Source: Sulfurospirillum tamanense (lineage in GTDB: Bacteria > Campylobacterota > Campylobacteria > Campylobacterales > Campylobacteraceae). Taken from it: DNA of 64,000 bases. The notes beneath the pieces are model-generated. The model saw only the letters and a list, made by a program, of their open reading frames with translations, did no database searches and was not told the DNA's origin. Positions 1-64,000 of this stretch are shown here, piece by piece. Both the position numbers and the translations under genes were made by a program. Positions within the stretch are counted from its first letter, which is position 1. Each line of letters begins with the position of its first letter. The stretch is taken from NCBI RefSeq assembly GCF_016937535.1, contig NZ_JAFHKK010000001.1:62001-126000 (forward strand), given 5' to 3'.

Positions 1-1154
1 AAAATCACTGTATTTAAAAAAGCTTGCCACTCCATAACCCGAATGCGCATTTTAATGCCCGCTTTAGCCAGCTGGTATTGCAGAATTTCTGCTGTCGCTG
101 CGCGTGCGCCCGAAGAGGTCGTTAGCGTAAACTCCAAAGGATTTTCCACGCCGTATCCCGCTTGGGCAAGAAGTGCTTTGGCTTTTTGAATGTCTTGGAG
201 GGGTGCTTTTACGTCGGGGTCAAAGGCATTTGTGCGAGGTAAGAATGGCCCCGTAGATACCTCGCCATGCCCAAACAACAAAATATCCACCAACTCTTGG
301 CGGTCTATGGCAAGACTAAGGGCTTGGCGCACACGGTGATCTTGAAATTTTGGGTCTTTGAGGTTCAGCCCCACATAGGCATAACTGTGCGCAATGCTCT
401 CATGCACGTTGTAAAACTCATGAAATGAAGTATCCAATTGGCGTTCATGCTGCAAAGGGGTAATGCTACTCAAATCAAGTTTTTGTGAACGGAGCATCAT
501 AAACTCCGTCGCATTGTCAGGCAAAAAATGAAACACGAGGCGCTCAGGCTTAGGTTTTCCTCCAAAATAGTGCGGATTGGCGCGCAAGACAATGTTTTTA
601 GAGAGCTCAAAGGTTTCTAAAATATACGGCCCTGTACCAACAGGCGCTTGGTTGAAACGCGACGTCATCATTGCTTTTTCATCTTTGAGTAAATGGTGCG
701 GCAGCACTTCCATCATCCAAATTTCCAGTGCTTTAAAATAAGGGTATTTATACTTTACATGTAAAGTATACTCATCCACCATTTCCACGGTTTCCACATG
801 GGAAAAACCACTAGAATATGGGGTAAAAATTTCAGGGGAAAGAATGGTCTCGTAAGTAAAAAGCACGTCTTTGGCGCTAAAAGGCGCGCCGTCACTCCAC
901 TGCACGTCTTTACGCAAGCGAAATTCAAGCAGTGTGGGAGAAAGAAACGTAAAGCTTTGGGCCAATTCTGGTTCAATGTTGCCCTCTTTGTCGTAGCGCA
1001 CCAAAGCACTAAAAAGCCAACGCGTGATGGTGCTACTAGCACTATCTGTAGCAAGAAGCGGATTAAACCGACTAGGATTTGCAGCAATGGACAAATGGAG
1101 TGTTGAGGCCAAAAGGAGACTTTGAAAAATGAGAAAAAAGAGGAAGGTTTTCAT
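1..1154 (-). CDS. ABC transporter substrate-binding protein, family 5 (partial, 3' end outside window)
   Basis: The minus strand stays open from an ATG at 1154 to the window edge (about 384 codons visible). The protein starts with a short hydrophobic signal peptide (MKTFLFFLIFQSLLLAS), then a region typical of the oligopeptide/dipeptide/nickel-binding SBP_bac_5 family: an early SRFNPLLATDSAS segment, LRKDVQWSDGAPFSAKDVLFTYE around residues 80-100, TGPYILE near 180, and a RVRQALSLAIDRQELV helix near 275. It should bind a peptide or similar solute in the periplasm for an ABC importer whose permease genes would lie beyond the left edge. The palindrome TTTACATGTAAA at 754 is read in frame as LHVK. 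The substrate cannot be told from sequence alone. Confidence 0.85.
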   Translation of the reverse strand, partial: MKTFLFFLIFQSLLLASTLHLSIAANPSRFNPLLATDSASSTITRWLFSALVRYDKEGNIEPELAQSFTFLSPTLLEFRLRKDVQWSDGAPFSAKDVLFTYETILSPEIFTPYSSGFSHVETVEMVDEYTLHVKYKYPYFKALEIWMMEVLPHHLLKDEKAMMTSRFNQAPVGTGPYILETFELSKNIVLRANPHYFGGKPKPERLVFHFLPDNATEFMMLRSQKLDLSSITPLQHERQLDTSFHEFYNVHESIAHSYAYVGLNLKDPKFQDHRVRQALSLAIDRQELVDILLFGHGEVSTGPFLPRTNAFDPDVKAPLQDIQKAKALLAQAGYGVENPLEFTLTTSSGARAATAEILQYQLAKAGIKMRIRVMEWQAFLNTVI

Positions 1155-1168
1155 GGGAAAGATTGTAC

Positions 1169-1207
1169 CAAAAAAAAATGGCATCCGGGGCGGGTAACCC
1201 AGATGCC
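1169..1207 (-). terminator. Rho-independent terminator
   Basis: On the minus strand a stem of ten pairs with one mismatch (arms 1198-1207 and 1180-1189) is followed by a run of nine T. It lies about 110 bp downstream of the UPF0014 permease gene, just upstream of the solute-binding-protein gene. Confidence 0.75.
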
Positions 1208-1316
1208 TAGCGTGGTGAAAAATCTTAGTACTACAAAAAGGAGTGTTTGTCTCTGTGGACTTTGAAAGTATAGTCCCCAGAAGTAAACACCTTCTAAACT
1301 TCAAGTAAATAAAGAG
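1208..1316 (-). other. Structured 3' region or small RNA candidate
   Basis: This 109-bp gap carries a second hairpin at 1253-1280 (nine-base arms CTGTGGACT and AGTCCCCAG, one mismatch) upstream of the terminator at 1169-1207. Hairpin plus terminator would make a small transcript of about 110 nt, either a 3' UTR of the permease gene or an independent small RNA. No coding potential with a convincing ribosome-binding site was seen. Confidence 0.3.
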
Positions 1317-2006
1317 TTAACCTTCTAATTTTTGTGAAAAAAATGTGTAAAGCACCACTGAAAATCCTGCCGTACACAACACCATCACCATAACAACTAT
1401 CTGGTACCGTACCGCCACCATCGGCGAAACACCCGAGAGAATCTGTCCTGTCATCATACCCGGAAGCGAAACCAACCCTACGGCCAAAAAACTGTTAAAT
1501 TGTGGGATGAGCGAAGCACCAAAGGCGCTGTTTCTGGCCACATCAAAAGGGTGATTTTCCCTTTCGCTGGCCAAACGCTCCGCATACAAACTCAGAGCAT
1601 TCATGCTAGCAGCAACGATCATCCCCGCAAGGGGGATGAATGATTGGGGATGGTACCATGGCGTGGTGCCAATAACATGCATTACCAAAGCCAACATTCC
1701 AGAAGAAGCCAACGCAATACTCACAAGCAAAGCGCCAAGAGAGCGCGCTCCACAGGTTTTTAAGTGGCGTTTAGCAATCAGTGTTGAAGCCCCAAGCATC
1801 ACACTAAAAACTGCCACGCTAACCCACACATTGGGCGCTTCAAACAAAAAAACAAGTACATACCCGATGGCCAAAAGCTGTAACACCATGCGTACCGAAG
1901 CGACACCAAGAGGCTTGACGCTAAAACCCCAACGCGCCATGACAACACCAAGCATCACCAAAGGGAGCGCCATAAGAACAAGGGACCCCCAAGAAATCAG
2001 TGCCAT
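1317..2006 (-). CDS. fetB: UPF0014 / FetB-type ABC transporter permease
   Basis: A 229-residue polytopic membrane protein with about six hydrophobic segments and the family's conserved parts: SVRMVLQLLAIGYVL near residues 38-52, PLAGMIVAASMNALSLYAERL near 125-145, and PGMMTGQILSGVSPMVAVRYQI near 180-200. In E. coli the related FetAB pair exports iron; that function is transferred from the family, not shown here. No FetA-like ATPase adjoins; the only neighbouring ATPase is pstB, 58 bp upstream. ATG at 2006 has AAAGGA upstream. A TTTACATGTAAA palindrome (2015-2026) sits in the pstB-fetB gap. Confidence 0.8.
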   Translation of the reverse strand: MALISWGSLVLMALPLVMLGVVMARWGFSVKPLGVASVRMVLQLLAIGYVLVFLFEAPNVWVSVAVFSVMLGASTLIAKRHLKTCGARSLGALLVSIALASSGMLALVMHVIGTTPWYHPQSFIPLAGMIVAASMNALSLYAERLASERENHPFDVARNSAFGASLIPQFNSFLAVGLVSLPGMMTGQILSGVSPMVAVRYQIVVMVMVLCTAGFSVVLYTFFSQKLEG

Positions 2007-2064
2007 TTTTTTCCTTTACATGTAAAACATTAAAGGAGGAAGTATAGCATGCAAAAAAACAAAA

Positions 2065-2838
2065 TTACCCGAATTTTCCTGTGATGTATTGCTCTGTTTT
2101 TTCCTCTTTAGGATTAACAAACATCTGCTCCGTTTCGCCGTATTCCACCAAATCACCCAAGTGAAAAAAGGCGGTGTAGTCGGCTACACGAGCGGCTTGT
2201 TGCATGTTGTGCGTCACCACTACAAGGGTAAATTTCTCTTTGAGCTCCACCATCAAATTTTCGATAATTTGGGTCGAAATGGGATCAAGGGCAGAAGTGG
2301 GCTCATCCATCAAAATCACATCAGGCTGTACCGCAATGGCTCTGGCAATGCACAAACGCTGTTGTTGTCCGCCTGAGAGCGCGGTGCCAGGCTGTTTTAG
2401 CTTGTCTTTAACCTCTTCCCAAAGACCCGCACTGCGGATAGACTTTTCTACGAGCTCATCGCACTGGGGGCCTTTTTTGACAATGTCGTGCATCAACGGT
2501 GCGTACGCTACATTTTCGTAAATGCTTTTAGGAAAAGGGTTGGGTTGTTGAAACACCATCCCAATGCGTTTGCGCACCGCCACCACGTCCACGCTAGGGT
2601 CGTAAATATCATGGCCGTCAATCTCTATTTTTCCTTCAATGCGCACAGAGCTAATCAAATCATTCATCCGGTTCAAGCAGCGCAAATAGGTCGATTTTCC
2701 ACAACCTGAGGGTCCAATAAACGCCGTAATTTTGTTCTCATAAATATCTAAGTTCACGCCCTTAAGTGCTTGATTGTCGCCGTACCACAACTTTAAATCG
2801 CGTGATTGCACCTTTACATGTAAGCCCTCAGTGTTCAT
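2065..2838 (-). CDS. pstB: Phosphate ABC transporter ATP-binding protein PstB
   Basis: 257 residues, the normal PstB length. Walker [10 protein letters not shown] at residues 42-50, Q-loop FQQPNPFP near 96-103, signature LSGGQQQRL at 154-162, Walker [14 protein letters not shown] at 174-186 and switch histidine in VVVTHN near 213. It hydrolyses ATP on the cytoplasmic face to drive phosphate import by PstAC. Last recognisable gene of a pstSCAB operon (gap of 9 bp to pstA); no phoU gene follows. The TTTACATGTAAG palindrome at 2813-2824 is read as LHVK near the N terminus. Confidence 0.97.
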
Positions 2839-2847
2839 CTTTTTCCT

Positions 2848-4014
2848 TTACCATTTTTTCGTAAATTTGCGGCGCAAGAAAATTGCAACCGTGTTTAAAG
2901 ATAATAAAATCGTTAGTAATACCAAAATTCCCGCCGCTGTTTTTTCCACGTACATTTTCTCAGGCATCCCTGACCACGTGTAAATTTGTGCAGGCATAAC
3001 CGTCGCTGCTTCAAAAATACTTGTCGCAGCATCGGGCACAAACGCAATCATTCCCACCATAATCAACGGTGCCGTTTCGCCGATAGCTTGGGCTAATGCA
3101 ATGATAGAACCTGTTAGCATCCCTGGTAAAGCAAGGGGCAACACATGGTCTTTGACAATTTGCCAGCGGGTTAGTCCTAGCCCAAATCCCGCCAAGCGAA
3201 TGGATTCAGGCACGGATTTGAGGGCCGCTTTTGAACTCACAATAATCACAGGCAAACTCATAAGCGCCAAGGTCATCCCACCCACCAGTGGCGAACTGCG
3301 CGGTACGCCAAAAAAGTTGATAAAAATCGCCAAGCCCAACAAACCAAACAAGATAGAAGGAATGGCCGCAAGGTTATTGATGTTGATTTCAATCAATTGT
3401 GTCAAACGGTTATCGGGCGCAAACTCTTCCAAATAAATCGCCGTCATAATCCCAATAGGCACCGCAATGGCCATGGTCACAAGCATCGTAAGCACCGAGC
3501 CTACAACAGCAGAGAAAAACCCTGCATTTTCAGGGATTTTAGAATCACCTGTTGAGAAAAAAATGCTGTTAAAACGCAACTCCACCTTTCCCTCTGCCCT
3601 CAAGGCTTCAACTTGTTCAATCTGTGCAGGCTTAAGGCGGTGCTGTTTGCCTTTAATGTACTGGTCGGTTTCTGCCGCGCCCAAGGCCCATAGGGTTTGG
3701 GTGGTGTTCATCCATTCGGGATTCTTTTCCACCATAGCAGGCAAACCCCGCACCCACGCACGCGAAATCACACTCAACGTATTGCGGTCAAATTCAGCAT
3801 AAGGATTCTTAAGGGTTCCCTCGTCGATTGTCACATCCACTTTGACGTAGACTTGATTTAAAGCCGGCAACCCCTGACGCACCATATCAAACAAAAAAAT
3901 TCCCAAAAAGAAGAGTGAAGACGCTAGCGCCAACGCAGCAAACCCTTTAAAGCGCGCAGCTTTTTGGTTGCGTTTTTTAATTTGTGGGATATAAAAATAG
4001 TTATTTTCTTTCAT
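2848..4014 (-). CDS. pstA: Phosphate ABC transporter permease PstA (long form)
   Basis: 388 residues, about 90 more than E. coli PstA. One membrane helix near residues 25-47 is followed by a roughly 115-residue hydrophilic, presumably periplasmic segment (resembling the DUF3333 extension of some PstA proteins). The transport-permease domain starts near 160. The EAA loop GLGLTRWQIVKDHVLPLALPG lies near residue 280. It forms the phosphate channel with PstC. It is 9 bp from pstC and pstB on either side, consistent with one transcript. Confidence 0.95.
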   Translation of the reverse strand: MKENNYFYIPQIKKRNQKAARFKGFAALALASSLFFLGIFLFDMVRQGLPALNQVYVKVDVTIDEGTLKNPYAEFDRNTLSVISRAWVRGLPAMVEKNPEWMNTTQTLWALGAAETDQYIKGKQHRLKPAQIEQVEALRAEGKVELRFNSIFFSTGDSKIPENAGFFSAVVGSVLTMLVTMAIAVPIGIMTAIYLEEFAPDNRLTQLIEININNLAAIPSILFGLLGLAIFINFFGVPRSSPLVGGMTLALMSLPVIIVSSKAALKSVPESIRLAGFGLGLTRWQIVKDHVLPLALPGMLTGSIIALAQAIGETAPLIMVGMIAFVPDAATSIFEAATVMPAQIYTWSGMPEKMYVEKTAAGILVLLTILLSLNTVAIFLRRKFTKKW

Positions 4015-4023
4015 CTTATCCCC

Positions 4024-5280
4024 TTATAAGCTCGAAACTTTGTATTTTTTATGGAAAGAGCGAATCATGTAGACTGAAATCACATTAATAATCAGTGTTA
4101 CTACAAACAGCACCAACCCAAGAGCAAAGGCCGCTAGCGTAAGCGAGCTGTCAAAGGCTTGGTCGCCGATGAGAGATTCAACTATTTTTACCGTAACCGT
4201 TGTCATGTCTTCTAAAGGATTCCACGAGAGGTTTGGTCGAAGCCCCGCTGCCATAACCACAATCATTGTCTCCCCCAAAGCACGCGACACACCCAAAAGG
4301 ACTGCCGCAATGATGCCAGGCATCGCCGAGGGAAGCACCACAAATTTGATGGTTTCGGCTTGATTCATCCCAAGAGCCAAAGAGCCATTGCGCACGTTTT
4401 GGGGCACAGAGCTAATCACATCATCCGAAAGCGACGCAATGATGGGGATAATCATAATCCCCATAACAACCCCAGCACCTAGCGCACTCTCATAAGATGC
4501 CCGAATGCCTAGCGACTCAAAAAGCGCTACCAGCAAAGGCGCTACCGTGATGGCTGCGAAAAACCCGTAAACCACCGTAGGGATGCCTGCTAAAATTTCA
4601 AGGGCAGGTTTCACGCGGTTTCGGGTTTTTTCACTCGCGTATTCGGCAAGGTAAATGGCTGAAAAAAGCCCAATAGGCACCGCAACAAGCATGGCAATAG
4701 CAGTGATGTAAAAGGTTCCCGCAAAAATGGGCACTGCGCCAAATTTTGCAGCCGAAACCTCTTCATGCCCTCGCCCTGCTCCTTCTAAAAAAGCACTGTC
4801 AGGGTTCCATTCCAAGCCAAATAAAAAATTAAAAAAGCTTTCACGTTGGAAAAAATGCATCGCTTCAAACACAATAGAAATCAAAATACCAAAGGTGGTA
4901 ATAATGGAAATAAAGCTAGCGAGCATCAAAACGCCGCGAATAAACTGCTCCACCAAATCCCTAGCTTTTGTGTGTCCGTCCATGCGAGAAAAAAGAAAGT
5001 AAAGGCTAATGGCGCCTGCCCCAAGCGCCGCAGCAATCAACATCAAAGGGGGCAACCCCTGCCACCCAAAAAGAGATAAAAACACCCCTACAACCCCCAC
5101 CATAATCACCGGCAAGCCCGTGTAAAGGGTAACAAACCAACCGTATTGGTCGGGCTGAGAGTGCATTTTTATGCCTTTGGCACGAATGCGCGAAGCACGC
5201 CCTCTGCCTAACACATACGCTATAAATAAAAGTGGCGCCAACCCACCAAAAAAAATAAGAAAAAGTGTTTGTTGTGTCAC
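4024..5280 (-). CDS. pstC: Phosphate ABC transporter permease PstC (long form)
   Basis: 418 residues with an N-terminal extension of three or so hydrophobic helices before the permease domain. The domain includes AIAMLVAVPIGLFSAIYLAEYA, IPTVVYGFFA and the EAA-type loop ALGMNQAETIKFVVLPSAMPG. Partner of PstA in high-affinity phosphate import. The 60-bp gap to pstS holds an unusual hairpin built from two palindromic motifs (see 5300-5332). Confidence 0.95.
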   Translation of the reverse strand: MTQQTLFLIFFGGLAPLLFIAYVLGRGRASRIRAKGIKMHSQPDQYGWFVTLYTGLPVIMVGVVGVFLSLFGWQGLPPLMLIAAALGAGAISLYFLFSRMDGHTKARDLVEQFIRGVLMLASFISIITTFGILISIVFEAMHFFQRESFFNFLFGLEWNPDSAFLEGAGRGHEEVSAAKFGAVPIFAGTFYITAIAMLVAVPIGLFSAIYLAEYASEKTRNRVKPALEILAGIPTVVYGFFAAITVAPLLVALFESLGIRASYESALGAGVVMGIMIIPIIASLSDDVISSVPQNVRNGSLALGMNQAETIKFVVLPSAMPGIIAAVLLGVSRALGETMIVVMAAGLRPNLSWNPLEDMTTVTVKIVESLIGDQAFDSSLTLAAFALGLVLFVVTLIINVISVYMIRSFHKKYKVSSL

Positions 5281-5299
5281 GAATTGCCCTTTAAAGAGT

Positions 5300-5332
5300 T
5301 TACATGTAAAGGGACAAACCCTTTACATGTAA
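5300..5332 (-). promoter_or_regulatory. pstS-pstC intercistronic hairpin made of two TTTACATGTAAA motifs
   Basis: Two motif copies (5299-5310 and 5322-5333) with GGG/CCC flanks form a perfect 14-bp inverted repeat, arms TTACATGTAAAGGG and CCCTTTACATGTAA, with a five-base loop. In the pst transcript this sits directly after the pstS stop, where a stable hairpin could protect pstS mRNA or cut readthrough into pstC, as REP-type hairpins do in binding-protein operons. The role is inferred. Confidence 0.6.
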
Positions 5333-5340
5333 CGATAAAA

Positions 5341-6384
5341 TTACTTTGTTACAACGCCTTTTTTTACCATATCTTCAGTCAAAGGCGTGCGCGCCTTGAC
5401 GGAGGCTTGTACTTTTTTAAGGGTAGCTTCTGGCATAGGAATGAGTCCAATAGTTTTAAGAACACCATCTTTGCCAATCATCATGTCGCTCACAAACAAG
5501 TCAAGATAGTCTTCCATGCCCTTCACTTTACCGAAATGGTCTGTTTTGGCGTAGAAAAAGAGGCTCCTAGCAACAGGGTATTTACCGCTTGCTATATTGT
5601 CGAAATTCGGCTCAATGCCACCTAGTGTTACGCCGCTTATTTTGTCGTGATTTTCTTCCAAGAAGCTATAGCCAAAGTAACCCACAGCGTCTTTATCTTG
5701 CTCAAGACGCTGTACAATTAAATTGTCATTTTCGCCACCAGGAATAAATGCGCCATCACTACGTACTTTCTTGTATTTTCCCTTTTGTTTTCCATAGGCT
5801 TCAAAAGATTTGGAAGCTTTTTCCATCACCATCTCATCAAACGCATCACGGGTTCCTGAAGTTGTAGGAGCGCCAATCATTTTGATTTCGCGATTTGGAA
5901 GTTTAGGGTCGATGTCACTCCATTTTTTGTAAGGGTTTTTCACGAGGCTTTTGCCGTCTTTACTAGGCACTTCTTCAGCCAACGCTAAAAAGACTTGCTC
6001 AAGAGTAAGGTCTAGCTTTGGATTGGTTTTGCTTTGTGCGATAGAGATACCATCAAATCCAATCACTACGCCTGTGATGTTTTTTACACCATTTGCTTGG
6101 CAAAGTTCAAACTCAGAAAGTTTCATTGCGCGGCTTGCATTGGTAAAATCTGGCGTATCAAGACCATTGCCTGAACAGAAAATTTTCATCCCGCCACCCG
6201 AACCTGTAGACTCCACAACAGGCGTTGGATTGCCAGTAGTTGCGCCAAACTCTTCAGCCACATAGCTAGAAAAAGGGTACACCGTAGAGGAACCTGTAAT
6301 ACGAATCTGATCGCGCGCTTGGGCAGCACCCACAACAACTGCCACTGCCGCAGCAGCCAGTACTGTTCTTTTTAAAAGTGTCAT
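5341..6384 (-). CDS. pstS: Periplasmic phosphate-binding protein PstS
   Basis: 347 residues from the ATG at 6384, chosen because AAGGAG lies seven bases upstream and a clean signal peptide (MTLLKRTVLAAAAVAVVVGA, cleaved near AQA) starts there; the frame remains open further upstream but without a signal sequence. Phosphate-binding elements include ITGSSTVYPFSSYVAEEF at the mature N terminus, ESTGSGGGMKIFC, and APTTSGTRDAFDEMV near 190. It captures phosphate for PstCAB. First gene of the operon and expected to respond to phosphate starvation; no good -35 box is seen upstream. Confidence 0.95.
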   Translation of the reverse strand: MTLLKRTVLAAAAVAVVVGAAQARDQIRITGSSTVYPFSSYVAEEFGATTGNPTPVVESTGSGGGMKIFCSGNGLDTPDFTNASRAMKLSEFELCQANGVKNITGVVIGFDGISIAQSKTNPKLDLTLEQVFLALAEEVPSKDGKSLVKNPYKKWSDIDPKLPNREIKMIGAPTTSGTRDAFDEMVMEKASKSFEAYGKQKGKYKKVRSDGAFIPGGENDNLIVQRLEQDKDAVGYFGYSFLEENHDKISGVTLGGIEPNFDNIASGKYPVARSLFFYAKTDHFGKVKGMEDYLDLFVSDMMIGKDGVLKTIGLIPMPEATLKKVQASVKARTPLTEDMVKKGVVTK

Positions 6385-6500
6385 CAACAACTCCTTGGGA
6401 AAATGTAATTTCGGGGGAGATTGTAACGCGAAATAATTACCAAACGGATACAAAAGGGTTTTACATGTAATGAAAAAAGAAGGGGAAGAAAAAGAGGAAA
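6385..6500 (-). promoter_or_regulatory. pst operon control region
   Basis: On the minus strand a TACAAT -10-like box lies close upstream of the PstS start without a recognisable -35, as expected for an activator-dependent promoter. Upstream are a GTTTG...ATTTC pair spaced by one helical turn (possible Pho-type direct repeat, weak) and a TTTACATGTAAT palindrome at 6460-6471. Assignment of a Pho box is tentative. Confidence 0.35.
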
Positions 6501-6520
6501 AGCCCCAAAAAATGGGGCTT
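6491..6520 (-). terminator. Terminator of the rplM-rpsI transcript
   Basis: On the minus strand AGCCCC and GGGGCT arms (loop ATTTTTT) are followed by a T-rich tract. It lies about 120 bp beyond rpsI, after the 48-bp dispersed repeat, and before the pst promoter region. Confidence 0.75.
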
Positions 6521-6543
6521 GAGAGATTTTGATATTAGAGCAC

Positions 6544-6591
6544 CAAGGGTGCGTGGGCCCTGTGCCGAACAGAACTCAGCGTTAGCGTAGC
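6544..6591 (-). repeat. 48-bp dispersed 3'-UTR repeat, copy A
   Basis: Read on the minus strand, this segment after rpsI begins GCTACGCTAACGCTGAGTT and ends with GGCCCACGCAC. A gapless partner follows rnhB at 51459-51506 in the same orientation relative to its gene. In copy A the centre forms the stem CTGT-TCGGC-ACAG; in copy B the same loop is flanked by TTCC and GGAA. The paired changes suggest selection on a hairpin. Confidence 0.65.
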
Positions 6592-6640
6592 TTTTAAAGC
6601 TTTGCTTAAAAAGCGTGTTAAGCGTTCGGCAAGAACGTTC

Positions 6641-7030
6641 TTAACGTTTAGAGAACTGTGGACTTCGGCGTGCTTTACGCTTACCAAATTTCTTACGTTC
6701 CACCACACGGGAGTCGCGGGTAAGAAGGCCTTTGGGTTTAAGCAATGCTCTAAAGTCTGCATCCATAGACGCAAGGGCTTTAGAAATACCATGGCGAAGT
6801 GCTTCTGCTTGAGAAGAGTAACCGCCACCTAGGGTGTTTGCTACCACGTCCATAGACGCTTCTTGCTTGGTCACAAGCAACGGCTGAACCACTTTAAGTT
6901 TGATGGCTTCGTGTCCGCCCAACCAAGAGTTAAGGTCCATGCCATTGATTACAATTTTACCGCTACCTGGGCTCACCCAAACTTTAGCGACAGCTGATTT
7001 TCGTTTTCCAGTTGCATAAATTTTTGCCAT
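6641..7030 (-). CDS. rpsI: 30S ribosomal protein S9
   Basis: 129 residues; starts [18 protein letters not shown] and ends with the basic tail [11 protein letters not shown] whose last arginine reaches the P-site tRNA in S9 proteins. Two bases downstream of rplM, the usual rplM-rpsI pair. The 3' region holds the dispersed repeat and terminator described separately. Confidence 0.98.
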
Positions 7031-7032
7031 CG

Positions 7033-7458
7033 TTATTTTCCTTGTACCGAGCTAACTTGAGCCGTATGAGGATGTTCGCTACCTGCATAGACTTTGAGTT
7101 TTTTAAGCATGTCTTTTCCCAAGTTTGTCTTAGGAAGCATGCCGCGTACCGCAAGCTTATAAAGTTTTACAGGGTTGCTTGCAAAAAGCTCGCCCATTTT
7201 TTCGCTCTTGGTGCTACCAAAGTAGCCAGAGTGTCGGTGATACAATTTTGCATCCAATTTGTTTCCGCTAAATACTGCCTTGCTTGCGTTGATGATGATT
7301 ACATAATCCCCACAATCAACATTTGGAGTAAACGATGGTTTGTGCTTTCCGCGAAGAAGAGTAGCAACTTCGGTCAAAATACGACCAAATTTCTTACCTT
7401 CTGCATCAACAATAATCCAGTCTCGTTTTACTTCATGTGGCTTGGTTACTTTTGTCAT
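7033..7458 (-). CDS. rplM: 50S ribosomal protein L13
   Basis: 141 residues; typical L13 sequence including [36 protein letters not shown] and the C-terminal [15 protein letters not shown]. Early-assembly protein of the large subunit. First gene of the rplM-rpsI operon. The 79-bp upstream gap contains a TACAAT box on the minus strand that could be its promoter. Confidence 0.98.
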
Positions 7459-7537
7459 ACGTTATGCCTTTGCCAATGTGTTTTAAGAGTCGTGATTGTA
7501 ATCAAGTTATCCTTATATATAACTTAATTTCAGCATT

Positions 7538-10240
7538 CTATAAGCTAATTATTTCGATTTGATTTTCACCCACATAAAAAAGCCGCGCTTCTACCGGTTT
7601 ATGGACAATGGACGCCACCGCCTCTTTGTATGCGAGCACTTGCTTTTTATGCCCCTCTTCTCCTGCGCGTCCACTTTTGTAATCAATAACGATTACTTTA
7701 TCGTCTCTTTCGACTAACATATCTACCTGCTTTTGCTCCCCTTGGTACATCAAGGGCTGTTCTTTGTGCACAACACCCTCGCCCACCAATGCCACAAACT
7801 CTGGATGGGCAATAAGCCCCTTAATCCGCTTCTCAAGCCCCTTCCACGCCATCTCACCTAGGGCACCATAGCGCCCTCTTAGGCGCAAAAGCGCGGGGAT
7901 AACCCATGAAGGTTCAAACGCAGGCATCCACTCAAGGGCCTCGTGCAATGCTTGCCCAAAAAGCCGCGCCTCCATTGCACCGTCTTCCTTTTCCTCTTGG
8001 GATTTTTCCTTAGTTTGAGAGCCTAACGAATGAAGCTTTAAGGGCTTTTGCAAAGGCTCAAAAGGAGCATGAGCTGACTGCGAACTGGGCAAAATTTCTC
8101 CTCGCGCGCACGGAGTGAGCCCAAGGCTTTCAAATACAGATTTTTGGGATTTTTGAACCACCACAAGGCCTGTACGTCCACGGGTTAGGGCCACATAATG
8201 CGCATTGAGTTGGTCTTCTTTTTGGCGCTCTTTTTCTTTGGTTTTAGCTAGCCCATACAAAGCATCAACGTGTTCACGTTGCTTTTGCACATAAGAAATT
8301 CCCGTCAGTCGTGACCCCTCATAAGAAAAAAGTAACGGATCGCGGTGGGTGTTTTCTCCCTTGAGGCGGTCACACACAACCGCGTAGCCAAACTCTAATC
8401 CTTTGGATTTGTGTACCGTTAGAACCTTGACTCCCACACTCTCTTGCATGGGGGCTTGCGCGTCAAAGCGCTCCAAATCAAACAAAAACGCTTCGATGTC
8501 TTCATAGCGCCCAACCGCTTCTAAAAAAGCAATTATCCAAAGATGAGAGCCGTCCAAACCCAAATACTCCACCATCTGGCGAAACACAATCTCCAGCGGC
8601 CCCTCAAACCTAAAAATACGCGGCTTTGCCTCACTTTGGCTTAGTGCTAGTGTTTCGTGCCAAAACAATGGCGCCTGAAAATAACTGTACTTGGCGCACG
8701 CAATAAGTGCTTGAACGAAAGGAATATCACAAAGCCTGAGGGTAGCGTGGGTGTTTACATGTAAAGTAGGATAGGCTTCTTGCAAAGCCTCTTTGATAGC
8801 GCTTGCATCGTCGTTAGTTTGGGTTAAAACCGCTATTTCTTCATCGCGTACCCCTTTTTTCAACAAAACGCCTACTTGCTCCACTACTCCCTCAAGAGGG
8901 CTGTCTACTTGAACAACCTGCACCATTCCACCCAAGACATGGCTTGGGGTTGCCTGGGGCGTGTAGTGAGGCAGTACATTTTCAAACACTTCGTTCACAA
9001 AAGCAACCACCTCAGGCTTACTGCGGTAATTGGTACGCAACGCCTCCACAGGCACATCAAACCGCGATGCCGCCTCGTAAAATAGTGCTCCAGAACCCCC
9101 ACGAAACCGATAGATAGACTGTTTCACATCGCCCACATAGAAAAAACTTCGCGCCTCTTTAACACCCACTCCCGCGATAATCTCTTCTACCAATGGTGCC
9201 AAAATCTCGTACTGCGCCACATTCGTATCTTGAAACTCATCAATCAACAAATGTTCTACCATTCCATCGAGACGAAAATACAAAAAATCGCGCTCAAGCC
9301 CCTCATGTAACAACCGATACACACTATTGGTCACATCCGTAAAGGTGAGCTCATTGCGCTCTTTGGCCACACCCATGCGCACCTGCTTGTAAATCTCAAA
9401 CAGTGCCATCAACTCGCCTAGCAAAAACCCTTCCCGTTGTTTTGCGTAAGCGCCATAAGCGTCTTTAAGGGCTTCAAATGCTCTTTCAAGCTCTGGCGTG
9501 TGAAGTTTTTTATAATCCCAATAATCCAAGCTCTCCTTCGCCCAAAAGCTTTTCTCCAATAAGCCCCTAAGGGTTGTGGGAGCAAAAGGACTTAAAGAGC
9601 GTGGTGTTGCCTTGGCTTTTTCCAAAAATGCGTACAGCGCCCCAGCCGCCTCTAGCACCTCATGGTCGCTGGGGTAAGGGGTCGGGGGAAACGTTAGGGC
9701 AGCCAGCTCGGACTCTTTTTCATAAAGCATTCCAAAAAGCGAAAAAATATCGTTGCGTGACAACCTAAGCGCGGCAGCAAATTTAACCAACGCTTCTTGC
9801 TTGCCCTCTTTTTCAACCTTAATCAAAAAGGCCTCCAAAAGTGCCACCATTTCAGGCTGCGCCCCGATGGAAAAATCGGGCAAAATCCCATGGTGAAGCG
9901 AAAACTTACGCAAAATTCGCGCCACGTACGCGTCAATGGTTTCAATGGAGAGTGCCGCATTTAAAAACTTTGGCAAAGCACGCTTTTGCAATGCTAAGAC
10001 CGCTTCTTTATCGCACTCTAATAATGCGCTGAGGGCTTCCCATTCCGCTGGTTTTGAGGCAAGGTCTTCCAAAATCCCCTTTACGCGTTCCTTCATCTCG
10101 TTGGCGGCTTTTTTTGTAAACGTTAAAGCAACGATTTTAGAAGGATGCGCCCCTTGCAAAACCAAAGCAACATACCGCACGCTCAAAGCAAAGGTTTTGC
10201 CACTTCCGGCACTAGCCTCTAGGGCAAGTTTAGGCTTCAT
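7538..10240 (-). CDS. addA: AddA-type UvrD-like helicase with C-terminal nuclease (RecB-like)
   Basis: 900 residues from the ATG at 10240, chosen because AAGGGG precedes it and Walker A (ASAGSGKT, residues 9-16) then sits near the N terminus. Superfamily 1 motifs: Ia LTFTKKAANEMKERV (39-53), Walker B LIDEFQDTN (332-340), GDVKQSIYRFRGG, VLTVHKSKGLEF and the late VALTRGR motif. The end holds a PD-(D/E)XK nuclease with QVDML and VIDYKSG (851-857). With the upstream AddB it should process double-strand breaks for RecA. It starts 3 bp after the addB stop. In Campylobacter the same pair follows the cco region. Confidence 0.9.
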   Translation of the reverse strand: MKPKLALEASAGSGKTFALSVRYVALVLQGAHPSKIVALTFTKKAANEMKERVKGILEDLASKPAEWEALSALLECDKEAVLALQKRALPKFLNAALSIETIDAYVARILRKFSLHHGILPDFSIGAQPEMVALLEAFLIKVEKEGKQEALVKFAAALRLSRNDIFSLFGMLYEKESELAALTFPPTPYPSDHEVLEAAGALYAFLEKAKATPRSLSPFAPTTLRGLLEKSFWAKESLDYWDYKKLHTPELERAFEALKDAYGAYAKQREGFLLGELMALFEIYKQVRMGVAKERNELTFTDVTNSVYRLLHEGLERDFLYFRLDGMVEHLLIDEFQDTNVAQYEILAPLVEEIIAGVGVKEARSFFYVGDVKQSIYRFRGGSGALFYEAASRFDVPVEALRTNYRSKPEVVAFVNEVFENVLPHYTPQATPSHVLGGMVQVVQVDSPLEGVVEQVGVLLKKGVRDEEIAVLTQTNDDASAIKEALQEAYPTLHVNTHATLRLCDIPFVQALIACAKYSYFQAPLFWHETLALSQSEAKPRIFRFEGPLEIVFRQMVEYLGLDGSHLWIIAFLEAVGRYEDIEAFLFDLERFDAQAPMQESVGVKVLTVHKSKGLEFGYAVVCDRLKGENTHRDPLLFSYEGSRLTGISYVQKQREHVDALYGLAKTKEKERQKEDQLNAHYVALTRGRTGLVVVQKSQKSVFESLGLTPCARGEILPSSQSAHAPFEPLQKPLKLHSLGSQTKEKSQEEKEDGAMEARLFGQALHEALEWMPAFEPSWVIPALLRLRGRYGALGEMAWKGLEKRIKGLIAHPEFVALVGEGVVHKEQPLMYQGEQKQVDMLVERDDKVIVIDYKSGRAGEEGHKKQVLAYKEAVASIVHKPVEARLFYVGENQIEIISL

Positions 10241-10242
10241 TC

Positions 10243-12570
10243 TTAACCCCTTCCGCACAAATGCACGTAGGGGCAGTAAGAACACGCTGCACGTTTATCA
10301 GTCTTTTCAAAAGACTCTACAAAACGGTATGCCACTAAAATATCACTAAGTTGCGCAAGTTTTTCCTCCATTCCTTCTTCTTCCACACAGACTCCTTGCA
10401 AAAGGTCATAATACCCCACTCGCTCCACCTCCCCTTGCGTAGATGCTAACATATAGTAAAACTGCATTTGAAAATCCACCATGGTAGCAATGGCTTTTGG
10501 ACCGCTTTTAAGGGTGTTGCCTGTTTTGTAATCAAGCACTTCAAGTCTGCCCGCAAGGTGCTTATCAATACGATCAACTTTTCCCTCAAGATGCACCCCC
10601 TCAAAGATGCTTTTTAAAGACTCTTCTAGCTTCCATGGGTGCCATCCCTTGGCATGGCGTTCTGCTTCATTGGCGCAAAACACCCCAAGACGCTCCCGCC
10701 ATATCTCTTTTTCTAAGCGCCATGAGGCACTGGTGCCAAATGTAGCATCAAGGGCGTGTGCAACAAGGGCCTGATTTTTCACCTCCGAAGCACCAAACTC
10801 AGGATGGGCACACGCTATTTCAAGGGCGCCATGCAGGGCATTGCCTATATCTACTGCCTCAATGCCATCCTTGGGAAGAGGAGGCTCTTTAATGTGTTGA
10901 ATATACCGGTGATAGTAGCGCCGTTTGCACGTTAACAAAACCTTCAAGCGCGTTGCCGAAAGAGGCTTCTCAAAAGGAGCATGGGGGTGAAGCACAGGCG
11001 TTTCTTCGCGAGATTTTTGAGCTACAAAAGGCAAAAGAAGCTGGCTAAGGCTCTCATCATAACGCTCTTTTTTTGTTCTCAGGGCTTGCAAAAAACGCGA
11101 GGGGAGTTTTTCTTCATTCTCCACATAGCCTATTGCTACATGGGAAGCTTGGGTAAAAAGTCGGCTGTAATAATAACGCTGTAATTGCTCTCTGTCTTCC
11201 TTGTCTGGCAACCCTGCATAATGGCGTAAAGTAGAAGAGAGAAACATATCTTTTTCGCTGCGATGAGGCACCAAATCATCATTAAAATCAGGCACAATCA
11301 CCCCTTTAAAATGCACACCTCGGGTCTCTAACACTCCCATCACCGTCACAGGCCCTCCCATCACATCATCCACGCGCATCTTGTCAAGGCGGCGTAAAAA
11401 TAAGGTTAGCGCCTCTGAGAATGTGAGCGTTGGCGCAATCTTAAGAACACGCTCCAAGGAAGCAAGCGCTTCGTGAAGCTGCTCTTTGATGGTGTTTTCT
11501 TCTGCTTCAAAAGAACCAATAAGTGCCACAAAAGTATGAAAGTTTGTGGGTTTTTTCCACTGTTTCTTCCATGCTTCACGCGTGTTTTCTTCAATGCCCA
11601 GCCGCCTCATTCTGTGCAAAGAGGGTTGGGTTGTTTGATGAACATCTTGGGCCTTAGCCCGCAAACGCACTACAAAATCAAGCTCTTTAGCAGGCTTTCC
11701 CATGGCATAATTAAAAACATAGGCACGGTCATACAGGCGCAACAAAGAAGCAAACCCTTCATCAGGGAGTACTACAACAATCTCTTCTGGGGCTAGTCCT
11801 TCTTGCAAAAAACGCGCAACACAATCAAGCACAAACCCTACCTGCAAACTCCGAGAAGCCAACGGATAAACTTTCGCACAAGGAGCACTCAAAGAGCAAG
11901 GTGACGTGCTAAAATCGTCACCGCCAAGTCGAATCTGCGCCTCTTCTCCGATTTTCAAATCAATGCCTCTGGCACGCAAAACTTGTAAGACCTTTTCGTT
12001 ATAAGGCGTTGCCACAAGCTTTACATGTAAGGGCACAAGACGTCCCATCTCCTCCAGTACGCGCCACTCAAAGCTACTCAAGTACCCTTCCAAATGCACT
12101 GTAATAGCTTTACATGTAAAGACAAACGTCTCATCCATACGCGCATAAAGCGGAAAGGTAATGGTATCATATAACCCCTGCGCATCTAGGGCGTGTGTAT
12201 AGTTTTCATACACCTGTTTAAGCAAAGCAAGGTGTTCGGCAAATTGTGCGTAAACATCCGCACCCTCTAAATCTGCAATCGTTTTTTCTTCCGCACTAAG
12301 CTCCTCAAAAAAACGAAACACGTAGGAAGCGTTTTTAACAAAAGCCATAAAATGCTGCGGGATATTAAGAGTTTCAAAGGCATCAAACGCAACAGCTTGC
12401 TGCATCAAAAGAAGACGCATCTCCTCTTCTGCTTGCACTTTACCTTCGACAATTAACGCTTTTTTAAAAAATTCAGCAATGCTCATTGCCTTTGGCAAAA
12501 ATGTGTCTTGAGAAGAAAACGAAGCATAAAAAGAACGGACAGCGCGGTGGGTAGGGAAGATATGAATCAT
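10243..12570 (-). CDS. addB: AddB-type nuclease subunit with Fe-S cluster motif
   Basis: About 775 residues. ATG at 12570 (MIHIFPTHRAVRSFY) is preferred; an in-frame ATG at 12600 lacks any ribosome-binding site. The N-terminal helicase-like part is degenerate, as in AddB. The C-terminal half has the PD-(D/E)XK nuclease elements GKVDRIDKH and LEVLDYKTGN. Cysteines in LLTCKRRYYHRY and at the end (ACSYCPYVHLC) match the 4Fe-4S cluster of AddB nucleases. Partner of AddA. Two TTTACATGTAA palindromes (12020, 12109) are read as HVK and FTCK. A perfect 9-bp hairpin abuts the chosen start. Confidence 0.85.
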   Translation of the reverse strand: MIHIFPTHRAVRSFYASFSSQDTFLPKAMSIAEFFKKALIVEGKVQAEEEMRLLLMQQAVAFDAFETLNIPQHFMAFVKNASYVFRFFEELSAEEKTIADLEGADVYAQFAEHLALLKQVYENYTHALDAQGLYDTITFPLYARMDETFVFTCKAITVHLEGYLSSFEWRVLEEMGRLVPLHVKLVATPYNEKVLQVLRARGIDLKIGEEAQIRLGGDDFSTSPCSLSAPCAKVYPLASRSLQVGFVLDCVARFLQEGLAPEEIVVVLPDEGFASLLRLYDRAYVFNYAMGKPAKELDFVVRLRAKAQDVHQTTQPSLHRMRRLGIEENTREAWKKQWKKPTNFHTFVALIGSFEAEENTIKEQLHEALASLERVLKIAPTLTFSEALTLFLRRLDKMRVDDVMGGPVTVMGVLETRGVHFKGVIVPDFNDDLVPHRSEKDMFLSSTLRHYAGLPDKEDREQLQRYYYSRLFTQASHVAIGYVENEEKLPSRFLQALRTKKERYDESLSQLLLPFVAQKSREETPVLHPHAPFEKPLSATRLKVLLTCKRRYYHRYIQHIKEPPLPKDGIEAVDIGNALHGALEIACAHPEFGASEVKNQALVAHALDATFGTSASWRLEKEIWRERLGVFCANEAERHAKGWHPWKLEESLKSIFEGVHLEGKVDRIDKHLAGRLEVLDYKTGNTLKSGPKAIATMVDFQMQFYYMLASTQGEVERVGYYDLLQGVCVEEEGMEEKLAQLSDILVAYRFVESFEKTDKRAACSYCPYVHLCGRG

Positions 12571-12571
12571 G

Positions 12572-12598
12572 GGCTCACTTTCTTGGGATAAGTGAGCC
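12572..12598 (-). promoter_or_regulatory. Hairpin abutting the addB start codon
   Basis: GGCTCACTT (12572-12580) and AAGTGAGCC (12590-12598) form a perfect 9-bp stem one base before the addB ATG at 12570. No strong Shine-Dalgarno is visible outside the stem, so folding could limit AddB translation. It could also be a weak terminator for the fixH gene, but no T-tract follows. Confidence 0.45.
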
Positions 12599-12612
12599 AT
12601 TGTAGCAAAAAG

Positions 12613-13125
12613 TTACTTGCTTGCAAACACCTCATGGGTCACAAAACCCTCAAATTCATCAATCTGAATTTTACTCAAAAGTTGCCAACGACCTGGCTTG
12701 TCTAACACCACAGGCCCAAAGAAAAACATGCCATTTTCTCCCTTGGAGACATGCGGCTCTTGGTTAAACGCATTGGTATCAGGGCGTGTAATTAAAAGTG
12801 TTACTGTAGCCTCTTCCACGGGTAGCGCACCCACTTTGCGAAGAATCTGCAGGGGAATCTGTGTGGGTTTGTCTATTTCTACTTTCAAAAGAGGAAATAT
12901 TGCTTCAAACTGACCATCAAATACTTGTTGATTGGCGCGCAATTCATTAATGCTGCTATCTACTTGATCGTATTTAGCAAGGTAAGTTTGGTCAAACTGA
13001 ACAGGATTGTCTAGGGCGATTTTCACGGTCCAGCCACACGCCACAATGATAAAAATAATAGCACCAACAATGGCATGAGGCCAAAGATTGCGTTCTTTTT
13101 TTTGTTTAGGTGTTGTTGCGTGCAT
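12613..13125 (-). CDS. FixH/CcoH-like cbb3 oxidase assembly protein
   Basis: 170 residues from the ATG at 13125, supported by AAGGAG upstream and by one N-terminal membrane helix (HAIVGAIIFIIVACGWTVKIA, about residues 16-36). The rest is a soluble periplasmic domain ending in FVTHEVFASK. Size, topology and position after ccoP match FixH-family proteins needed for maturation of cbb3 oxidase. It overlaps the end of the upstream gene by 20 bp, so translation is probably coupled. Confidence 0.7.
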   Translation of the reverse strand: MHATTPKQKKERNLWPHAIVGAIIFIIVACGWTVKIALDNPVQFDQTYLAKYDQVDSSINELRANQQVFDGQFEAIFPLLKVEIDKPTQIPLQILRKVGALPVEEATVTLLITRPDTNAFNQEPHVSKGENGMFFFGPVVLDKPGRWQLLSKIQIDEFEGFVTHEVFASK

Positions 13126-13726
13126 GGCGGTGTTTTCTCCTTCGGTATAAAGCGACACCAACAGCCCATATGAGCGTAGCGTAAACAATGATACGCACAA
13201 TGTTGAGTGTATTTTTATTCCCACTTCCAATAGCGTGGTCCAATGTAATCTTCTGTGTTGCTGCGATTTGCTCCACAATATCCGCATACCCATTCAACAT
13301 TGCTGCGGTGTAATTATCGCTTCCTTTTTTAGTGGTTAAAAGTGGCAAAATTGTCCCTCTCCAAGGGTAAGGACTCAAGATTGCATCCTTATTAAACAGC
13401 GCTTCAACTCCTCCTGAACTAAGAATGTTGACCTGCTTATCTTCTTTTGAGAGCATCAATAGAGCATAAGGAGCGGTAAGCTTAGAGGAAAGCTCTAGCT
13501 CCACATCAGCCATCACTTTTCCTTGCAAAGAGTGAAGTGCCACCAAATAAACATTCACGCCACTTTTTTGGCGCAACTCTTCACCCAAAACATTTATCTT
13601 TTGGACTGCGCGCTCCCCTATAATGCCTTCATTAACAAGCACGCCAGCAGCAGAGAGCACACTGGAAAAAAAGATTAGAGAGAAAGCAGTCACCAAAAGG
13701 CGACCGCTACGTAAAAAAGTGTGCAT
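13106..13726 (-). CDS. TPM-domain-like membrane-anchored periplasmic protein
   Basis: 206 residues: signal peptide (about 1-26), then a roughly 140-residue domain similar to TPM/YgcG proteins (VQKINVLGEELRQKSGVNVYLVAL, YALLMLSKEDKQVNILSSGG), and one C-terminal helix followed by a basic tail RRRKHRHARNN. TPM domains occur in proteins linked to photosystem or respiratory-complex maintenance. The place between ccoP and fixH suggests a role in cbb3 oxidase biogenesis, not shown here. Start ATG overlaps the stop of the 33-codon gene upstream (TAATG). Confidence 0.65.
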   Translation of the reverse strand: MHTFLRSGRLLVTAFSLIFFSSVLSAAGVLVNEGIIGERAVQKINVLGEELRQKSGVNVYLVALHSLQGKVMADVELELSSKLTAPYALLMLSKEDKQVNILSSGGVEALFNKDAILSPYPWRGTILPLLTTKKGSDNYTAAMLNGYADIVEQIAATQKITLDHAIGSGNKNTLNIVRIIVYATLIWAVGVALYRRRKHRHARNNT

Positions 13727-13827
13727 TAGCCAATAAACAATGCGTTAGGAGTAAGCACAGCCCATGCACAAATAAGCGCACTAATAATTAATCCGATGGT
13801 AATAATTTTATCCATATGTTCGGCCAT
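13726..13827 (-). CDS. 33-residue single-helix membrane peptide in the cco operon
   Basis: Short open frame with an excellent ribosome-binding site (AAAGGAG nine bases before the ATG at 13827). Its stop shares one base with the next gene's ATG (TAATG), and it starts 5 bp after the DUF4006-like gene, so spacing is that of a real operon member. The peptide begins MAEHMDKIITIGLIIS and is one hydrophobic helix. Tiny single-helix subunits such as CcoM exist in cbb3 oxidases of Pseudomonas; this could be an analogue. No homology to CcoM is claimed. Confidence 0.6.
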   Translation of the reverse strand: MAEHMDKIITIGLIISALICAWAVLTPNALFIG

Positions 13828-13831
13828 AGCA

Positions 13832-14047
13832 TTACTCCTTTATGACTTTAAGCTTTGCATTGTCTTTGTCAATCATCTTAATCGCTGAGGGATCAGTGAT
13901 AACATAAGGCTTATCCGCCACCGCTTGTTGTGCCACGATTCCCCACCATGTCAAGCCAACCAAAATACTAATGAGCAAAAGGGTGGCAATGAGCATTCCC
14001 GTGATGCCATGTAGTGAAAAAATATGTCTGTTTGTATTTTCCATCAT
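13832..14047 (-). CDS. DUF4006-like small membrane protein
   Basis: 71 residues, one membrane helix (GITGMLIATLLLISILVGLTWWGIV, about 14-38) and a short polar C-terminal tail. Position directly after ccoP matches the small DUF4006 protein found there in Campylobacter. Function unknown; probably part of, or needed for, the cbb3 oxidase. Good AAGGAG upstream; 6 bp from ccoP. Confidence 0.65.
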   Translation of the reverse strand: MMENTNRHIFSLHGITGMLIATLLLISILVGLTWWGIVAQQAVADKPYVITDPSAIKMIDKDNAKLKVIKE

Positions 14048-14053
14048 TACTCC

Positions 14054-14908
14054 TTATTTGGTCAAAGAGAGGATATATGTGCCAACAGCTAACTTCTGAA
14101 CATCAGAGAGACGGCCATCATTAAAGGCAGGCATGTCGCCAATATACCCTTTTTTCCCACGGCTAAGCACCTCAACTGCAAATGCGGGCTTGCCATAAAT
14201 AGTTAAATCCGGCGACATGCCATCCATGCCCTTGCCATCATCCCCATGACACGCTGCGCATGTAGGCCAAAGGGCCTCTCCTATTGAGACCAAGGAGGGA
14301 TTAGCCGATGTGTTTGTCTGGGAAATTTCTTGAGCCATATAAGCAGCAACTGCCTTGGCGCTTGCCTCATCTAGCAACCCTCCAGGCATTTCACCCAAAG
14401 GATAGTTCAAGCCTTTTGCACCATCAAGAATAACCTCAACAATGGCTTTTTCACTTCCCCAGACAGTTAGATCGGTTGCTTTTCCTCCCATGCCATCAGC
14501 AGTAATACCATGGCACGGTGCGCACTGGACCAAATAAACACCCTCACCCATTCCCATAAGCGTGGCTTGGTCTGGGTTGGCCCACTTCTGCTCAAAACGC
14601 GCATTGTGTGCTTGCACCTCTTCGTTGTATTCTCCAATCTGAGAATAGGCGTTCAAGGGATAGCCCACTAAAAAGTACCAAATTGCCCAAACAATTGTCA
14701 AAACAAACACAACAGCCCAACCAAAAGGAGGGGGATTTTTATACTCACCAATACCATCCCAGTTGTGTTCAAGCAACTCGCCTTCGCTTTTTTCGTTGCG
14801 AATTTGCTTAAAATATTTTGCTGCAACAAGCCACGTAGCCAAGATGATTGCAGCCGAACCAATCAGCGATAGCACGTTGACGTTGTCACTTAAATTAAAC
14901 CATTCCAT
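14054..14908 (-). CDS. ccoP: cbb3-type cytochrome c oxidase subunit III (dihaem cytochrome c)
   Basis: 284 residues with two N-terminal membrane helices (about 13-32 and 63-84) and two c-type haem sites, CAPCH at 129-133 and CAACH at 217-221. GEMPGGLLD and GDMPAFNDG supply the axial methionines. It passes electrons from periplasmic donors to CcoO and CcoN. Member of the ccoNOQP operon. Confidence 0.96.
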   Translation of the reverse strand: MEWFNLSDNVNVLSLIGSAAIILATWLVAAKYFKQIRNEKSEGELLEHNWDGIGEYKNPPPFGWAVVFVLTIVWAIWYFLVGYPLNAYSQIGEYNEEVQAHNARFEQKWANPDQATLMGMGEGVYLVQCAPCHGITADGMGGKATDLTVWGSEKAIVEVILDGAKGLNYPLGEMPGGLLDEASAKAVAAYMAQEISQTNTSANPSLVSIGEALWPTCAACHGDDGKGMDGMSPDLTIYGKPAFAVEVLSRGKKGYIGDMPAFNDGRLSDVQKLAVGTYILSLTK

Positions 14909-14938
14909 TTTTAGTGCTCCTCTTTGTAGTTAGCGCTT

Positions 14939-15148
14939 TTAGCATTGTTTGGAAAAGGATTCAACTGGCGTATCGTGAATTTCATCCCTAAGGACGATGT
15001 CTGAATATTTCTCATAACTTTTTCGTCCTGTTTTTTCAGACTTGTACATATGGTACGCATACCCATACATTGCAAAAACAAGAAGAATAGTAAAAGCAAA
15101 ATACCCGTATCCAAGAAGCTCTTTAAGTGTTTCCAATTCCATTGTCAT
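14939..15148 (-). CDS. ccoQ: cbb3 oxidase small subunit CcoQ
   Basis: 69 residues: one helix (LGYGYFAFTILLVFAMYGYAYHMY, about 12-35) then a charged tail RDEIHDTPVES, typical of Campylobacterota CcoQ. CcoQ stabilises the cbb3 complex. Lies 3 bp after ccoO and 30 bp before ccoP. An overlapping frame at 14911-15114 was considered and rejected. Confidence 0.85.
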   Translation of the reverse strand: MTMELETLKELLGYGYFAFTILLVFAMYGYAYHMYKSEKTGRKSYEKYSDIVLRDEIHDTPVESFSKQC

Positions 15149-15151
15149 GCC

Positions 15152-15817
15152 TTATTTTAAGCTATTCATGTAAGCGATAATCGCCACAATTTCTTTGATT
15201 TCGCCGCGCTCAAAAGCATCTTTAACATCCTGATTTCGCATGCTATCGACTACTACTTTTGCTTCAGCAAACACTTGCTCTCTTGCCTCTTCCCATGTGC
15301 CAAGAGCTGGCATTCCCTCAGTGTCATAAGGCACCTTAAACACTTGTTTAACAGTAAAAGCCTCTGCATAAGCTGTTTCAATATCTGCATTGTTTTTAAA
15401 CATGTGTTTATATGCAGGCATGATGGAGCTTGGCACAACAGAAAGCGGATCCCACATGTGGTTCTCATGCCAATCGGTTGTACGGTAGTTTCCTACGCGC
15501 ATAAGGTCGGGCCCTGTGCGCTTTGAACCCCAAAGAAAAGGACGATCATAGGCATATTCTCCACTCAAAGAGTAGTTTCCATACCGGTCTGTTTCAGATT
15601 TAAAAGGACGAATAAGTTGCGAATGGCACGCATTACAACTGTCTTTAATATACACATGACGACCAGCGAGCTCAAGCACACTGTAGGGCTTTCGTGTTTC
15701 TACAGGGCGCGCTTGTTCCGCGAATTGCGGAATAATTTGTACAATGCCCGCGTAAGCAATCACAACAAAAACGGCAACGGCAAAAAAGAAAGGGTTTTTC
15801 TCTAACCAGCTAAACAT
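15152..15817 (-). CDS. ccoO: cbb3-type cytochrome c oxidase subunit II (monohaem)
   Basis: 221 residues, one N-terminal helix (about 9-30) and a haem c site CNACHSQ at 61-67. Conserved downstream blocks include GPDLMRVG and SIMPAYKHMF, whose methionine is the likely axial ligand. 14 bp after ccoN. Confidence 0.96.
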   Translation of the reverse strand: MFSWLEKNPFFFAVAVFVVIAYAGIVQIIPQFAEQARPVETRKPYSVLELAGRHVYIKDSCNACHSQLIRPFKSETDRYGNYSLSGEYAYDRPFLWGSKRTGPDLMRVGNYRTTDWHENHMWDPLSVVPSSIMPAYKHMFKNNADIETAYAEAFTVKQVFKVPYDTEGMPALGTWEEAREQVFAEAKVVVDSMRNQDVKDAFERGEIKEIVAIIAYMNSLK

Positions 15818-15831
15818 AATCCATCCTCCTT

Positions 15832-17298
15832 TTACGCTGCCATGGGCGAAGCATTTTGAGGTTCTTTCTCAAGCGCTTTCCCAGCAGTCATGGTTTTGTA
15901 CATATTGTAAGTGAAGATGAAGAAGCCAACCAAATACAACAATCCACCTGTTGCCCGAATAACATAGTAAGGAAACAACACCGTCACTGTGTCAATAAAC
16001 GAATAGGCAAGATTACCAAACTGGTCCGTTGCACGCCACATCATCCCTTGAGTAATCCCTGCAACCCACATACTTGTAAAATAGAGCACAATGCCCGTAG
16101 TCTGAACCCAAAATTGCACTTCTAAAAGTTTTTTGCTGTAAAGTTCTCGTTTAAACATGCGAGGCGCCATATGAAACATCGCCGCCATAGTCATAAATCC
16201 AACCCAACCCAAAGTACCATCATGCACGTGACCTGGAATCCAATCCGTAAAATGCGCCAAAGCATTAACAGATTTGATAGATAAAATCGGCCCCTCAATG
16301 GTGCTAAACATATAAAAGGTGGAGGCTAAAATCATAAACTTAATAAGCGGATTAGATTTAATCTGGCCCCACTCACCCTTCATGGTCAAGAGCATGTTGA
16401 TTGCACTACCCCAAGAAGGCAAAATAAGCACAACCGAAAAGATAGACCCCATGGTCTGCATCCAATCAGGCACTGTAGAGTAGATAAGGTGGTGGCTTCC
16501 TGCCCACAAGTAGACAAACATCAAGCCCCAAAATGAAAGCAAAGAGAGTTTGTACGAGTAAATAGGCTGGCCTGATTCTTTTGGCAAGAAGTAGTAAATC
16601 TGCGCAATGATTGCTACAGTAAAGACAAAGGCAACCGCGTTGTGTCCATACCACCACTGCACCATCGCATCATTAGTGCCTGCGTACATAGAAACAGAGT
16701 GGTACCAATTTCCCATGCCTGAAACAAAGTACGTGGGAACTGCCATATTGTTAAAAAGATACAACATTGCTACTCCCAAAAAGGTTGCAATGAAATACCA
16801 AAGGGAAATATACAGTGCCTTTTCGCGACGGATACCAATAAGGCCAAACATACTCACGCCCCAAAGCACCCACACAATGACCACGCCAATATCAATAGGC
16901 CATTCAAGTTCTGCGTACTCTTTAGAGGTTGTCACGCCCGCAAAAAGCGACACAACCGCAACAAGCATCACGACCATATAAAGCCAAAAATGAAGTTTTC
17001 CAATAAGCATCAAAAAAGGCGATTCAGCCATCGATACCTTTAAAACACGCTGTCCAATGTAGTACCATGTAGAAAAAATACCTGCGAGCATAAACCCGAA
17101 GATAACCCCACTGGTATGCAAAGGGCGCAATCGACTAAACGTACCATACTCGCCCGCGAGGTAGTTCAGTTCTGGATATGCCATTTGATAGGCAATCAAC
17201 ACACCAATTACCATGCCGATGATTCCAAAAAGAATGGAAGCATACATAAACAGTTTGGCAACAGTGTAGTCGTAGTTCAATGCACTGCTTGGTTGCAT
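15832..17298 (-). CDS. ccoN: cbb3-type cytochrome c oxidase subunit I
   Basis: 488 residues, about twelve membrane helices. Haem and CuB histidines are visible in RLRPLHTSGVIFG, MVQWWYGHNAVAFVFT, AGSHHLIYSTVPDWMQ and IPGHVHDGTLGW. Catalytic subunit reducing oxygen at high affinity and pumping protons. First gene of ccoNOQP; AGGAGG precedes the ATG at 17298. The 133-bp upstream region holds a TATACT box and TTAAATT repeats described separately. Confidence 0.97.
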   Translation of the reverse strand: MQPSSALNYDYTVAKLFMYASILFGIIGMVIGVLIAYQMAYPELNYLAGEYGTFSRLRPLHTSGVIFGFMLAGIFSTWYYIGQRVLKVSMAESPFLMLIGKLHFWLYMVVMLVAVVSLFAGVTTSKEYAELEWPIDIGVVIVWVLWGVSMFGLIGIRREKALYISLWYFIATFLGVAMLYLFNNMAVPTYFVSGMGNWYHSVSMYAGTNDAMVQWWYGHNAVAFVFTVAIIAQIYYFLPKESGQPIYSYKLSLLSFWGLMFVYLWAGSHHLIYSTVPDWMQTMGSIFSVVLILPSWGSAINMLLTMKGEWGQIKSNPLIKFMILASTFYMFSTIEGPILSIKSVNALAHFTDWIPGHVHDGTLGWVGFMTMAAMFHMAPRMFKRELYSKKLLEVQFWVQTTGIVLYFTSMWVAGITQGMMWRATDQFGNLAYSFIDTVTVLFPYYVIRATGGLLYLVGFFIFTYNMYKTMTAGKALEKEPQNASPMAA

Positions 17299-17351
17299 TA
17301 AATTCCTCCTGCTAAGATTTTTATGTCACGCTAATATCACATAATTCGAGA

Positions 17352-17426
17352 AGTATAAAACAACTTTGATACAAGCAAGCTTAATAAGATTAAATTTGTG
17401 TTAAATTGAAACGGTAATGTTAAATT
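17352..17426 (-). promoter_or_regulatory. ccoN promoter with TTAAATT repeats
   Basis: On the minus strand a TATACT -10 (17352-17357) precedes ccoN. Upstream, the + strand reads (A/G)TTAAATT three times, at 17389, 17400 and 17419; the first two are 11 bp apart, the spacing at which OmpR-family regulators bind. The adjacent response regulator gene is an obvious candidate binder. Binding is inferred. Confidence 0.4.
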
Positions 17427-17431
17427 TTATT

Positions 17432-18115
17432 TCATGTGTCGATTTTGTATCCAAGACCAGGAACATTTTTAATGAATCCCCTTCCTGTTTTTTCTCTTAC
17501 GCGCTTAATGAAGGTTCGGATGGCGGCGTCACTGACGTTTTTATTGGCCCATACGGAGCGTTTTATCTCCTCATGTAGCACAAAGGTTCCCAAGTGTTTT
17601 ACAAGCAAAGAAACAAAAAGTAGCTCTTTTTTGGTTAAGCCAATCTCTTCACCTTGCAAGACAAGAACACGTTTAGATTTATCAAACTGGTACCCGCCGC
17701 CTACTTCAATGACCTCACTTGTCGCAAAACGCTCCTTGGCTACATGTAAAAGCGTTTCCATGAGTTCATCTGGGTCTATGGGCTTAATAAGATATTTATC
17801 TATCCCCACGTCTATCGCTTTTAATAACCGCTCCTTTTCACTAAAGGCACTTAAGATAATGACGGGAGTTTCTTTAGAGATGGCCTTGATAGCTCTGGCC
17901 ATATCTAGGCCATCCATAATAGGCATAGAGATATCTGTAACAACTATATCGGGTTTGTATTTTTTAAATTTTTTAAGCCCATCTTCGCCGTCACGCGCCG
18001 TAATGAGTTTTGAAAATTCATCCTCAATTGCTCCAGCAAGCGCCTCGCGGATGTCATTTTCATCCTCCACAAACAACACTACCAAACTTTTTAAATTGCC
18101 TAGCTCCGCACCCAT
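17432..18115 (-). CDS. OmpR-family response regulator
   Basis: 227 residues. Receiver domain (about 10-122) with acidic pair DEND, phospho-acceptor Asp in DIVVTDISMPIMDG, and the lysine in LIKPIDP. Winged-helix DNA-binding domain (about 135-225) ending VPGLGYKI. The position between ccoN and a PAS kinase, next to a TauE/SafE gene and carA, corresponds to the BumR slot of Campylobacter jejuni. 29 bp after the kinase gene. Likely controls respiration-linked genes; targets unknown. Confidence 0.9.
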   Translation of the reverse strand: MGAELGNLKSLVVLFVEDENDIREALAGAIEDEFSKLITARDGEDGLKKFKKYKPDIVVTDISMPIMDGLDMARAIKAISKETPVIILSAFSEKERLLKAIDVGIDKYLIKPIDPDELMETLLHVAKERFATSEVIEVGGGYQFDKSKRVLVLQGEEIGLTKKELLFVSLLVKHLGTFVLHEEIKRSVWANKNVSDAAIRTFIKRVREKTGRGFIKNVPGLGYKIDT

Positions 18116-18144
18116 CTACAACTCCTCAATACAATAATAGTTTA

Positions 18145-19362
18145 TTATTTTTCTAATCTTATCGGAACTTTAACATTGAAACAAGCTCCCTCGCCAGCAT
18201 TAAGTGCCTCAATACTCCCCTTCATGCTGTTTTCAACAATCATTTTGCTCATATACAGTCCAAGGCCCGTCCCTAAACTTCCTTGCTTTGTTGTGAAATA
18301 GGGTTCAAATATTTTTTCCAAAATTTCTTCATTTATTCCGCCTGCGTTATCTCGAACACTCACCATTAATGTTCTGCCATCAAAGCGCGCAATATGAATA
18401 TCAATGTATTTTTGCTCACAAGAACTTTCTAAAAAAGCATCTTTAGCATTGGTGATAAGATTAATGAGCACTTGAATAAGTTCACTTTTAAAGCCATGAA
18501 TCAATACTTTATCTTCAGATGTAACACGCACCACAATTTGTTCACTCCCCAATGTTCCCTTAAGCATAGCCAACGCGTCATCAACCACCTCGTTTATATA
18601 AAAATCCTCGCGGGGCTTATTGGGGTTGAAAAAATTACGAAAATCTTCAATAGTTTGAGACATTTTCTTAATCACCCCCTTGCCGTGTTCGTAGGTTTCC
18701 AAAAAAGCATTTTGGTCGCCTTGTCCAAACAACTTCTTAAGCTTATACAAATCAATGCCAAGTTCCGAGAGCGGTTGGCGCCACTGATGTGCAATATTGC
18801 CAATCATTTCCCCCATGGAAGCCAAACGCGCCTGAGTAAACAACAGCCGCTCTTTTTCGCGATTTTTAGCAACCTCTTCACTCACGCGACGTTCAAGATT
18901 TCGGTTTAAATCTTTAAGTTGCATCGTTTGAGACTGAACCCGCTCCTCCAAGGTGGAGTTGAGCTGTTCTAGCTCCTCCTCTTTGCGTTTCAGTGCCTCT
19001 GTTAGCACCACCGTGTCTGTCACGTCATAGCGGATGGCAATAAACTCTTCAATAACCCCTTGTGTATTTACCATTGGAATAACCGTTGTGTTCACATAAA
19101 ACGTTGTCCCATTTTTAGCACGGTTTTTAACGGTGGATTTATAAACTTTTTTAGCTAAGATGGTTTCCCAAAGCTTTTTAAAAGTCTCTTTGGGCACATC
19201 AGGATGACGCACAATGTTGTGATTTGCTCCAATGAGTTCCTTCTTTGAATAACCACAAATACGGCAAAACTCATCATTGACAAACGTAATAATACCCTCA
19301 ATGTTAGTCTTAGAAACAATATTGCTTGTCTCAATTGCTTCTTGGTATTTTTCAAGTTTCAT
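18145..19362 (-). CDS. PAS-domain sensor histidine kinase
   Basis: About 405 residues from ATG 19362 (AAGGA upstream; TGATG overlap with the preceding gene). One PAS domain (about 10-125) of the Aer-like type (ICGYSKKELIGANHNIVRHPDVP), a coiled coil (about 125-180), a DHp helix with the phospho-acceptor in NIAHQWRQPL, and an ATPase domain with LINLITNAKDAF and GTGLGLYMSKMI. No membrane helix, so cytoplasmic. The acceptor histidine is intact, unlike C. jejuni BumS, which is reported to lack it. The signal may be redox or a metabolite. Confidence 0.9.
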   Translation of the reverse strand: MKLEKYQEAIETSNIVSKTNIEGIITFVNDEFCRICGYSKKELIGANHNIVRHPDVPKETFKKLWETILAKKVYKSTVKNRAKNGTTFYVNTTVIPMVNTQGVIEEFIAIRYDVTDTVVLTEALKRKEEELEQLNSTLEERVQSQTMQLKDLNRNLERRVSEEVAKNREKERLLFTQARLASMGEMIGNIAHQWRQPLSELGIDLYKLKKLFGQGDQNAFLETYEHGKGVIKKMSQTIEDFRNFFNPNKPREDFYINEVVDDALAMLKGTLGSEQIVVRVTSEDKVLIHGFKSELIQVLINLITNAKDAFLESSCEQKYIDIHIARFDGRTLMVSVRDNAGGINEEILEKIFEPYFTTKQGSLGTGLGLYMSKMIVENSMKGSIEALNAGEGACFNVKVPIRLEK

Positions 19363-20036
19363 CACATTCCTTGTGTTGCCATAAAGCCCATATAACTCAT
19401 ATAAATACCGTATCCTATGATTAAAAAGCTTGCCGCCTTGATCATAAGTTCCCTAAAATGGCCGCCCTTTAAAAACCCAATAATATACCCAAAGCCAAGC
19501 AATGCAGGCACTGTGGACAAACCAAAAATAGCCATCACCACCCCACCCCAAAACCATGAAGCGGTTGCCACCGCCGAAACGGCAAAGAAATAAACCAAAC
19601 CACAAGGCAAAAACCCATTAAGGAGACCAAGTCCATAAAAACTCCCCAAAGAAGGTGAACGAATAAGCCGTGCAAATAAAATACGCACCCACGGATGGGT
19701 CGCCAAGGAAGATTCCAATGAAGTTAAAAACTTGATTTTCCCCATAAGAGAAAGTCCCATAAGCACCATAAAAATACCTACACAAAAATAGAGATACCCT
19801 AAAACTATTGGAGAAATAGCAATAACGCCACCCATTAGTCCAAATAATATGCCCAGTAAAACATAAGATGTTACGCGTCCAAAATTGTAGGCAAGGTGGG
19901 CTAAAAGCTGAGAAGGAATAGGGGATGAGGGGTTTATTTTAGCACTGGTGTAGGCCACCACAAAGCCTCCACACATGCCGATACAGTGGCCCAAGCTTCC
20001 AAAAAAAGCGACGCCAATAATTGCGTATAGGTTCAC
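19362..20036 (-). CDS. Sulfite exporter TauE/SafE family (DsbD-like) membrane protein
   Basis: 224 residues, six or so helices, with a membrane cysteine motif GHCIGMCGGFV at about 16-26 and PCGLVYFF near 143, resembling the cytochrome c-biogenesis/heavy-metal membrane proteins often found by cco genes. May move copper or reducing equivalents for oxidase assembly; not proven. GTG start. 21 bp after carA; its stop overlaps the kinase start. Confidence 0.75.
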   Translation of the reverse strand: MNLYAIIGVAFFGSLGHCIGMCGGFVVAYTSAKINPSSPIPSQLLAHLAYNFGRVTSYVLLGILFGLMGGVIAISPIVLGYLYFCVGIFMVLMGLSLMGKIKFLTSLESSLATHPWVRILFARLIRSPSLGSFYGLGLLNGFLPCGLVYFFAVSAVATASWFWGGVVMAIFGLSTVPALLGFGYIIGFLKGGHFRELMIKAASFLIIGYGIYMSYMGFMATQGM

Positions 20037-20057
20037 TGCATCGATGGGTTGCTCCTC

Positions 20058-21188
20058 TTAGAGGCGTTTAGCAAAGGTTTGAAAAATATACTTACTTTCG
20101 TGCGGCCCTGGGCTTGCTTCGGGGTGATGTTGGACAGAAAAGGCAGGGGTTTCTTTGTACTCAAGCCCTTCAATCGTCTTATCAAACAAATTCATATGCG
20201 TCACGGTTGCAATTTCGCACACCGCATCTGGCACATTATAATTGTGGTTTTGCGCTGTAATTTCTACAATGCCTGTTGCACTGTTTTTCACAGGATGGTT
20301 GCCACCATGCTGCCCAAATTTCAGCTTATATGTAGGATAACCATGGGCGATAGAGAGCAGTTGGTGCCCCAAGCATATCCCAAACAGAGGAATTTTTGCT
20401 TTAATGAGTGCTTTGATTTGAGCGATAGGTTCGGCTAAGATTAACGGATCCCCGGGCCCATTAGAGAGAAATACACCTGAAATTTCCCCAGCTTCATAAC
20501 GAGCAATCAGCTCCTCGGCTTTACATGTAGAAGGCACAACTTCCACTTCAAGCCCCACTTCACACAATTCGTTGAGAATATTGCGCTTTACCCCAAAGTC
20601 AATTGCAATAATTTTTTTACCCAAATAGTTTGTTGCCTCTTTGTACGAAAGTGCCGTTTCGTCCCATGCTCCGTAATTATGCACATAGGGCTCTTTGGTG
20701 CTAACTTGTTGGATATAATCGACTTCTTCGATACGTGGCGCCTCTTCAAGAAGGCGTTTTAACTCTTCTTTTGAAGAAATTTCTGTTGAGGCAATCATCA
20801 TTCTTGGACCACCATCGCGCACCATTTTTGTCAAATAGCGTGTATCAATGTCGCAAATACCAAGGGTTTTATGTGCCTCCAAAAAGTCAGGCAAGGAAGA
20901 AGAAGATCTGAAATTAGAAGCTTCAAAATTTGTTTTGCGCACAATCATTCCTGAAGCATGCACCTTAGCACTCTCCATATCTGCATCATTGGTGCCCACG
21001 ATGCCAATTTCTGGCATCGTAAATACAACAAACTGTCCCGCATAGCTTGGATCACTCATAATTTCTTGGTAACCACTCATGGAAGTGTTAAAAACAATCT
21101 CTCCCACGCGTGTTCCCGAAGCACCAAACCCTTTTGCTTCTAAAAATAGACCATTTTCTACATAAATCCATACGGGCTTTAAACTCAT
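20058..21188 (-). CDS. carA: Carbamoyl-phosphate synthase small subunit
   Basis: 376 residues. N-terminal domain with GEIVFNTSMSGYQEIMSDPSY; class I glutamine amidotransferase domain with nucleophile in FGICLGHQLLS, and HHPEASPGPHE carrying the His/Glu of the triad. Supplies ammonia from glutamine to CarB for arginine and pyrimidine synthesis; carB is not in this window. Start overlaps the DUF507 stop by 4 bp. Confidence 0.97.
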   Translation of the reverse strand: MSLKPVWIYVENGLFLEAKGFGASGTRVGEIVFNTSMSGYQEIMSDPSYAGQFVVFTMPEIGIVGTNDADMESAKVHASGMIVRKTNFEASNFRSSSSLPDFLEAHKTLGICDIDTRYLTKMVRDGGPRMMIASTEISSKEELKRLLEEAPRIEEVDYIQQVSTKEPYVHNYGAWDETALSYKEATNYLGKKIIAIDFGVKRNILNELCEVGLEVEVVPSTCKAEELIARYEAGEISGVFLSNGPGDPLILAEPIAQIKALIKAKIPLFGICLGHQLLSIAHGYPTYKLKFGQHGGNHPVKNSATGIVEITAQNHNYNVPDAVCEIATVTHMNLFDKTIEGLEYKETPAFSVQHHPEASPGPHESKYIFQTFAKRL

Positions 21189-21739
21189 TGCAACATCCCC
21201 CTGCGTCGTAATTCCTCTTCGTACAAGCGCTCAAACACCAACTCATACTCTTCTGAACCTGGAACAAGCTTGCGTTTATAGTGGCTAATGCGCTCAATTA
21301 CCACATCTTCAATGCCTTCAAAATTTTTCAAGTACTCTTCAATGGCATTGTAAATCACATTTTTAACACGATTTTCCGAAACGGTGTACTCAATAAGTCC
21401 TGTTTTCCATGCAGATTCCAAAATGCGGTGTGCCACATCATTGTAACGGTCTTCATAGGAAAGGACAACGTCATACTCTTTGGCTAGTTTTTTCTTCACA
21501 AGCCAAAACATATTGCGTCGGTCTACTTGCATAAATTCGATGTCATCTTCGTTTTCTTCTAGTACCTCATTGACACGCTCTTCCAAAGCCAGCTCTCGCT
21601 GAACATCTTGCGCTAAAAACTCTTGGCCCAATTTGGCAACAGGCTCGAGTCCGGAAGTGAGTGTTACAAACCCGCAATTAAGAAGATCGATGGCGATTTT
21701 ATTGGCGATGTAAGGGGTATGAGGCATTCGGATTTTCAT
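21185..21739 (-). CDS. DUF507 family protein
   Basis: 184 residues from ATG 21739 (AAGGTG upstream; starts MKIRMPHTPYIANKIAIDL). Mostly charged and helical, with VERISHYKRKLVPGSEEYELVFERLYEEELRRRG at the end, the hallmark of DUF507. No assigned function. Genetically tied to carA here and in Campylobacter. Confidence 0.85.
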   Translation of the reverse strand: MKIRMPHTPYIANKIAIDLLNCGFVTLTSGLEPVAKLGQEFLAQDVQRELALEERVNEVLEENEDDIEFMQVDRRNMFWLVKKKLAKEYDVVLSYEDRYNDVAHRILESAWKTGLIEYTVSENRVKNVIYNAIEEYLKNFEGIEDVVIERISHYKRKLVPGSEEYELVFERLYEEELRRRGMLQ

Positions 21740-21852
21740 AATGTCACCTTCGGTAAATTTTGGCAATTTTACCCAATAAAAGGTAAATATCTGTTGAGAC
21801 AAGGAAGGGCAATAGCCTATCGCATTTTAAAAACACTAATAAAAATTTACCC

Positions 21853-22593
21853 TTAAGAAGGGGGGTGCAAAATCTTTGCTTTTTCTTTTTCATATTCTTC
21901 TTCTGTTATGGCGCCGATGTCACACAAGTGTTTTAGTTTTTCAAGGGTCTCATAAGGGCCTTCTTTGGGCTGACTAAACTCTTGTTTCCCGAGTCCAAGC
22001 ATTCGCCCAAGCAATCCAAAAACACGCTTAATAGCCCGTGCAATTTTAGGCAAAACCCACACCATAATTCCAACAAAGAAAACCAAAAGCACTAAAAAAA
22101 GAACCGGATGGTTAAGTGCTGTCCATAGGCCTGCAAAGACTAGCATATCTTCCCCCACAGAAGCGCCCCAATTACTAAAAGGCTCAGGAGAAGTGTTAAT
22201 CATGACTCTACTTCCTGCTTTGGTAGCATGCGTTGAAGCAGCCATACCGCCACCCAAAATTGCTGCAGCCATTGCCATTGCTGGCGCCACTTCGCCAACC
22301 GCCCCAGCTGCCAACAAGGCACCCGCAGGAATACGCACAAAGGTATGAATCGCATCCCAGCCTGAATCCACCCCTGGGGTTTTATCTGCGATAAATTCCA
22401 CCATATACATAAGGCCCGCCGCCCCAATGACCATGGGATTTGACAACACCTCCAAGGCGGGAGGCAATACAATCGCGCCCTGTGTTGCCCCAATTCCCAA
22501 AACCAACAGCGTCGCATAGAGGTTAATACCGCTCGCCCAAGAAGCGCCCATGGCCAGAGCGATTGTCTGAATAAGGTCATTATACTGTTCCAT
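21853..22593 (-). CDS. DUF4126 membrane protein with C-terminal SHOCT-like motif
   Basis: 246 residues. The N-terminal 190 residues are hydrophobic and Ala/Gly-rich (ALAMGASWASGINLYATLLVLG, PEVL-type loops, GGGMAASTHATKAGSRVMIN), matching DUF4126. The last 30 residues (LKHLCDIGAITEEEYEKEKAKIL) match a SHOCT short helix, a module thought to mediate oligomerisation. Function unknown. Confidence 0.7.
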   Translation of the reverse strand: MEQYNDLIQTIALAMGASWASGINLYATLLVLGIGATQGAIVLPPALEVLSNPMVIGAAGLMYMVEFIADKTPGVDSGWDAIHTFVRIPAGALLAAGAVGEVAPAMAMAAAILGGGMAASTHATKAGSRVMINTSPEPFSNWGASVGEDMLVFAGLWTALNHPVLFLVLLVFFVGIMVWVLPKIARAIKRVFGLLGRMLGLGKQEFSQPKEGPYETLEKLKHLCDIGAITEEEYEKEKAKILHPPS

Positions 22594-22675
22594 AAGGGCT
22601 CCTTGTTTGAATAGATTGGCTACAAAAAAGGTTGCAAAAACCTTGATTGAGCTTATATGTAAAGCCTAAAAAATT

Positions 22676-23188
22676 TTATTGAAACGGCGGTCCTTTGCTT
22701 AACAAGGTTGTAATTTCAGAAGCAACGTTGGGATTCATTTTTGCCAAAATTTGGGATACTTTTTTAGGAGGCAGGGTGAATAAAATCCCAGCGGCTTCTT
22801 GGCGCGTTAGGGCTTCTAAAATTCCAGCGGCAGCATTATCCTTCATCTTGTTATAGGTTTCACGCAATTTGTTCTCTTTTTCCCCTTGAATGGTTGCTAA
22901 AATCTCTTGATTTTCTTTCAGTATTGCCTCGATAGCAATTTCCTTTTGAGTAATCTCTGCAAGCACCGCATCCACCTTGGCCTGTTCGCGTGCAAGGGCT
23001 TCTTCTTTTTGAGTAAAAAGTGCATTGGTGGCGGCTCTCAAGGCTTCAAAGGATTGTTTGGCTTCGTCGATGAGCTCCACCTCACGCTGCAGTTCACTTT
23101 TTCGCTCTTCAAAAATTTTAGTACAATCTGTTACCTGCGCAAAAACAACCATGTGAAATACTAGCAGCACTCCAAGAATTTTCCTCAT
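22676..23188 (-). CDS. MotE-like periplasmic coiled-coil protein
   Basis: 170 residues: signal peptide (1-17), long coiled coil (about 25-115), and a C-terminal MgtE_N-like module with AAGILEALTRQEAAGILFTLPPKKVSQILAKMNP. This is the architecture of MotE, a chaperone for the flagellar motor protein MotC in Rhizobium; Campylobacter has a similar gene in the same place. Overlaps the FliJ-like gene by 4 bp, which supports a flagellar or export role. Confidence 0.65.
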   Translation of the reverse strand: MRKILGVLLVFHMVVFAQVTDCTKIFEERKSELQREVELIDEAKQSFEALRAATNALFTQKEEALAREQAKVDAVLAEITQKEIAIEAILKENQEILATIQGEKENKLRETYNKMKDNAAAGILEALTRQEAAGILFTLPPKKVSQILAKMNPNVASEITTLLSKGPPFQ

Positions 23189-23610
23189 CGCACTTTTCCT
23201 CCTAATGCATACAGCTGTAGTGCCACCTCATCAAGCGTCAGCTGCTCTTGTTTTTTTAAACGCTTTAGCATTGCCGAAGTTGCTTCTTCTTCAAGGTATT
23301 TGATTTTTTCAAAATCTCGCCTTGCTTCTTGGTAGTGGTGCAAACAGGCGTTTGCTTCTAATTGAGCAGCTTCTAGGGATTCATATAAATCCTGTTTTTG
23401 CCGGTACAGCCGCTCCCCAAAAGCCTTTACATGTAAAAGGTCACAAAACATTCCTTGGGCAGGAACCTGTTGTGACCGCTGGGCTTCTTCTACAAGAAAA
23501 ATCTCTTTTTCAATACGCGATACTTTTGTGCGTGCCTCCATGAGCGCGGCCTCTTTAGCGTCTAAAAGCTGTTTTTTTACTTTTGCGATAGCGCTAAATT
23601 TTTGGTCCAT
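23185..23610 (-). CDS. FliJ-like coiled-coil protein
   Basis: 141 residues, almost entirely heptad-like helix, small and highly charged, starting MDQKFSAIAKVKKQLLDAKEA. Size and composition match FliJ-type flagellar export stalk proteins, and the downstream MotE-like gene fits that. The palindrome at 23426 is read as LHVK. Other coiled-coil families cannot be excluded. Confidence 0.5.
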   Translation of the reverse strand: MDQKFSAIAKVKKQLLDAKEAALMEARTKVSRIEKEIFLVEEAQRSQQVPAQGMFCDLLHVKAFGERLYRQKQDLYESLEAAQLEANACLHHYQEARRDFEKIKYLEEEATSAMLKRLKKQEQLTLDEVALQLYALGGKVR

Positions 23611-23646
23611 TGGCTCATCCTTTAGCCGTTAAGCGTGCCATAACTC

Positions 23647-25748
<2,102 letters not shown>

Positions 25749-25806
25749 GCGCTACTTTCTTTTTAGAGTTTTTACAAAATTCTTGATACGCTTTTGAAGC
25801 AAAGAG

Positions 25807-25830
25807 GGACAATTGTACCCAAATTGGCTT
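25807..25830 (-). promoter_or_regulatory. Possible promoter of hisZ-purA
   Basis: On the minus strand GGGTACAATTGTCCC places a TACAAT -10 (25812-25817) about 65 bp upstream of hisZ, inside a near-palindrome. No clear -35 box. Weak call. Confidence 0.3.
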
Positions 25831-25846
25831 TAAAGGCGAATGCCCT

Positions 25847-26650
25847 TTATGCCCAAAATCCAAAAACCCCTAAAAGCAACACTCCTAATCCCAAGCGGTA
25901 CGCCACAAAAGGCGTCATAGATGTTTTGGCAATGAGCCCCATAAACCATGTGATGCACCCATAAGCGCTCAGAGCAGAAACCCCCGCACCCAAGGCCAAG
26001 ATTTCCCACTGAACTCCCTCCTTAAGGGCCAAAAGTTCCATGCCCTTGAGTCCACCCGCTAGCACAATTACTGGGATAGAAAGTAAAAAAGAAAAACGCG
26101 CGGCACTTACCCGTGAAAACCCAAATAACAACGCCGCGGTGATGGTCACGCCCGAACGGGACGCACCAGGAATCAGCGCAAGGGCTTGGAAAACCCCAAT
26201 AGTAAGGGCAAGCATCAAGGTCAACTCTCCCAGTTCTCGCGCTCCGCCCTTACGGTCTGCTACATAGAGCAAAAGTCCAAACCCCAAGGTTGCATAGGCA
26301 ATCACACTGGGAGAGCGCAAGAGTATTTCTACCACGTCACCCAAAAACAACCCCGCCAAACCCACAGGAATCGTCCCCACAATCACCATCCACGCCAAAG
26401 AGCTCTCTCCTGTGGCTTGGCGTTTCCAAAGAGAAACACACCAATCCCGAAGTAACGCCCACACATCGCGCCAAAAATAGGCCAATACTGCCATCAATGA
26501 GCCTACATGCACCGCCACATCAAAGGCTAATCCTTGGTCTTCCCAGTGTAAAAATTCGGGAATTAGAATCAGGTGGGCGGAACTTGAGATGGGCAAAAAT
26601 TCCGTGAGCCCCTGAACAAGGGCTAACACTACGGCTTGGTACCACTCCAT
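25847..26650 (-). CDS. uppP: Undecaprenyl-diphosphatase UppP (BacA)
   Basis: 267 residues, seven or eight membrane helices. Signature QGLTEFLPISSSAHLIL at about 13-29 and GASRSGVTITAALLFGFSR near 163-181 hold the catalytic Glu, Ser, His and Arg residues. Recycles the lipid carrier for cell-wall synthesis. Its ATG shares a base with the gph stop (TAATG). Confidence 0.97.
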   Translation of the reverse strand: MEWYQAVVLALVQGLTEFLPISSSAHLILIPEFLHWEDQGLAFDVAVHVGSLMAVLAYFWRDVWALLRDWCVSLWKRQATGESSLAWMVIVGTIPVGLAGLFLGDVVEILLRSPSVIAYATLGFGLLLYVADRKGGARELGELTLMLALTIGVFQALALIPGASRSGVTITAALLFGFSRVSAARFSFLLSIPVIVLAGGLKGMELLALKEGVQWEILALGAGVSALSAYGCITWFMGLIAKTSMTPFVAYRLGLGVLLLGVFGFWA

Positions 26651-27297
26651 TAGAGGCGGCTTAACAGATAGGCTTCCAATGCCCCAGCATCATCAAACAC
26701 ATGCTTGGCTCCATGGGCGACTAACTCTTCTTTCTCGCGAAACCCCCAGCTCACGCCCAAGGGCTCCACCCCTGCGCGCACGGCGGTTTCCATGTCGGTT
26801 TTGGTATCTCCCACAAAGCACACCTCTTCAGGGCTTACATGTAAGCCTTCCAAAAGAGCAAAAAGTCCCGCAGGATGGGGTTTTCGCGGAATCCCCTCTT
26901 TCTCTCCGGCTATCCCACAAAAGGTAAGGTTTGGGAAAAAATGCGTCACGCATTCCCCCACAAACACGTCGGCCTTATTGGATAGAATCCCCACTTTCAC
27001 CCCTTTACATGTAAGGGTTTCTAGTAAGTGTTCAATCCCCGCATAGGGCATTGATGTTGCTTTCCACTGGGTAGCGTAATGCTCTTTAAGGGTTTTTAGC
27101 AAAGCGTCCGTAAGGTCTGGACTGGCAAGTTTTTGCATCAAAGCACGCATGCCCTCGCCCACAAAAAGCTTGTACGCCTCCACAGGATGGGGCGACAAGC
27201 CGTGGGTCTGGAGGGCGTAATTTGCACTCCTGGCGATGTCTTCCAAAGTGTCTAATAAGGTGCCATCTAAATCAAAAAAAACCGCCTTAAGTGCCAT
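26650..27297 (-). CDS. gph: HAD phosphatase, phosphoglycolate phosphatase type
   Basis: 215 residues. HAD motif I FFDLDGTLLDT at 8-18, motif II ILSNKAD near 104, motif III lysine in RKPHP, motif IV CFVGDTKTDMETA near 160. Family members remove 2-phosphoglycolate. The substrate is not certain. Adjacent to tkt (TAG directly followed by ATG). Two palindrome copies (26834, 27004) are read as LHVS and LTCK. Confidence 0.85.
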   Translation of the reverse strand: MALKAVFFDLDGTLLDTLEDIARSANYALQTHGLSPHPVEAYKLFVGEGMRALMQKLASPDLTDALLKTLKEHYATQWKATSMPYAGIEHLLETLTCKGVKVGILSNKADVFVGECVTHFFPNLTFCGIAGEKEGIPRKPHPAGLFALLEGLHVSPEEVCFVGDTKTDMETAVRAGVEPLGVSWGFREKEELVAHGAKHVFDDAGALEAYLLSRL

Positions 27298-29229
27298 CTA
27301 AAGCCCCAGGGCTACGCGCTTAATATTTTCAACCGTAAAGCCAAAATGTTCAAACAATTTTACTGCGTCTCCGCTAGCCCCAAAACCTTCCATGCCAATC
27401 ACTGCATCGGCGTAGCGGTACCACTCCACTCCTGCGGCCGCTTCAATGGCAAGTACTTTGGTGTTAGGGTTTACCACGCGGGCCTTATAAGCGTCTTCTT
27501 GCAAGTTAAACAAGTCAAAGCACGGCACGCTGACGACGTTGGCCCTTACGCCCTCTTTTTCCAATTCACATCCTGCTTTGAGAGCAAGCATGACTTCGCT
27601 TCCGCTGGCCATCAATGTTACCGTTGCACCTTCACGCTCTTTAAGCAAATAGGCGCCATTTTCCACCTCTCCAAAGGCGCGGTCATCTTTTAAAACGTCC
27701 AACTTTTGGCGTGAGCACACAAAGGCGGCAGGTGCTTTACGGGCCAAGGCCACCTGCCAACATTTAACGTTTTCCACCGCATCTGCAGGGCGAAAGACAA
27801 AAAAGTTTGGAAGGGCGCGAAATTGGCTGAGTTGTTCGATGGGCTGGTGGGTTGGGCCATCTTCTCCCACGCCAATACTATCGTGCGTCCAGATAAAATA
27901 ATGCTTCAACCCCATTAAGGCTGCCAACCTTGCAGCAGGCTTTAAGTAGTCACTAAAGATGAAAAACGTAGCGCTGTAAGGGATAAACAGGCCGTACAAG
28001 GAAAAGGCATTACAAATGGCCGCCATGGCATGTTCGCGAATACCAAAGTGCATGTTGCGTCCATGAGGAAACTCGCCCATGCCTTTGAGTTCGGTTTTAT
28101 TAGAAGGGCCAAGATCTGCACTGCCGCCCATGAAACCAGGAAGGGCTTTGGCGATAGCATTGAGAATTTGGCCGTTGCTATCACGCGTAGCTACGCCCGA
28201 ACCTGCCTCGTACGTGGGCCATTGGATTTTTGACACATCAGGATGCTGCAAGCTTTCAAGCAACAACCGTTGCTCTTCGCTTAGCATGGTGGCAATTTTT
28301 TCATTCCACTGGGCCTGAGCAAGGTCCCCTTTTTCAACCGCTACGCGAAAGCGCGCCAACACGTCCTCATCTACCCAAAACTGTTTCTGGGGGTCAAATC
28401 CGCATTTGGTTTTGGCATTAGTAATTTCCGTTTCACCCAAAGGCGCACCGTGGGAATGGTGGCTGCCTTCTAATTCACACGCCCCTTTAGCAATGACTGT
28501 GTCGGCGATGATTAAATAGGGTTTGCATTTTTCCTTAGCTTCACTCAACACAAACTCAATCTCATCAAAATTGTGCCCATCGATGCGCGAAACCGCCCAA
28601 CCTTGCGCTTCAAAACGCGCTTTTACGTCTTCATTCCATGCAATAGACGTATCGCCCTCGATGGTGATGTTGTTAGAATCATAAATAAGCACAAGGTTAT
28701 TGAGCCCCAAAGAGCCCGCTAAAGAACACGCTTCGTAGCTAATCCCTTCTTGCAAGTCTCCATCGCCGCACAAGCAGTAGACCTTGTGGTCAACGACATT
28801 AACTTGGTCAGAGTTTAAAATGTTGCCTGCATATTTTGCCGCCATCGCAAAACCCACGGCGTTAGCAACACCTTGACCGAGTGGCCCTGTGGTCACCTCC
28901 ACACCCGGCACATCGTGGTATTCGGGGTGTCCTGGTGTTTTACTGCCAAGTTGGCGAAAATTTTGCAAATCCTCACGCGTGATGTCATATCCACATAAAT
29001 GGTAAAAACTGTAAATGAGCGCCGAAGCATGGCCACCACTAAAGACCAAGCGGTCGCGGTTTAACCAAGTTGGGTCTTTGGGGTTATGCACCAAGTGGTT
29101 TGCTAAAACAGTCATAATGTCTGCTAGCCCCATCGGCGCACCAGGGTGGCCACTGTTGGCTTTTTGTACCATATCTGCGGCTAAAAATCGAATAGTGTTG
29201 GCTTGTTTTTGTAGCATTTCTGTGTTCAT
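27298..29229 (-). CDS. tkt: Transketolase
   Basis: 643 residues. Thiamine-diphosphate motif GDGDLQEGISYEA...N near 155-185, SGGHASALIYS early, the catalytic glutamate in FGIREHAMAAICNAF near 395, and HDSIGVGEDGPTHQPIEQL near 450. Moves two-carbon units in the non-oxidative pentose phosphate pathway. 2 bp from ispA. Confidence 0.98.
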   Translation of the reverse strand: MNTEMLQKQANTIRFLAADMVQKANSGHPGAPMGLADIMTVLANHLVHNPKDPTWLNRDRLVFSGGHASALIYSFYHLCGYDITREDLQNFRQLGSKTPGHPEYHDVPGVEVTTGPLGQGVANAVGFAMAAKYAGNILNSDQVNVVDHKVYCLCGDGDLQEGISYEACSLAGSLGLNNLVLIYDSNNITIEGDTSIAWNEDVKARFEAQGWAVSRIDGHNFDEIEFVLSEAKEKCKPYLIIADTVIAKGACELEGSHHSHGAPLGETEITNAKTKCGFDPQKQFWVDEDVLARFRVAVEKGDLAQAQWNEKIATMLSEEQRLLLESLQHPDVSKIQWPTYEAGSGVATRDSNGQILNAIAKALPGFMGGSADLGPSNKTELKGMGEFPHGRNMHFGIREHAMAAICNAFSLYGLFIPYSATFFIFSDYLKPAARLAALMGLKHYFIWTHDSIGVGEDGPTHQPIEQLSQFRALPNFFVFRPADAVENVKCWQVALARKAPAAFVCSRQKLDVLKDDRAFGEVENGAYLLKEREGATVTLMASGSEVMLALKAGCELEKEGVRANVVSVPCFDLFNLQEDAYKARVVNPNTKVLAIEAAAGVEWYRYADAVIGMEGFGASGDAVKLFEHFGFTVENIKRVALGL

Positions 29230-29231
29230 TG

Positions 29232-30101
29232 TTATTTTCCTTTAATAAAATACGCTGTAACAATACGCGCCAAATCATCCCCTAGCGCGCCTCCTATTTC
29301 TCCTGCCTCGCGGCACAATATCTGTGCCAATTCCTCTTTTTGACGTTCAGCCTCTTTGATGCCCAGAAGGTTCGTAAAAGAGTTTTTTACCCCATCGTTT
29401 CCCGTAGGTTTTCCTGCCTCTTGGGATGTTTGTGTCGCATCAATCACATCATCTTGAATCTGAAATAAAAGCCCCAACTTTAGCCCAAATGCTTCAAGGG
29501 CTTTTTCGGTGGCATTATCACATCCTGCGATAATGCCACCCATTTTTAAACTTGCTGCAATGAGCTTTGCTGTTTTATTGGTGTGTAAAAATTCCAATTT
29601 TTCTAAAGATAAAAGCTGGTTTTCAAAATGGCAATCAATGGCTTGCCCCAAAACCATTCCACCAGCCCCACCATAAAGCGCTAAGGTCTCCACAAGAGCA
29701 ATGCGCACCGCTGCGCTAAGAGGCGCTTTGGCCAAAACAGCAAAGGCATGGGTGTTGAGCGCATCACCTACTAAAATAGCCGTCACCTCATCAAAGCTTA
29801 CATGTAAAGTAGGGTGACCTCGCCGCAAAGAAGCATTATCCATGGCAGGCAAATCATCATGAATCAACGAATACGTGTGCAACATCTCAACAGCAGCCGC
29901 GGCGTGCAAGGCATGCTCAGCCAACAGCGGCGCTAAATGCTCCACAACCTTTAGCAGCAACATGGGGCGAAACCGTTTGCCTCCGGCTTTTAGCATTACC
30001 TGAAGGGCTTCTTCGTAGTGGGGGTGAAAACTGGGAGCCTCGGGTAAATTAGCAAGGAAAAAAGATTCAAACTGTGCAATATTTTGCTCTAAAAGTTCCA
30101 C
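29232..30101 (-). CDS. ispA: Polyprenyl synthetase, farnesyl diphosphate synthase type
   Basis: 289 residues. First aspartate-rich motif DDLPAMD near residues 87-93 and second motif DDVID near 214-218, with GGKRFRPMLL upstream. Short-chain E-isoprenyl synthase making farnesyl diphosphate, the precursor of the undecaprenyl carrier that UppP recycles. GTG start at 30101. Palindrome at 29797 read as LHVS. Confidence 0.95.
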   Translation of the reverse strand: MELLEQNIAQFESFFLANLPEAPSFHPHYEEALQVMLKAGGKRFRPMLLLKVVEHLAPLLAEHALHAAAAVEMLHTYSLIHDDLPAMDNASLRRGHPTLHVSFDEVTAILVGDALNTHAFAVLAKAPLSAAVRIALVETLALYGGAGGMVLGQAIDCHFENQLLSLEKLEFLHTNKTAKLIAASLKMGGIIAGCDNATEKALEAFGLKLGLLFQIQDDVIDATQTSQEAGKPTGNDGVKNSFTNLLGIKEAERQKEELAQILCREAGEIGGALGDDLARIVTAYFIKGK

Positions 30102-30109
30102 GCAGTGTC

Positions 30110-31147
30110 CTATTGTTGAGGGATTTTAAGGGTGATAAAAAAATGAAACCCTTTGCGATCAAAGAGCATATGGTGGGTTTGATTTTTGGGTAATGCACCA
30201 AGAAGTGTGCGTACTTGTGTTGGAGTTTTTAAGGGCTGGGTATTGATTTGCAAAAGCTTATCTCCTGCTTCAAGCCCTTGGGTTTGAGCTAGCGAATTCG
30301 CCTCAACGCGCCTAAGCACCAAACCTCCATCAAACACCATCCCCAAGGCTTCAAGGTAGGTTTCTTGCGCCAAGGGAATAAGACGTCTGGGCTTTACATG
30401 TAAAGAGAGAGTAATTCTTTGCCCAGCACGCATCACTTCAGCATTTAACAAAGTGTCCTTAGGAGAAAACAAAAAAGTTTCTTGCACGTGTTGCAACTCA
30501 TTTACTTGCTTTTTATCTAACCGAACAAGGCGATCGCCTTGACGCAACGGACTATTACTAAAGGGATCAACATGTGTTACCACAATGTGTGTATCTTGCT
30601 GCGCAAAACGCGCACCCACATCCCCGTAATAAACCGTGTCATAGGCGACAATATGCTCCAAATAACGATTCCCAATAAAATTTCCCTCATTTCGGGCTAC
30701 TCCATACATATCACAACACACGCCCGTAACAATAGCGCCGCGTGTGGCCTTTGCCGTAAACCCATCAAACCCATCAAACCCATCAAGGCCAGAAGTTAAG
30801 GCGCCAAGCTTTCCAATAGAAACGGCTGAAGTATGGCTCACCGAAGCCAACCATTCTCCCTTTTTTAAAGCTCTCTCTTCATTTTGAGGCACAGGGGAAA
30901 GGGGGGTAGTGCTGCGTAAAACATAGAGGTTTAAAAATGGGTCATATTTTACAAACGAACGCGGGCGTTCAAAAGAGACAGCGCGCGTAGGTGTAATGGC
31001 GATGGCACGCACGCCCTCAAGAGTTACATAGGCAGGCTTATTGCGGTTAAAACATGCTTCAAAATCCCCCACCGTAGGTGCTTCTTCCGCCCATGCGCAA
31101 AACGAAAATACTAGTACCAACCCAAGCAGTTTAGTTTTGATGGCCAA
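30110..31147 (-). CDS. Periplasmic PDZ-domain protein
   Basis: About 345 residues: signal peptide (LLGLVLVFSFCAWA), a roughly 200-residue unique domain with FEACFNRNKPAYVTLEGVRAIAITP, an atypical central PDZ-like segment, and a C-terminal PDZ (LEAGDKLLQINTQPLKTPTQVRTLLG). Similar protein lies between ybaB and ispA in Campylobacter. Start uncertain: the frame has only a TTG at 31147 with AGGAGG very close upstream. An in-frame 9-bp tandem repeat at 30758-30784 encodes repeated Asp-Gly-Phe. Confidence 0.7.
   Translation of the reverse strand: MAIKTKLLGLVLVFSFCAWAEEAPTVGDFEACFNRNKPAYVTLEGVRAIAITPTRAVSFERPRSFVKYDPFLNLYVLRSTTPLSPVPQNEERALKKGEWLASVSHTSAVSIGKLGALTSGLDGFDGFDGFTAKATRGAIVTGVCCDMYGVARNEGNFIGNRYLEHIVAYDTVYYGDVGARFAQQDTHIVVTHVDPFSNSPLRQGDRLVRLDKKQVNELQHVQETFLFSPKDTLLNAEVMRAGQRITLSLHVKPRRLIPLAQETYLEALGMVFDGGLVLRRVEANSLAQTQGLEAGDKLLQINTQPLKTPTQVRTLLGALPKNQTHHMLFDRKGFHFFITLKIPQQ
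30758..30784 (-). repeat. 9-bp tandem repeat (three copies) in PDZ-protein gene
   Basis: The + strand reads AAACCCATC three times in a row, encoding repeated Asp-Gly-Phe on the minus strand. Unit length keeps frame, so copy-number change would lengthen or shorten the loop without truncating the protein. Confidence 0.85.
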
Positions 31148-31448
31148 ATCCTCCTAAGCGTGAGAGCATTTGCGTAGCAGCCAGTTTTTTATTTTCCTCC
31201 ACCATAGCACTTGCATCGTTAATGGAGCTGATGAGTAAAATTTGCAAAGACTCTTTATCTTCGAGTAAAGAAGGGTCAATGTGAATATCAACCACTTGTC
31301 CTTTGCCATTCATCGTTACCTTAACCATACCGCCACCACTTTTGGCGGTAAATTCTTTATTGGCAGCCTCTTCTTCCATTGTCTTGGCGTGCTTTTGCGC
31401 CTCTTCAAACATCGCACCCATTTTTGAAAAATCAAGATTATCAAACAT
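31131..31448 (-). CDS. YbaB/EbfC family nucleoid-associated protein
   Basis: 105 residues: N-terminal charged helix (FEEAQKHAKTMEEEAANKEFTAKSGGGMVKVTMNGKGQV), beta strands and a C-terminal helix, the YbaB fold. Dimeric DNA-binding protein. Overlaps the PDZ gene start by about 16 bp and the panD stop by one base. Confidence 0.92.
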   Translation of the reverse strand: MFDNLDFSKMGAMFEEAQKHAKTMEEEAANKEFTAKSGGGMVKVTMNGKGQVVDIHIDPSLLEDKESLQILLISSINDASAMVEENKKLAATQMLSRLGGFGHQN

Positions 31449-31813
31449 TAGATAAAATCCCTCACTTCCTCAATTTGGTTATGCTCATCCACTAAAATAG
31501 CAATGGGCTTATGGACATCGGCTTCAGCCTCATTCATGGAAGCGTAAGCGATGATGATGATTTTATCACCCACGTGTGCTTTTCTGGCGGCTGCACCGTT
31601 GAGACAAATATCTCCTTTGCCTCGCACCCCTTCAATCACATAGGTTGAAAACCGTTCGCCGTTATTAATATTCACAATATCTACTTTTTGGCCCACGCGT
31701 AATTTTGCCGTTTCCATCAAGTGCGCATCGATGGTAATAGACCCAACATAATTTAAATTTGCATCGCTCACTGTTGCGCGGTGAATTTTGCTATAAAGCA
31801 TCTCGAACATCAT
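31448..31813 (-). CDS. panD: Aspartate 1-decarboxylase precursor
   Basis: About 121 residues from the ATG at 31813 (AAGGAAATACAA upstream). The self-cleavage site Gly-Ser is in [14 protein letters not shown], with [15 protein letters not shown] before it and [25 protein letters not shown] after. Makes beta-alanine for pantothenate, using a pyruvoyl group formed by autocleavage. Confidence 0.97.
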
Positions 31814-31898
31814 TTGTATTTCCTTAAACATTAGAGAGATTTGGCGGCTTTTTTTAATGCACCATTCTCAAAAAAGTTCTATTTTACCATAATTTAAC

Positions 31899-33197
31899 TT
31901 AGTGTTTTTGTCCCTCAAACCACTCTCGCACCACCACACGGTCATCATAAGGGTATTTTATCCCAGCAATTTCTTGGTACTCTTCATCCCCTTTGCCTAA
32001 AATCAACAATACCTCGCCAGAACACAAAGAACACAGTGCCTGCTCAATAGCTTTTCGCCTATCAACTTCCACAACAACGTCACGCCCCGTACCCTCAAGA
32101 ATTTGCTCAATGATCTCTTGGGGATTTTCAAAACGCGGGTTGTCGCTTGTCACAAACACTCGTGAAGCATAACGTTTCGCAATCCGCCCCATCAAAGGCC
32201 GTTTGATTGCATCACGATTTCCACCAGCCCCAAATACAACCACAAGATGTTGGTGTTTCATCGCATCTAATACTTTTTCCATTCCATCGGGGGTATGTGC
32301 AAAATCAACCACCACCAAAGGATTATCATGCACAACTTCCATGCGCCCACTTACGCCACCAAACCCCTCTACCGCCTCACACAAAGCCTCCTCCTGAGGA
32401 GATTCCAATAAAATAACGGCGGAAATGGCAGCAAGAAGATTATAAAGATTAAAATTTCCCTGCAAGGAAGATTCCACAGAGAAAGTTTTACCCCTCCATG
32501 CAACCACTGCGCGAATACCCTGTTTAAGACTATAGGCTTTAACAGAAAAATCTGCAGGCGACTCAACCCCATACGTAAAAGCGTTTTTAGGGTTATAGCG
32601 CAAAACACGCTCGTCTTGGTTGATGAGCTTCATGCCCTCGCATGCAAAAAATGCGCTCTTTGCAGCAATGTAAGCTTCCATGGAACCATGGAAATCAAGG
32701 TGATCTTGGGAGATGTTTGTGAAGATACGCAAAGTAAAAGGAAGTGATTCAATCCGTTTTTGAGCAATAGCATGAGAGCTCACTTCCATAATAAAATAGC
32801 GACACCCCGCCTTTGAAGCCTGTGCCATGTGCCATAAGGTTTGCAAAATGGGCGGGGTTGTAAGACTGCGAGCCTCAACCAAAGCATCGTTTACAAAGCA
32901 CCCTCGCGTTCCCTGCAGGGCAACCTTTACATGTAAATCAAGTAAAAAAGAATAAATCGCCGCAGCAGTGGTTGTTTTGCCGTTGGTGCCAGTAATTCCC
33001 ACCACTTTCAACTCTGGTGAAATACTAAGCAGGCCATAGCACTCCTCTGGAGCAAGAACAGCGGGTGCGCCACGCTGGATTGCGTCTTTGGCGTATGTGC
33101 TATTTTGAGCCGTACAGACAAAGGCCGTATCAGCATCACACTCTAAGGAGGAGTCGCTGATGTGTCTAAATTGAGAATGAAGAACGGGGATTTTCAC
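31899..33197 (-). CDS. murE: UDP-N-acetylmuramoyl-tripeptide synthetase MurE
   Basis: 432 residues, shorter than the E. coli enzyme as usual in this phylum. ATP-binding GITGTNGKTTTAAA near 67-80, EVSSHAIAQKRI near 137, TNISQDHLDFHG near 157, and the meso-diaminopimelate-type motif DNPRFENP near 340. Adds diaminopimelate to the peptidoglycan precursor. Overlaps the next upstream gene by 4 bp. Palindrome at 32926 read as LHVK. Confidence 0.97.
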   Translation of the reverse strand: MKIPVLHSQFRHISDSSLECDADTAFVCTAQNSTYAKDAIQRGAPAVLAPEECYGLLSISPELKVVGITGTNGKTTTAAAIYSFLLDLHVKVALQGTRGCFVNDALVEARSLTTPPILQTLWHMAQASKAGCRYFIMEVSSHAIAQKRIESLPFTLRIFTNISQDHLDFHGSMEAYIAAKSAFFACEGMKLINQDERVLRYNPKNAFTYGVESPADFSVKAYSLKQGIRAVVAWRGKTFSVESSLQGNFNLYNLLAAISAVILLESPQEEALCEAVEGFGGVSGRMEVVHDNPLVVVDFAHTPDGMEKVLDAMKHQHLVVVFGAGGNRDAIKRPLMGRIAKRYASRVFVTSDNPRFENPQEIIEQILEGTGRDVVVEVDRRKAIEQALCSLCSGEVLLILGKGDEEYQEIAGIKYPYDDRVVVREWFEGQKH

Positions 33198-33769
33198 TGG
33201 TTTAAATACCCTTGTGCCTTTCGGAATAAAGAGTGAAATTGTGTGTCATTTGGAAAGAGAGAAACAGCGCTCTCAAGGTACTGGAGGGACATTTCAATAT
33301 AGCCATGGTCAATCAATAAATCCAAAAAGTGAAGAAAGTCTTCTTTGTTTGAAATTAGCACTTTGGTAGAAAACATGATGTCTTCAAATGCTTTTTTAAA
33401 ATCCCCTTGTTCTTCTACAAGATTCATAAAATCATCATAAACAATTCCATTTTCTTCTTGAAGTTTTTGGTCAATAAATTCACCCTCAAACAAGGCAAGT
33501 AATTTTTCCATCCCTACTTCCAAAGAGTCAATAATTTCCTCAAGCATGGCTTCATTTTCTTCGTTTTCTCCCTGAGCACTAGTGGTGTAATACTCAAACA
33601 AAGACATTGCTTCTTCTTCGCGCTCTAGGGCCAAATCTGCCAAAATAGCACAAATGCGAAGTTCCTTATCTTCAGGGTTTTCTTTTAGTGCTAGAGAAAA
33701 ATAAAAAAGGGCACGCTGAAACTCTTTGTCATAAAAACAATCAATGGCCCGCTCTTTGTAGGTTGTCAT
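33194..33769 (-). CDS. TPR-like acidic protein of unknown function
   Basis: 191 residues, strongly acidic and helical. The start CFYDKEFQRALFYFSLALKENPEDKELRICAILADLAL matches one tetratricopeptide repeat, and a second degenerate repeat is near the C terminus (YIEMSLQYLESAVSLFPNDTQFHSLFRKAQGYL). Probably a protein-protein adaptor. Overlaps murE and the NifU-like gene by 4 bp each. Confidence 0.6.
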   Translation of the reverse strand: MTTYKERAIDCFYDKEFQRALFYFSLALKENPEDKELRICAILADLALEREEEAMSLFEYYTTSAQGENEENEAMLEEIIDSLEVGMEKLLALFEGEFIDQKLQEENGIVYDDFMNLVEEQGDFKKAFEDIMFSTKVLISNKEDFLHFLDLLIDHGYIEMSLQYLESAVSLFPNDTQFHSLFRKAQGYLNQ

Positions 33770-34059
33770 TCGTATCTTTCGAGTTCGCTCTCCATTCCAG
33801 GAGCGATATTAATAACTTCAATCTCAGGATGAATATCAATGCGAAGATGACGCTCAATCCCATATTTAAGTGTTTGGCCACTGGACGAGCATCCATTGCA
33901 AGCACCTTGAAGCTGAACAAAAACACGACCATTTTTTACAGCAAGCAACTGCATTCCGCCACCATCGAGTGCTAACATAGGTTTTACTTTTTCCAATGAT
34001 TTTTCAACTACTGGAAACAGCTCTTCATCGCTAAAAGGTATCATTTGTTTTTCTCCCAA
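33766..34059 (-). CDS. NifU C-terminal-domain Fe-S scaffold/carrier protein
   Basis: 97 residues: VEKSLEKVKPMLALDGGGMQLLAVKNGRVFVQLQGACNGCSSSGQTLKYGIERHL. The CNGC pair binds a 4Fe-4S cluster in this family. Likely an Fe-S carrier; its general role is inferred from the family. The 98-bp gap upstream holds the rplQ terminator. Confidence 0.92.
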   Translation of the reverse strand: MGEKQMIPFSDEELFPVVEKSLEKVKPMLALDGGGMQLLAVKNGRVFVQLQGACNGCSSSGQTLKYGIERHLRIDIHPEIEVINIAPGMESELERYE

Positions 34060-34133
34060 CTTTTGTGCAACCCGTGAGGTTATGAGATTATTGTATCAAG
34101 ATTATGGCAAGAAAAGGATTAAAAAGAAGTGAT

Positions 34134-34150
34134 TGGGGGCAAAGCCCCCA
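34134..34150 (-). terminator. Terminator after rplQ (end of ribosomal superoperon)
   Basis: TGGGGGC and GCCCCCA arms with a three-base loop, followed on the minus strand by a T-rich stretch (CTTCTTTTTAAT). It lies 7 bp beyond the rplQ stop and closes the long ribosomal transcript. Confidence 0.8.
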
Positions 34151-34157
34151 GTGATAA

Positions 34158-34508
34158 TTAAACGAGTTCGATAAATGCCATCTCTGCAGCATCACCGCGA
34201 CGTACGCGGGTTTTTACAATGCGCGTATAGCCGCCATTGCGCTCTTTGTAGCGTGGTGCAATTTCTTCTACAAGCTTTTTGGTGGTTTCTTTGTCTTGCA
34301 ATGCTGCAAATACAGCCCTGTGTGCATTAAAGTCACCCTTAAGTGCTTTGGTAATCAATTTTTCCACATAGCCTCTTAGCTCTTTAGCTTTAGGCAACGT
34401 TGTTTCAATCTTTTCGCTTTTAATAATAGCGATGCTCAGATTTTTTAGAAGCGCGCTTCGGTGAGAAGAAGTGCGTCCTAGTTTGCGGTATCCGTGTTTA
34501 TGTCTCAT
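34158..34508 (-). CDS. rplQ: 50S ribosomal protein L17
   Basis: 116 residues; [24 protein letters not shown] at the N terminus is diagnostic. Follows rpoA by 3 bp, the usual last gene of the alpha operon. Confidence 0.98.
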
Positions 34509-34511
34509 GGA

Positions 34512-35525
34512 TTATTCCTCTGTTGCTTCTGATTTAATCTCGCTGATCCGTTTTTTAACCGTCTCAACTGTTTCGTTTGAGAATACGGTTCCAACAGGAA
34601 AGCCAATCTCTTCCATTACGGCCTTAATCTCTTCAAGAGATTTTTTGCCAAGGTTTTTTAATTCTTTCATTTCTGTTTCGTCCATGAATGCCAACTCACC
34701 CACCACCTTAACACCTGCGCGGTCAAGACAGTTAAAGCTGCGTGCACTCAAGTTGAGTTCTTCTACGCTTTGCAAAAGTTTCGCAACTTCTGTTCCAGAA
34801 GCAGCGCCATCAATCTTTGAGCCCACATCCATATCCACAAGCCCATTAAAGATAGACATTTGTGAGTACATGGCACTCAAAGCATTTTTAAACGCCTCTA
34901 CAGGAGTTACAAGCCCATCAGTAACGATTGTAAAAATAACTTTTTCAAAGTTCGGATTATCTTCAACCAAAACATTTTCAATCTCATACACTGCTTTTTT
35001 CACTGGAGTGAAAAAAGCGTCCAGTGCAATGTATTCTGCTTCTGCGCTATCGCGAGTAGATTCACTAGGAACGTACCCAATGCCACGTTCAACCACTAGG
35101 GAAAAATTCAATTCAGCATCTTCGTTCAAAGTTGCTAGATAACCCTCGGGTGTTACCACCTCCACGTCACCACTGTTTAAGTCAACACCACGAATCTCTT
35201 TAGGGCCCGCAAAGGTATAGTTCACAACCACTTTATTGACATCGCCCTTAATTTTAAACCGAATGTTTTTCAGGTTAATGATAAACAGTGCTACGTCTTC
35301 AAGCATACCGCGCATGCTATCAAATTCGTGCGAAGCACCTTCAATTTTTACAGCCGTTGGCGCAAAGCCAACCGTGCTGCTGTAAAGCAATCGGCGAAGA
35401 GGGTGTGCCAACGTTACAGCAAAACCCGATTCAAAGGGTGATGCTGTAATTTTTACACAGTTATCCGAAACACTTTCCACTTCGATATCAGTGGGCATGT
35501 ACGCAGATGTCTTAATCTTCTTCAT
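34512..35525 (-). CDS. rpoA: DNA-directed RNA polymerase alpha subunit
   Basis: 337 residues. N-terminal assembly domain with [21 protein letters not shown] and GVKEI-type regions; C-terminal domain (about 250-320) with [44 protein letters not shown], which binds UP elements and activators. Between rpsD and rplQ. Confidence 0.98.
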
Positions 35526-35540
35526 CGTACCGCCTTTGTG

Positions 35541-36167
35541 TTATTTGGAGTAAAGTTCAACAATGAGTCGTTCCTCGACAGGAATGACAACCTCTTCTCT
35601 TTCAGGAATTCGCGTAAAAATACCAAAGAATTTTTCTTTTTCTACGTCTACCCATGGAACAATACCTGTTTGGGCAGTAAGCTCCATCGCGCGAACGATT
35701 TGAGGATTTTGCTTTGATTTTTCACGTACTTCTACTTTTTGTCCTGGTCGCACACGGTAAGAAGGAATATCTACTTTTTTACCGTCCACCAAAAGATGTC
35801 CATGAGTAACAAGTTGACGAGCAAAGCGGCGTGTCGTAGCAAGTCCCATGCGGTACACTACGTTATCAAGGCGCTGCTCAATCAACTGAATTAAAATAGT
35901 CCCTGTATTTCCCGTACGGCGTGCCGCATCTTGAAACAAGCGTCTGAATTGTTTTTCAGACAGACCATACATAAATTTTGCTTTTTGCTTCTCACGAAGT
36001 TGCAAACCGTATTCGCTAATTTTTGCGCGACGTTGGCCGTGTTGCCCTGGAGCATACGGACGCTTGTCAAGCGCGCTCTTTCCTGCAAGGCGACGCTCAC
36101 CCTTGAGCGCAAGACTCACACCAAGTCGTCTTTCTAGTTTTTCAACTGGTCCTCTATATCGTGCCAT
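35541..36167 (-). CDS. rpsD: 30S ribosomal protein S4
   Basis: 208 residues; [22 protein letters not shown] start, S4 RNA-binding domain [41 protein letters not shown] at about 98-140. It lacks the N-terminal zinc cysteines of some S4 proteins. In E. coli S4 represses the alpha operon by binding its leader; the leader at 37164-37225 is a candidate here. Confidence 0.98.
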
Positions 36168-36226
36168 ATTGTATTTCTCCTAAAATCTTAAAAACATAAT
36201 GCTGTCGTTTTTACTACGCACTTTAC

Positions 36227-36619
36227 CTATACACGTCGACGCTTGGGAGGTCGGCAGCCATTGTGAGGAAGAGGAGTGATGTCTTTTAGGAAAACCACTT
36301 TAATTCCCTCGGTTGAACCAATGCTTTTTACAGCTGTTTCGCGTCCGCTTCCTGGGCCTTGAACTTTGATACCTACTTCTTTGAGGCCATGTTCTTTTGC
36401 CTTATTGAGCGCATCTTCTACGGCTTGTTGTGCTGCATAGGGGGTTGATTTCTTGCTGCCCTTGAAGCCAAGGCTTCCTGCACTGCTCCACGAAATAACA
36501 TTTCCCATTTCGTCAGTAACTGTTACAACGGTATTGTTGAAAGTGGCTGAAAGATATACAATGCCACGAGCGATATTTTTCTTGACTACTTTTTTGCGTA
36601 CTACTCTACGTTTTGCCAT
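36227..36619 (-). CDS. rpsK: 30S ribosomal protein S11
   Basis: 130 residues; [45 protein letters not shown] is conserved S11 sequence, ending in [10 protein letters not shown]. Between rpsM and rpsD. Confidence 0.98.
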
Positions 36620-36634
36620 TGATTTCTCCTTGCC

Positions 36635-37003
36635 TTACTTCGCTTTTCCGCCGACAGTCTTCTTCTTACCCTTGCGAGTACGTGCATTGGTCTTGGTTTT
36701 TTGACCGCGCACAGGAAGACCTCTTCGGTGTCGTAGTCCTCGGTAACTTCCAAGGTCCATCAACGCTTTAATATCCATTGCAACACTTTTGCGCAAATCA
36801 CCCTCGACACTGTATTTGTCTTGGATTTCATTACGAATGGCCGCTACCTCGTCTTCGCTTAACTCGTACACACGCTTGTCATACGAAATACCTGTTGCAT
36901 TAAGAATCAATCGTGATGTATGCAGACCAATACCGAAGATATAGGTCAAGCCATATTCAATTCTCTTTTTCTTTGGTAAATCTACACCTGAAATACGTGC
37001 CAT
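36635..37003 (-). CDS. rpsM: 30S ribosomal protein S13
   Basis: 122 residues; [26 protein letters not shown] start and [28 protein letters not shown] tail are typical. It contacts the 50S subunit at the head of the 30S. 3 bp after rpmJ. Confidence 0.98.
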
Positions 37004-37006
37004 ACT

Positions 37007-37120
37007 CTATCCTTGTCTCTGTTTGTGTTTAGGGGTTTCGCAAATCACACGAACCACGCCGCCCCGCTTGATAATTTTGCACTTATCGCACATCTTCTTT
37101 ACAGAAGGTCGTACTTTCAT
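37007..37120 (-). CDS. rpmJ: 50S ribosomal protein L36
   Basis: 37 residues starting [19 protein letters not shown], with the zinc-ribbon pattern C11, C14, C27 and H32. AGGAGA upstream of the ATG. First gene after the structured leader and a TATAAT box, so probably the first gene of the alpha operon segment. Confidence 0.97.
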
Positions 37121-37163
37121 CGCTGTCTCCTGAACGTATATTCCACTAAACTCAACTGTCACA

Positions 37164-37225
37164 GGTTCGACGACGTAAAAGACGAACCAATTATTGAAAA
37201 AGCAGTGGTCAATTTTTCAATAATT
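37164..37225 (-). promoter_or_regulatory. Tandem-hairpin leader of the rpmJ-rpsM-rpsK-rpsD-rpoA-rplQ genes
   Basis: Two hairpins abut without a gap. One has perfect 13-bp arms, 37189-37201 (AATTATTGAAAAA) and 37213-37225. The other has 6-bp arms GGTTCG (37164-37169) and CGAACC (37183-37188). A TATAAT -10 (37254-37259, minus) lies 29 bp upstream in transcription order. The structure is a plausible site for ribosomal-protein autoregulation or attenuation. Confidence 0.55.
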
Positions 37226-37253
37226 CTTCACACAGTTTTAGAAAAAGGGGCAT

Positions 37254-37259
37254 ATTATA
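37254..37259 (-). promoter_or_regulatory. -10 box upstream of rpmJ
   Basis: The minus strand reads AACTATAATATG in the infA-rpmJ gap; the upstream part is AT-rich without a strong -35, as is common in Campylobacterota promoters. It would start the alpha-operon leader transcript. Confidence 0.45.
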
Positions 37260-37278
37260 GTTAAAATAAGCTTTTAGC

Positions 37279-37497
37279 TTACTTATACCTATAGGTAATA
37301 CGCCCTTTATCTAAGCTGTAAGGAGTTAACTCCACCTTGACCTTATCACCTGGCATAATCTTGATATAATGCATGCGCATTTTTCCCGCAATATGGCACA
37401 ACACCACATGCTTATTTTCAAGCTCAACCTTAAAGGTTGCATTGGGAAGTGCCTCCACCACGCTGCCATCAATCTCAATGACATCATCTTTTGCCAT
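37279..37497 (-). CDS. infA: Translation initiation factor IF-1
   Basis: 72 residues; [70 protein letters not shown] is the standard S1-like fold. Follows map by 8 bp. Confidence 0.98.
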
Positions 37498-37505
37498 TTT
37501 TCCTC

Positions 37506-38273
37506 CTAATTGCTTGCTATTTGTGAAAGAATTTGTGCTCTTCCATCTATTACCGCTACAGTATGCTCATAATGACTGGTGCGCAATCCATCCTTGGAAA
37601 CAACGGACCATTTGTCTTCCAAAACCATGGGGGTTCCATCTTTTTGGCAAATCATAGGCTCAAGACAAAACACCATACCATTTTTAATCTTTGGCCCTTG
37701 CTTGGGATTGCCACCCTCTAAAAAATTTGGAATTTCAGGTTCTTCATGGGGTTTTCTTCCAATCCCATGCCCACAAAAACCACGCAAAGGAACGTACCCG
37801 CGCCCTTCAATGAAAACCTCTAAAGCATGGCTTAACTCTTTGAAACGCATCCCCTCGCGAATAATATCAACAGCGTAATACAAAGCGTCTTTCGCGCAAG
37901 CAATAAGAGCCTCGTCTTCGGAAGAGATTTTTCCAATAGGCATCGTAATAGCAGCATCACCATACCATCCCTCACACTCTGCGCCGATGTCTAAGCCCAA
38001 AATATCACCTTCTTGCAAAATCGTTTCATTGGGAATACCATGAATGACGACTTCATTAAGAGAGGTACAAACCCCTCCTGGAAAACCATAGAGGCCTTTA
38101 AAGGCCGGCCTTACATGTAAACGTGCTAAAAATGCTTCGCCAAGCTGATTCACATGGGCCAAACTCATGCCAGGGACTACAGTACGTTGAAGATAGACAA
38201 GGGTTTGAGCAACGTACTGATTTGACCTAGCGAGTTTTTGAATCTCGCTAGGTTTTTTGAGCGTAATTGCCAT
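37506..38273 (-). CDS. map: Methionine aminopeptidase, type I
   Basis: 255 residues. Metal ligands visible as D in [24 protein letters not shown] in [20 protein letters not shown], and E in VFCLEPMI and the final HYEHTVAV. Removes N-terminal methionine. Overlaps the secY stop by one base. Palindrome at 38110, the only copy within the ribosomal cluster, is read as LHVR. Confidence 0.97.
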
Positions 38274-39535
38274 TAAAGACCCACGGCACTTAGTGTTTGG
38301 TATTTATTCATGTACATTTGCGCTTCAATTTTACGCATGGTATCTAACGCCACTTGCACCACAATAAGCACAGCAGTTCCACCAAAATAAAAAGGAACGC
38401 CCATCATTTTAACAAGCACCCATGGCAAGGTGGAAATCAATCCCAAGTAAATCGCACCTGTAAAGGTTAGGCGACTTGCCACTTCGTTCAAAAAGTTTGC
38501 CGTACTTGCCCCTGGACGAACACCAGGAATAAACCCGCCTTGTTTTTTCAAATTCTCTGAAATGTCTTTTGCATTAAACACAATCGACGCATAAAAATAA
38601 GAGAAGAAAATAACAAACAAGAAGGTCAGAACATTAAACATATACCCATTCGGGTTAAGAAAATCATTAATGGCTAAGATATAAGGGTTTGTACTTGCCT
38701 GCATAATGGTCGAAGGAAACATCAAGATAGCCGAAGCAAAAATAGGAGGAATAACACCACTAAGGTTTACTTTAATGGGGATGTAATTCATGATTCGCTT
38801 GTCTTGATTTTGCATTACGACTTTACGTGAATAAGAAATTGGAATACGACGTTCACCCATTTCAACGTAGATGATGGTGCCAACGGTTGCTAAAATAACA
38901 ACCAAAATACCAATAACTACCAAGAAATTTAGCTCACCCGTGTTTACCAAGTTCACCGTACCGCCAATGGCTGAAGGGATGCCTGAAACAATACCCGCAA
39001 AAATAATCAAACTGATACCGTTTCCAATACCCCGCTGGGTAATTTGCTCACCAATCCACATAAGCAACATTGTTCCAGCCAACATTGACGCTGTCGCTAC
39101 AGCTATGAACGTACTCATGTCGATCATAATAGCCGCTTCGCCCGTGCGCCCTGTCATGCTTTGCAAACCAACAGAAACTCCAATGGCTTGTACGATTGTA
39201 ATCCCAATAGTTGCATAACGAATGATTTGCATGTATTTAACCATACCATCACGTTCTTTTTTCATTTTACCAAGAGCAGGGAATGTTGCAGCCAAAAGTT
39301 CCATGACAATGGAAGCGGTGATGTAGGGCATAATACCAAGAGAAATGATACTAAGACGCTCAGCGGCATTACCGCTAAACATATTGAACAATCCCAAGGC
39401 ATTGGAGCTGTTAGAATCAAAAAACTCTTTAATTACGTCAATGTTCACCCCAGGAACTGGCACATAAGCCAATATCCTGTAGGCAAACACGAACGCCAAC
39501 GTGATAAGAATCTTGTTGGTTAGTTCTTTGCTCAT
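38273..39535 (-). CDS. secY: Protein translocase subunit SecY
   Basis: 420 residues with ten membrane helices; PGVNIDVIKEFF plug region, GIMPYITASIVMELL, and PISYSRKVVMQNQDKRIMNYIPIKVNLSGVIPPIFASAILMFP. Channel subunit of the Sec translocon. One base after rplO. Confidence 0.98.
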   Translation of the reverse strand: MSKELTNKILITLAFVFAYRILAYVPVPGVNIDVIKEFFDSNSSNALGLFNMFSGNAAERLSIISLGIMPYITASIVMELLAATFPALGKMKKERDGMVKYMQIIRYATIGITIVQAIGVSVGLQSMTGRTGEAAIMIDMSTFIAVATASMLAGTMLLMWIGEQITQRGIGNGISLIIFAGIVSGIPSAIGGTVNLVNTGELNFLVVIGILVVILATVGTIIYVEMGERRIPISYSRKVVMQNQDKRIMNYIPIKVNLSGVIPPIFASAILMFPSTIMQASTNPYILAINDFLNPNGYMFNVLTFLFVIFFSYFYASIVFNAKDISENLKKQGGFIPGVRPGASTANFLNEVASRLTFTGAIYLGLISTLPWVLVKMMGVPFYFGGTAVLIVVQVALDTMRKIEAQMYMNKYQTLSAVGL

Positions 39536-39536
39536 C

Positions 39537-39935
39537 TTAATTTCCAGTAACGCTTACGTTGTCGTCTTTAATCTTTGATGAAAGGCCATTAGCGCTTGCA
39601 CCAATAAGCTTTACTTTGGTAATTGTTTTAGCCATTTTGTGCACTTCACGAATGCTTTGCATTGTGATGCTTTCCAATTGGGCAACTACGGTGACTTTTT
39701 CAACGTTAATCACATAAGGTTTTGTCACACGTGAAGTAAAGCCAACTTTAGGAAGTCGACGCTGGAGGGGCTGTTGGCCGCCTTCAAATCCGCGTTTGAT
39801 CTTATAACCCGCACGTGCGCGCTGACCCTTGTTTCCTTTTGTGGCGGTTTTACCCATGCCACTTCCTTGACCACGACCAACACGCTTTCGATTGTGTGTG
39901 GAGCCGTCTGCAGGGGTGAGGTTTTCTAGTGCCAT
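39537..39935 (-). CDS. rplO: 50S ribosomal protein L15
   Basis: 132 residues; [62 protein letters not shown] is conserved L15. It follows rpsE with a 21-bp gap; no rpmD (L30) lies between, as is usual in this phylum. Confidence 0.98.
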
Positions 39936-39956
39936 AATCGTTCCTTCTTTCTTTGG

Positions 39957-40403
39957 TTAGCTCTTAAGCATGCTAAGCGCTTTAATAGTCGCTCGCACTA
40001 CGTTAGCAGAATTATTAGACCCTAATGATTTTGTCAAAATGTCTTTAATTCCAGCCAACTCGATGACTGGACGCGTTGAGCCACCAGCAATAACGCCCGT
40101 ACCTTCACTAGCAGGCTTAAGCAAAATCTTACTTGCATTGTACTTGACTTCAATATCATGCGCAATGGTAGAACCCTTGATTTTTACATTAATGATGTTT
40201 TTAAAGGCATCATCTACGGCTTTTTTAATCGCATCGGGTACTTCTTTGGCTTTACCGAATCCAAACCCCACTAGGCCATTACGGTTTCCAACAACAACAA
40301 GGGCAGTAAATCGAAATCGGCGACCACCCTTAACGACCTTGGTAACCCGACCGATGTTAACGATAACCTCTTCAAACTCTTCTCTGTTATACTTTTCCAT
40401 CAT
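39957..40403 (-). CDS. rpsE: 30S ribosomal protein S5
   Basis: 148 residues; [54 protein letters not shown] and the [24 protein letters not shown] segment. AAGGAT upstream of tandem ATGs; the exact start is one of the two. Confidence 0.98.
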
Positions 40404-40426
40404 TTTATCCTTCGTGACTTATCGGG

Positions 40427-40783
40427 TTACAGCGCAATGCCGTTTTCACGTAGTGCGTCTGCAAAAGAAGCGACAACACCGTGATAAAGGTAACCATTGC
40501 GGTCAAACTTAGCTTTTTCAATCCCTTTAGCTTTCAAACTCTGTGCCAACGCTTGCCCAAGAGCAACAGCGCCTTCTTTGTTAGATTTCAAGCCAAGTTT
40601 TTTTCCATCTGCAGCAGCAAGTGTTGTACATGTAACATCCTCAATCGCTTGGGCATATACCGTGCGATTAGACTTAAAGATGGAGATGCGTGGGCACTCT
40701 GGAGTTCCAGATATTTTAGCACGAACGCGTTTTTTGCGCTTTGCGCGAAGTGCTAATTTGCGTTTTAAAATTACTTCTTTCAT
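40427..40783 (-). CDS. rplR: 50S ribosomal protein L18
   Basis: 118 residues; [41 protein letters not shown] and the [23 protein letters not shown] end. Binds 5S rRNA. Confidence 0.98.
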
Positions 40784-40793
40784 TTAGCTCCCC

Positions 40794-41330
40794 TTACTTT
40801 TTGGACGTTTTGCCGGCTTTGCGGATAATGCGCTCGCCCACGTATTTCACACCCTTGCCTTTGTATGGCTCAGGAGGTCTAAATCCTCTGATTTCCGCTG
40901 CGATTTGACCAATCACTTGCTTATCTTGGCCTGTAATGGTCACGATATTTTTTTCAACCACAATCTGAACATCTTGAGGAAATTCATATTTAACGGGGTG
41001 TGAAAAGCCCAACTGAAGCTCAAGGATATTACCATTCACAGCAGCACGATAACCAACACCGTTGATTTCTAGCTTTTTTGTAAAGCCTTCAGTTAATCCT
41101 GTAATGATATTATTAGCAAGGGCGCGGTATGTTCCCCAAAATGCTTTATCTTGACGCTCTTCACTTTTAGGTGAAAAGGAAAGCACGCCACTCTCTACAC
41201 TTACATTGACATGTCCACGTGTATCAAGTACTTTTTCTGTTTTACCTTTTGTAAACACAACACTGTTTCCCTCCAGTTTTACGTCAACTCCAGCAGGAAT
41301 GACAACTGGCAATTTACCAATTCGAGACAT
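40794..41330 (-). CDS. rplF: 50S ribosomal protein L6
   Basis: 178 residues; [22 protein letters not shown] start and [33 protein letters not shown] end. 80-bp gap from rpsH upstream without obvious features. Confidence 0.98.
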
Positions 41331-41410
41331 TAGAATCCTTTTTACTTGTCTACGATATGTCTACTTTTACGAATGGATACCGAATACCATAAAAAGTAAC
41401 GGGCAGCATC

Positions 41411-41806
41411 TTACCAGATGCTGCAAAGCACTTCGCCACCGACACCTGTCTTGTGGGCTTCATCATTGCTTAAAACGCCTTTTGAGGTACTTACAACAAT
41501 GGTTCCGTAACCGTTTTTGAAACGTTTAATATCATCTTTGCCTTTATACACGCGGCGTCCAGGCTTTGAGATACGTTTAATTTCATTAATAACACGATTG
41601 CCTTTTTCATCATACTTCAAGACAACGTTAATAAATTTTTTATTGCCTTCCTCAACCACGTTAAAGCTCTCAAGATAGCCTTTAGATTGAAAAATGCCCA
41701 AAATGGCTTCAACCGCATTGGTATGAATCAGTTTGGTAACCTCTAGTTTGCGCATTGAAGCGTTTCGGATGCGGGTGAGTGCATCGGAAATCATATCGTT
41801 CATCAT
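41411..41806 (-). CDS. rpsH: 30S ribosomal protein S8
   Basis: 131 residues; [33 protein letters not shown] start and [26 protein letters not shown] end. In E. coli S8 represses the spc operon. Confidence 0.98.
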
Positions 41807-41816
41807 TTTCTCTTCC

Positions 41817-42002
41817 TTACCAACTAGCTTTTTTGAGGCCTGGGATCAATCCCTCATTGGCCATCTTACGCAAACATATTCTACAAACACCGAAGTCTTT
41901 GTAAACAGAATGAGGTCGACCACAAATCTGGCATCGAGTATAGGCGCGTACGGCAAACTTAGGCTTTCGTGCAGCCTTAGCGATCATTGATTTCTTAGCC
42001 AT
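41817..42002 (-). CDS. rpsN: 30S ribosomal protein S14, zinc-binding type
   Basis: 61 residues from ATG 42002. Zinc ligands C-X2-C in CQICGRPHS and C-X2-C in [11 protein letters not shown] mark the short type Z form. Overlaps the rplE stop by 8 bp. Confidence 0.97.
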
Positions 42003-42546
42003 TGATTTTCCCCTTCGCAAACGGCATGCCAAAAAGCTCAAGGAGCTTGAAGGCTTCTTTGTCTGTTTTTGCTGTTGTAACAACCGTGATATTCATTCCG
42101 TGGGTTTTCATGACTTTATCATACACCACTTCAGGAAACATCATTTGCTCGTTCAGGCCAAAGTTATAGTTGCCACGACCATCAAATCCGTTGCGTGGAA
42201 CACCACGGAAGTCTTTTACACGTGGAAGTGCAATAGAAATCAACTTGTCCAAAAATGCATACATTTGCTTAGAGCGCAGTGTGACTTTAATGCCAACAGG
42301 AAATCCTTCGCGCACTTTAAAACCCGCAACGGATTTTCGAGCATCCGTTGTCATTGCTTTTTGGCCAGCAATCAAAGAGATGGTATCTGTCATACTTTGC
42401 ATCACTTTTGCATCTTTTGCAGAATCGCCAGCACCCACGCTGATAACGATTTTTTCAAGCGCAGGAATAAGCATGGGGTTTTTAATATCAAACTCTTTTA
42501 CCAAAACAGGTTTAATTTCTGCTTCGTATTTTTCTTTCAATCTCAT
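41995..42546 (-). CDS. rplE: 50S ribosomal protein L5
   Basis: 183 residues; [62 protein letters not shown] and [29 protein letters not shown]. Binds 5S rRNA. Confidence 0.98.
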
Positions 42547-42549
42547 AAC

Positions 42550-42783
42550 CTAGCCCTCCACTTTTGCAACATTGGAGATATCGATGGGCATTTCTTTGTT
42601 TACAAAACCACCATCAGGATTCTTGTCGCTTGGCTTGATTGCTTTTTTGGCAACCTTGCAGCCTTTTACAATGACTTGGGATTTTTTAGGAAGCATTTGA
42701 ATCACTTCTCCTGTTTTTCCCTTGTCATCACCAGCGATAATCTTAACGGTATCGCCCTTTTTAATTTTAAACTTTTGTGCCAT
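42550..42783 (-). CDS. rplX: 50S ribosomal protein L24
   Basis: 77 residues; [47 protein letters not shown] is the KOW-motif L24 core. Confidence 0.97.
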
Positions 42784-42785
42784 GA

Positions 42786-43154
42786 CTACAGTACCTCCGG
42801 AGCTAGAGAAACGATTTTCATAAAGTTCGCATAGCGTACTTCACGACCTACGGGTCCGAAAATACGTGTTCCAATAGGCTCACGTTTATTATCAAGAATA
42901 ACCGCGGCATTTTCGTCAAAACGAATCAACGAACCGTTTTCGCGTTGAATCTCTTTTTTGGTTCGGACAATCACCGCTTTCACGACCTGTCCTTTTTTGA
43001 CCTTGCCAGTTGGCAATGCTTTTTTTACTGAAGCAACGATAACGTCGCCAACGCTTGCGTATCGGCGCTTACTGCCGCCGAGTACTTTGATACACATAAT
43101 CTCTTTTGCACCACTGTTATCCGCAACAGCAAGTCGTGTAAAACTTTGTACCAT
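42786..43154 (-). CDS. rplN: 50S ribosomal protein L14
   Basis: 122 residues; [41 protein letters not shown] and [23 protein letters not shown]. Overlaps rpsQ by one base. Confidence 0.98.
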
Positions 43155-43405
43155 TACGCAACTCCTGTGGCCAAAACAGCCTTAAGTCTAAAGGATTTTC
43201 GCTTTGAAAGTGGTCGGCACTCAACCGCAACAATCGTATCGCCAGCATTGGCTACGTTGCTTTCATCGTGCACGAGGTATTTTTTAAAGCGTTTGACAAA
43301 TTTATGGTATCGTGGGTGCATAACGCGTCGCTCAACTAAAACAGTGGCGGTTTTATCGCCAGTTTTTTGAACAACGACTCCCTGAATTTCTCTTTTTAAT
43401 GACAT
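43154..43405 (-). CDS. rpsQ: 30S ribosomal protein S17
   Basis: 83 residues; [45 protein letters not shown] and [16 protein letters not shown]. Primary 16S rRNA binder. Confidence 0.98.
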
Positions 43406-43417
43406 GTCTCGACCCTC

Positions 43418-43603
43418 TTACTTTAAAGCAGCAATTGCTGTGTTGATGCGAGCAATGTCCTTACGAACATCGCCAATCTCATTAGGGTTTGTCAGCTGCA
43501 TGGTTTTAAGCTTCTGTTTCAACGTAAACAACAGCACCTTTTTTTCTTTTAACAATCCCTGAAGCTCTGTCGCGCTTTTCTCTGTTAAATCAATATACTT
43601 CAT
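43418..43603 (-). CDS. rpmC: 50S ribosomal protein L29
   Basis: 61 residues from ATG 43603 ([20 protein letters not shown]); ends [16 protein letters not shown]. Overlaps the end of rplP by 14 bp. Confidence 0.96.
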
Positions 43604-44015
43604 TTTCACTCTCTCGCGTGATGATTTTCGTCTTGAATGGCAACTTATGCATTGCAAGCGTCAACGCTTCGCGCGCCAATTCTTCACTTACACCCGCCAT
43701 TTCATAGATGATACGACCAGGCTTGATATTCATGACCCATTTATCAACAGAACCTTTACCTTTACCCATCCTTGTTTCAAGAGGTTTTGCAGTAAGTGGC
43801 TTGTCAGGAAAAACACGAATCCATGTTTTTGCTTGACGTTTCACGTGGCGCGTCATCGCGATACGTGCTGCTTCAATTTGTCGTGAATCAATCCGTCCAG
43901 CTTCAATTGCTTTGATAGCAATTTCACCAAAAGCAATGGAAGCGCCGCGGCTTGCTTTGCCTCGGTTGCGGCCCTTCATCATCTTTCGGTATTTTGTTCT
44001 TTTTGGCATCAACAT
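43590..44015 (-). CDS. rplP: 50S ribosomal protein L16
   Basis: 141 residues; [24 protein letters not shown] start, then [50 protein letters not shown]. Near the peptidyl-transferase centre. Confidence 0.98.
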
Positions 44016-44017
44016 GA

Positions 44018-44716
44018 TTACTTACCTCTTCTGTTTCTTGGACTTCGTGGTCGCTTTGGCTCTTCAGGTTTTTCTGCTTGAATACCTTTAGCAAGCACTT
44101 CACCTTTAAAAATCCAAACTTTTACGCCAATAATTCCATAAGTTGTATGTGCTTCCGCAAAACCGTAATCGATTTTTGCGCGCAAGGTGTGCAAAGGTAC
44201 ACGTCCTTCCAAATACCACTCGGTTCGGGCCATTTCAGCACCGCCAAGTCGTCCAGCAACACAAATCTTGATTCCCTTGGCGCCTGCTTTTTGAGCACCC
44301 TGAATCACTTTTTTCATCGCTCGTCTAAAGGCAACGCGGCGCTCTAGTTGCATTGCAACGTTTTCTGCTGCAAGCTGTGCGGAAGCTTGTGGGCGACGCT
44401 CTTCTTTAATGTTAACATTGACGTCTTTATTGATTAATTGTTGAAGTTTTTCTTTCAATTTTTCAATATCAGAACCTTTTTTACCAATAATAATGCCAGG
44501 GCGCGCTGCAACAACGGTTACCCGAAGTTTCTTAGCTGTACGCTCAATTAAAATCTGACTCACGCCTGCGTAAAAAAGTTCTTTTTTCAAAAACGTTCGA
44601 ATGGCATAATCTTCGCCGATATTCACAGAAAGCGTCTGTTTGCTAGGGAACCAGCGAGATTCCCAGTTACGGTTAATCCCAAGTCTTAAACCAATTGGAT
44701 TTACTTTTTGACCCAT
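44018..44716 (-). CDS. rpsC: 30S ribosomal protein S3
   Basis: 232 residues; [23 protein letters not shown] start, KH domain with [21 protein letters not shown], then [31 protein letters not shown]. Basic tail [13 protein letters not shown]. Confidence 0.98.
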
Positions 44717-44717
44717 C

Positions 44718-45050
44718 TTAGTCTTCCTTCTTTGCTTGCTTACTTACTTCCACCAACACGTGCGAGGTCGGCTTGCGGATGCCACTGGCACTGCCTCTTG
44801 CTCTTGGACGGAAACGTTTGAGTACGGGACCCGCATCAACACGACAAGAAGAAATAACGACTTCTTCTGGTTCAAATCCACCGTTGGCAATTGCAGAAGC
44901 AATCACTTTAGAGATAACGTGTGCTGCTTTATTGGGAGTAAACTCTAGGCGTGCTAGCGCAATCTCTCCATTAAGCCCTTGAACTTCACGTGCAATTAAA
45001 CGTGCTTTAGTTGGAGAAAGACGGATGAATTTTAATACTGCTCTACTCAT
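44718..45050 (-). CDS. rplV: 50S ribosomal protein L22
   Basis: 110 residues; [51 protein letters not shown] and [19 protein letters not shown]. Lines the exit tunnel; the beta-hairpin loop [17 protein letters not shown] is intact. Confidence 0.98.
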
Positions 45051-45060
45051 TCATCGCCCC

Positions 45061-45342
45061 TTATTTACCAATCTTTTTTTGCACAGAGCCCTTGTGGCCC
45101 TTGAACGTTCGTGTTGGAGCAAATTCGCCCAATTTGTACCCGATGTGATTCTCTGTAATATAGAGTGGGATAAAGCTTTTTCCATTATGGACCTGAAACG
45201 TAATACCAATCATATCTGGAAGAATGGTGCTACGTCGTGACCAAGTTTTAATTGGCTTTGTATCGTTACTCTCTTTTGCTTTGAGGACTTTTTTCATGAC
45301 ATGATCGTCAACAAAAGGTCCTTTTTTCAATGATCGTGCCAT
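45061..45342 (-). CDS. rpsS: 30S ribosomal protein S19
   Basis: 93 residues; [19 protein letters not shown] start and [17 protein letters not shown] near the end. 2 bp after rplB. Confidence 0.98.
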
Positions 45343-45344
45343 CG

Positions 45345-46175
45345 TTACTTTCCTTTCTTTCGAGAGATGATCAACTTGTCACTGGCTTTCTTGCGACGTG
45401 TTTTAGCACCTTTAGTTGGTTTACCCCATGGCGTTACAGGATGTCGGCCAGAGTTTGTTTTACCTTCACCACCACCGTGTGGGTGGTCGATTGGGTTCAT
45501 CGCGGAACCACGGGTTTGTGGTCGGATGCCACGGTGTCGGTTGCGACCCGCTTTACCAATCACGATATTGATGAAATCTTCATTTCCAACAACACCTATT
45601 GTTGCCATACACTCAGCAAGCACTTGGCGCATTTCGCCACTTGGAAGACGCATAATGACGTATTTTTCATCTTTACCCATAAGTTGTGCGTAGCCACCAG
45701 CGCTTCGTGCCATTTGCGCACCTTTGCCAGGCTTGAGTTCAATGTTGTGCAAAATGGTACCCACGGGGATGTTTTTAAGCTTCATCGCATTGCCTGGCTT
45801 AATATCAAGTCCAGATTCTGCAGATTGCACGCTATCGCCCACTTTTAAACCAGAAGGTTGGATAATATAACGTTTTTCCCCATCAACATAAGTAATCAAA
45901 GCAATACGGCAGTTGCGGTAAGGGTCGTATTCGATTGCATCAACGCGACCAGGAATGCCGAATTTTGTACGTTTGAAGTCAATAATTCGGTACAGTTTTT
46001 TCGCACCAGCTTCTCTATGGCGTGAAGTAATACGGCCATTGCTATTACGTCCGGCAGATGCTGGAAGCTTTTTAAGAAGCGAAGGTACACTTGGCTTTGC
46101 CGTAATGTCATCCGAACTGAGTCCAGTGATATAACGGCGACTTGGGGTATAAGGTTTATAGGTTTTAATCGCCAT
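45345..46175 (-). CDS. rplB: 50S ribosomal protein L2
   Basis: 276 residues; [22 protein letters not shown] start, [23 protein letters not shown], and [35 protein letters not shown] with the conserved histidines near the peptidyl-transferase centre. Confidence 0.98.
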
Positions 46176-46177
46176 AA

Positions 46178-46459
46178 TTATGCCTCCAGATTCTCAAGTT
46201 GAGCGCCCTCAGGCAACTTAACATAGAACTTTTTATAATCAGGTCTGCTCCCAATGCGACCACGGAATTTTTTTACTTTACCGCTCATGCGCAATGAATT
46301 CACACGCAAAGGAGTAAACCCAAAATATTCTTTTAAAACCGCTTTGAGTCCGTTTTTGGTCATCTTAGGAGAGGTTTGGATAACAACCATACCGTCTTCT
46401 TGAAGACCCAGAGTTTTTTCTGTGTACAGAATTGCTCTGATATCAGTAATATCTGCCAT
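46178..46459 (-). CDS. rplW: 50S ribosomal protein L23
   Basis: 93 residues; [65 protein letters not shown]. Docking site at the tunnel exit. Confidence 0.97.
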
Positions 46460-46461
46460 GA

Positions 46462-47076
46462 TTAAGCCTCTCCCACTAAAGTTTCAAGGACTGCTTTTTC
46501 AATCATTACCGAGCGGAATGCTGCCACGAGGTAGGCATTTAGCTCATTTGGCTCGATGACATAGCAGTTTTTAAGGTTACGAAATGCTAAAAATGTATTT
46601 TCATCCATCAATTCTTTGACGATAAGAACATCGCGCACCCCAAGTTTATTGACAATAGCGGCTGCTTCTTTGGTTTTACCCGATTCAATCGCTACGGTAT
46701 CTACGATAAACAATGCGTCTTTGGCTGCTTTTTCATGCAAAGCAAACTCAAGGGCTAGACGTTTTTGTTTTTTATTTACTTTTTGGATGTAGTTACGGTT
46801 GGTGCTAGGACCAAACGTAACGCCACCGCCAACCCATACAGGGCTTCGTGAGCTACCTGCACGTGCGCCACCACGGCCTTTTTGATTCCATGGTTTTTTA
46901 CCACCACCACTTACTTCGCTACGTGTTTTTGCACTTGCTGTGTTAGCGCGCGCTGCTGCCATGTAGGATTTAGAATAAAGGTAAAGGTTATGGGCATTGA
47001 TTTGCTCGTATCGCTCTGGAAGAGCGATTTTGGAAGCGTGCTCCCATTTTTCATTTAATACGATTGCTTGACTCAT
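46462..47076 (-). CDS. rplD: 50S ribosomal protein L4
   Basis: 204 residues; [45 protein letters not shown] is the tunnel loop, followed by [17 protein letters not shown]. Overlaps rplC by 4 bp. In E. coli L4 regulates the S10 operon. Confidence 0.98.
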
Positions 47077-47654
47077 TTTACGATCCTTATCCGCCCCATA
47101 GCGCCATTAAATCCAGGAGTGGATCCCTTTAGCACGAGTACGCCATTTTCTGCATCGAATGAAACAACTTCGTTTTGAACGGTTGTTTTTGCATTGCCCA
47201 TGTGTCCTGGCATTTTTCTACCCTTCATGACTCTACCTGGCCATTCGCAGTTACCAATAGAACCACCGTGTCGGTGAAAACGGCTACCATGGCTTGCAGG
47301 ACCACCTGCCATGCCGTGACGCTTGATAACACCTGCAAAGCCACGACCTTTACTGTTGAGGCTTACTTTTAATGTTTTTGCTTCTTGTAGTGGAGCAACG
47401 TCCAAATCACCCGCTTCTTTTGCGTTGACTTCTAAGGTTGCAAAACGGTTGTATTCTGCGGAGAGGTTATACTTTTTTTGTTGACCAGCGATTGCTTTGT
47501 TCATTTTCTTGCCATCGCTATAGGCAACAAGTGCTGTATTGTTTTCACCTACCTCGCACACCTTCGCTTCTAGCACTTTTAGTAGGGTCACAGGTACGCT
47601 TGGCACGCTAATGGTTCTACTCATTCCGATTTTTTCTACGATATATTCCATCAT
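47073..47654 (-). CDS. rplC: 50S ribosomal protein L3
   Basis: About 193 residues; [52 protein letters not shown] is diagnostic. AAGGAA is followed by GTG-ATG-ATG, so the start is one of these neighbouring codons. Confidence 0.97.
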
Positions 47655-47661
47655 CACTTCC

Positions 47662-47973
47662 TTACTTACCCATAGCTCGTACTTCGACGTTCACTTCAGG
47701 AGCGAGGTCAAGTTTCATCAGCGAATCAACTGTGTCAGAGGTTGCAGAGACAATGTCAATCATCCGAGCGTGGATGCGCATTTCAAATTGTTCTCGTGAG
47801 TCTTTGTTGACGTGAGGAGATTTAAGCACGGTATAACGCTTAATCTTAGTAGGCATCGGAACGGGGCCACGAATTTCTGCGCCTGTTCGCTTAACAGCTT
47901 CTACGATAGCTGCAACTGATCGATCTAAAACTCGGTGGTCATAAGCTTTCAGCTTAAGTCGAATTTTTTCCAT
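47662..47973 (-). CDS. rpsJ: 30S ribosomal protein S10
   Basis: 103 residues; [67 protein letters not shown]. First gene of the S10-spc-alpha cluster, downstream of a strong sigma70 promoter. Confidence 0.98.
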
Positions 47974-48029
47974 AATTTACCCTTAAAAAAGAACATGTCG
48001 CTCGTAAGTCGACCCTAAAAAGGACTGAG

Positions 48030-48058
48030 ATTTTACTGAAAGATGACCTCGAAGTCAA
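48030..48058 (-). promoter_or_regulatory. sigma70 promoter of the S10 ribosomal superoperon
   Basis: On the minus strand TTGACT (48053-48058) and TAAAAT (48030-48035) are separated by exactly 17 bp, a near-consensus housekeeping promoter. The leader to rpsJ would be roughly 50 nt. Confidence 0.8.
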
Positions 48059-48089
48059 GGATATAGGCACTTTTAGGGAATAAAGTGGC

Positions 48090-48120
48090 TAATCTTTTCC
48101 TTTTTGCAAGGAAAAGATTA
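48090..48120. terminator. Hairpin between radical SAM gene and rpsJ promoter
   Basis: Perfect 11-bp arms TAATCTTTTCC (48090-48100) and GGAAAAGATTA (48110-48120). It lies 15 bp past the radical SAM stop. The T-tract is on the + side (CTTTTTG), so as a minus-strand terminator it is not canonical. Confidence 0.5.
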
Positions 48121-48135
48121 CTTTTTGAGAAGACA

Positions 48136-49656
48136 TTATTGCGCTTGTGCTGTGTGTTTGCGTTGGCGTTTATTAGCAGGAGAGGGCTGAGTTTTGAAAA
48201 CATTACTTTCTGGGGTATTTTCTCTTAGAAATTTAGGGAGCTTACGCCCAGGAACGGCCATAATGTCTTCTATAATAAGCCCCTTTACAAAGCTTTCATC
48301 TTCGTGCATCTGGGTGATTAAATAGGTAAAAATTAGCCAAGAAAGCCTGTCTAAAGAGATTTGCCATGTGGATTCTGTTTGGCTATAAATCCATCCGCTA
48401 AAAGCCCCAAACCCCGCATAAACTTTTCCGTTACGCCATAATTTTGGAGCAGTTTTTTTGAAATTACCGCTGTTGTAGACCAAATCCCAAAACCGTGCAA
48501 ACCGCTTCATGCGTTGCATAGCAGCAAAAGGAACATCTTGTGTTTGCAACACCTCATAAGGTGGCGTGTCGGCGTAGACCATTCCCTGCTCTTCATCGTG
48601 ACGCGAAAGGGTGGTACCCGAGAGTTTTTTGAGCATCCCAATTTGAATTTCACACTGGGTTAGGGACTGAAGCATATCAAGGTTGCGCCCAAAATTGCCC
48701 AAATCCTCTCCAGGCAATCCCACAATCAAATCTACATGTAAATGCGCATGGGTGTGCTCTTGTAAAAAAGCGAGGTTTTGGGCAATTTTTGGGATGTTAA
48801 GCTTTCGGTGAATTCCTTTGGCGATGTCAGGATTGAGGGTTTGGATTCCGATCTCTAGTTGCAGCGAAGCAGGAGCAAACCTTGCAATGCGTTCTTTGAG
48901 CGCCTCGGGAAATCGTTCAGGAATCACCTCAAAATGGACAAAATACTCCCCCTCTTTTGCTAAGAAAAAATCCAACAACCGGGTCGCAGTAGCAATGCTC
49001 AGATTAAAGGTGCGATCGATGAATTTAAAATTTCGTACTCCCCGTTTCCACAGGGTTTCAAGGGCATCAAGAAAGAGTGGCAAGGGAATTTCGCGCACTT
49101 TTTTGTCTAACGATGAGAGGCAAAACTCGCACGAAAAAGGGCACCCGCGGCTAGCTTCCACGTAGCAGGTGCGATGGGCAATGTCATGGTCGGTGTAAAA
49201 AGCATAGGGCAAGATGAGGGTTTTCATGTCCACAGGGGACGCGCTAATGCGGTGTTGCGGCGGCTCGGACGTGGTTAAAAGTTGCGTTACAAGATTGTAA
49301 AATGCCACCTCTCCTTCTCCTTGGATAATCACATCTGCTTTGCCAAAATCCACGCGATGGGGAAGATGACTGGCTTCTGGCCCACCTAAAACCACCCAGA
49401 TTTGTGGGGCGATTTTTTTGATAATTTCCACCAATTCACGCACTTCGTTGGCATTCCAAATATACGCGCTAATGCCCACAATCTTGGGATTGCATGCCAA
49501 GATTGCCTCGGCGGCTTCGGCCACGTTTGTGTTGATCACAAATTCAAGGAGGCGTGCTTTGGGTTGCCACTCTTTGAGGTTGGCAAGCAAATAGCGCAAC
49601 CCCAAAGCGGTGTGGGCATAACGGGCATTAAAGGTGGTTAAGACAATATCGTGCAT
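48136..49656 (-). CDS. B12-binding-domain radical SAM protein (DUF4080 type)
   Basis: 506 residues from ATG 49656. N-terminal cobalamin-binding-like fold (IVGISAYIWNANEVRELVEIIKKIAPQIWVVLGGPEAS, about 60-100), radical SAM core with CPFSCEFC (C-X3-C-X2-C, about residue 164), and a C-terminal DUF4080-like region. Substrate unknown. An in-frame ATG at 49692 would add twelve residues including a palindrome-encoded TCK; its start lacks a ribosome-binding site. Confidence 0.8.
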   Translation of the reverse strand: MHDIVLTTFNARYAHTALGLRYLLANLKEWQPKARLLEFVINTNVAEAAEAILACNPKIVGISAYIWNANEVRELVEIIKKIAPQIWVVLGGPEASHLPHRVDFGKADVIIQGEGEVAFYNLVTQLLTTSEPPQHRISASPVDMKTLILPYAFYTDHDIAHRTCYVEASRGCPFSCEFCLSSLDKKVREIPLPLFLDALETLWKRGVRNFKFIDRTFNLSIATATRLLDFFLAKEGEYFVHFEVIPERFPEALKERIARFAPASLQLEIGIQTLNPDIAKGIHRKLNIPKIAQNLAFLQEHTHAHLHVDLIVGLPGEDLGNFGRNLDMLQSLTQCEIQIGMLKKLSGTTLSRHDEEQGMVYADTPPYEVLQTQDVPFAAMQRMKRFARFWDLVYNSGNFKKTAPKLWRNGKVYAGFGAFSGWIYSQTESTWQISLDRLSWLIFTYLITQMHEDESFVKGLIIEDIMAVPGRKLPKFLRENTPESNVFKTQPSPANKRQRKHTAQAQ

Positions 49657-49755
49657 CGGTTTTTCTTTACATGTAAGGTTTTGAGACAACATTATACTTC
49701 ATTTTTTTACCATCGGTTTGGTATACTTTTTGGGTTACTCATGTAAGGAATTCCC

Positions 49756-50829
49756 GTGAAAGCTCTTGAAACGTTGTACGAAAAACCCCCTATATTTCAC
49801 CATTTTCATGACCGAAAAGTGCGCGTTGAAACCCCAAACACTCTTGTCGTTGGCCCTAAAGGCGCAGGAAAAACAGCTCTGCTATTAGATTACCTCTCCA
49901 CCCTTCCTCCTAAATCTTTTCTTTACCTGAGCCTTCATGATGTGCGCCTTGACCCAAGAGAGCTAGGGGACGCGCTAGAAACGTTTTGCAAAACCACCCC
50001 GCTTACCCTTTTAGTCATCGACGATTACACGCCCGCACTGGCCCTTCCCCAGGACATTCCTCTTCTTCTTAGCTCCACCGATACTGCTTTACATGTAGAA
50101 GGATTTACCCGCATGCTTGTGGATGCCTTGGATTTTGAAGAGTTTATGGCCTTTAGTAAAGGAGCGGCTTCAAGCGAACATCTTTTTAACCTCTACGCCA
50201 ATCACGGCAGATCGCCTGCCCATGTGGCACTAGGTGAAACCGAACTTGCCAAAGCCCTGCAGACTTCGTTGTTATTAGATTTGTACGACCCTCTTTTAAT
50301 CACCCTGTTTCGCCACATGGCACTCTCGCAATCGCGCCCGCTCTCTTTGCACCACCTCTACCAATCCCTCAAACCCCATGTAAAGCTCTCTAAAGACAGT
50401 CTCTATAGCGCAGCAGCGCTGTTTGAACGCAAAGGGTTGTTGCATTTTGTCTCCAAATTTGACGCACCCAAAACGCCCAAAAAAGTCTACCTCAATGACT
50501 TTGCCCTCAAAAATGCCCTCACTTTTGAAAAAGATTTTTTACGGCGTTTTGAAAACATTGTCTTTTGTGAACTGCTCAAAAAACACACGACCATTTACTA
50601 CACCCCAGTAGTGGATTTTTACTTGCCTTTAGCCCAAGAAGCGCTGGTGTGCATTCCTTTTTTGCCACCAGAACTTATCTTGCGTCGCTTTGGGGGAATG
50701 GTCGAACATTTGCGCGGTCTTGGCATTAAGCGCCTCAGTGTTTTAAGTGTTGGCAATGAAGGCAGTGGCGAAAAAGAGGGAATCGTGTGCGAGATTATTC
50801 CGTTTTGGGAGTGGGCACTTCAGTGCTAA
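49756..50829 (+). CDS. AAA/DUF4143-like ATPase
   Basis: 357 residues, GTG start. Walker A GPKGAGKTALL at about 33-43, Walker B-like LLVIDDYTPAL near 86-96, then DFEEFMAF and a winged-helix region (SLYAAALFERKGLL-like) and a C-terminal nuclease-like or DUF4143-like part. Resembles bacterial AAA_14/DUF4143 ATPases of unknown role. Divergent from the radical SAM gene across about 100 bp with TATACT at 49721-49730. Palindrome at 50088 read as LHVE. Confidence 0.6.
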   Translation: MKALETLYEKPPIFHHFHDRKVRVETPNTLVVGPKGAGKTALLLDYLSTLPPKSFLYLSLHDVRLDPRELGDALETFCKTTPLTLLVIDDYTPALALPQDIPLLLSSTDTALHVEGFTRMLVDALDFEEFMAFSKGAASSEHLFNLYANHGRSPAHVALGETELAKALQTSLLLDLYDPLLITLFRHMALSQSRPLSLHHLYQSLKPHVKLSKDSLYSAAALFERKGLLHFVSKFDAPKTPKKVYLNDFALKNALTFEKDFLRRFENIVFCELLKKHTTIYYTPVVDFYLPLAQEALVCIPFLPPELILRRFGGMVEHLRGLGIKRLSVLSVGNEGSGEKEGIVCEIIPFWEWALQC

Positions 50830-50879
50830 ACATGCTTTACATGTAAAGATTTTGTGTAAAATTAGGATAAAGGAAACAG

Positions 50880-51431
50880 ATGTTATGTGGCATAGATGAA
50901 GCTGGACGAGGATGCCTTGCGGGGCCTTTAGTGGTCGCGGGATGTGTCTTAAATACTCCTATTGAAGGGCTCGCAGATTCTAAGGCCCTAAGCCCCAAGC
51001 GCCGTGACATCCTCTTTGCCCAAATTACCAAAAGTGCGTCTTTTAGAATTGTGTGGTTTTCCCACACCAAAGTAGACACCTTAGGCCTTAGTACCTGTTT
51101 ACACTACGCCCTAAGCCGCATCAAAGCCCATTTTAACACGCACGACATCCTCATGGATGGCAATTGCACTTTTGGGGTAGAGGGGATTCAAACCCTCGTT
51201 AAAGCCGATGCAAGTATCCCCGAAGTAAGTGCGGCTAGCATCTTGGCTAAAGTTGCAAGAGACCGCTACATGCTACGAATGCACACGCGCTTTCCGCAGT
51301 ACGGCTTTGATAAACACAAAGGTTACGGTTCGGCACACCACATGGAGCGCATTCAATCTTTAGGGCCAAGCCCTTTGCAACGTCACAGCTTTAAAATCAA
51401 GTCGCTCAGGCAGCCTTCGTTTTCATTTTAG
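50880..51431 (+). CDS. rnhB: Ribonuclease HII
   Basis: 183 residues; metal-binding GIDEAGRGCLAGPLVVAGC at 4-22, DSKALSPKRR, and DASIPEVSAASILAKVARDRYM near 118-139. Removes ribonucleotides from DNA. AAGGAAACAG before the ATG. TTTACATGTAAA at 50836 lies just upstream. Followed by copy B of the dispersed repeat and a hairpin. Confidence 0.96.
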   Translation: MLCGIDEAGRGCLAGPLVVAGCVLNTPIEGLADSKALSPKRRDILFAQITKSASFRIVWFSHTKVDTLGLSTCLHYALSRIKAHFNTHDILMDGNCTFGVEGIQTLVKADASIPEVSAASILAKVARDRYMLRMHTRFPQYGFDKHKGYGSAHHMERIQSLGPSPLQRHSFKIKSLRQPSFSF

Positions 51432-51458
51432 ATACACCTTCAAGGCAGAGCCCTGAAG

Positions 51459-51506
51459 GCTACGCTAACGCTGAGTTTTCCTCGGCGGAAGGCCCACGCA
51501 CTCTTA
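51459..51506 (+). repeat. 48-bp dispersed 3'-UTR repeat, copy B
   Basis: Gapless partner of 6544-6591, sharing GCTACGCTAACGCTGAGTT at one end and GGCCCACGCAC at the other. The centre is TTCC-TCGGC-GGAA, a stem whose bases differ from copy A but still pair. It starts 27 bp after the rnhB stop in sense orientation. Confidence 0.65.
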
Positions 51507-51534
51507 GTACTTGCTTTTTTTCAAGGGCTGATTT

Positions 51535-51554
51535 GAAAAAGGGTAACCTTTTTC
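51535..51554 (+). terminator. Terminator-like hairpin after rnhB
   Basis: GAAAAAGG-GTAA-CCTTTTTC, a perfect 8-bp stem with T-rich right arm, between rnhB and katA. Confidence 0.55.
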
Positions 51555-51594
51555 TATCAGTAGGCCTTAAGGCATTATGAGTAAAATTCCTAGA

Positions 51595-51609
51595 TAATAA
51601 AATTTATTA
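51595..51609 (+). promoter_or_regulatory. PerR/Fur-type 7-1-7 palindrome before katA
   Basis: TAATAAA-A-TTTATTA, a perfect 7-1-7 inverted repeat of the layout used by Fur-family regulators, ends 13 bp before the katA ATG and abuts the AAGGAGG ribosome-binding site. PerR control of katA is established in Campylobacter; the site here is predicted. Confidence 0.5.
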
Positions 51610-51622
51610 GTAAGGAGGGTTT

Positions 51623-53050
51623 ATGAGCAAGCAGTTAACCACCACCGCAGGCAATCCCATTGCCGACAACCAAAACAGCCAAAGTGCAGGGGCGAGAGGG
51701 CCTCTTTTGATGCAAGATTATCAGCTCATCGAAAAGCTTGCCCACCAAAACCGTGAACGCATCCCCGAGCGCGTGGTGCATGCCAAGGGCAGTGGTGCTT
51801 ACGGCGTGTTAGAAATCACCGAAGATATTTCCCGCTACACCAAAGCCACCGTCTTCCAAAAAGGTGAAAAAACCCGCATGTTGTTGCGCTTTTCTACCGT
51901 AGCAGGCGAGCGCGGTGCGGCAGATGCTGAGCGCGATGTACGCGGCTTTGCCATGAAGTTTTACACCCGTGAGGGCAATTGGGACTTAGTAGGCAACAAC
52001 ACGCCGGTGTTTTTCATTCGCGATGCGTACAAGTTTCCCGATTTCATCCATACCCAAAAGCGCCATCCCCATTCCAACATGCGCTCCAACACCGCCATGT
52101 GGGATTTTTGGTCTTTGAGTCCAGAATCCATCCACCAAGTCACCATCTTGATGTCTGACCGCGGACTTCCTAAAAGTTATCGTCACATCAACGGCTACGG
52201 CTCCCATACCTACAGCCTCATCAGCGCCAACAACGAGCGTTTTTGGGTGAAATTTCACTTTAAAACCCGCCAAGGTATCCAAACCCTCACTAACCGCGAA
52301 GCCGAAGCCATTGTCGCTAAAGACCGTGAGAGCAACCAGCGCGACTTGTTTGAGTCTATCGAAAAAGGCGATTTTCCCCAGTGGGATTTCCAAATCCAAA
52401 TCATGACCGAAGAACAAGCCAAGCATGCGGCCTTTAACCCGTTTGATTTGACAAAAGTGTGGCCACATGGAGAGTATCCCATCATCCCCGTGGGCGTACT
52501 TACTCTTAATGAAAACCCAAAAAACTACTTCAATGAGGTAGAGCAAGCCTCTTTCTCACCCTCAAACGTGGTGCCAGGCATCAGTTTTTCACCTGACAAA
52601 ATGCTCCAAGCACGGATTTTTTCCTATCCTGACGCGCACCGCTACCGCGTAGGCACGCACTACGAAATGCTTCCTGTTAATCGCCCCATTGTGGAGGTTA
52701 ACACCTATAACGCCGATGGCTCGATGAACTTTAGCGCAGGCATTAGTGGGGATGCATATTATGAACCCAACAGTTTTGATGGGCCCAAAGAAAACGCCGC
52801 CTTTGCCGAACCACCATTGGCTCTTGAAGGAGACGCAGACCGCTACGACCACCGTGATGGCAATGACGATTTTTCCCAAGCCAGAGCGCTGTTTAATCTC
52901 ATGAACGAAAGCCAAAAAGCCCAGCTTTTTAGCAATATTGCCGAAGCGATGGATGGGGTTCCAGCAGAAATTGTCGCGCGACAGATGAAGATTTTTGAGC
53001 ATGTTTCGCCTGATTACGCCAAGGGCGTACAAACAGCACTAGGAAAATAA
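51623..53050 (+). CDS. katA: Catalase (clade 3, haem)
   Basis: 475 residues. Distal histidine in [12 protein letters not shown] near 49, [17 protein letters not shown], asparagine in [12 protein letters not shown], and proximal haem tyrosine in [14 protein letters not shown] near 332-345. Decomposes hydrogen peroxide. Followed 1 bp later by the ankyrin gene, as in Campylobacter. Confidence 0.97.
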
Positions 53051-53051
53051 T

Positions 53052-53537
53052 ATGCACGTTACACCCGAAGAAGAAGCACGCTACGAAGAGCTCCAACATA
53101 TGGCGCTGGATTTTGCCAGAGGAGGACATACGGTGGCGCTCATGGCAATGGTGGGTGCGGGCATGAGTGTAAACTTATGTGATGCCAAAGGCAACACGCT
53201 GTTGATGCTTAGCGCTTACCATAACCATCTCAAAACGGCGCAGGCTTTGTTGCTTCAGGGTGCCAATGTAGACCAAAAAAACGACCGGGGACAAACCCCG
53301 CTTGCAGGGGTGTGCTTCAAGGGCTACGACGCCATGGCAAAACTCTTGTTAGAACATGGGGCAAACCCTTATGAAAACAACGGTTTGGGTGCCACGCCCG
53401 TCACCTTTGCCCTTCTTTTTGGGCGCAGAGAACTGGCCCAAACCCTCATCAGACACGGGGGCAAAAAGCCCTCGGTCTTTGAACGTTTTCTCTTGGGATT
53501 TGGACGGTGGTTTTCTTCTAAAAAATCTTCCGCTTAA
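53052..53537 (+). CDS. Ankyrin-repeat protein, KatA haem-delivery type
   Basis: 161 residues with three ankyrin repeats: GNTLLMLSAYHNHLKTAQALLLQGANVD, RGQTPLAGVCFKGYDAMAKLLLEHGANP, and GATPVTFALLFGRRELAQTLIRHG. In C. jejuni the ankyrin protein encoded beside katA (Cj1386) helps deliver haem to catalase; the same role is inferred here from position and size. Confidence 0.8.
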   Translation: MHVTPEEEARYEELQHMALDFARGGHTVALMAMVGAGMSVNLCDAKGNTLLMLSAYHNHLKTAQALLLQGANVDQKNDRGQTPLAGVCFKGYDAMAKLLLEHGANPYENNGLGATPVTFALLFGRRELAQTLIRHGGKKPSVFERFLLGFGRWFSSKKSSA

Positions 53538-53585
53538 CTTCACGAAAAAATCCTTACATGTAGACCTTTTTTGAGTAAATTAGCC

Positions 53586-53619
53586 CCTTTTAAAGCCCTT
53601 GATTTAGGGATTTAAAAGG
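53586..53619 (+). terminator. Hairpin after katA-ankyrin operon
   Basis: CCTTTTAAA (53586-53594) and TTTAAAAGG (53611-53619) form a 9-bp stem with an inner CCCT/AGGG pairing. No T-tract follows. Confidence 0.45.
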
Positions 53620-53636
53620 AATCTACTGCAAATGAC

Positions 53637-53663
53637 ATTTTTTGGAGTACAATTCCAAAAAAT
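53637..53663 (+). promoter_or_regulatory. Palindrome spanning a -10 box before the DUF2156 gene
   Basis: ATTTTTTGGA (53637-53646) and TCCAAAAAAT (53654-53663) form a perfect 10-bp inverted repeat whose centre contains TACAAT (53648-53653). Either an operator over the promoter or a hairpin in the leader; the start codon is 22 bp downstream. Confidence 0.4.
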
Positions 53664-53684
53664 CACCCCCCCAGGAGACCCCTC

Positions 53685-54665
53685 GTGCCAACCTTTAGTG
53701 TTCGCGGACACAAGCTTAAACACTTTGACATGAAAGCCAAAAGCCTGATGGAAAACCACCTTCAAGAGCTGGACATTAACATCAGCGACTACACCTTTGC
53801 AGCCAATTACATTTGGCTTTCCAATGTAAGCGGTTTTTACACCATCATCAACGACTCTTTTTGCCTTTTTGCCATGACGGGCAGCGAACTTTCCATGCTC
53901 TTGCCGCCCCTTGGAAAGAAAGAGAATTTTTACGATGCCGTCATGGAATGCTTTGCCATCATGAATGAAAACAACGCCTCACGCTACTACGCGCGCATCG
54001 ACTACGTGGCGGAAAAGATGCTTGAAACCTTCGTCAATGACCTTGAAGAAGGGACTATCATCTACGAAGTGTTGCAGGACTTTCTCGTGGAGCGCAAATT
54101 GGTAGACTACCTGTACAAAAGCGACGACCTCATCGAACTCAAAGGCAACGCGTACCACACCAAACGCAACGAGATTAACAAATTTAAAAAAGCCTATCCC
54201 AACTTTCGTGTCGCCCTTTTAGACCCCGAAGAACATGCCAAACCCATCATGCTCCTCTTTCACAAATGGGTGGGCGACCGCATCCGCTATATGCCCAAAG
54301 AAGAAGCGGAGCTGTTTTTGGAGGGCATTTACCAAGAACAACACGCCGTCAAACGGATGCTTAGCCATTTTAACGAGCTTGGTCTCATTGGGATTGTGCT
54401 GTATATTGATGAAGAGGTCAAAGGCTTTACGGTAGGGGAACGCATCAACCACGAAACCGCCAGCGTCATCATCGAAAAAACCGACTTTGAGATTTTGGGT
54501 TGTGCACAGTTTGTCTTCCGTGAGTTTTCTAAGATTTTAAAAGACACCTACGGGTCACTCTACATCAACGTGGGCGATGACATGGGTTTTGAAAACCTCA
54601 AAAAAGTGAAGATGAGCTACCGACCCGACCGCCTCATCCCCAAGTACACCATCTACCAAAAATGA
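53685..54665 (+). CDS. DUF2156 (phosphatidylglycerol lysyltransferase C-terminal-like) protein
   Basis: 326 residues, GTG start with AGGAG upstream. Two GNAT-like lobes typical of DUF2156: FAANYIWLSNVSGFYTIINDSFCLF early, GNAYHTKRNEINKFKKAYPNFR near 152-173, and QFVFREFSKILKDTYGSLYINVGDDMGFENLKKVKMSYRPDRLIPKYTIY. No membrane part, so not a full MprF. The acceptor is unknown. 4-bp overlap with the next gene. Confidence 0.8.
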   Translation: MPTFSVRGHKLKHFDMKAKSLMENHLQELDINISDYTFAANYIWLSNVSGFYTIINDSFCLFAMTGSELSMLLPPLGKKENFYDAVMECFAIMNENNASRYYARIDYVAEKMLETFVNDLEEGTIIYEVLQDFLVERKLVDYLYKSDDLIELKGNAYHTKRNEINKFKKAYPNFRVALLDPEEHAKPIMLLFHKWVGDRIRYMPKEEAELFLEGIYQEQHAVKRMLSHFNELGLIGIVLYIDEEVKGFTVGERINHETASVIIEKTDFEILGCAQFVFREFSKILKDTYGSLYINVGDDMGFENLKKVKMSYRPDRLIPKYTIYQK

Positions 54666-55075
54666 TTTGCAAACACGCGCGCGGGGAAGAGTTGCATGCC
54701 TTGCTGGAGATTGAAAACGCGTGTTTTGGCGAAAAAGACAGCCCTTTAACCAAGCGCACCATGGGCTATCATCTGAGGCGCGGGCGCATCATAGGGGCGT
54801 ACGAAGGGGGGGAACTACGCGGCTACATCCTCGTCTTCCCCCGTAAAATCCCGCGCGTTTATTCTCTTGCGGTTCACCCCAGTGCGCGCGGGCAGGGCAT
54901 CGCCCAAATGCTCCTCCAACACGCCTTACATGTAAACGCCCGTTTGCGCCTTGAAGTACGCGCAGACAACCTTGGCGCTATCGCGCTATATGAAAAATTG
55001 GGCTTTACATGTAAAGGGCTAAAAAAGGCGTTTTACCCTGATGGGTGCGATGCAAAGGTGTACGTTAGCCCCTAA
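54662..55075 (+). CDS. GNAT N-acetyltransferase (RimI-like)
   Basis: 137 residues; ENACFGEKDSPLTKRTM, acetyl-CoA loop VHPSARGQGIAQMLLQHAL near 85-103, and ADNLGAIALYEKLGFTCKG. ATGA overlap with the DUF2156 gene shows an operon. Two palindromes (54925, 55004) lie in it, read LHVN and FTCK; the conserved GF-T position of GNATs hosts the second. Confidence 0.85.
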   Translation: MICKHARGEELHALLEIENACFGEKDSPLTKRTMGYHLRRGRIIGAYEGGELRGYILVFPRKIPRVYSLAVHPSARGQGIAQMLLQHALHVNARLRLEVRADNLGAIALYEKLGFTCKGLKKAFYPDGCDAKVYVSP

Positions 55076-55087
55076 TCCTTGTTGCAG

Positions 55088-55122
55088 TTGGAACGCTTTT
55101 GCAACACTCCTTTTGTTATAAT
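55088..55122 (+). promoter_or_regulatory. TTGGAAC tandem operator and -10 box before two-component operon
   Basis: TTGGAACGCTTTTGCAAC (55088-55105) is a tandem repeat with 11-bp period; TATAAT follows at 55117-55122, 29 bp from the start of the repeat. The same 18-bp sequence with one change precedes the beta-barrel gene at 57631. Likely binding site of the response regulator encoded downstream. Confidence 0.6.
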
Positions 55123-55152
55123 CTTTTAACCGATTTTAACAAAAGGGAAACA

Positions 55153-56994
55153 ATGGGGCGCATGGTGGGGATGTGGGTTGTTGCTATTGCTTGTTTATGG
55201 GCCAAGCCCTTTGTCTTGCCTGAAACGTTTGATGCACACTCTCTCATGCCCCACACCCATTACCTGCTTACCCAAGAGACCGACCACACACCCCAAGAAG
55301 TCCTCAACCAATCCTCTTGGCAAGAAGCCCCGCATACCATCCTTTCCTTTGGCTTTGATGAGCGGTCCCATTTGTGGCTCAAAGCAAGCCTTGAAAACCC
55401 CCACGAAGAATCCCGCACCTTTGCTGTGCAATTTTTTCCACGCATCAACGAACACATTGCATTGTTTCAATGCGCCACCACTTGCCAACCGCTCTCCCTA
55501 AAAGCACCCCATTTTTACCTCCAGCCTACCTATGAAATCACCCTAGCACCACAGACACACGTCATCCTTTTGGCACACACATACTCTTTTGGAACCGCCC
55601 TCAAGGCAAAATGGCATCTTTTCTCCCTTGAGCAGGCACGCTACGACATGCTCGTTGATGCCGTAGTCCTAGCACTCTTTTTTGGCGCCATGGGAGCGTT
55701 GTTGCTCTACAACGGGTTTTTGTTTGTGTTTTTAAAGGACATTACTTACGGGTGGTACGTGTGTTATCTGGCCGCCATCAGCTTTCACCACATGATGTAT
55801 ACGGGTGTGGGCTACATGCTTTTTCCGCCGTGGTTTATGGACATGGTGCGCGATGCTAGCGGTTTGGTGTTCACGCTTTTCACGTTTTTTATGATGCTTT
55901 TTACGGGAGCGTATTTTAAAACGCACCGGCACTATCCGCGCTTTCACCGTTGGCTCAGCCTGCGGTACGTGCTTGTGGGTGGCGCGCTCTTGGGAAGCTT
56001 TTTTCCTGTCCTCTTTCAACCACTTTTAGCCCTTAACGCGGTGCTTGTCTTTTCCCTTTTGGGATTTGGGTACTACTTGTTAGCCAAGCGCAACCCTCTA
56101 GCACCCTATTTTGCCGCGGGCTGGAGCGTACTTATTGTGTCGCTTCTTTTGATGGCCTTTTTAAACCTTGGCACCTCAACCTTGTATGATACCCTCCCTT
56201 ACATTGCAGAAGCAGGCATCGTCTTTGAGGCATTACTGTTTTCTTTTGCCCTTGCGAGCCGTTTGCGCCTTTTGCAAAGGGCCAAAGAAGAGAGCGATCG
56301 CGCACTCTTGGCCCTCAAAGAAGAACAAAAAGCCCTCTTGCAATCCACTGTTGAAGAAAAAACTGCCAGTCTTAAAGAAGCCCTTGAACACAAAGAAGTT
56401 TTACTCAAAGAGCTAAACCATCGGGTAAAAAACAACTTGCAAATGATTGTTTCCCTTTTAAATCTTCAACTTCCCCGCGCCCAAAGTACAGAGGCAATTT
56501 CCATGCTTGAAGAGGCCCTAGGACGCGTGCGCACCATTAGCACTCTTCATGAAATCCTCAACCGCGAATCCCCCCAAGAAACACTGGAAATCGCTACGTA
56601 TTTTTCAGCGCTGGCTTCCCATGTTCAAGCCCTCTATGACCCTGAACAAAAAACCCATTTAACCCTTACATGTAAAGGAGTATTGCCCATTAAAGACCTC
56701 ATCTACTGTGGGTTAATTCTCAACGAACTCCTTAGCAACGCCTACCGCCATGCACGCGCTAAAGACCCTTTACGCATTGCCGTTGAAGCTGTTGCTTCGC
56801 CACAGGGCGCCTCTATCGTGGTTTCTGATTCTGGCGACCTGTTTTTGACGGAAAAAGAGACAAAGGGGCTAGGGCTCACCCTTGTGCAAACACTCGCGCG
56901 CCAACAGCTTGGCGGAACACTTACCCACTCCACCCAACAAGGATGCACATGGACACTCTCCTTCGCGCCAAGCACACCCCCATCCTCGTCGTAG
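55153..56994 (+). CDS. 7TMR-DISM sensor histidine kinase (HisKA_2 type)
   Basis: 613 residues from ATG 55153 (AAAAGGGAAAC upstream). Signal peptide, periplasmic 7TMR-DISMED2-like domain (about 25-160), seven-helix 7TMR-DISM region (about 168-370), short coiled coil, then DHp ELNHRVKNNLQMIVSLLNLQ with H423, and ATPase domain with ILNELLSNAYRHA and GLGLTLVQTLARQQLGG. May sense a carbohydrate or other extracellular ligand. Overlaps the response regulator by about 46 bp. Confidence 0.9.
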   Translation: MGRMVGMWVVAIACLWAKPFVLPETFDAHSLMPHTHYLLTQETDHTPQEVLNQSSWQEAPHTILSFGFDERSHLWLKASLENPHEESRTFAVQFFPRINEHIALFQCATTCQPLSLKAPHFYLQPTYEITLAPQTHVILLAHTYSFGTALKAKWHLFSLEQARYDMLVDAVVLALFFGAMGALLLYNGFLFVFLKDITYGWYVCYLAAISFHHMMYTGVGYMLFPPWFMDMVRDASGLVFTLFTFFMMLFTGAYFKTHRHYPRFHRWLSLRYVLVGGALLGSFFPVLFQPLLALNAVLVFSLLGFGYYLLAKRNPLAPYFAAGWSVLIVSLLLMAFLNLGTSTLYDTLPYIAEAGIVFEALLFSFALASRLRLLQRAKEESDRALLALKEEQKALLQSTVEEKTASLKEALEHKEVLLKELNHRVKNNLQMIVSLLNLQLPRAQSTEAISMLEEALGRVRTISTLHEILNRESPQETLEIATYFSALASHVQALYDPEQKTHLTLTCKGVLPIKDLIYCGLILNELLSNAYRHARAKDPLRIAVEAVASPQGASIVVSDSGDLFLTEKETKGLGLTLVQTLARQQLGGTLTHSTQQGCTWTLSFAPSTPPSSS

Positions 56995-57620
56995 AAGATG
57001 AGTCCATCGTGGCGATGGACATTCTGCTCACCCTAGAATCCGCGGGGTTTTCACAGTGCACAAGTGCTAAAAATCCCAAAGAAGCCTACCACTACGCCAA
57101 AAAACAGCCGCCCACCGTGCTCATTTGTGACATCAACCTTGGTGAAGAGGAAAACGGTATCGATGTGGCCAAAACCTTGCACACGCACTTTGGGTGCGCC
57201 GTTGTTTTTCTCACCGCCTACAACGACACCAAAACCCTTGAAGAGGTGGCCCGCATTCCCTTTGCCCAGTACCTTTGCAAACCCTACGCACCCATCGCCT
57301 TGCTTTCCATGGTCAAACTTGCCTTGTTGCGCCACACCCAAACGGTACTACACTTTGGCGAGCATACGTATAATCCTTTTACCCAAACCCTCAGCTACTG
57401 CGAAAAACCCCTTGCCCTTACCCACAACGAAACCCTCTTGTTTCACCTGTTGGCCCTCAAAGAAGGAGCGGTGCTTAGCGAAGCGGAGCTTGATAACACC
57501 CTTTGGCCTTTCAAAGCTGTTTCCCAAACCACCAAACGCACCCTCATCCACCGTTTGCGTCAAAAAATAGCCCCTTTAAAAATCGTCAAAGTCTCCAACC
57601 TCGGCTACCGCTTAACCTAA
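56949..57620 (+). CDS. Response regulator with winged-helix output
   Basis: 223 residues from ATG 56949 (AAGG six bases upstream; an ATG at 56943 is too close). Receiver with VVEDES, phospho-acceptor Asp in VLICDINLGEEENGIDV, FLTAYND, and lysine in YLCKPYAP. Output domain of OmpR type (NETLLFHLLALKEGAVLSEAELDNTLW to SNLGYRLT). Cognate of the overlapping kinase; predicted to bind the TTGGAAC repeats at 55088 and 57631. Confidence 0.85.
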   Translation: MDTLLRAKHTPILVVEDESIVAMDILLTLESAGFSQCTSAKNPKEAYHYAKKQPPTVLICDINLGEEENGIDVAKTLHTHFGCAVVFLTAYNDTKTLEEVARIPFAQYLCKPYAPIALLSMVKLALLRHTQTVLHFGEHTYNPFTQTLSYCEKPLALTHNETLLFHLLALKEGAVLSEAELDNTLWPFKAVSQTTKRTLIHRLRQKIAPLKIVKVSNLGYRLT

Positions 57621-57630
57621 ACTCGTCCAT

Positions 57631-57669
57631 TTGGAACGCTTTTGGAACAAAATTTTTCTACTATATAAA
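57631..57669 (+). promoter_or_regulatory. TTGGAAC tandem operator and -10 box before the beta-barrel gene
   Basis: TTGGAACGCTTTTGGAAC (57631-57648), two TTGGAAC units 11 bp apart, followed by TATATAAA (57662-57669). Matches the operator at 55088-55105 in 17 of 18 bases. A TTTACATGTAAA palindrome lies between promoter and gene at 57701-57712. Confidence 0.6.
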
Positions 57670-57730
57670 CACAGAAACGAAACACAAAATACATTAATGC
57701 TTTACATGTAAACCACAAAAAGGAGTTCGT

Positions 57731-58399
57731 ATGGGACATGTTGTATCAAAATTATGCTTAGCACTGTGCGTTTTTGGCGCGAGTGCACAGGCTGGGGGAG
57801 TTGGGAAGGATGGTTTTTACCTTGGGGCAATTTTAGGTGTCAATAGTCCCACGGTACAATCTACCGTCACAGACACAGGCGGGCTAGACACCTTTTCCAC
57901 TGACATCAACAAAGCAGGGCTGATGTTTGGGCTTCATGGGGGCTGGAGGATGCATGTCGAGGGGGGATTTCATGGGGTGGAAGCTTCCTATAAAGACTCT
58001 ACCGCCAAAGGCACTTACAACATGGGTTCTTTAGGGGGCGGATTCAAAACCAACGCCTCTTTTGACCTTTCCTACAAAGGTGGCTACGCCATCGCACCGG
58101 AAACCTACGTCACAGGGCGCTTAGGGTACGGTTGGCTCAGGGCTAGTCATCAGGTTTTTGGTAGCTCTTTTGTGGACAACGGTTCGTTTAACCACACCCT
58201 TGGGTATGTCTTAGCGGGTCTTGGCGTGGAACATTACCTTAGCAAATCCCTCTCTCTTAGTGGCGAATACCTTTACCGCCACGCTACCGAAGATGCCAAA
58301 AAGCGTCACATGTACACCAACAACAGTGGCGACTACACCGACATCAAAGGCGAATACTCTGACCACTCTTTTGTGGTTGCCATTAATTACTTCTTTTAA
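57731..58399 (+). CDS. Outer-membrane beta-barrel protein
   Basis: 222 residues; signal peptide MGHVVSKLCLALCVFGASAQA, then alternating strands rich in Gly, Tyr and Ser (GFYLGAILGVNS, YVTGRLGYGWLRASHQVF, SLSLSGEYLYRHAT) and a terminal strand ending in Phe (HSFVVAINYFF), the beta-barrel assembly signal. Resembles eight-stranded opacity/OmpA-like barrels. Preceded by the two-component operator, so probably its target. Confidence 0.8.
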   Translation: MGHVVSKLCLALCVFGASAQAGGVGKDGFYLGAILGVNSPTVQSTVTDTGGLDTFSTDINKAGLMFGLHGGWRMHVEGGFHGVEASYKDSTAKGTYNMGSLGGGFKTNASFDLSYKGGYAIAPETYVTGRLGYGWLRASHQVFGSSFVDNGSFNHTLGYVLAGLGVEHYLSKSLSLSGEYLYRHATEDAKKRHMYTNNSGDYTDIKGEYSDHSFVVAINYFF

Positions 58400-58404
58400 T
58401 TTTT

Positions 58405-58436
58405 TGTAACAAGAGGGGCTTTTCCTTCTTGTTACA
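58405..58436. terminator. Hairpin at the ancestral aroC end
   Basis: TGTAACAAGA (58405-58414) and TCTTGTTACA (58427-58436) form a perfect 10-bp stem between the convergent beta-barrel and aroC-remnant genes. It includes the remnant's stop codon at 58432-58434. Before the insertion it would have ended aroC; it now lies beyond KAP. Confidence 0.55.
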
Positions 58437-58750
58437 TGTACACCTTTTTCACCTGCGCCAAGGTGCTTCCCATATTCAGCAGTAGCATGTCCGCTACCAC
58501 CAATACCGCCATGGCTTCAGCGACGACGCTTCCGCGCACGGCGATGCACGGGTCGTGGCGGCCTTTGAGGTTACATGTAACGCTATTTCCGTGGATGTCT
58601 TGGGTAGGTTGGGCATGAAAGATGGAGGGCGTGGGTTTAAAATGGACACGCAGTTCTATGGGCGCACCTGAGCTAATGCCACCTAAAATGCCTCCTGCGT
58701 GGTTACTTAAAAAACCGTTTGCGCTCATGAGGTCGTTGTTTTGGCTGCCC
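58432..58750 (-). pseudogene. aroC: Truncated aroC 3' end (displaced by KAP insertion)
   Basis: Last roughly 105 codons of chorismate synthase without start or catalytic N-terminal part. Up to 58462 it is identical to the same stretch of the complete aroC; the final ten residues differ ([10 protein letters not shown] here, [10 protein letters not shown] in the complete gene), so this is probably the original end of the native gene. Confidence 0.9.
58462..58750. repeat. 289-bp perfect direct repeat, left copy
   Basis: Base-for-base identical to 60755-61043 by reading. Its left edge is where the two aroC ends diverge; its right edge is the junction with unique KAP DNA. Includes the last 15 codons and stop of KAP (58703-58750) in another frame. 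Confidence 0.95.
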
Positions 58751-60724
58751 CTTCCATAATTGCAACAATTCGTTTTCTTCTTCTGTCAATAAATCTTCAT
58801 CTAAGCTTTCAATATAGGTTTCGATTTCTTTCAAGTCAATCATTAATTTACAAAATTCCTTAGAATTTGAAATCGATTCCTTATACATTCCTCCTTTTAC
58901 AATAGCAAAAAAAGTTTCCTTATCCTTGAAAATAAGTTTCTTGAATTCTTCTTTTATTTGGTCTAATTTTTCCTGAAATTCTTCTCTATTTACAAGAACT
59001 GAGCGAAAAATTTCCTCCTCTTTTAAAAACGCCCAAAAATCCAACAATGCCAATTTTTCTTTCAAATATTGATGTACACGCTGTTTCGCTTCTTCTTCAT
59101 ATCCTTCCATTATCACAAAGATATCCATTTTTACCCATAATGGGGTTGCACTCTTTACATTGTCAGTGAAAAAGGCAACCATGAATTCTTCATTATTCAT
59201 ATTACTAAGCATCTTCTTTGAGAAGTGCAAAAATAACGAGTCTAAGGGTGTTTCAATGGTTGAATCTTTGTTTTTCACTCTAAAATATTCATGCATTTTT
59301 ATGGCATTGTAAAAAGTATTTTTCTGCTCTTCTTTTTTGGAATGTATTAAGGTAATCTTATTTGCCATTTCAATAAAAAACGCACCTTTTTTTGCCTCAT
59401 ATAGGTGTAAAAATGCTTGCTTAAACACCTCGAAATCGTCACCCTGAAAAAGCTTTTCGGTTTCCCTAAATTCACCATACGATAGCTTGTCATCTGAAAC
59501 AGAAAAAGCAAAATAGTTTTCAAAATAATAGGGGTCAGCAAGGTATTTATCTCCATGGTCTTTGTTTGAAAAGCCTTGACCATACGCAAACTCACTGCTA
59601 TCCAGCATAGGGAAAAGTAAATTTAAAACATTACCAAAAACAAGATGCCTTTGGGTCATTGTTTCAAACTCTTTTTTTATTTTATCTTTGTCCAAAAGGT
59701 TCCAACTTGGACTAACAACACATTGGCTAAAGTCATCCCTAATCTCACTGTAAAGCCGATTGTTTTTTATTTTTAGAAGCGATAGAAGAAAAAAATCTGT
59801 AAAATTCACATCTTGAGCAATGATAGGATACTCAAAAGAGAGAGTACCTTCAAGAAGATAGACATCTCGCATCGTAAGAATATACTTCGGTACAATATCA
59901 CGAATTACATGTTCCCATTTATATTTATCAAAAAATACTTTGCGTCTGTCTTCTTTAACTCTCGCAAGAATTGCATCCAACTTTTCATGCAACACTCCAT
60001 GCAATGTCACATTATGAGGTTTTGGCACACAAAGAGGGTATTGGACGATTTTCTCAAGGTATTTTTCGCCTGATTCTTTTTTAAATGTCTCCAAAGAACG
60101 GGCAACAATCTCTTTGTCATACAATAGAAGGTAAATCACATTGTCAAAATCAGCTATACCCTTAACCAGCCTAAAAATAAACTCTGTTTCTTTATCGGTA
60201 AGCCTGTCGATGTCATCGATAATAATGACAATCTTTCTCTTCAGCCCCTGAAGGTATCCATTGATGCTTTTCTTGATGGCTTCAAGGCTTTGGGTTTTTG
60301 AAGGGCTTGATTTGGGTTTTAACTTCCACGTTGCGCTTAGCATCCCTGTTGAAACGCTTACATTTTCAGGTGCAATGACAGAAACAAGGGTCTTGATGTC
60401 TTTTTTGATTTGCTCATTCCATTTTACATCAAAGGAAGTGCGAGATAAAACTGTAATAAGTTCATCAAAAAAGAGCTTAACCACTTGGTGCAAATCCGCC
60501 ACAAGCCAAGGATTAAAACGCATCACCTCAACCTCTTCTTGAATCTCATTTTCTATGAGGTTAACCAGCGAGGTCTTGCCACTACCCCATTTTCCCTCAA
60601 TGGAAATCACAAAAGCTTCTTGCTGTTCGTAGTTCAAAATTCCCTGTGCAACTCTTTTGGCAAAAGAGCTAAAACCAAGCCTATCCTCATCATGTGCATT
60701 AATAGGAAAGCTTGAATTTTTCAT
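58703..60724 (-). CDS. KAP family P-loop NTPase (putative anti-phage protein)
   Basis: 673 residues. Walker [11 protein letters not shown] at 44-53, RFNPWL near 69-74, Walker [12 protein letters not shown] at 165-175, and [10 protein letters not shown] near 198-207, the KAP/PifA pattern. The P-loop domain has no obvious membrane helices in the insert, so it is probably the soluble form. The C-terminal half is helical, charged and unrelated to its neighbours. The ATG immediately follows the aroC stop. The last 15 residues ([15 protein letters not shown]) come from aroC DNA read in another frame, so the native KAP end is probably missing. More AT-rich than neighbours and free of the TTACATGTAA motif. 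KAP NTPases include PifA, which excludes phage T7; a defence role is inferred. Confidence 0.88.
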
Positions 60725-61798
60725 TTACATGTAAAGCTTTTTGACTTGCTCTATGGTGCTTCCCATATTCAGCAGTAGCATGTCCGCTACCACCAATACC
60801 GCCATGGCTTCAGCGACGACGCTTCCGCGCACGGCGATGCACGGGTCGTGGCGGCCTTTGAGGTTACATGTAACGCTATTTCCGTGGATGTCTTGGGTAG
60901 GTTGGGCATGAAAGATGGAGGGCGTGGGTTTAAAATGGACACGCAGTTCTATGGGCGCACCTGAGCTAATGCCACCTAAAATGCCTCCTGCGTGGTTACT
61001 TAAAAAACCGTTTGCGCTCATGAGGTCGTTGTTTTGGCTGCCCTTAAGGCGCGCGGCGTTGATGCCCTCGCCTATTTCTACAGCTTTGACGCCGTTGATG
61101 CCCATCATCGCTTCGGCTAGCCTGGCATCCAGCTTATCATACAGCGGTTCACCCAGTCCCGCGGGCGCACCAACAATACGCACCAACGCGCTTCCACCCA
61201 CCGAATCGTGGCTATTTTTAGCCGCTAAAATGGTCGCTTTTTGAGCTTCTTCGCACGTAGGGTCAAGAGCAAAAATCTCGCTTGCCTTGGCATGTTCAAA
61301 GTCCACGGTCTCGCCCAACACTTCACCGATAGCGCAAATCCCGCTTTGCACGCGGATATTTAGCGCTTCAAGCAAAGCCTCAACCACGCCAGCGGCCGCC
61401 ACACGCGCAGCGGTTTCTCTGGCACTACTGCGTCCACCGCCTCGGTAATCGCGGAGGCCGTATTTTTTCCAGTAAGTTAAGTCTGCGTGACCGGGGCGAA
61501 AAAGCTCTTTTACCGCGCCATAATCGCTGGATTTTTGGTTTTCATTGGGGATAAACAGTGCGATGGGCGTACCCGTGGTCAAGTCTTCAAACACCCCGCT
61601 AAGGACTTGGACTGTGTCACTCTCCTTGCGTGCCGTAGCGTAGGGGGTTTTACCCGGACGTCTGCGCTCAAGCCAGGCTTGAATGTTCTTTACATGTAAA
61701 GGCACACCCGCAGGCATTCCCTCAATCACACAACCAATCCCTGCTCCGTGGGACTCCCCAAAGGTGCTCACACACAGGCGCTTTCCAAAATGATTCAC
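60725..61798 (-). CDS. aroC: Chorismate synthase
   Basis: 357 residues from the GTG at 61798 (AAGGAG upstream; GTGA overlap with the rnc stop; starts [18 protein letters not shown]). FMN/substrate motifs [72 protein letters not shown] near 100-138, and [18 protein letters not shown] near 315. Last step of the shikimate pathway. The final ten codons appear to come with the KAP element; catalytic regions are intact. Confidence 0.96.
   Translation of the reverse strand: [357 protein letters not shown]
60755..61043. repeat. 289-bp perfect direct repeat, right copy
   Basis: Internal to complete aroC; identical to 58462-58750. Contains one GTTACATGTAAC palindrome (60863-60874), also duplicated at 58570-58581. 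Confidence 0.95.
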
Positions 61799-62481
61799 CC
61801 ATTCTCCTTTGATAAAACCTCTAACGCCAAACGTGCGGCTTCTTGCTGAGCCTCTTTTTTGCTTTTGCCTCTGGCACATGAAAGGGTACGCTCATGGACT
61901 TTGGCCGCCACTTCAAACTCTTTTTTGTGGTCTGGACCAAAAGAGCGCAACAGCACATACTCTGGTGTCACCCCAAAGCGGGCTTGGGTGAGCTCTTGAA
62001 GGGTGGTTTTATAGTCTTTAAAGATGCTGTCCATGTCGATTTTAGGGTACACGTCTTCCAATAACCGCTCTACAAACTCCCGCGTCCACTCCAATCCAGC
62101 CTCCAGATAAACTGCGCCCATCACTGCCTCAAACGCATTGGAAAGCAAAGAAGCTTTGATACGTCCTTTGTTGTTCTCTTCTGCCAAAGAGATAAAAATA
62201 AAATCTCCAAGCCCCAAATGTTGGGCAAGCATTTCAAAACCTTTTTCACTCACTAGCGACGCGCGCATTTTTGACAAATCCCCCTCAGGGACATTCAAAA
62301 AAGAGCGAAACAGATACTCTCCTACAATCAAATCCAGCACCGCATCGCCCAAAAATTCTAAGCGTTCGTTGTTGTATGATTTTTTGTAGCTCTTGTGTGT
62401 GAGTGCCTCGATTATCAGGTTTTTATCCCGAAACTGATAACCCAGACGCTCTTCTAGTGCTCTAATGGCTTGCTTTTCCAT
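61795..62481 (-). CDS. rnc: Ribonuclease III
   Basis: 228 residues; catalytic signature NERLEFLGDAVLDLIVGEYLF near 38-58, later KASLLSNAFEAVMGAVYLEAG near 108, then double-stranded RNA-binding domain ending KSKKEAQQEAARLALEVL. Processes rRNA and regulatory duplexes. 3 bp after rnhA. Confidence 0.98.
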   Translation of the reverse strand: MEKQAIRALEERLGYQFRDKNLIIEALTHKSYKKSYNNERLEFLGDAVLDLIVGEYLFRSFLNVPEGDLSKMRASLVSEKGFEMLAQHLGLGDFIFISLAEENNKGRIKASLLSNAFEAVMGAVYLEAGLEWTREFVERLLEDVYPKIDMDSIFKDYKTTLQELTQARFGVTPEYVLLRSFGPDHKKEFEVAAKVHERTLSCARGKSKKEAQQEAARLALEVLSKENG

Positions 62482-62484
62482 GGT

Positions 62485-62910
62485 TCACCCCAATAGTTTT
62501 GCTTTAGTGGCTTCTTCTTTGGCGATCACATCGCACCGCTCATTTTCCTCGTGCCCATCGTGTCCGCGCACCCACGTTGCTTTCACGTGATGGGGTTTTG
62601 AAACCTCAAGATACGCTTGCCACAAGTCTACGTTTTTGACATTTTTGAAGTTCTTTTTTACCCAGTTTTCCAACCAGCCATTAATGGCATTGACCACGTA
62701 ACTTGAATCGCTAATAATGCTTACCATGCAAGGTTCTTTTAGCGCGCGAAGTCCCTCAATCACCCCTCTAAGCTCCATGCGATTGTTGGTCGTGTGTGCT
62801 TCGTGTCCGCGTACGATTCTTTCCACATCCCCATAGCGCAAAATCGTCCCAAATCCCCCAGGGCCTGGGTTGCCAAGAGCAGAACCATCACTAAAAAGGG
62901 AGATGTGTTT
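62485..62910 (-). CDS. rnhA: Ribonuclease HI
   Basis: About 141 residues if it starts at the TTG at 62910 (then MKHISLFSDGSALGNPGPGG, aligning with E. coli RNase HI); an in-frame TTG at 62940 would add ten residues. Catalytic D in FSDGS, E in NRMELRGVIEGL, D in ISDSSYVVNAI, and HE in GHDGHEENERCDVIA. The start overlaps the end of the TPR gene, so translation is probably coupled. Together with rnhB the window encodes both RNase H types. Confidence 0.93.
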   Translation of the reverse strand, partial: KHISLFSDGSALGNPGPGGFGTILRYGDVERIVRGHEAHTTNNRMELRGVIEGLRALKEPCMVSIISDSSYVVNAINGWLENWVKKNFKNVKNVDLWQAYLEVSKPHHVKATWVRGHDGHEENERCDVIAKEEATKAKLLG

Positions 62911-63928
62911 CAAGGCGTTCTTTCGTAATAATAGGTTCAATGTTCACACTTCCAAGGGCATGGCAACTGGGACAGCGGTAAAAATGCACCGGGAAGGTCT
63001 GCTTGCACGCATCGCAAAAATAGCTAAAGCTAAGCCCCGCGTTTTTGTAGCCGGCTTCTTGAAGTTTACCCAACACTTCCAGCTCAAACACTTCGCACGC
63101 ATCGCTTGTGATGGCATAACCTCTGGCTTTAAAAACCGCTCTTGCAAGGGGGGCTGTAACTGCTTCGGGGCGCACCAAATAAGGGTCAAGGTACCACAAC
63201 AAATCTACAATCTTCATTACTTCAAACGTACCAACTTCTTCCCAGTCTATAGGCAAATCGTATTTGAGCCAAAACTCAAACACCATGCGTTGGGCAAGAG
63301 CAAATTTTTCTTTGAGTTCACGTAAAGCAGCCAATTTGACCTCATTAGTCAGGCTCTTGTCTGCCAAAATACCCTTTGCCTTAACGTATGCTTTTTGGGC
63401 TTCCACGTCCGCGCCCATCTCTTCAAGGGCATCAAGCGCCTCTAAAGACCGGTCAAATTCTTTAAGTTTTTCATAGCTTACCGTGAGGTACTTAAGGGCT
63501 GTTTTGTTACGCGGATACAGGCGCAAGGCTTCTAAAAACACTTCCGAAGCGCGGCGCAAAAACCCCGCTTTAAAATAGGTCGTGCCAAGTTCGGTGAGAA
63601 TGTACTGCTTTTCTTCGCGGTTTTTGACCCGCTTTAGGGCTAGCAAATAAACGCCGATAGCCTTTTCAAAATCCCCACTTTTAGTGTAAGAATGTGCCAA
63701 AAGTCCCAAGGATTCTGTAGGCACAGCAAAATCTTCAAGGAGTTTTTTGTAGCCGTCTTCGTCGGTAGTAATCTCAAAGCGCTTGATAAATTGTTCGATG
63801 CTTTGTTTTTCTTCTTTGGATTTAAACACACCCCACCAGTAGTTCACAAAGGCGATGATAAAGACGAACGTAAACAGCAGAATAATCCCAAACATCGGAT
63901 CGCGGTACTCAATAAAAAACGGTTCCAA
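62891..63928 (-). CDS. TPR protein with C-terminal zinc ribbon (LapB-like)
   Basis: 345 residues, TTG start (AAGGG six bases upstream). One N-terminal membrane helix (FGIILLFTFVFIIAFVNYWWG, about 13-33), tetratricopeptide repeats (LGLLAHSYTKSGDFEKAIGVYLLAL, LGTTYFKAGFLRRASEVFLEALRLYP, and more to about 200), and a C-terminal rubredoxin-like CDAC...CPSCH metal site. This is the layout of LapB/YciM, which controls LPS synthesis in E. coli; the same function is possible but unproven. Confidence 0.75.
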   Translation of the reverse strand: MEPFFIEYRDPMFGIILLFTFVFIIAFVNYWWGVFKSKEEKQSIEQFIKRFEITTDEDGYKKLLEDFAVPTESLGLLAHSYTKSGDFEKAIGVYLLALKRVKNREEKQYILTELGTTYFKAGFLRRASEVFLEALRLYPRNKTALKYLTVSYEKLKEFDRSLEALDALEEMGADVEAQKAYVKAKGILADKSLTNEVKLAALRELKEKFALAQRMVFEFWLKYDLPIDWEEVGTFEVMKIVDLLWYLDPYLVRPEAVTAPLARAVFKARGYAITSDACEVFELEVLGKLQEAGYKNAGLSFSYFCDACKQTFPVHFYRCPSCHALGSVNIEPIITKERLETHLPF

Positions 63929-63956
63929 GAGCTACCCTTCGCGTGAATTGGGCTAG

Positions 63957-63962
63957 ATTATA
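63957..63962 (-). promoter_or_regulatory. -10 box of TPR-rnhA-rnc-aroC-KAP transcript
   Basis: The minus strand reads GCTATAATC about 30 bp upstream of the TPR gene start. No clear -35. All five genes downstream are tightly packed, so KAP could be expressed from here. Confidence 0.45.
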
Positions 63963-63987
63963 GCTAAGATTGAGTACAATTGCGCTT

Positions 63988-64000
63988 ATGATAGACGAAC
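63988..64000 (+). CDS. Start of a divergent gene, probably dnaG (partial)
   Basis: ATG-ATA-GAC-GAA at the window edge, with a TACAAT box (63975-63980) seven bases upstream, so nearly leaderless. In Campylobacter dnaG lies divergently next to the same TPR-rnhA-rnc-aroC cluster; identity rests only on gene order. Confidence 0.35.

Follow-up and report, generated by a model that had tools for sequence, protein, structure and literature searches.

The cbb3 oxidase operon and the ccoY frame

The window analysed here, a stretch of 64,000 nucleotides of Sulfurospirillum tamanense (contig NZ_JAFHKK010000001.1, positions 62,001 to 126,000), carries on its minus strand the genes ccoNOQP of a cbb3-type oxidase and, downstream of all four, ccoX, a very short frame here called ccoY, ccoZ and ccoH, with ccoY lying between ccoX and ccoZ. 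The features of the locus, in reading order, are as follows:

15832–17298, minus strand: ccoN, cbb3 subunit I (E = 1.1e-138 to 3mk7 chain A)
15152–15817, minus strand: ccoO (FixO, PF02433)
14939–15148, minus strand: ccoQ, epsilon-type CcoQ (TIGR02736, above the TIGR02736 cut-off)
14054–14908, minus strand: ccoP (FixP, di-haem cytochrome c)
13832–14047, minus strand: ccoX (DUF4006, PF13179; E = 3.6e-28)
13835–13841, minus strand: ribosome-binding site of ccoY, AAAGGAG, within the final codons of ccoX
13726–13827, minus strand: ccoY, from ATG at 13827 to TAA at 13726; 33-residue single-helix membrane protein, orthologue of Campylobacter jejuni Cj1485
13724–13728, minus strand: TAATG junction, in which the ccoY stop (13728–13726) overlaps the ccoZ start (13726–13724)
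13106–13726, minus strand: ccoZ (TPM domain, PF04536; E = 3.4e-6)
12613–13125, minus strand: ccoH (FixH-like, PF05751), with its start set at the ATG that follows AAGGAG

The protein encoded by ccoY is MAEHMDKIITIGLIISALICAWAVLTPNALFIG. An earlier note on this DNA, made from the letters alone, had proposed that the cbb3 operon contains a gene for a 33-residue membrane peptide, a proposal that the frame itself and the conservation and purifying selection described below bear out. The strong ribosome-binding site that the note reported is present, with AAAGGAG placed 7 nt ahead of the ATG. The tight spacing that it described also stands in that both neighbours are close, but its values require correction: the gap between the ccoX (DUF4006) stop and the ccoY ATG is 4 nt (TGCT, 13831–13828) rather than 5, and ccoY and ccoZ (TPM) overlap by 1 nt rather than being separated by 1 bp. 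No ribosome-binding site of its own precedes the ccoZ start in the window. Rfam models gave no matches between window positions 12000 and 18500, and promoter and terminator scans at the locus gave nothing clearly above shuffled sequence. Downstream of ccoH, two large helicase/nuclease-like frames with a 43-nt overlap occupy 7538–12600 of the minus strand; we take these to resemble an AddAB pair.

The genes between ccoP and ccoH were named ccoX, ccoY and ccoZ in a 2021 study of C. jejuni, in which ccoX is cj1486c (DUF4006), ccoY is cj1485c (33 residues, one helix) and ccoZ is cj1484c (TPM) (PMC8267372). The primers of that study could be placed on one of the loci compared here, L017, which serves as a stand-in for C. 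jejuni NCTC 11168 in the primer mapping: the eight gene-specific primer parts for the ccoX, ccoY, ccoZ and ccoH deletions (Table 2 of PMC8267372) match it exactly and in order, and when four of these parts and one screening primer were compared with 17 loci, all five matched in L017 only. The L017 frame in the slot between ccoX and ccoZ has 33 residues, as does Cj1485, and is 48% identical to the window protein. The window frame is thus CcoY, the orthologue of Cj1485, in a Campylobacterota operon ccoNOQP-X-Y-Z-H, sharing with its C. jejuni counterpart the slot, the length, the single helix and this level of identity. The two differ in the NHLF motif, where His29 is Ala in the window, and at the upstream junction, where ccoY of C. 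jejuni overlaps ccoX and that of the window has the 4-nt gap instead. To the author of the earlier note, a Campylobacterota counterpart of CcoM would have been new; the gene had in fact already been named, and a deletion phenotype given for it, in 2021 (PMC8267372). Another study reports a 1.68-fold decrease in the cj1485c transcript (PMC7099621), which shows that the gene is transcribed; Cj1485 is not named in the main text of a C. jejuni ribosome-profiling paper (PMC11955535).

Conservation and distribution of ccoY in Campylobacterota

Taken without its relatives, the ccoY frame is weak evidence of a gene. In gaps simulated from local composition with a first-order model, ATG frames of 27–42 codons beginning within 35 nt arose in 11.6%, and ones with a hydrophobic helix in 2.9%, which leaves the frame unremarkable; it is conservation in relatives that identifies it as a real gene. 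A search of relatives for conserved short frames between the DUF4006 and TPM genes, the check that the earlier note had proposed, was strongly positive, and the frame is not broken in close relatives. Between the window and L003, the sole congener among the genomes compared, 17 of 21.8 synonymous and 4 of 77.2 non-synonymous sites are changed, and pN/pS over 78 non-independent pairs from 24 sequences is 0.26 in frame; the other frames tested give 0.97, 1.64 and 0.68. This pattern indicates that purifying selection acts on ccoY. A chance origin of the frame between two operon genes, for which the 2.9% of simulated gaps holding a comparable hydrophobic frame might be cited, can be practically dismissed in view of phylum-wide conservation, this selection and the published gene.

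The distribution of the family was assessed with two profiles: A1, which draws on 29 window-type sequences, and A4, which draws on 26 of the 29 loci examined in family f2, which gene content suggests to be Helicobacteraceae. In its own genome, the window CcoY scores E = 1.9e-19 with A1, a profile that includes the window sequence. With the threshold set at E ≤ 1e-3, A1 matches 193 of 296 genomes (counted by hand, with 35 weaker matches up to E ≤ 1 left out). At the same threshold it matches none of the 88 f2 genomes, which suggested loss of ccoY from that family; this was ruled out by A4 and by direct reading of the slot, which holds a one-helix frame of 33–41 residues in all 29 loci examined. 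Every one of the 88 f2 genomes has an A4 match (E ≤ 1.1e-6; also counted by hand), 26 of them by construction. Alignment of the two profiles with hhalign gave a probability of 89% (E = 2e-6, 28 columns), compared with 16% and 1.5% for a control, the CcoX helix, against A1 and A4, respectively; A4 moreover detects the CcoY locus itself in four genomes (G267, G201, G175 and G008; E from 5e-4 to 8e-3). In longer frames, chiefly of 230–257 residues, A4 matches with E between 3e-4 and 0.01 were taken as chance. On these profile comparisons, the window-type and Helicobacter-side forms of CcoY are likely, rather than proven, homologues.

At E ≤ 1e-3, A1 and A4 between them detect CcoY in 281 of the 296 genomes. 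CcoO (PF02433) is found in 285 of the 296, and all 11 remaining genomes are without both DUF4006 and CcoY; DUF4006 itself is present in 286 of 298 genomes of the phylum. CcoY occurs in 284 of the 285 CcoO-bearing genomes, three of these by inspection of the slot, where G048, G250 and G286 have a frame of 34–35 residues and no strong profile match; the one exception is G231, whose contig stops some 1.1 kb past ccoO, ahead of the slot. CcoY thus tracks the cbb3 oxidase across the phylum. When loci were anchored on CcoX, a short one-helix frame was next in line in 77 of 77, directly after ccoX in 75 and after an inserted ccoG in two; that of L201 was found only as 27 codons from a TTG. A genome scan with one motif of a further profile, A2, returned 118 stretches and 105 relatives, of which 80 were kept; 79 of these are labelled Campylobacterota and one (L124) just "bacterium", and because the motif is narrow, the scan leaves absence of CcoY outside Campylobacterota undemonstrated. 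Two genomes of the window's family rated 99–100% complete (G176 and G212) are without CcoO, CcoX and CcoY. One in-frame TAA interrupts the CcoO match of L185 (genome G298), reflecting a sequencing error, a broken gene or read-through.

The place of ccoY beside its two neighbours is not fixed. A gene that we take, from its sequence, to be ccoG-like stands between ccoX and ccoY at loci L208, L209 and L210, in genomes G146, G037 and G075 of families f8 and f11; an apparent absence of ccoY after ccoX in G037 and G075 was ruled out when it was located beyond this gene. At L121 and L128 (Candidatus Thiovulum) and at L130, ccoY closes the operon and ccoZ is missing from the slot; at L128, ccoZ and ccoH lie about 3 kb away on the opposite strand. 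Since ccoY stays with the oxidase genes despite inserted ccoG or relocated ccoZ and ccoH, it is independent of either neighbour. CcoP is longer in L121 (2821–3753), L128 (2826–3764), L130 (2824–3759) and L160 (2843–3733), with 296–312 residues as against 284 in the window, and has an additional N-terminal hydrophobic stretch in these four loci.

Protein anatomy and comparison with small oxidase subunits

The single hydrophobic helix that the earlier note read from the frame is recovered both by hydropathy (best 19-residue Kyte-Doolittle mean of 2.47) and in an AlphaFold2 model of the window protein, which has a helix at residues 2–25 (mean pLDDT 82.9, pTM 0.44). Among 65 aligned CcoY sequences, 83 Lys/Arg residues precede the helix and 3 follow it, a bias from which the positive-inside rule predicts that the N-terminus lies inside. 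The commonest residues in this alignment are Trp22, Val24, Thr26, Pro27, Asn28, His29, Leu30 and a terminal Gly; the Ala at position 29 of the window protein means that His29 is not a required ligand.

Searches of Pfam and NCBIfam gave no convincing model for CcoY. The weak matches obtained, the best being YtzI at E = 0.0012, touch at most 5 of 29 members and were set aside as chance helix similarity. CcoQ is a small helix subunit encoded in the same operon, but the CcoQ families TIGR02736 and PF05545 gave no matches to the window CcoY; as the window has its own CcoQ (14939–15148), CcoY is additional to it.

The earlier note had also likened the peptide to CcoM of Pseudomonas. PDB entry 5djq, which we take to be a cbb3 oxidase containing CcoM, is present in the PDB copy that was searched, and neither A1 nor A4 matched any chain in that copy up to E = 10; CcoN matched five distinct PDB sequences, none labelled Campylobacterota among the matches listed. 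CcoM of Pseudomonas stutzeri has 36 residues (PMC10433244), and the likeness holds for length, the tiny single-helix form and the cbb3 oxidase setting; no relation in sequence was detected in these profile searches. True homology of CcoY to CcoM, which these shared features might suggest, is accordingly very improbable given the PDB result and the lack of a convincing Pfam or NCBIfam match; a stabilising role like that of CcoM is, by analogy, plausible. Within the same phylum, C. jejuni CioY is a 34-residue single-helix oxidase subunit, recognized by ribosome profiling, that binds CioA (PMC11955535); it resembles CcoY as a tiny one-helix protein from an oxidase-associated gene but belongs to a bd-type (CioAB) oxidase rather than to cbb3.

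The published deletion and the role of CcoY

Deletion of ccoY or of ccoZ in C. jejuni reduced but did not abolish activity, and the cassette used carries a promoter and no terminator, a design intended to limit polar effects; the word "complementation" does not occur in the main text of the paper (PMC8267372). In the coding orientation of L017, where the locus is on the minus strand, ccoY occupies 1716–1817, the ccoX stop codon 1717–1719, and the ccoZ start begins at 1814. In the mapped ccoY deletion, the left arm reaches as far as 1715 and the right arm starts from 1818 (L017 primers, 1690–1843), so that neither the stop codon of ccoX nor the start codon of ccoZ is retained, and the next possible in-frame start of ccoZ is codon 19, unless the end of the cassette provides one. 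In the ccoX deletion, the right arm starts from 1720, which takes out the ccoY start codon (1716–1718). Since the ccoY deletion thus cuts into both neighbours, the lowered activity cannot be credited to CcoY alone; losing only ccoZ would have the same reported effect, an activity reduced but not abolished. This was the only ccoY mutant found in the literature searched, which takes in few subscription journals or preprints, and it is confounded. Nine proteins are named from the native-gel bands in the account of C. jejuni, CcoY not among them (PMC8267372); this counts against CcoY as part of the oxidase, although trypsin would yield little from a 33-residue protein that has a single lysine.

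The nearest ccoZ start, picked mechanically, falls between −8 and +14 nt relative to the ccoY stop at 57 of the 61 loci compared; one locus has none within 60 nt. Only 9 of 60 have an SD-like motif ahead of this start, a pattern that points to translation of ccoZ by ribosomes re-initiating after ccoY. It might then be supposed that ccoY serves mainly for translation, with ribosomes leaving it to restart on ccoZ and the peptide itself of minor importance, and the published ccoY deletion, which also removes the ccoZ start codon and resembles the ccoZ deletion in phenotype (PMC8267372), would fit; this is improbable, however, since selection acts on the amino-acid sequence of CcoY (the pN/pS of 0.26) and ccoY is kept at L121, L128 and L130 without an adjacent ccoZ. 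Somewhat less unlikely, but still doubtful, is that CcoY partners CcoZ rather than the oxidase core, its helix docking CcoZ and so joining the oxidase to the Qcr (bc) complex. The apparent translational coupling of the two genes is consistent with such a partnership, as are the lowered, non-abolished activity after deletion of either and the behaviour of CcoZ in native gels, where it runs with band II, the one that contains Qcr, and is depleted from band III (PMC8267372). Against it, the same three loci retain ccoY with ccoX and the structural genes although ccoZ is gone from the slot, and the published mutants do not separate ccoY from ccoZ.

The reading preferred here is that the frame is ccoY and that its product is probably an additional helix at the periphery of the cbb3 oxidase, aiding the stability or assembly of that enzyme. 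CcoY would reside in the inner membrane with a short cytoplasmic N-terminus bearing one or two lysines, span the membrane by a single predicted helix of about 24 residues, and end in a short, uncharged tail, predicted to be periplasmic, with the consensus LTPNHLF[IV]G. Most likely it would pack on the cbb3 core besides CcoQ and stabilise the active oxidase or help to assemble it, possibly with CcoX, CcoZ and CcoH. The stronger proposal, that CcoY is an obligatory extra cbb3 helix throughout the phylum, Helicobacter included, which together with CcoZ assembles the oxidase or ties it to Qcr, is a speculative extension that we would expect to fail more readily than to hold.

What is new here is that ccoY reaches across the phylum, takes a divergent form in f2 and does not depend on either neighbour, and that the only functional evidence found for it is flawed; the primer mapping gives a concrete reason to repeat that one experiment. 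No Pfam or NCBIfam model matches the gene product convincingly, and a divergent form exists on the Helicobacter side. Campylobacterota have the cbb3 oxidase as their high-affinity oxygen enzyme, and ccoY, of a size to encode a small subunit and kept wherever the oxidase is, is easily missed in annotations, purifications and structure models of that enzyme.
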